From Otis tarda (taxonomy: Eukaryota > Chordata > Aves > Otidiformes > Otididae): a stretch of 64,000 nucleotides of DNA. This document shows, piece after piece, positions 1-64,000 of the stretch; position 1 is the stretch's first letter, and each line of letters opens with the position of its first letter. The translations under genes were made by a program, and so were the position numbers. The stretch is taken from contig CM048552.1 of assembly GCA_026413225.1 (NCBI GenBank), positions 61,395,001 to 61,459,000 on the forward strand, written 5' to 3'. The notes beneath the pieces were generated by a model, which did not search any database, was not told where the DNA came from, and saw only the letters and a list, made by a program, of their open reading frames with translations.

Positions 1-147
1 TCCCGCCCGCCGGGAGACGTGCCCGCACCGCCCTCCGACGGCCGGGGAGAGGGAAACGCAACAGGGTCCTTTTTCTGGCTGGATTTCTGTCTGTCCTTCT
101 CTGCGTGACACTTTTTTTCAATTTTTTCCCCCCCTTTTGCAACTGTC
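1..147 (-). other. ASCL1: ASCL1 3' UTR exon (partial, runs off left edge)
   Basis: On the minus strand a strong 3' splice site (pyrimidine-rich stretch followed by TTATTGTTACAG) ends at position 148, so a downstream untranslated exon would begin at 147 and continue off the window. ASCL1 is known to carry an intron just after its stop codon, and the paired donor at 342 supports this reading. No polyadenylation signal for the gene is seen inside the window. Confidence 0.65.
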
Positions 148-342
148 CTGTAACAATAAAAGAGAGAGGAGATCAGAACCGCGCCGGGACCAGCGCAGCG
201 CCGGGGCTGCCGGAGCCGCGCGTAAGTACCGCGGGGGGCACTCCGGCTGCACCCTCCCCCCTCCTCCCGCACCGCCCCGCGTCCGTCCGTCCCCCCTCCG
301 CCGCCCTCGGGCTCCCTGTCCCTTCCGCGGGCGCGTACCCAC
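148..342 (-). other. ASCL1: ASCL1 intron in the 3' UTR
   Basis: The minus strand reads CAG|GTGGGTAC at 343/342 and TTGTTACAG|GACAG at 148/147, which gives a 195-bp GT-AG intron lying 22 bp after the ASCL1 stop codon. An intron in this place is an established feature of vertebrate ASCL1. The short distance from the stop codon should not trigger nonsense-mediated decay, which needs roughly 50 nt or more. Confidence 0.65.
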
Positions 343-364
343 CTGCCGCGGGGTCGGGCGGCGC

Positions 365-1045
365 TCAGAACCAGCTGGTGAAGTCGAGCAGCTCCTGCTC
401 CTCGGGGCTGAGGGGGTCGTAGGAGGCCTCGTCGGAGGAGTAGGAGGAGACGGGAGAGCCGGCCATGGAGTTCATGTCGTGGGAGTAGCTGGGGGAGATG
501 GTGGGCGAGAGGACGCCGGCCTGGAAGGCGGCGCTGACGGCGTCGTGCTCGTCGAGGAGCTGCTGCAGGGCGCGGATGTACTCGACGGCGGAGCGGAGCG
601 TCTCCACTTTGCTCATCTTCTTGTTGGCCGCCCCGTTGGGGACGTGCTCCCGCAGGGTGGCAAAGCCCAGGTTCACCAGCTTCACCCGGTTGCGCTCCCG
701 CTCGTTCCGTCGGGCCACCGCCGCCGGTTGCTGCTGGGGCAGGCTGTACCCGAACCCGCTGAAGTTCAGCCGCCGCTTGCAGCGCATCAGCTCCGGCGAG
801 GCCGAGCGCTGCCGCTTGCCCGCCCGCCCCGCCGCCGCCGCCGCCGCCGCGGGTTTTCCCCCCGGTGAGGGCTGCCCGCCCGCCGGGCTCGGTTGCCCCG
901 GCGGCCCCGGCGGGGGAGGAGGAGGAGGAGGAGCGGCGGCGGCGGCAGCGGCGGCGGCCACCGCGGCGGCGAAGAAGCAGGCCGGTTGCAGGAAGGGCGG
1001 CTGCCCGGCGCCGCTGGCCATCCCGGCGGGGCTGCCGCTGGCCAT
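365..1045 (-). CDS. ASCL1: Achaete-scute family bHLH transcription factor 1
   Basis: Intronless coding region of 226 residues for the proneural bHLH activator that forms E-protein heterodimers and binds CANNTG E-boxes in neural progenitors. From the N terminus: [14 protein letters not shown], a poly-Ala run (about residues 26-38), poly-Pro (39-46), another Ala run (65-72), the family block [20 protein letters not shown], and then the bHLH (about 112-168) with basic [11 protein letters not shown] and helix [18 protein letters not shown]. The C terminus ends [14 protein letters not shown]. Human ASCL1 is 236 residues and has a poly-Gln tract where this copy has Ala/Pro. The start is the first in-frame ATG (1045), with G at +4; a second in-frame ATG lies eight codons later. 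The frame is open upstream of 1045 but without another ATG. It is divergent from PAH. Confidence 0.97.
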
Positions 1046-1383
1046 GGGCGCGGGGGCGTCCGGTGAGGCGGGGGCGCCCGAGCGGCGGCCGGTCCCCGTC
1101 CCCCCCGCCACCACCAACGACAACGACAAAAATTTAAAAAGAGGGGAAGGAAAAAATAAATTTTGCGGCGTTCGCTTAAAAAAAAAAAATTAAAAATGCC
1201 GACGAGACGGGCGAGGGAGGGCAGGGGGAAGGGGGCAGCGGCGACTCAGGGGCGCGGGCGGCGGAGGCTGCGGGCGGGCGGCCGGTGCTGGCGGGCGGCT
1301 CTGCCCGCCCCCCTCCCTCCCTCTCGCGCTCCGTGCGGTGGCGGCGGTGGGGAGGCTCGTGGCGCTCGCGTGTGCGCAGGCTG

Positions 1384-1407
1384 CTTTGCAAAGCCCCTTT
1401 TGCAAAA
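1384..1407. promoter_or_regulatory. Twin TGCA-centred palindromes near the ASCL1 start site
   Basis: Two perfect 10-bp palindromes, CTTTGCAAAG (1384-1393) and TTTTGCAAAA (1398-1407), lie 14 bp apart centre to centre. They are about 30 bp downstream, on the minus strand, of a TATA-like element. They could be factor-binding sites overlapping the initiation region. The function is inferred only from symmetry and position. Confidence 0.35.
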
Positions 1408-1426
1408 AAGCGGCTGGGGATTGTGT

Positions 1427-1434
1427 CTCTTATA
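1427..1434 (-). promoter_or_regulatory. ASCL1: Candidate TATA box of ASCL1
   Basis: The minus strand reads TATAAGAG inside a GC-rich island, about 385 bp upstream of the ATG. Initiation about 30 bp downstream would give a 5' UTR of roughly 350 nt. The core CTTATAAG is itself palindromic, so it could be read in either direction. Confidence 0.4.
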
Positions 1435-1476
1435 AGGGGCGGACGGGGCTCGCCCCCCCACCTCCCCCCCCCCGCT

Positions 1477-1504
<28 letters not shown>
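1477..1504. repeat. (AC)14 microsatellite
   Basis: An uninterrupted AC run of 28 bp followed by imperfect CACGC units, just upstream of the ASCL1 promoter. It could be length-polymorphic. Confidence 0.9.
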
Positions 1505-1508
<4 letters not shown>

Positions 1509-2400
1509 GCACTCTCCCCCCGCGCTCACACACGCACACTCTGCACCTTGCGCCTTCCACGCTCCCCGGCTTTGCCGGCCGCCGCCTTTTCCGCGCGGGG
1601 GTGAAGCGGCGGGGGGAGGAGGGGGGGGGTCACACACGCACCCCCGCACCCCCCCCCCCCCACCCCCGCCGCACACGCGCTGGCCGCCGCGCGGCCCCGC
1701 CCCCCCGGTGTCCGCTCCCCCCCCCCTCCCTTTCCCCCCTTACCCCCCGCCCCCGCCTGCCGCCGCCCCCCACCCCTCGCGGGTTTTGTTGTTGCAAGTG
1801 CGTGCGCCCGGCGCGTGCCGCGCTCCCGGCCCTGAGCAAACACCCGCGCCGGGGCGCCGCGCGGGGCGGCGGCGGCGGCGGGCGCGGCCCGAGGGGGCGG
1901 GGAGCCGGCGCGCGTGGGCCGCCGCGGGGCGGGAGGTTGGGGGGGCCGGGGGTGGGGGCTCCGGGTGGGGAGGGGGTGCAGGGGAATGGGAAAGGGGGAG
2001 CCTTGCCCTGGGGAAACGGCGGGGGGAGGTGTACCCGAGCGCCGTTCGCTACCCGCTCGCTCCCCACGGGGATTGGGGTGCGCGCCACGGGTGAGGAAGG
2101 GGATGGGGGCGGCGGGGTGCGGGAAGTGCGGGGCGCTGGCGGGCTCGGGGTGGAAGGGGGGGACGTGACACCTCAGCGGCACCTGCCAGAGTTTGGAGGG
2201 GGGGGGAGCCGCAGTGCGGGCAGTGCCGGCGCGGAGCCGTCCCGCGGCGTGGGCAGGCAGCGAAAGGAAACTTCTCCGTGTGCCGGACCTCCCGCTGCCC
2301 GGGAAACACCGGGACGCCCGGTACCCGCTTCCCTCGCTCACTGGCTGCTGCCAGCCTGAGTTTTCCCGAGTGTCCGCGGCCCGATGGCCCCCGATGGCTC

Positions 2401-4660
2401 TGCTGATTTGGGATGAGGGGAGGGGGGAGCACTGCGGTGTCAGGAGGATGCTGCTCGGAGCGGCAGCGTGGAGAAGCCCCTTGGAGAAGCGCCCTCGAGT
2501 GAGCCCTGCGAAATGCTGAGGGGCGAGCCTGGCTGGGGAGGAAGAGTAAGAACCCCAACTTGAGTGCGTCCAAAGTGGACGGTACCCGTGCCATGATACC
2601 CTCAGCGGCACAGGGATTTGCCTCTGTGTTTGTCTTCCCAGTTGCCCGCTTGCAGGTCCCAGGGAATCCCCCGCCCCGAGCCCCTGCTGCCACCCGTGGC
2701 ACCCTGCGAAGTGGGAGCAGGTCACCACTTTTCCAAGTGGGTGATGGCATTTGCTCCTGACTGGGGATTCAGGGTGGACCTGGCTTACACAGGGGACATC
2801 GTCCTCGCTGCCAGGAGAAGTCTGGCTTGCGGCTCAGGGCCAAAGGTGCTGAGGTGCATGAGAGCGTGAGGCTGGTGTCATGGGGCTGCAGGGCTGTGGG
2901 TGGCCTGCCAGATGCAGCCAGGCCCAGCACCGGGGTTTGCTGGTGGCCCCGCTGTTGGCATGAGCAGCAGCCAGGACCCCAGCACAGCCTTCTCTCCTTG
3001 CCCTCCTGCTTTCGACATAATCATAGGTCTGTGCGAGCCCTGACACATTTTCTGCCTTCAGCTGTCTCACTCCACCCCTCCAGTCTGAAAATTCAGAGAT
3101 GTGTGCTCTCTAACGCCCTAAAAAAGCACAGAGCCATGATATGACAGTCTGGCCGCGGGCGAGACTGTGGCTCTAGGAAGTCCCTGTCAAGCAGCTTCCA
3201 TCCCTGGTTCTCACCCCAGGGTTCCCACCCTAAAGTGTGGAAAGAGGGGACGTGCATGGTCCCTTGTTCAGGTTTTGGTGGAAATGAGTGCAAAAATAAG
3301 CCCTGCTCTGCTCTGTAAGGATCGCTTCTTCTCATCTGCCGCTGGATGCCTGACCTTGGCTGGGCATGCGAGTGCAAACAGCGATAAGCAGCCACGTTGT
3401 ATGGCAGAACCTTAATGTGCACCTGCTAACTCGTCTTTTAGCAATTTTTAACGTGGTGACTTTTAATGCACGCGCATGATGAAAAAGGTGAAGTAGATCT
3501 GTCTGGTCTATCTAACCTCTGCCATATTTATTTCAGGGCCCTCTTCACTGGCTGCTGTGTTTCTTTCTGATTTTTCGCCTACTGTCTTGTTGCACGTGAA
3601 AAGTGTTCAATTATTTTAATTTCTCTTGGGCAGGACCGCCAGACCTAAGCAGGATCCAACATTTGGTCTTACACTCTGCGTCTCTCTCCCTCTTCAGTTC
3701 CAAGTCTCCTGGATGGTTTGGTCAACATCCCTTGTCTGACATCAGAATTTTTGGCACTGGAAATAGTTGTTGCATCATTAGCTCTGGATTGTGACATCAC
3801 AGGAGTAATAAGCAGTAACCAACCAGCGCTGTGATTCGCATCCCGGTGCTTTGGGAAGTGGCAGTGGAAATATCAAAATAATTGCAGCCCTGTAAACTAC
3901 ATACGTGTCTAAACAGAGTAATTCTGGAGCAGCCCACTACCAGAACTGGCGTGGAAACACCACGTAGGGAAATTCCTGCTTTTTTCCCTTGAAATGGCAG
4001 AATGAGACCAAAGTTTCTGGGTCCTTCCTGCTCGAGTCTCAGAGGGCTCTTAAAAAGGCAAAAGATGTGAGTCCCAGAGGTCACAGAGTGTCACTCGCGT
4101 GTAACTTTGCCTCAGTGGCTCTGTCCCCGCTCAGCTCCCCTGGCGCCGGGGCCTGGGATGGGGGGGTTAGCCAGGAGAACAGGGCCTTTTCCTCTCTTCG
4201 CCCAGCGCATCCCTTGCCATCCGCTGCTGCCAGGGAACAAACTCTGAGGTGATGCCAGTCTTGCCAGTTCCCCTGTCTGCTCACGGCGCAGAGTAAAGGG
4301 GTCTGGGGCTGCCAGATTTATAGATAATGAATATTGTTTCAAGGTCCCCCGCCTTCACCCCCTCGTAGGCACAGTCCTGCACCTGCACTTTGAAATTCTT
4401 AATTCTAACATAATGATAAATAGATCTGGCCCTTTTCATTGGGCTTTTTTTTCTCTTTTCTTCTTTTTTTCTTCCTTTTTTTCTTTTTTTTTTCTTTTTT
4501 CTTTTTTTGGTAAATCTTGAACTGTCATTATTTTATAGTGGCTTTTTTTTTTGTGTGCCTAAATTGTAGCCACACTCATGAGGGCTTTTGAAGTCCTTGC
4601 TTTTTTTTTTTTTTAAACTTTGGTATGCCTTCCCCCCACCCCTCAGCCCCCCATCCCCCT
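2401..4660. other. ASCL1-PAH intergenic, proximal part
   Basis: No gene is recognised. The DNA shifts from GC-rich to AT-richer around 3400-4400. A nearly pure pyrimidine block with long T runs lies at about 4443-4508, with another T run at 4600-4614. No open frame matches a known protein. Confidence 0.5.
4443..4508. repeat. Polypyrimidine (T/C) tract
   Basis: About 65 bp made only of T and C, with T runs broken by single C residues. Low complexity. Confidence 0.75.
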
Positions 4661-4664
4661 TTTC

Positions 4665-5290
4665 TTTTTTAAAGGCCATTTACGTTATGATTAAATACCG
4701 TCTTGGAAAAGCAGAACGAAAGTCGTTAATCTATATAGATCTTCAAAGAATCGATACATTCGGGACTTCTGTAGGATTTGTTACACTCCATTTTGTTACA
4801 GTAGGCAGCTCGTCTGGATTTGGGCACATGTGTTTCTCTCCCTCCCCTCGCCCTCCCCCTCCCCTTTCCAGCTTCCCCCCCAAGAGTGAAAATAAAGTAA
4901 AAGGTCTTTCATGGTAAACAAAACCAGCTTATTCTCCACATAGAACACATGAATAGCTGGAAAAAAAACTTACAATAAATGGTGCATTTTTTTCTCTGCT
5001 GGGTATAGCATTCAAGATCAGTCCAGTATTCAAGAAGCAGTCCATTTTTTGCTCAGCAAGAGAGTTTAGAAAAGAAGCGTGGGGTCTATTCAAGGATCTT
5101 TTCCCCCTTCACAATTGCTGGGCTTTATGAAACCTATCTTCCATGCCTTGTCAGAGTATTTCTGGGGACCAATTAGTGCTTTGTTGCAAGGCTTCTTTGC
5201 TGAATCTTTGAGCAGCAAGAAAAAGCTCTCTTGAGTCTCCCCTTATTTTGACTATTTCAGTCATTACTCAGTGTAATAATTAATATGACA
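4665..5290. promoter_or_regulatory. Candidate conserved non-coding block upstream of ASCL1
   Basis: This AT-rich, non-repetitive stretch lies 3.6-4.2 kb upstream of the ASCL1 ATG and is dense in homeodomain-type TAAT/ATTA cores (GATTAAATA, CAATTAGTG, TAATAATTAATATG). It contains no open frame of note. Distal 5' neural enhancers are known for mammalian Ascl1. Assignment as an enhancer rests on texture and position only, because no alignment could be run. Confidence 0.3.
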
Positions 5291-5394
5291 ACTGGACGCT
5301 GAAGTTTGTATAGAAACACCTCGGCTGCAGGAGAGAGCGTGCAGTGGGTGGTAACAAGCTACAGATCAGACCGAGAAGCCACACACACAAGGAA

Positions 5395-5465
5395 GGAAAA
5401 AAAAAAAGAGAGGGAGAGAGAATAATGAATGAAAAGAAAGAGAGAAAGAATAAAGATAAATAAAT
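5395..5465. repeat. Purine-rich low-complexity tract
   Basis: A run of A and G (AAGGAAGG, GAGAGGGAGAGAG, GAAAGAGAGAAAG) ending in AAATAAATAG. Low complexity with no coding sense. Confidence 0.6.
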
Positions 5466-5539
5466 AGTTGGCGCAACCTGAAAAAGCATAATACAGACTT
5501 GTAAGGACGGGGAAAAAAAAAGGCAATTAGGAGGGAGTG

Positions 5540-6090
5540 GAGAGCGACCCCAGAGAGGTAGACTTATTCTGAAACAGTTTCTGTGTGAATATAATTTTCA
5601 AAACTTTGCTACTTTCAGAAGGCAGCAAAGCGATTTTAGCCTGACGACTGTTCCTTCGCGTAAGTAATTTCAAGGAGCACCTGCCTACACTTTTGCGTGC
5701 TTGATGAACTTTAACGTCTCTTCCTAAGCGTCCCTTTACAGAAAGAAGAACTTTGAGCGTTAAACCGTGTTCGTGAGCGGTTGTTGCCCATCCTGCCCAG
5801 GGTAGAGGAAGGCTGTTTATGAGCCCAGCGAGCTTTCTTAGCGTCGTATGGTCTGCAAGAGCCTGTGCCCCAAATGAAGAATGAAAAATGACATTTGACC
5901 AAGGACGCTGCTGAATTCTTCTCGAGAGGCGTCTCAGGATGAACACTCATCACTTCGCAGACATTTCTTGGGCTGCCAATTAGGGCATAATAAATAATTA
6001 GAGGTTTTAAGCATATTAGATACAGCTCATGCTAATGAGCTGCATCAGGTCTTGTGCTAACCTGAAGTGACAGTTTGCATATAGGGCTGC
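5540..6090. promoter_or_regulatory. Second candidate conserved non-coding block upstream of ASCL1
   Basis: A unique-sequence block about 4.5-5 kb upstream of ASCL1. It contains GCCAATTAGGGCATAAT, AAATAATTAG and the palindrome at 6023-6042, and it ends at an A26 run. The clustering of homeodomain and POU-like words suggests an enhancer, but this is inference. Confidence 0.3.
6023..6042. promoter_or_regulatory. Perfect inverted repeat with POU-like core
   Basis: CAGCTCAT, a GCTA spacer, then ATGAGCTG: two perfect 8-bp arms. The centre spells ATGCTAAT, one base from the octamer ATGCAAAT, overlapped by TAATGAG. Such symmetry suggests a dimeric or composite factor site in the candidate enhancer. 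Confidence 0.4.
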
Positions 6091-6116
6091 AAAAAAAAAA
6101 AAAAAAAAAAAAAAAA
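6091..6116. repeat. A26 homopolymer
   Basis: Twenty-six consecutive A residues at the sharp boundary between AT-rich DNA on the left and a GC-rich island on the right. No target-site duplication or SINE/LINE body was recognised to the left, so it is not called as a retroposon tail. Confidence 0.85.
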
Positions 6117-6640
6117 GCAGCAGCGGCATTCGGCTCCCCGGCCCGGCCCCGGCCCCCTCGCCCCTCCGCGGGTCCCACCGGACGCTGCCGCCCCCCGGCC
6201 CCTCCGCGCCCGCGGAGCGGGGCCCTTCGCCCGCCGGCCCCGCCGGGTGGCCCCATTGTGCGGCCACGCGTCCCGCGTCCATCACAGCCCCGGGGGATAA
6301 ATCACACAGGGCTGCCCGCCCCCCACCCCCCCCCCGCCTCCCCCCTTTTCCCCCTTTTTGGAGAGCTCAGCTTTGGAGGGTTGGGGGGGTGTGGTGTTTT
6401 TCCCGGCCCCTCCGCGGTGGAGGTCCCCTGGCAGGAGGGGTGGGAGGGGGGTTTGGGTGATGCCTCCCGCAGCCTGGGGGGCAGCTCCTCAGCCGCCGGG
6501 GGCAGGCGGCGGGGACAGCCGTGTCCCCCCCCTCCCCGCCCCGCTTCCCGACCTCGGCTGCCGTGAGGACACAGTGCCACCTCCCGGGCACCCCGCGCTC
6601 CGGAGGGACGGGGACGGCGGAAACTCCTCTGGGGAAGGGA
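6117..6640. other. Small GC-rich, CpG-containing island
   Basis: This is a compositional island that begins abruptly after the A26 run, with repeated CCCGGCCC-type words and long C and G runs. No protein gene is recognised in it. It could be a promoter of a non-coding transcript, a distal CpG-island enhancer of ASCL1, or simply a GC-rich patch. Confidence 0.5.
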
Positions 6641-9600
6641 TGGGGTGCGGCCAAAAAAGCGTTTAGCAGGGGGCTGCAGGAGATGCTGGGGAGCCCGGCT
6701 TTGCAAGAAGTGGTGGTGGGGAGGAATGTGGCTGAGGTGGGGGCAGGGGGTTACAACCACCACGTAGAGCGGGGTGTCAGGAAAGGGAGCCTGGCTGGCA
6801 CAAAATGGAGAGCTGCAGCACTCTGAGACCTCTGGTAAATGTACACACAATATCCATAACGGGGACTCTACCCCAAAACCATACACGCATACACGATCCC
6901 CCTGAGATACTCACTGAATCCTCACTTGGAAAATTTTCAGGACCTTCTGGTTTTACTAGAAAAGCCTCTCTCTGTTGCTCATTGCTCCCTCAAATCGACT
7001 GGGAGATCCTGAAGCAGTGGCGCAGGCAGGGAGCTGCAGGCCAAGGACAGTCCCAGTATGGAAAGGGACATCCCTGCCCAAACCAGAGCACACACAGCTC
7101 TGGGGAAGCTGCTGCTCTGTAAATACTGGCTGAAGGCAGAGGCGGGAAATAGCATCCTGAAAAGCAGCCAAAGTCCATGGTCCTTCGAACTCGCGTCGTG
7201 CCAGCCAGTGGAACCAGCCAACTTCCAGCGCAAAGAGCCCTCTGAGTTGTGGCTGAGCAGCCCAGCCAGGAATGGATGTGTGTGGTGCGTGTGTGTGCAT
7301 GTGTGTCCCAGGAAGATGTGGGTTTCTGAGGGCGAAAATATGTTTTTAGATGGAGGGAATGTGGGACATCAGCGCGTATCCACAATCTGGTTGAAAGGAA
7401 TGGGAGCGTACAGGGCTGCAGCAGGAGCCTGGAGCAGAGGACTGGTGGATCCACAGCTCAGGTGCTCACCCAGAGTATGGGGAACCAGACACATGGGGCA
7501 ACTTGAAACCCAAGTGGGAAATCCCAGTTAGCAATGTCACCGCAGGGGGATGAACCCGTGCATTGAACCAGTACTTCAAAGAGGACAGGGAAGCTCAGGC
7601 AATCTGGACTCTGAAATGGTCCAAGGTAACCAGTACTGACGCAACTGTGTGTTCATACTGTAACAGCACTGGACAGCCCCTCTCCTCCCCCTGCCCCCAC
7701 TTTTGCTCCAGAACCAGAAATTTTGGGAATTCCTCCTGGCAAAAAGGAGCTTTGCTTTCCCCAGCCGGAGCCTTTTGCTCCCAGGCAACCTCTGACAGTC
7801 CAGGCTGATTAAACAGTGAGCTGGTGGCAGTACACTGGTCATATTATTATGATTATACAGCAATGAGAGTAAGAGATAAGCTTGCAACACAAATAGAAAA
7901 AGCAGGGGGTAGGAGGAGTCAAAACAGATAGTTATGAGGATTTGGCATGAGCAGTATTTTGCACACTCAGCATTTCACTTCGCCTTGCCGTTACTATTAG
8001 GTGGTACAATACATAAGAAAAAGGATGGCAGAAAGGACGGAAAAGACTAAATGCATATAGAAGCTGCAGAGAAGGAAAAAAAGATTGATCAAAGGCTAGT
8101 GAAAAGAAGGAGAAAAAAAAAGAAAGAAGGAAGGCACAAACAAATGACAGAAAAAAAAATCAGTTATAACTTTGGATGTCACAGCTATTTTGGCCAGCCT
8201 TAGGAAATGCATTTAAACTTTTTAAAATTTAGTTGAAAAACATACCACATAGTGAGGCATGGTGTGTGGGGAACATGAACAAGACCAGTTGCTGGAGGCT
8301 GTCTTGCCCTGCACAGGGACCACTGTAATCGGTGTCGTCACCATCCTCATCTCACTGCTTTTTTTTTTGTAAGGTGACCTTCAATGGCTCTGTCATGATA
8401 GGACTGTGCTGCACAAACACAGGACACAATATTCTGCCTCCTGTATTGATTTTATTGTCTGTGTAGTTAAAAAATAGTAGGTTTTGTACTGCTGGCAATT
8501 ACCAAGGTTAACCTCCCTTTCTCCTGCTGCCTCCTCTCTCCTTGCCCCAACCTGCTGCTATGGCGTCAGCAGGGCCCCGTGTGTTATGTGTGTATCGCAT
8601 TTGGGTGCCCACCTTGACCTGCCAGCCCATACCACAGGCTTGCTGCTCACTTCAGAAAGTAACTTTCTACCCTTGCGTGCAGCCACAGGATGCATAAACA
8701 AGCAGCTCTTCTCGTAGCTTTGGACTGAGATCCCTGAAAGTGGCTCCACTCATTTTTCCTACTATAAGGCTGATCAGATTTAGCAGCTATTTTGTAAGTA
8801 CCACTAATTCATGGTAAATCTTTGTTAGTATTCACCTATCTGAGTTTGCACTGGTGCATGCAGTAGATTTTCCCTCAAGGCTAAAACAACTGTAAAGAGA
8901 CGAATTCTGTTTTCCACTGAATTGATCTTCAGCACAAAAATATAGCAAGATTACCTGGGTTGACATAGTTTGTCTTGGTACAGACTTCATCTTTCCAAAT
9001 ACCAAGATAGATACTTGACCAGTGTTTTTTTTTTTTTTTTTCTTCCCTCCGGTACTGAGCTACGGCTTTCCATTCCTCCCTCAGCCCCTTTAGTGACTCT
9101 TTCTAAACCAAATCTGGGCTTTTTTATAGCAATCCTTCACCAACCTTTTCTGAAATCATTCACGCTCCCACCCCATTCCCCTTGTAGCTCTTCAGGGCTG
9201 ACACTATACACAAGCACACCTACATCATCTGCAGTTCTTCTGCATCCTCCTGCCCTCTAGCTCTGACCTTTTTTTCCTTCTGACCTAGCTCTGCTCCTTT
9301 TCTTCCTTTACCTTCTTCCCTTTCTCCACATCCAGACTCATATCCCAGTGTGAGGGTCACGCAGCTAACTCATGCCTCACACTCCCTTTACACCGGGTCT
9401 CTCTCTCTTTGTGGAGCTTCTGCTCTCTGACCTCTTGGGCACAGCCCAAAAGGCCCTACTAAAGGGCAAATCTCTTGGCTGCTGTGCTATGCCGCAGCTC
9501 TCCCTGGCTCGTGTCTGGCATCCAAAGAGCGGATCCTGGTGAACATCTGATCTCCGGTCACGTGGAGTGAGCCCTGATGGGAAACGCACCTGTGGCCGAA

Positions 9601-9930
9601 CGCGCACGCGGCGGTGGGAATGGAGCGGGGGGAGACCAAACTGAAGATGAGGTGTTGACGTGTAAAAATGAAAACAGCGGCTGATGTTGATCAGGAGGAG
9701 GAAGGATGTTAATTCAAAGCATGCTGCTCATCCACGTTGGGCGCAGATAGAAACAATATGCTGGAGAGCGGCTATGTGCCAGAGTGGGACTTGCAGGGGC
9801 CAGCCCATGTGGAGTGGCTTGTCCATGTGTCAGAGGTGGGTGGTGGGGGTGTGTAGGGAGAACGCCCCCTTGGCACGGTGTCCAGGGGAGGGAGCTGAGG
9901 AAGGGGATGGCTTTGCCTCACTTGCTCCGC
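6641..9930. other. ASCL1-PAH intergenic, distal part
   Basis: No gene is recognised. Low-complexity features are purine-rich DNA at about 8090-8160, a T18-type run near 9023-9041 and a pyrimidine-rich stretch at about 9040-9340. The last 900 bp form the presumed PAH upstream region. Confidence 0.5.
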
Positions 9931-9938
9931 TTTAAATA
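9931..9938 (+). promoter_or_regulatory. PAH: TATA-like element upstream of PAH exon 1
   Basis: TTTAAATA lies about 104 bp upstream of the PAH ATG. Initiation near 9960 would give a 5' UTR of about 75 nt. Mammalian PAH promoters are usually described as lacking a good TATA box, so this is tentative. Confidence 0.3.
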
Positions 9939-10034
9939 CCTTTGCACGGAACTCTGGCCACTCTAGTAAGGTCAGAAGGCTTCACCTGCAGTGGCGAAGG
10001 GGTGTCCCTGTGTGGGCATTGCTGCCTCTGCAAC

Positions 10035-49399
<39,365 letters not shown>

Positions 49400-50330
49400 A
49401 GATTCTCTGCAACTTGCTAATCGTTGCCTACTGACTGGAAGCTGCCATGTGCAAATACCAGTCTGCATCTAGTCTCAGTCTATTATCTTCCTATGTATTG
49501 CATGAATGCTTATGTTATATATCTTAATTACTATAGATTAGTGGAGAAAGAAACACCTACAAGTGACCCTTGACTCTTTTGGCCTTCAGACAGTAATCCA
49601 TTTTTTCCTCATTAATGCAAAAAATCACCTTACTTCTGAGAATCTGAAGAAAGCCTTCAGATCTCTTGTGCCAAAGATTAGCAGAAGATCTCCACCATGC
49701 AGAGCTATAGTCTGCTGCAGCTGTGAGGTTGCATTACCACCATGGGCCCAAAACCAGGATGGTAATGACTAACAGACTAATCCACCTTGCTTTCTCTCAC
49801 AGTCATTCTCCCCTCAGTCCCTCACATTTGTGCAAAGTTCCCGCGAGTCCCAAACTCTACACCTTTCAGGGGGTATGCATATACTACTTGGCCCTCTGTA
49901 CCTCTACTTTTACAAACAAGCACCTCTATGCTGATTTATTTTTTTTCCTTAAAGATGTGGTCTTGCCATTGATCCAAAGCACAGACGCTGGGAGAAAAGA
50001 TAGCAAATATTCTGCAGCTTCATTAGCCAATATGTATCACTGTGTATTAACATATTGTATTTGCACAAGCACCAATCCTAAAGAGGTTTGCGCGTATCAA
50101 GAATGCTGTATGCTGTGATGTGTCATCAGTTTGCAGAGCAGAGTCCCTAAAGAAGGAACTGAGACTGCCTACCCACAGCATGGAGTCTGTGCCTCAATAT
50201 AGTACCTACAAAAAAGCCCCTTTGGAGGAGAGTTACCTAAAAGCAAGTCTGTGTGGCTTTTTGCAGTTGGATGTGAGGTCAGTTTGTTGATACTTTGTGC
50301 AAGCAATAAACCATGCAGATGTTTTAACAG
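49400..50330 (+). other. PAH: PAH 3' UTR (inferred)
   Basis: The sequence between the stop codon and the first clear AATAAA is taken as the 3' UTR, about 0.9 kb. Open frames in it do not resemble known proteins. Confidence 0.55.
50305..50310 (+). terminator. PAH: Candidate PAH polyadenylation signal
   Basis: AATAAA within AAGCAATAAACCATG, about 905 bp after the stop codon. Cleavage would be expected near 50325-50335. A further AATAAA lies near 52766, so a longer 3' UTR is possible. Confidence 0.5.
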
Positions 50331-53300
50331 GGCATCAAAGCCTTATTAGTCCAGTCTCAGAGCTGTGTTGGCTGTAATGTTGTGTAATGTTATGATTCAG
50401 AGCTGATACAGGACCAATCAGCTTACAGAAAGGGGAGACCTCTCTTAATAGACATAATCAGCCGGTCATTGTGGAAGGCTGATGTGTGAAGTCTACCTTG
50501 TGTTGTGTGTGTCCTTCTCTGAGAGTGCTTTATTCAGCAGTCCTACAAGGTGTCTCCTAACTTTCTGGACTCAAAATCCAGGAGGTGGATATCAACACAT
50601 TGGAAATGGAGGAGAAGTTGTTCTTGAAACACAGCTGAAGACATCACAGCCTTCCAACTCCTAACTCACTTTATCTGTGGCTAAAGCCCCCATCACAGCT
50701 ATGGAAGACTTGGCTTAGTTGTTTCGCATGTCACAGTCTGAATGCACTCAAACCCAAACATGATATCTTTCAATACAGCTCCTAAGTCATGATACTTTTT
50801 GGAGTCTCCTTCCTTTTCTTACTTAAGCTTTAATCTCCCTTTTTTTTTTTGGTTAAAGCAGTTTTATTCTTCCTGAGTATAGCTTGACTGAGGCAGCAAA
50901 TGCAAGCAAGGGTGAATCCAGCTTAACTCAATGGCTGAGCCATGGGGAGAGAAGAGTTTGGCTGTTCAGAAAGCTCTTTCTGTATTTTATCCAATAACTT
51001 TCACTCAAAGCAGCTAAATGGCCCCCTGGACTGGTCCGCATTGTGTAACGCCTCCCTGTAGCTCGCTAGTTGAAGGAGGAAGGAGATCAGCACTTGTACA
51101 TTGGAAAATAATGGAGTAAAGCAAAGCAGAATAGTATTTCCAGCTTAAAACAATTCTACATCATGACACTAACATGATTCAGGAGTCACATTTCTGTTAG
51201 AAGATCCAAGGGTGGAGAGGGATTTGAAAGTCCACAAGTCTCATACCTACTATTGTACTACTCTTGTATTTATAGTTTGAAAATCAATGGAGCTTTAATG
51301 TAAGCATCACCCTTTAGGGACATAGAAAATACAGCTGTTTCCATTTTATTTATGGTGAGTAATAACATTAATCTAAGCATACCAGCTGGAACCCTTTTCA
51401 ATAGACATATACTTATGCAAAACGGTATCATTTTGGTGCTTTGAAGTAAGCTTTTTTATCTCTGTATCTTTTTTCTTCCTTTTTTTTTTTTTTTTTTCCT
51501 CATGACAATGTCTGTGTAGATCTTTCAGTCCTGCTTGGCACGTATTTTCAGTGTGAAAGTAGCCTGTATTTTTCTCCTTAATATGGTAGGACCCACAAGA
51601 TAACTGTACCACGAAGAGACAATTTCATATCAAGGATGAAGTCTTTCAAATTAATCCTCAAATAGCTTTCCAAGCTCCTTTGCTTATGGCTGTTGTTATG
51701 AGTGACAGCAGCAGTAAATCTTTAGTGATATTGAGAACCCAGAATTCATGGTTGTCTTTTATGTGCAAGTGGAATGGTTACAGAGCATTGATGCCACATA
51801 TCTGATTCCGTGTCCCTTAATGCAGGTTTACATAAGCAATAACTCCAGCCAAAGTAGCATAACATAGCTGCTCAGCAAGACTGAGAGATGAGAAAAAGTT
51901 AAATGCTCGGTGTTTTAAGAGCAGAGGAATTTTCTTGCAAAACAAGTTAGCTGTGCATATGTGCTTTAAAGAGTACAAATAAGCTCCTTTTAAAACAGTA
52001 CTTCTGAATAGATGACTTCTTATTTCCATGCTAAAGAAAATTAAAATTGTGTAGCAAATTGGCCAGTTATCTGTCCAGTGTAACTCCTGTTTGTAAGGTA
52101 ACCACACAGGTGGATCAGAATTAAATACCCAGCTTGGGGGGAATACCCATTTGAGGTGGGTTCCAACTCAAAAATGGCTGTCTTGCACTGGTTGAGTATC
52201 ACTCATTCAGACAAGTTCATGAAAATGATATAAGAAAAATAATCTCTTGATGTGTGTAATTGCCTAGAAATGTACAGCAAAGCCTTGATTGCTCTACCTT
52301 TGCATACTCTGTACATCTTTGTATGCTGTTCTGACTAACCTATCCCAAGGTACTCTTTTAAGTGACCTTTCTTCTTCTATCCCACTATGTTCACATTCTT
52401 TTATGTCCTCATCTCCAGCTGTGTTTCAGGTGACCAAAGAAGCCTTCTCATGAGGCCCTCATCCTTTGCAGTGGCCTCGGCCAAGGTCAGTGATGGTGAT
52501 GGAAGGGGAAGTTGTCAGCACAGGTTACACAGGGAACTGGTCTCCTCTAGGTGTCTTAAGATGCCTAGATATGGCAGCAGCCTTGGAGCAGGGATGCTTT
52601 ATTCCCCAAAGGATGCAGAAATTGTTGAAACAGGGATTAAGCACAAGAGGATCCCACAGGAGTGCATTTTTTTTAAAGCCTGGCTCTTCGCTGCTTCAAA
52701 CCATTCTGGCAGTTGGCAGAGAAGACTTTTTTTTAATGTTCAAATATAACCATTTAAACTGACCTAAATAAACAGAAATATTAATGTTACATCTGTCTCA
52801 AATGAATAGTGCTATGCTCATACAGGATGGAGATATTCGTAATGGGAACAGATCAAAAATGAGCAGGTTGTTTGTGGCAATCAGCCATGGCCTTTTAAAG
52901 TACCCATGACCTTTTAAAGCACCCACTCCAGGGGCTGCACAAGAAGGGGTGAGCCTACTCTTGGAGTGGGAGATTCCCACCTTCTGCATAGAGAAACTGC
53001 CTGTCCCCATGGGAAAGGATGACACACTGTCCTACAGCCCTTGTATAGGGGAAGCACCCAGCCTGAAACCTCTCCTCCTGCACTCTAGAGGTCCCCAAAA
53101 GTCCTGAAAGCAGGACTCTGGGATGTCTCAGCAGAGCTGACTTACACCGTGACATCACGGGTGAGTCCTTCCTGGGCCTGCCTCAAGCATGGATTCAAGT
53201 TGGTATTGGAGTATCCACTGGCTTTGCAACGACGTTTCACTACCTGGAGCTCTCTGTGCTGGTCTTGCAGTGGGCTGCAAAGCTCTGCTTATGCTGCTTC

Positions 53301-55210
53301 AACTGTCACACTGATTGATGCGTCCCGTCTGGCTCTATAGAGAAACCTTAATTAATACACAGAACAATGATTAGTGCTGTACAAACACACAGAGGTAGGA
53401 GTCTGACACTAAAGCATAAAGACAGCCGTAGGAGCCTGATGTCCCTGTACCCACTCGTGCTGTTTTTGTGACCAGTGCCTTAAACATGCATCTGGAGACC
53501 TAGGGCTTTCACCTGCATGTCCACATGTATCTGGGGCAAGAGACCTTGTGCCAATTGTTTGTGCCATGCTTGTGGCCTGGGTATGGGGATGCATGCACTT
53601 ACCCTTCATGGGAAAGGCCCAGTCTGAACTCAGATAGTCAGACTCAGCTCAGCTTGTTCTCCTGTGCCCAGCCTTGCCACCACTTGGGGGAACGCGGGAG
53701 TGGGATGACCCTTTCCCCCTCTTAAAGACCACTTCTTCTCCCTCTGCCCCGTTCAATTTGCAGCTGCAATTCAGTCGCCTCTGAAGTTCCCCCTTGCCCT
53801 CTTGGAGCCCCTTGGGATGCGAGCTGAGCTGGCGGTGGGGGGACCCAGGGCAGCCTGTGGAGCGGGGGTCCCGCAGCCGGGCCGGGTTCAGCACCGAGGA
53901 CAGCGGCCCGCCTTGCCCTACCCTGCCCGCGGGGGGGGTGGGGGGTGGGGGGCGCGGCACCCCTTCCCAGGCTGGCACCTACTGCACTGTGCAAAGGCCA
54001 CATTGGCCGAGGTCTGGATGGGCCAGTGTTCCTCAGGACGCTGAGACTTGCCTCCTGAGCATGGTGCTCCACAATTCACCTTGGGTTTTCTGTCTCAGCC
54101 AGGAAAACAGGGGAAACCAAGACCTTCCCAGTGCTCTGTCTCAGGCCGAGGGGAAAAATGGTGCTGCCATGGTCTACGAAGAACAAAATTTGGTTGTGCT
54201 GTCTTTATCTTCCTTGGTCAGGGAGGATGCAAGAGCAATACAGCACTGGGGTATGTGACCCAGCCAGGATGAGCTAAGGTGCACGTCAGAAATGGCTTCA
54301 TTGGCAAAGGGAGGACAGAGAGGTGGTCTTCTCTGTGGGCCTACAAGATGACTTTCACAAGGGTTCCAGCACACGGTAACTTAGGGTATGAATATATGGG
54401 CGCTCATACCTAGAAATACATTTGTGAACATCAATGGATGCCATGCTCTGGCAGGAGCAGAGATGATTTCCTCTTGAGCTTGTCCTGCCAGCTATGAGAA
54501 AGATGTGACCCTGGGATTTTTGAGAGTCTACTTCACTGGAGATAAAATAATGACTGAAACAAGTTCCAACAGAGGAACTTAACCTGAAGGCAGCACTCAG
54601 CTCTTGTGAGGCTAGGGTAGAACATGTCAGATCCTAGGAGCAAGAAAAGCTCAGAAGTAGGCAATGAACTTTGGCCCTGGCTCAGGTCTCCCTGGCACTC
54701 CCACAATTGTGTTTGTGCAGAGGGGACACCACTTGGATTGGGCTAGGGTTTGGGGGAAGAACCGCTTTGGATCCCTGGGAGCATGGTCAATGGAGAGAGG
54801 GCTCCAGTGAGGTAAGACAGGGTGGAGAGGAAGGGCAACCTCAGGTAATGTGCAGGACAGTCCAGACTGGGAGATGTAAATGGGGTTCTGGCTAATTGCC
54901 TCTCCACAAAGGAGTCCATCTCCAGGGTTGAACAGCTTGCAGACACCTTCAAACAGGGCAGGAGGGCCGTGCTTTGAAGCTGCCCAGAGGAGGAGGGTTA
55001 TCTTGGGCTCTTGCGCATATCCTACGCAGGTAGTTTCCCTTGATGTGCCTGGCATAGCCAACATAAATAGCCCCACACATAACACAGTAGCAACCAGCTT
55101 GCTTCGCTGCTGTCTGGCAGCTCTGATCTCATCACCCACATATATGTGCTGCATCTCAGTCCCGCTGCATCTTCTGGCCATTGCTCTGGGATAAGCACTC
55201 ACATCCTCAG
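50331..55210. other. PAH-TH2 intergenic region
   Basis: 4.9 kb, AT-rich up to about 52800 and GC-richer from about 53000. A T17-type run lies at 51480-51497. A small GC-rich patch with long G runs (about 53790-53975) stands out from its surroundings and could mark a promoter or first exon of the downstream gene. No protein-coding exon can be defended here. Confidence 0.55.
53790..53975 (+). promoter_or_regulatory. GC-rich patch upstream of the TH2-like gene
   Basis: About 185 bp with many CpGs and G-runs (GGGGGGGG, GGTGGGGGG), about 1.4 kb upstream of the first recognisable TH2-like exon. It is a candidate promoter from composition only; the G-runs could form quadruplexes. No first-exon match was found. 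Confidence 0.25.
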
Positions 55211-55261
55211 GCAGTTTCCACTCAACACCTGGCAATTGCAATCCACTCCCCCTGTCTCCCA

Positions 55262-55468
55262 ATGAAGACTGACTTGATGGGGATCTCAGGCCAAAAGGAA
55301 GAGGCCAGCAAGGAGAAAGAGATGCATGGCATGGAGTCATTGAACAGCCGAGGCAGCCTGGACTCGGGAGGATGGGAGAGAGAAGATGGCAGAGCCACTC
55401 TCTTCCTGACCCTCACTCTCTGCAATGTGAGGAAGATGGAGCTCTCCAAGGCAGCCAAAGTCTTTGAG
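55262..55468 (+). CDS. TH2: TH2-like exon with regulatory-domain start
   Basis: From the ATG at 55262 it encodes 69 residues. These are a polar, acidic/basic N-terminal stretch ([20 protein letters not shown]) and then [20 protein letters not shown] and SKAAKVFE, which match the first strand and helix of the TH ACT domain. Donor GAG|GTATGG in phase 0, as in TH. The ATG context is weak; a better one is at 55331 (residue 24, G at -3 and +4). The frame stays open upstream, and a phase-0 acceptor-like CCTCAG ends at 55210, so an upstream first exon joined at 55211 is possible. No RRxSLIED phosphorylation motif is present. Confidence 0.75.
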
Positions 55469-58400
55469 GTATGGACCTCATCATTCCCTTCCTCCACTGA
55501 GCCCTCTCTTCTATCCCTACTGCCTTTACCTCTCCCACTTTTCATCTCCCCCTCTCTCACCCCTCTCCTGCTCCCTGCCTGACTTATGCCTCCACCTGCC
55601 TTCCCTCTCTCTCATTGTCCTTGTTTTACTACAGCTGCTCAGAGAGGTTGGCTGGCCTCTCCAGATGAAGAAGGAAAGTGGTTTGGAGGGAGGGAGCAGC
55701 TGGATGCAGTAATTTAGAAGAATCACCATTTTATGTAAGGGCTGTTCAGAGCAGATACCAATCTATTATTTCTTTTTAGCAGTTGTGGTGGCCAGTCATG
55801 ACTAAACAACAGGCCAGCATTTCAAGCACTCAGATTGTGAGGATGTTAGAAGCCAATGAATTTTGTCTGCATATTTGGCAGGAGATATAGAGAATACAAG
55901 AGCTGTAAACCATACAGGCATTGTATATTCTGACCACTTGAAATATCCCTACCAGGTGCTCACTCTCATCTGTGAAAATGAATGACTCAAAAGAGAAGTA
56001 TTATATTTGTTACTTATTTTTAATCGCTTGCAATTATTTAATGATTATGGTGTTATTATACATCAATAGATCTGCTTTCATTCTGCCAGGGTCTTAAGAG
56101 TTACCCAGACACTCATTCGTTATTTCTGCACAGATTAAATGCTACAGTCAGCAGTATCTCATCTTTCATCTCCATCTATCTCTACCTAATTCTACAGTGT
56201 TTCATCTTTAGCTCTGCCTGTATTTTACTTCCTAAACTGGGCATTATTAGGCTTCATTGCTCAACACGCATTTCTTATTAAGACCTCTTTTAGTCACCTT
56301 TTAAAGACATTGTAGAAGTGTATCGAGACTTACCTGGATTTTCAGTCTTTGGAGAAGCTTCATCATATGAATATCTGGCTCTTGCAGATGTTTGAAACTC
56401 AAATCCATCACTTTGAAACCAGACGAGCCAAAAAGCCCAAGAACTCTTCTGATGATCTTGACATCTTTGTTGCATGTGAAGTTCACAGTGCTGATGTTAG
56501 CATCCTTATCACTTCCTTAAAGACAGTAGCAGAGGATGTGAAAACTAGCAGAGAAGACAAAGGTAAGAAATGTATGCATCTGTTAGTGCTGTTTTGTTTC
56601 TTTTTGGAATAACTCTTTTTTTTGGCATTAACTTCATAATAGTGATTTAATTAGTCCGGAAAGCAGGTGAGGATGCATTCTTTTTTCATCACTGTGTGAC
56701 TGTTTTTCCTGAATTTAGACCATTCCCATTGGTGTGGAAAGGGAGGCACTTTGTCATAGCCAGCGGAACTGAGGTGATAAAGGCGTTCCAGCAAAAAGGG
56801 AGATGAGAAGGATAGAGCAGTAAAACAAGAAGCTGAGGAGAAACTGGAAACTCCTCAGTCACAGGAAGATCAGGGGCTAGGAGCTGAGAGCTGTGCAGAG
56901 AACAGGCAACTCTGAGGCAAACACAGACACTTGGTGGGAGGGCAATGATACAGCAGAGGGTCTAAATGTTTCATTTGCTTGTACTGGATTGTGTTGGTTT
57001 TGTTAAAAGAAGCAGTAGCTGTTTGTTCATGGTGTCCTCTGCCGTCTGGGTCCAGTAGTATTGTCTGTAAATAGATTGCTTCTTCACTGAAAAGAGTTAA
57101 ATGCAACCAGCTTGAGGAAGCTTCCAGAGTGCAAGAGGGAGAGAGAGTCAGCAGAAAACCAGGGGATGAGGTTTTTGTAGAGAACAGACCTACTGCCAAA
57201 TCTGGAGTAACAGAGGATCAGGCATTTTCCCAGGAACCTGAAAAGTATGTTTGGAGGTTGTGTACCTTTAAAGGTCACAGTTTAGGAACAGTATTTCACC
57301 TGGCTAAGTGCTGCAAGTGGCTACTCCACTGTCTGTGCTGTATTTGAGTCACCATACCTACCAGTCATCAGGATGGAAAGTGAGTTTGCCAGAGGCAGAC
57401 TGATATTTTTCCTGTTTACAGGCAGGTAGGGGATTAGTGAGTACAGCAAGCTGTTAGAGACCTTTAATACAACCCTGAGGATGCCAGAGGTGCTCCTGAT
57501 AGATGAGAAGGCTGAGGGTCCAGCTCATAGGTTGAGTTGTCTAAATACAGGATTGGCATGAGGTTTCCCACCCTTGACAAGGCTAGGCACAAATCCTCAG
57601 GGCCCGTTTAGCTAATACAGTCCTGTTTGGACACCTTTAGGTGTTGCTTGAAATTCACCTTCAGTCTAGCAATGAGAGGCAGTTCATGATAAGCTGTTCT
57701 CAGGGGCTACGGGGATATCAAGACAGTATCACTGTCACCAGGGAAACTGAAGAGCCAAAAAGAGTTTTGGTGCTGAAGAAGCATTTCTTTACGATTTTCT
57801 GGGGAGTTGAGATGTTTGTGCTCAGAAGTAGCAGTTAGTTTCAGGTGTGCTGGGACTGGAATCTACAATAAAAACAGGGGACTTTTAAAATAGGATGTGT
57901 TTATGGTTAAAGCAGAGAAGTATTAGAGATATAATTTTCTTCACAACTTCCTTTTTCTTATTGTTCTAAATAGCAATCATAAAAGTAATCAGGCTTGTTT
58001 TGGACGTAATGATGCTAGAATTAATATACTTGGCATGAAAATGGCCAGACTCTTACCTCAGACTTACACACAGTACTCCTTAGTTTGTAATCTTTTTTGG
58101 GTGTTTCAGACCCCAGAATTCAGTAGTGTCCTAAGAAGTTTATTTGATTTAAAGATGAAAAGGTCAGAGAGTCAGTATTTGTGGTCCACAGGTCCACCTT
58201 AGGTGTGGCCATCAGCAAGAACTGGGAATTTGGAGGTTTTGGCCTTAAAGATCTTTGTGGTTTTGGTCCTATTGAGGTGAATTCAAGGATGCTAAAGTGT
58301 CAGAGGACTTTTAGCTCAGCTAGCCCCTAGGTCTAAGACTGGCTAGTGGTGCATTTTACTGGTGTATTTTATTGAAAGTGGCAGTGCATCTTGTTGAAAG

Positions 58401-61400
58401 CTAGCTACAGCTTCACTTTCTACTGGCGTTTGCAAATGCCTACGAGAGCATATTGGTAACTAAGAGATATCTAAGTTGTATAAACATGCTTGCTGGTCAG
58501 CAGTTATTTTACTGGGAAGATGCAAATACGTACATTCTGGCTACACCCTGTAACCCGAGGCTCCAGCTTCTGGATTAATCTGGTTTTTAACCCACACGGA
58601 CTTACTATTCTTTTCTTTGGAGTTTTAAGGTGAGCCAGACAGGCCTACCCAGGCAGTTTGCTGAAGAACAGTGATGAGATGATGCCCTTCCTGTAGTGGC
58701 TTTAACCCAAATTTTTTTTGGTACTCAGTTGAGAAAGCAGTGGTTATCTCTGCTTCCATGAAGCAGACACAGATGCAGCCAAACTGACATCTGTCAGCAC
58801 TATCCCTGTTTTATTGGCTGCATCTGTTTCTGTGACCAAGCCAAAGGTTCTGCCATGGTCCTTCCTCTTCTCTCCCTTAGACTGTCTGCCCTCTCCCTGG
58901 AGTCAGAAAAGGATGGGCAAGATGTGTATGGGGATATACAGTGGGGGACTTATGATCAGGTACAGATTTTCAGGAGATACAGCCATAGATGGCAAGATAG
59001 GCATCTTGCATGCAGAATCATTGGTACAGCTGAAGACAAAGGCTCAGCAAAAAAAAAAAATCCAGGGTGATGCAAGACATCTGTCAGTCTTGTATTTCTT
59101 TGTTCTTAAAGCAGAATTGGCCATAGTTGCATGAAAAAAATGGAATTTCCCAGCACCAGTGTGTATTTGTAGCCTTGTACCTTTGTGAACTGGCTGTGCC
59201 TGGATATAACATAACAGGGCTAAAGCTAAATTTGCCATTCAGTATAGAGATATCTAGTCTCTCGTCCAGTATGAGATTAAGATGACTCCGAACAGACTTT
59301 TTCTGAGCTGTAACAAGCTAAGTCTGATCACAGCATCAGTTTGACTCAGTTTGACCTCAGAAAGCAGTATCAACTTGGTATTTTTTCAGTATTTTTTAAA
59401 TTAGTTGGTTATAAATGCTGGCACATAAATTAAAAGGAGCACACTTTATTTTTATTTTATTCACCAGAAAAGGTCACCACTTCAGGGGAAGGAAACTGTT
59501 TGGAAATTCAGCTAATGCTAGAATAATTTTGCTGAAAAAAAAAAGGAGCCAGAAGGAAAAAACTTGAAATCAGGATACTTCCTGGCCTGTTTTGTTTCTA
59601 GAAATGTCATATTTTCTTTCTAAACTGTGTTTTCACTTCTAAATGTATGAAAATTTAAGACTACTTTTTAGACAAGACCAAAATATTTTCCTAAATACAA
59701 AACGTAGAAATACATTTGCTGTGCTGTGTCAAACAGAACATCTGATTTGGCTTAAAAGAAATCTTTTTGCCTTTAAAAATTGTTTCTCCTAATGAAAACG
59801 GAGAGATTATCACTGCAGGTTAATTTCAGATAATTTTTCACCCAGTCTGCCAGCTTGGTTGGCAAATTATGTCAACTGCTGGCGTGTGGTGACGTGTAGA
59901 TATGAATATTCTTAGGCATTGATGAACAGAAAGCTTATAATCTTCAGCACAATTATTTTCTATGTCTTAAAAAAATATTTTATTCTATCTCATTTGACTC
60001 TTGTTGCTTTCTCTCCAGTGCCCTGGTTCCCCAGAAAAATCCAAGATCTGGACAAATGTCACCATCTGATCACTAAGTATGATCCCAGTTTGGACCATGG
60101 TCACCCTGTAAGTTTGATGTTACTGTTATTTCATTTTTCAAAAAGAAGGTTTCTGTAGGGAAATTTTTGTAAGGAAAATTTCAGGAGTAAAGAAAGAGTC
60201 AGGAAAGGACAGAAAAAATGAAGGATCAGATAAAGGCTGATCTTCAACGGAATTAGGGAGTATGTAGTAATGAGAAAAGCTTGTGGGTCCTGATTCATCA
60301 AGGTACACATGATTAACATCAGACACATGCCGAAGTGATTTCTATTCAACACATTCTTTAGCACAAGTTTATATTTCATTGTTTAGTTAAAAAAAAATCT
60401 CTTGTTTATTATTTCACCTCTGATATATTTGAAGTATGTCCACTTTGTGCTAGCTGGTCCACATAAGAGTCAAGTTCCCCAGCATTCTGCTTTTTGCGTT
60501 TTCTATGTTTTGACCTTTCAGATATTCCATATCTACATTTTTAATTTTCCACATGCCAAGAATCTCATTCAAGTGCAGATGTAAAGAGGATAGTAATGAG
60601 GACAAGTGGCAAAGAGCTAGTCACTAATAAATACCAGATTCTCAGGTCTCACAGAAGGGAGTATTATGCTTAAACTTGCAAAAATCATCTAGACAGAAAA
60701 GACGACAAATACACGGCAGAGCCGATTAACGGATATAATACCCGAACAGAGATTTAAATGTGACTAGAGAAGCTCGAAAGTTCTAGACATTTCAGTTGAG
60801 GTAAACGTCTAAAATTTAAATAGGAAGCAAGTTGGAAAGATTATAATCCTAATTTACATCTGACTTTTCATAAGGTCTTTGGAGTCAGGATTTTGGCAGT
60901 ATTTATTGACAGCCCTCTGCAAAATACTATTAGAATGCTTGTGATGGGCTTTCCCTTGGATTCAGGCAGTAGGTCTTGACTAAATGGGCCTCAGAAAGAG
61001 CTTTCCTCATAATAGTTTTGTATGTGTACTCTTAGGTTTGCCATAAGCACAAACTCTAGAGAAGGAAGAGCAAAAAAACACTCTAGAGTTCTGCTCAAGT
61101 GATGATAATAATAAGGCAAAGTACTGGGAACAACCAAACAAACCTTCATTTCTCATCAAAGTTTTCTAACTTTAGCACAGATGAGATATGAGTTAGGTAC
61201 AGACAAATAAGAGACTCTGAAGGGCCATTTGCTGACTGCCAAGGTAGGTCACAGAATTGTTGTGAAGTGTTCTGCCAAGCATCACACAGAAATGATGCAT
61301 GAAAAGGAAAAGAAGCACAGACTTTGCACTGAAAAATGCGAAGAAGAATTGGGTGGATGTCAACAGAATCTACAAAATTTTGTCATTCCCTTCTCCAAGT

Positions 61401-63423
61401 GTCTGAATTCTATTTAGACTCTTTAATTAACCTACATAATGTTAATGTTGTAGTGATGTACAGTCCTGTGTGATATAAAAAAAAAAAACTTTACAAGTTG
61501 ATCTTCTATTTTTAAGAATCACTTATCAAACTATAATGCTCTAGGAAAGCTTCATATCCTCCTTATCAAGGACATCTTTCATTCTTCTTCACATCTTTCC
61601 TATAGAAACAATTCAAGTATTGGTCGTTTTCCTGAGCTAGCTCTGAGGCTGTTTCTCGTGAGAGAAATGAATGCACATTGGGAATTCTTTGAACTGGGCT
61701 AAGTTCCCCTCTTACTTTGCCAAACAGGTGTGGGCAGTGAAAAGGATGAGAGAAAGCACTAGCAGTGCTTACCAAAGTATTGACTGGAGATAACTCTAGA
61801 CTGCAGAATTCAGTGCAATGTAGAAATACCTAAACTAGCTTGAAACAAGTTAGCTCAGGCACTGAAAATAATTTGTCTGCGGCAGGAGGGAGCACAATGC
61901 GGGCTCATTTACTGTGCTGCTGAGCATGGCTCAGAAATGGACAGGCTGGAAGAAACTACGAAATATGCTGAAGTACAGGTAGCTCAGCAGAGATTTTGCA
62001 TATGCATTTACTACCAAATAGGCAGTTTGGCTATGAATATCAACACCTTCACTTTGTTCTTTACTGTCTCTTTAATGGCCAGAAAAGCAAACAGATGACA
62101 CTGTGACACCAGTCTCTGAGGTACCCTGACACTGGCTGTAGCAGTCCCCCAGGGAGGCTTCTGCTGCTCAGCGGGTGGGTACAGAGCCCTGGGAATGGCA
62201 GGGACAAAGCTGAGAGGTCACAGCATCAACGCTAATTTGGCCCAACGGCTTTTCCACGTATTTTGCATGGACTTGTTACAGTTACTGACAAGCAAGGGTG
62301 GCATCTGAATGAACGAACATATTATCCATAACACATGACAAAAATAAACATGCTTTTAGGATCCAGTTCTTTCCTCAGATTCATGCACACAATATTCATT
62401 AACTGCACTATTACTGGTATTATTGCTACACTGAAAATTATGTGAATAAACCTAAGGGAGAAATTTGGCTTGTAGAATGTAAAGTGGTTCCAGTAAATTC
62501 TGAATATTTTAGAATAATAAATATTTGTACAGTGATGCTGATCAACGCTGCTTTATGAGTTATAGCAACACAGTGCCAGATTTCAGACTTTATCCCTATT
62601 ATGAATGATGTAAAATTCAGAAGAATTTGATTTCACATGTCTATTCGCATTTAATAGCTGGATAAGCCTACTTGAGATACTGGGGGGGTACAAAGAAAAC
62701 TCTGATATTTAATAAGTAAATTGCCTGTTTAAACAGATGCCACTGAATGTGTCCTTATCATAAGATGATCATAAATGGACAAAGGGGAATGGAGCTGAAA
62801 GCCTGTACTTTCTACAGATTCAGTGGCAGCTCTAATGATTTCTAGCCAGTGAGGACTAGTTCTTTGCCCAAAGTGCCGGGAACTGTGCAGGTGTACTTTC
62901 TCTGACAAGGTAGTACTACTCTTGGTACCATCATGTTCACCACAACCCTATATTGCAACCTTTGTCCTTAACATAGGAAATAAAATATTCAGAGATTCAG
63001 CTCTTCCCAGTGTGACACCCTTATTTCAATTACATTTTAAATGTAATTTGCATTTAAATTTGACTGTAAGTGTAATGGTCTGTGATGGAGTGCTTACAAA
63101 CAACTCCAAAACCTTCCCACCAAGGCATGTTACTTTCCTTTCTGGTCACAGGCCCCAAATTTTCATCAAAATGTCATTAATGCAACCGATTGCAGACTTT
63201 GGCTTACTCTGTTCATAAGGATCAAGATTCATTGCCTCAGAGACAACAACCTATTTGAGGCCTAGATTTTTTCTGATTGCTTCTGTTAGCAAATTTATTT
63301 CTGCTCACAAAACTCTCTTAATGTAAATCTGCTTTTGAATTATTTTCTAACTCAGGGATATGATGACCTGGACTATAAGAAACGGAGAGCATTCTTTGCT
63401 GACCTTGCCTTTAATTACAGAGA
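55262..63423 (+). CDS. TH2: Tyrosine hydroxylase 2-like aromatic amino acid hydroxylase (5' part, continues off right edge)
   Basis: A second AAAH gene in tandem with PAH. Four exons give an ACT-type regulatory domain and the start of the catalytic domain. TH hallmarks: SKAAKVFE at an exon end joined to [11 protein letters not shown] (TH has AVKVFETFEAKIHHLETRP), [10 protein letters not shown] before VPWFPRK, and [13 protein letters not shown] (TH: LDKCHHLVTKFDP). PAH has LDRFANQIL and TPH has LDHCANRVL at that place. Exons 3 and 4 seen here are 89 and 68 nt, as in PAH. Junctions are clean and no break is seen, so the gene looks active. TH2 is known from fish, amphibians and birds and is absent from placental mammals. 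It should hydroxylate tyrosine to L-DOPA, although zebrafish Th2 has been reported to act on tryptophan. The catalytic residues lie outside the window. The start is uncertain. Confidence 0.88.
55469..56387 (+). other. TH2: TH2-like gene intron
   Basis: 919 bp, GT-AG. Starts with a pyrimidine-rich stretch (about 55480-55620) and becomes AT-rich. Nothing else was recognised. Confidence 0.8.
56388..56562 (+). CDS. TH2: TH2-like exon, remainder of ACT domain
   Basis: 175 nt, phase 0 start and phase 1 end. Encodes [20 protein letters not shown], then [20 protein letters not shown] and [17 protein letters not shown]. It aligns to TH exon 3 (FEAKIHHLETRP, then LEYFVRLEV, then VSEDVRS). It is 9 nt shorter than PAH exon 3 and has the same phase. 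Acceptor GGCTCTTGCAG, donor AAAG|GTAAGA. Confidence 0.92.
56563..60018 (+). other. TH2: TH2-like gene intron
   Basis: 3.5 kb, GT-AG. Unique sequence with no recognised transposon, and AT-rich towards the 3' end (59390-59990). Confidence 0.8.
60019..60107 (+). CDS. TH2: TH2-like exon, start of catalytic domain
   Basis: 89 nt, the same length as PAH exon 4. Encodes [20 protein letters not shown] then [16 protein letters not shown] is a TH-specific signature. Acceptor TTTCTCTCCAG, donor CCT|GTAAGT. Confidence 0.95.
60108..63355 (+). other. TH2: TH2-like gene intron
   Basis: 3.2 kb, GT-AG. AT-rich unique DNA with no recognised gene or transposon. Confidence 0.8.
63356..63423 (+). CDS. TH2: TH2-like exon, catalytic domain (last exon in window)
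   Basis: 68 nt, the same length as PAH exon 5. Encodes [20 protein letters not shown] then YR plus GA, the first two bases of a codon completed in the next exon. Acceptor TTTTCTAACTCAG, donor GA|GTAAGT. The next exon (PIPRVEY region) is not found before the window ends. Confidence 0.93.
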
Positions 63424-64000
63424 GTAAGTACAAGGCTGCTGAAGAGAGACTTCAGTGGTCCACGGGCGCTTTCAGACATCTTTGTGTGGAACAAATACCA
63501 GAGACTCAATCTTTTGTCAGTGTAGTAAAGAGGCTATATTTTAGAAAACAGAATTCAACCACAGAAGCTTTCACCCCGTACGAAAATGACTTTTCCCACA
63601 ACACAGCAAATATACCTTAAGACAAAAATCTTATGACTGCATTCACATCTCCTCCAGTGCTGTACTTTGCCTCAGCAGAGACAATTTCTCATTATGATTC
63701 TTTAATTTCAATTTTGCAGTTCCTTTTAGGACTAGCAGCTGCGCAGAGGCTAATCTTTTTCAAGGAAGTATAAGGAACAACATTTAGGAACATAATTTTG
63801 ACAAAGAAAAGCAATTTACTATTTTTGTTACTTGTTTGACAAAATGTTTCTAGTCATATACAATTAGCTACCTAAAGACCTCTCAGGTCTCGTGTGGGTG
63901 ACAAAGTGTTTCTGCCTTTATGTGTAAAACTTCACCAGAATCACACTGCTGTCTGAGAGAGTCAATCAGATGTTTAGGTAGAAGAAGTTGTGGATTATGA
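63424..64000 (+). other. TH2: TH2-like gene intron (partial)
   Basis: The donor is at 63424; the acceptor is outside the window. Nothing else was recognised. Confidence 0.8.

Follow-up and report, generated by a model that had tools for sequence, protein, structure and literature searches.

Background

According to the available portion of PMC6585609, bony vertebrates have two tyrosine hydroxylase (TH) genes, TH1 and TH2, the second having been lost in placental mammals, and the first-pass annotation of the locus described here, which placed TH2 in non-mammalian vertebrates and its loss in placental mammals, agrees with this source. TH2 transcription was located there in hypothalamic cells contacting the cerebrospinal fluid (CSF) of chicken and Xenopus, the chicken cells containing TH2 RNA without TH1, and weak TH2 RNA was described in some cells of the chicken midbrain. 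TH2 is probably the reason why the CSF-contacting cells hold dopamine though the common TH antibodies miss them (same portion of PMC6585609).

The window analysed here comprises 64,000 nucleotides of the Otis tarda genome (C1:61395001-61459000) and contains the first four identified exons of a TH2 gene. The gene is already known, and so is its placement beside PAH. TH2 of chicken, frog and zebrafish is in the literature, and its RNA is reported from the chicken hypothalamus, which makes the present copy an ordinary orthologue. It is almost certainly the orthologue of chicken TH2, with at least 12 coding exons; it has been kept in the interval from PAH to IGF1 and is likely an ohnologue of TH1. 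The gene is open and full-length, and TH1 and TH2 are found in two matching chromosome blocks; the points of interest are a missing regulatory block and a GC donor in exon 6.

Gene structure

The four exons of TH2 inside the window are all on the plus strand, and the positions first given for them and for their three junctions were right to the base. The first coding exon of the model (55262..55468) is an open frame running to KVFE and a GT donor. The second (56388..56562) holds the bulk of the ACT domain and the site of the chicken TH2 forward primer, the third (60019..60107) encodes a stretch of 30 residues, 22 of them identical in human TH and 16 in the PAH of the same genome, and the fourth (63356..63423) is the start of the catalytic domain, with the Xenopus th2 forward primer lying over the junction 60107/63356. 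Spliced together they comprise 179 codons without a stop. The three complete introns are GT-AG in all cases, with cumulative phases of 0, 1 and 0, and a phase-2 donor is present past 63423. The spliced product matches Pfam TH_ACT with 120.2 bits (cut-off 27) at residues 44-113, encoded by exons 1 and 2; it also matches Biopterin_H, over the first 51 positions of that model, with 65.6 bits (cut-off 22.7). The ACT domain and catalytic start of TH type previously read on the PAH strand are borne out by these matches and by human TH being the best solved relative. The distance from the PAH stop, put at about 5.9 kb, is 5,862 bases between the stop (49397-49399) and 55262. Rfam searched at its gathering thresholds gave 0 matches.

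The ATG at 55262 is a candidate start of TH2, the first exon being uncertain. Exon 1 aligns with the TH1 exon of this genome that starts with a given run of 10 residues; an intron is located directly 5' of that homologous exon, and an acceptor-like site in phase 0 ends at 55267, near the ATG of TH2. No first exon similar to that of TH1 turned up in the 5.9 kb upstream of TH2 exon 1, where the best E was 0.51, or in the 3.7 kb upstream of the TH1 exon beginning SPRFIG, where it was 2.3.

The assembly of the window (1,198,220,595 bases in 116 contigs) contains eight further TH2 exons downstream, up to C1:61483101 (extended coordinate 88101). In extended coordinates these are exon 5 at 64643-64693, exon 6 at 68417-68562, exon 7 at 75088-75223, exon 8 at 75873-75942, exon 9 at 77630-77686, exon 10 at 80742-80837, exon 11 at 86228-86361 and exon 12 at 87942-88101. 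The CHELLGH and WFTVEFG exons, anticipated to the right of the window, are present among them and in frame. The joined frame comprises 462 residues followed by a stop, and matches human TH chain 6zvp_D over nearly its full length (positions 28-455).

The first-pass annotation had called the gene intact, which stands for the open frame of 462 codons, with a reservation for exon 6, where the donor is GC. This donor, AAG/GCCAGT at 68562/68563 (C1:61463562), is located 4.6 kb past the window and is the sole exception among 11 TH2 donors, GT being found in the other 10; the corresponding exon end has GT in PAH, TH1, TPH1 and TPH2 of the same genome. It may belong to a working GC-AG intron or be a splice lesion. 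In the latter case the gene would be TH2 by descent with its function being lost in this genome, the change from GT to GC hampering correct splicing. Such a loss appears improbable, although the donor also has C at +3, the four paralogues retain GT, and in-frame open GT donors are available 54 bases before and 93 bases after the exon end. Between -140 and +400 of this end, three other donors are compatible with an open frame (GT at -54, GT at +93 and GC at +102). Use of the first would drop 18 residues of the catalytic domain and use of the second would add 31 residues to it, while the conserved LKERTGFQL joint is given only by the AAG/GC end. This joint, the GT of the remaining donors and the open frame argue against a loss. 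AG/GC introns are a functional minority class, and positions -3 to -1 and +4 to +6 of the exon 6 donor presumably agree with the splice consensus.

Relationship to the other aromatic amino acid hydroxylases

The Biopterin_H matches of this genome, at least 35, form five clusters of 7: PAH (C1 61.428-61.444 Mb), TH2 (C1 61.455-61.483 Mb), TH1 (C6 20.33 Mb, with human TH as best match), TPH1 (C6 16.72 Mb, 122/143 against human TPH1 5l01) and TPH2 (C1 40.64-40.69 Mb, 126/143 against TPH2 7wiy and 96/143 against TPH1). TH2 contains both domains of the animal aromatic amino acid hydroxylases, the ACT regulatory and the Biopterin_H catalytic domain. Trees and structure ranking place it nearest to TH, over PAH and TPH. 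The genome has TH1 as well, and TH2 is a second TH gene that falls outside the TH1 clade.

The solved structures ranked by the window part of TH2 were human TH (E 1.9e-41), TPH1 (7e-21), TPH2 (1.6e-19) and PAH (3.9e-16). The full tree comprises eight sequences, five from this genome and three human ones, with SH-aLRT and UFBoot as support values. TH1 of this genome and human TH are grouped without TH2 (97.1 and 96, respectively), and the THs, TH2 included, are separated from PAH and TPH with 100/100, so that TH2 is not within the TH1, PAH or TPH of its own genome, an outcome in favour of the annotation. When the window part alone is aligned with PDB chains, a shorter comparison, TH2 is grouped with human TH at 99.8/100. 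The branch of TH2 is long, at 0.41; the lengths from the same node are 0.22 to the TH1 of this genome and 0.33 to human TH.

The identity of TH2 is 64% with the TH1 of the same genome and 59% with human TH; with the remaining five sequences it lies at 50-52%, PAH having 52%. For reference, the identity between TH1 and human TH is 78%, and that between PAH and human PAH 84%. The window part is identical to human TH in 66 of 142 positions and to PAH and TPH in 45-51 of 133-134. Exon 4 taken alone gives no pointer to TH, being short and nearer to TPH1 (13/22) and to the adjacent PAH (12/22) than to human TH (10/22). Exon 1 likewise resembles TPH1 (11/26) more than human TH (12/32). Columns typical of TH only, those in which TH1 of this genome equals human TH and the residue is absent from the five PAH and TPH sequences, are shared by TH2 in 50 of 106 cases; the corresponding figures are 8/77 for PAH-only and 6/58 for TPH-only columns. 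Positions invariant in the other seven sequences are kept by TH2 in 134 of 154 cases, in the range of the other genes of this genome, each compared with its non-orthologues: TH1 138/149, PAH 137/155, TPH1 143/168 and TPH2 146/168. The NCBIfam equivalog TIGR01269 (tyrosine 3-monooxygenase) was the top of 7 listed models for TH2, with 637.7 bits, below the curated 654.65; TH1 reached 743.5. TH2 seems to be related to TH without belonging to this equivalog, which appears to be tuned to TH1-like proteins. This score, the long branch, the affinities of exon 4, the GC donor of exon 6 and the narrow margin of the Xenopus th2 reverse primer count against the orthologue reading.

That the exons belong to TH1, or to a PAH or TPH duplicate adjoining PAH, has practically no probability. 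The position beside PAH fits a duplicate, and the introns of PAH and TH2 are found at the same codons and phases in the four sites compared (after FE, within the Val codon of VPWFP, behind HP, and two bases past the NYR codons). However, TH2 joins the THs in the tree, outside the pair formed by human TH and the TH1 of this genome, and a separate TH1 gene is located on C6 amid ASCL2-like and IGF2-like genes, on another contig and with other neighbours than TH2. Both candidates were rejected on the tree and on this separate locus.

Correspondence with chicken and Xenopus TH2

The link with the TH2 genes of other species was made through the chicken and Xenopus primers, the tree containing sequences of this genome and of human. 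Primers for chicken TH2 (XM 001235000.3) and Xenopus th2 are given in Table 2 of PMC6585609, and were matched with the spliced TH2 plus 400 bases and compared with the TH1 and TPH1 loci. The chicken TH2 reverse primer matches TH2 in 20/20 bases, with at best 15/20 in the TH1 locus and 13/20 in the TPH1 locus. The forward primer matches 15/20 in exon 2, in register, and 13/20 in each of the other loci; the remaining 5 of its 20 bases mark the difference from chicken TH2, as compared by primers, and make chicken itself improbable as the source. For Xenopus th2 the forward primer matches TH2 in 16/20 over the junction 60107/63356 (14 and 13 in the other loci) and the reverse primer in 14/20 (13/20 in both the TH1 and TPH1 loci). 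Three of the four TH2 primers are thus best in TH2 by at least 2 bases, and the remaining one by 1 base.

As controls, the chicken TH1 primers match 16/20 and 18/20 in the TH1 locus, with 12 and 14 in TH2. Of the chicken TPH1 primers, the forward one matches TPH1 in 21/21 and TH2 in 18/21, within a motif shared by the family, and the reverse one matches the TPH1 locus in 16/21. The Xenopus th1 primers reach no more than 14/20 in the TH1 locus. With eight primers compared with the window part on both strands and 300 shuffles of each, the counts of the chicken TH2 forward (15) and Xenopus th2 forward (16) primers were never reached by shuffles, and these are the sole such primers of the eight.

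Catalytic residues and substrate

Two His and one Glu, which we take to be the iron ligands, are identical in the eight aligned sequences, TH2 among them. Asp at the position of human TH 424 is confined to human TH, TH2 and the TH1 of this genome; both PAHs have Val there, and all three TPHs have Ile. TH2 therefore has the iron ligands and this specificity residue in common with TH1 (the C6 copy and human TH 6zvp), in contrast to the adjacent PAH with its Val. The Asp (rat Asp425) presumably decides for DOPA formation; a literature search for the role of Asp425 found no paper. The predicted enzyme would be a tetramer dependent on iron and tetrahydrobiopterin, converting L-tyrosine to L-DOPA, and would be expressed mainly in hypothalamic cells contacting the CSF, without TH1. 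TH2 would be a second route to catecholamines, judging from these residues and from work in chicken, Xenopus and zebrafish.

Ren et al. (2013) reportedly proposed a tryptophan hydroxylase role for zebrafish TH2. Such an activity in practice is very improbable for the gene described here. The proposal is cited in the available portions of PMC6585609 and PMC3850071, in the latter through an unnamed reference, and some chicken cells coexpress TH2 RNA and TPH1 (PMC6585609). However, TH2 has the TH-type Asp at the human TH 424 position, against the Ile of the three TPHs, and its TPH-only columns are far fewer than its TH-only columns. According to the same portions of the sources, the claim lacked independent verification in 2013 (PMC3850071) and found no support in later studies (PMC6585609). 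A tyrosine hydroxylase is the reading retained for TH2.

Regulatory region

The helix formed by residues 39-58 of human TH is held in the active site by dopamine and freed by phosphorylation of Ser40, and is likely conserved from fishes to primates, according to the available portion of PMC8748767; the 'TH2' of that work is a human splice isoform, different from the gene described here. TH1 on C6 carries a 25-residue stretch in this region and keeps a 10-residue block (Ser31, Ser40). The homologous exon of TH2 (55262-55468) reads a different 32-residue stretch without this block, and contains no RRxS site and no alanine-rich helix. An additional upstream exon could add residues to TH2, yet the site of TH1 is contained in the exon compared.

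Since the TH2 counterpart of the exon carrying R37, R38, S40 and the 39-58 helix is devoid of RRxS site and helix, TH2 might be a tyrosine hydroxylase that lacks the dopamine-feedback module known from vertebrate TH1. In the CSF-contacting cells, inhibition by the end product would then be weak, and Ser40 phosphorylation would bring no release. This is suggested tentatively, as a possibility with somewhat less in its favour than against it. A literature search for TH2 with Ser40 found no paper. If TH2 genes in general are without the Ser40 block, the regulation of dopamine synthesis would be different in the CSF-contacting cells.

Genomic neighbourhood

The coding frame of ASCL1 is located at 365..1045 on the minus strand, open from MASGSPAG to a final 12-residue stretch and a stop, and its bHLH stretch was found in the genome search at the same position. 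It is head to head with PAH, which comprises 12 coding blocks at 14303..49399 on the plus strand, delimited by tblastn blocks and flanks. The blocks are counted as exons 2 to 13 on the assumption that PAH has a 13-exon structure; exon 1 of PAH was not located in a crude scan. IGF1 is found at C1:61620391-61658180, 137 kb past TH2, and the resulting order ASCL1-PAH-TH2-IGF1 confirms TH2 as directly downstream of PAH.

The block ASCL1-PAH-IGF1 with TH2 is presumably common to other species in this order. A second block is present on C6, where TH1 (20.33 Mb) has an IGF2-like gene at 20.27-20.28 Mb on one side and, on the other, at 20.411 Mb, an ASCL2-like gene that matches the ASCL1 bHLH stretch at 84%; the names ASCL2 and IGF2 derive from match order and position. 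The blocks ASCL1-PAH-TH2-IGF1 and ASCL2-TH1-IGF2 are mirror images of one another, a pattern to be expected of ohnologues; a literature search for TH2 synteny found no paper. In the available portion of PMC2841823, th1 and th2 are put down to the teleost duplication. The presence of TH2 in this genome and in chicken speaks for a split older than that duplication.

The introns of PAH contain a long AGAA/GGAA tandem array at 42354-43234 and, at about 40900-41300, what we take to be a fragment of a reverse transcriptase similar to that of CR1-LINE elements.
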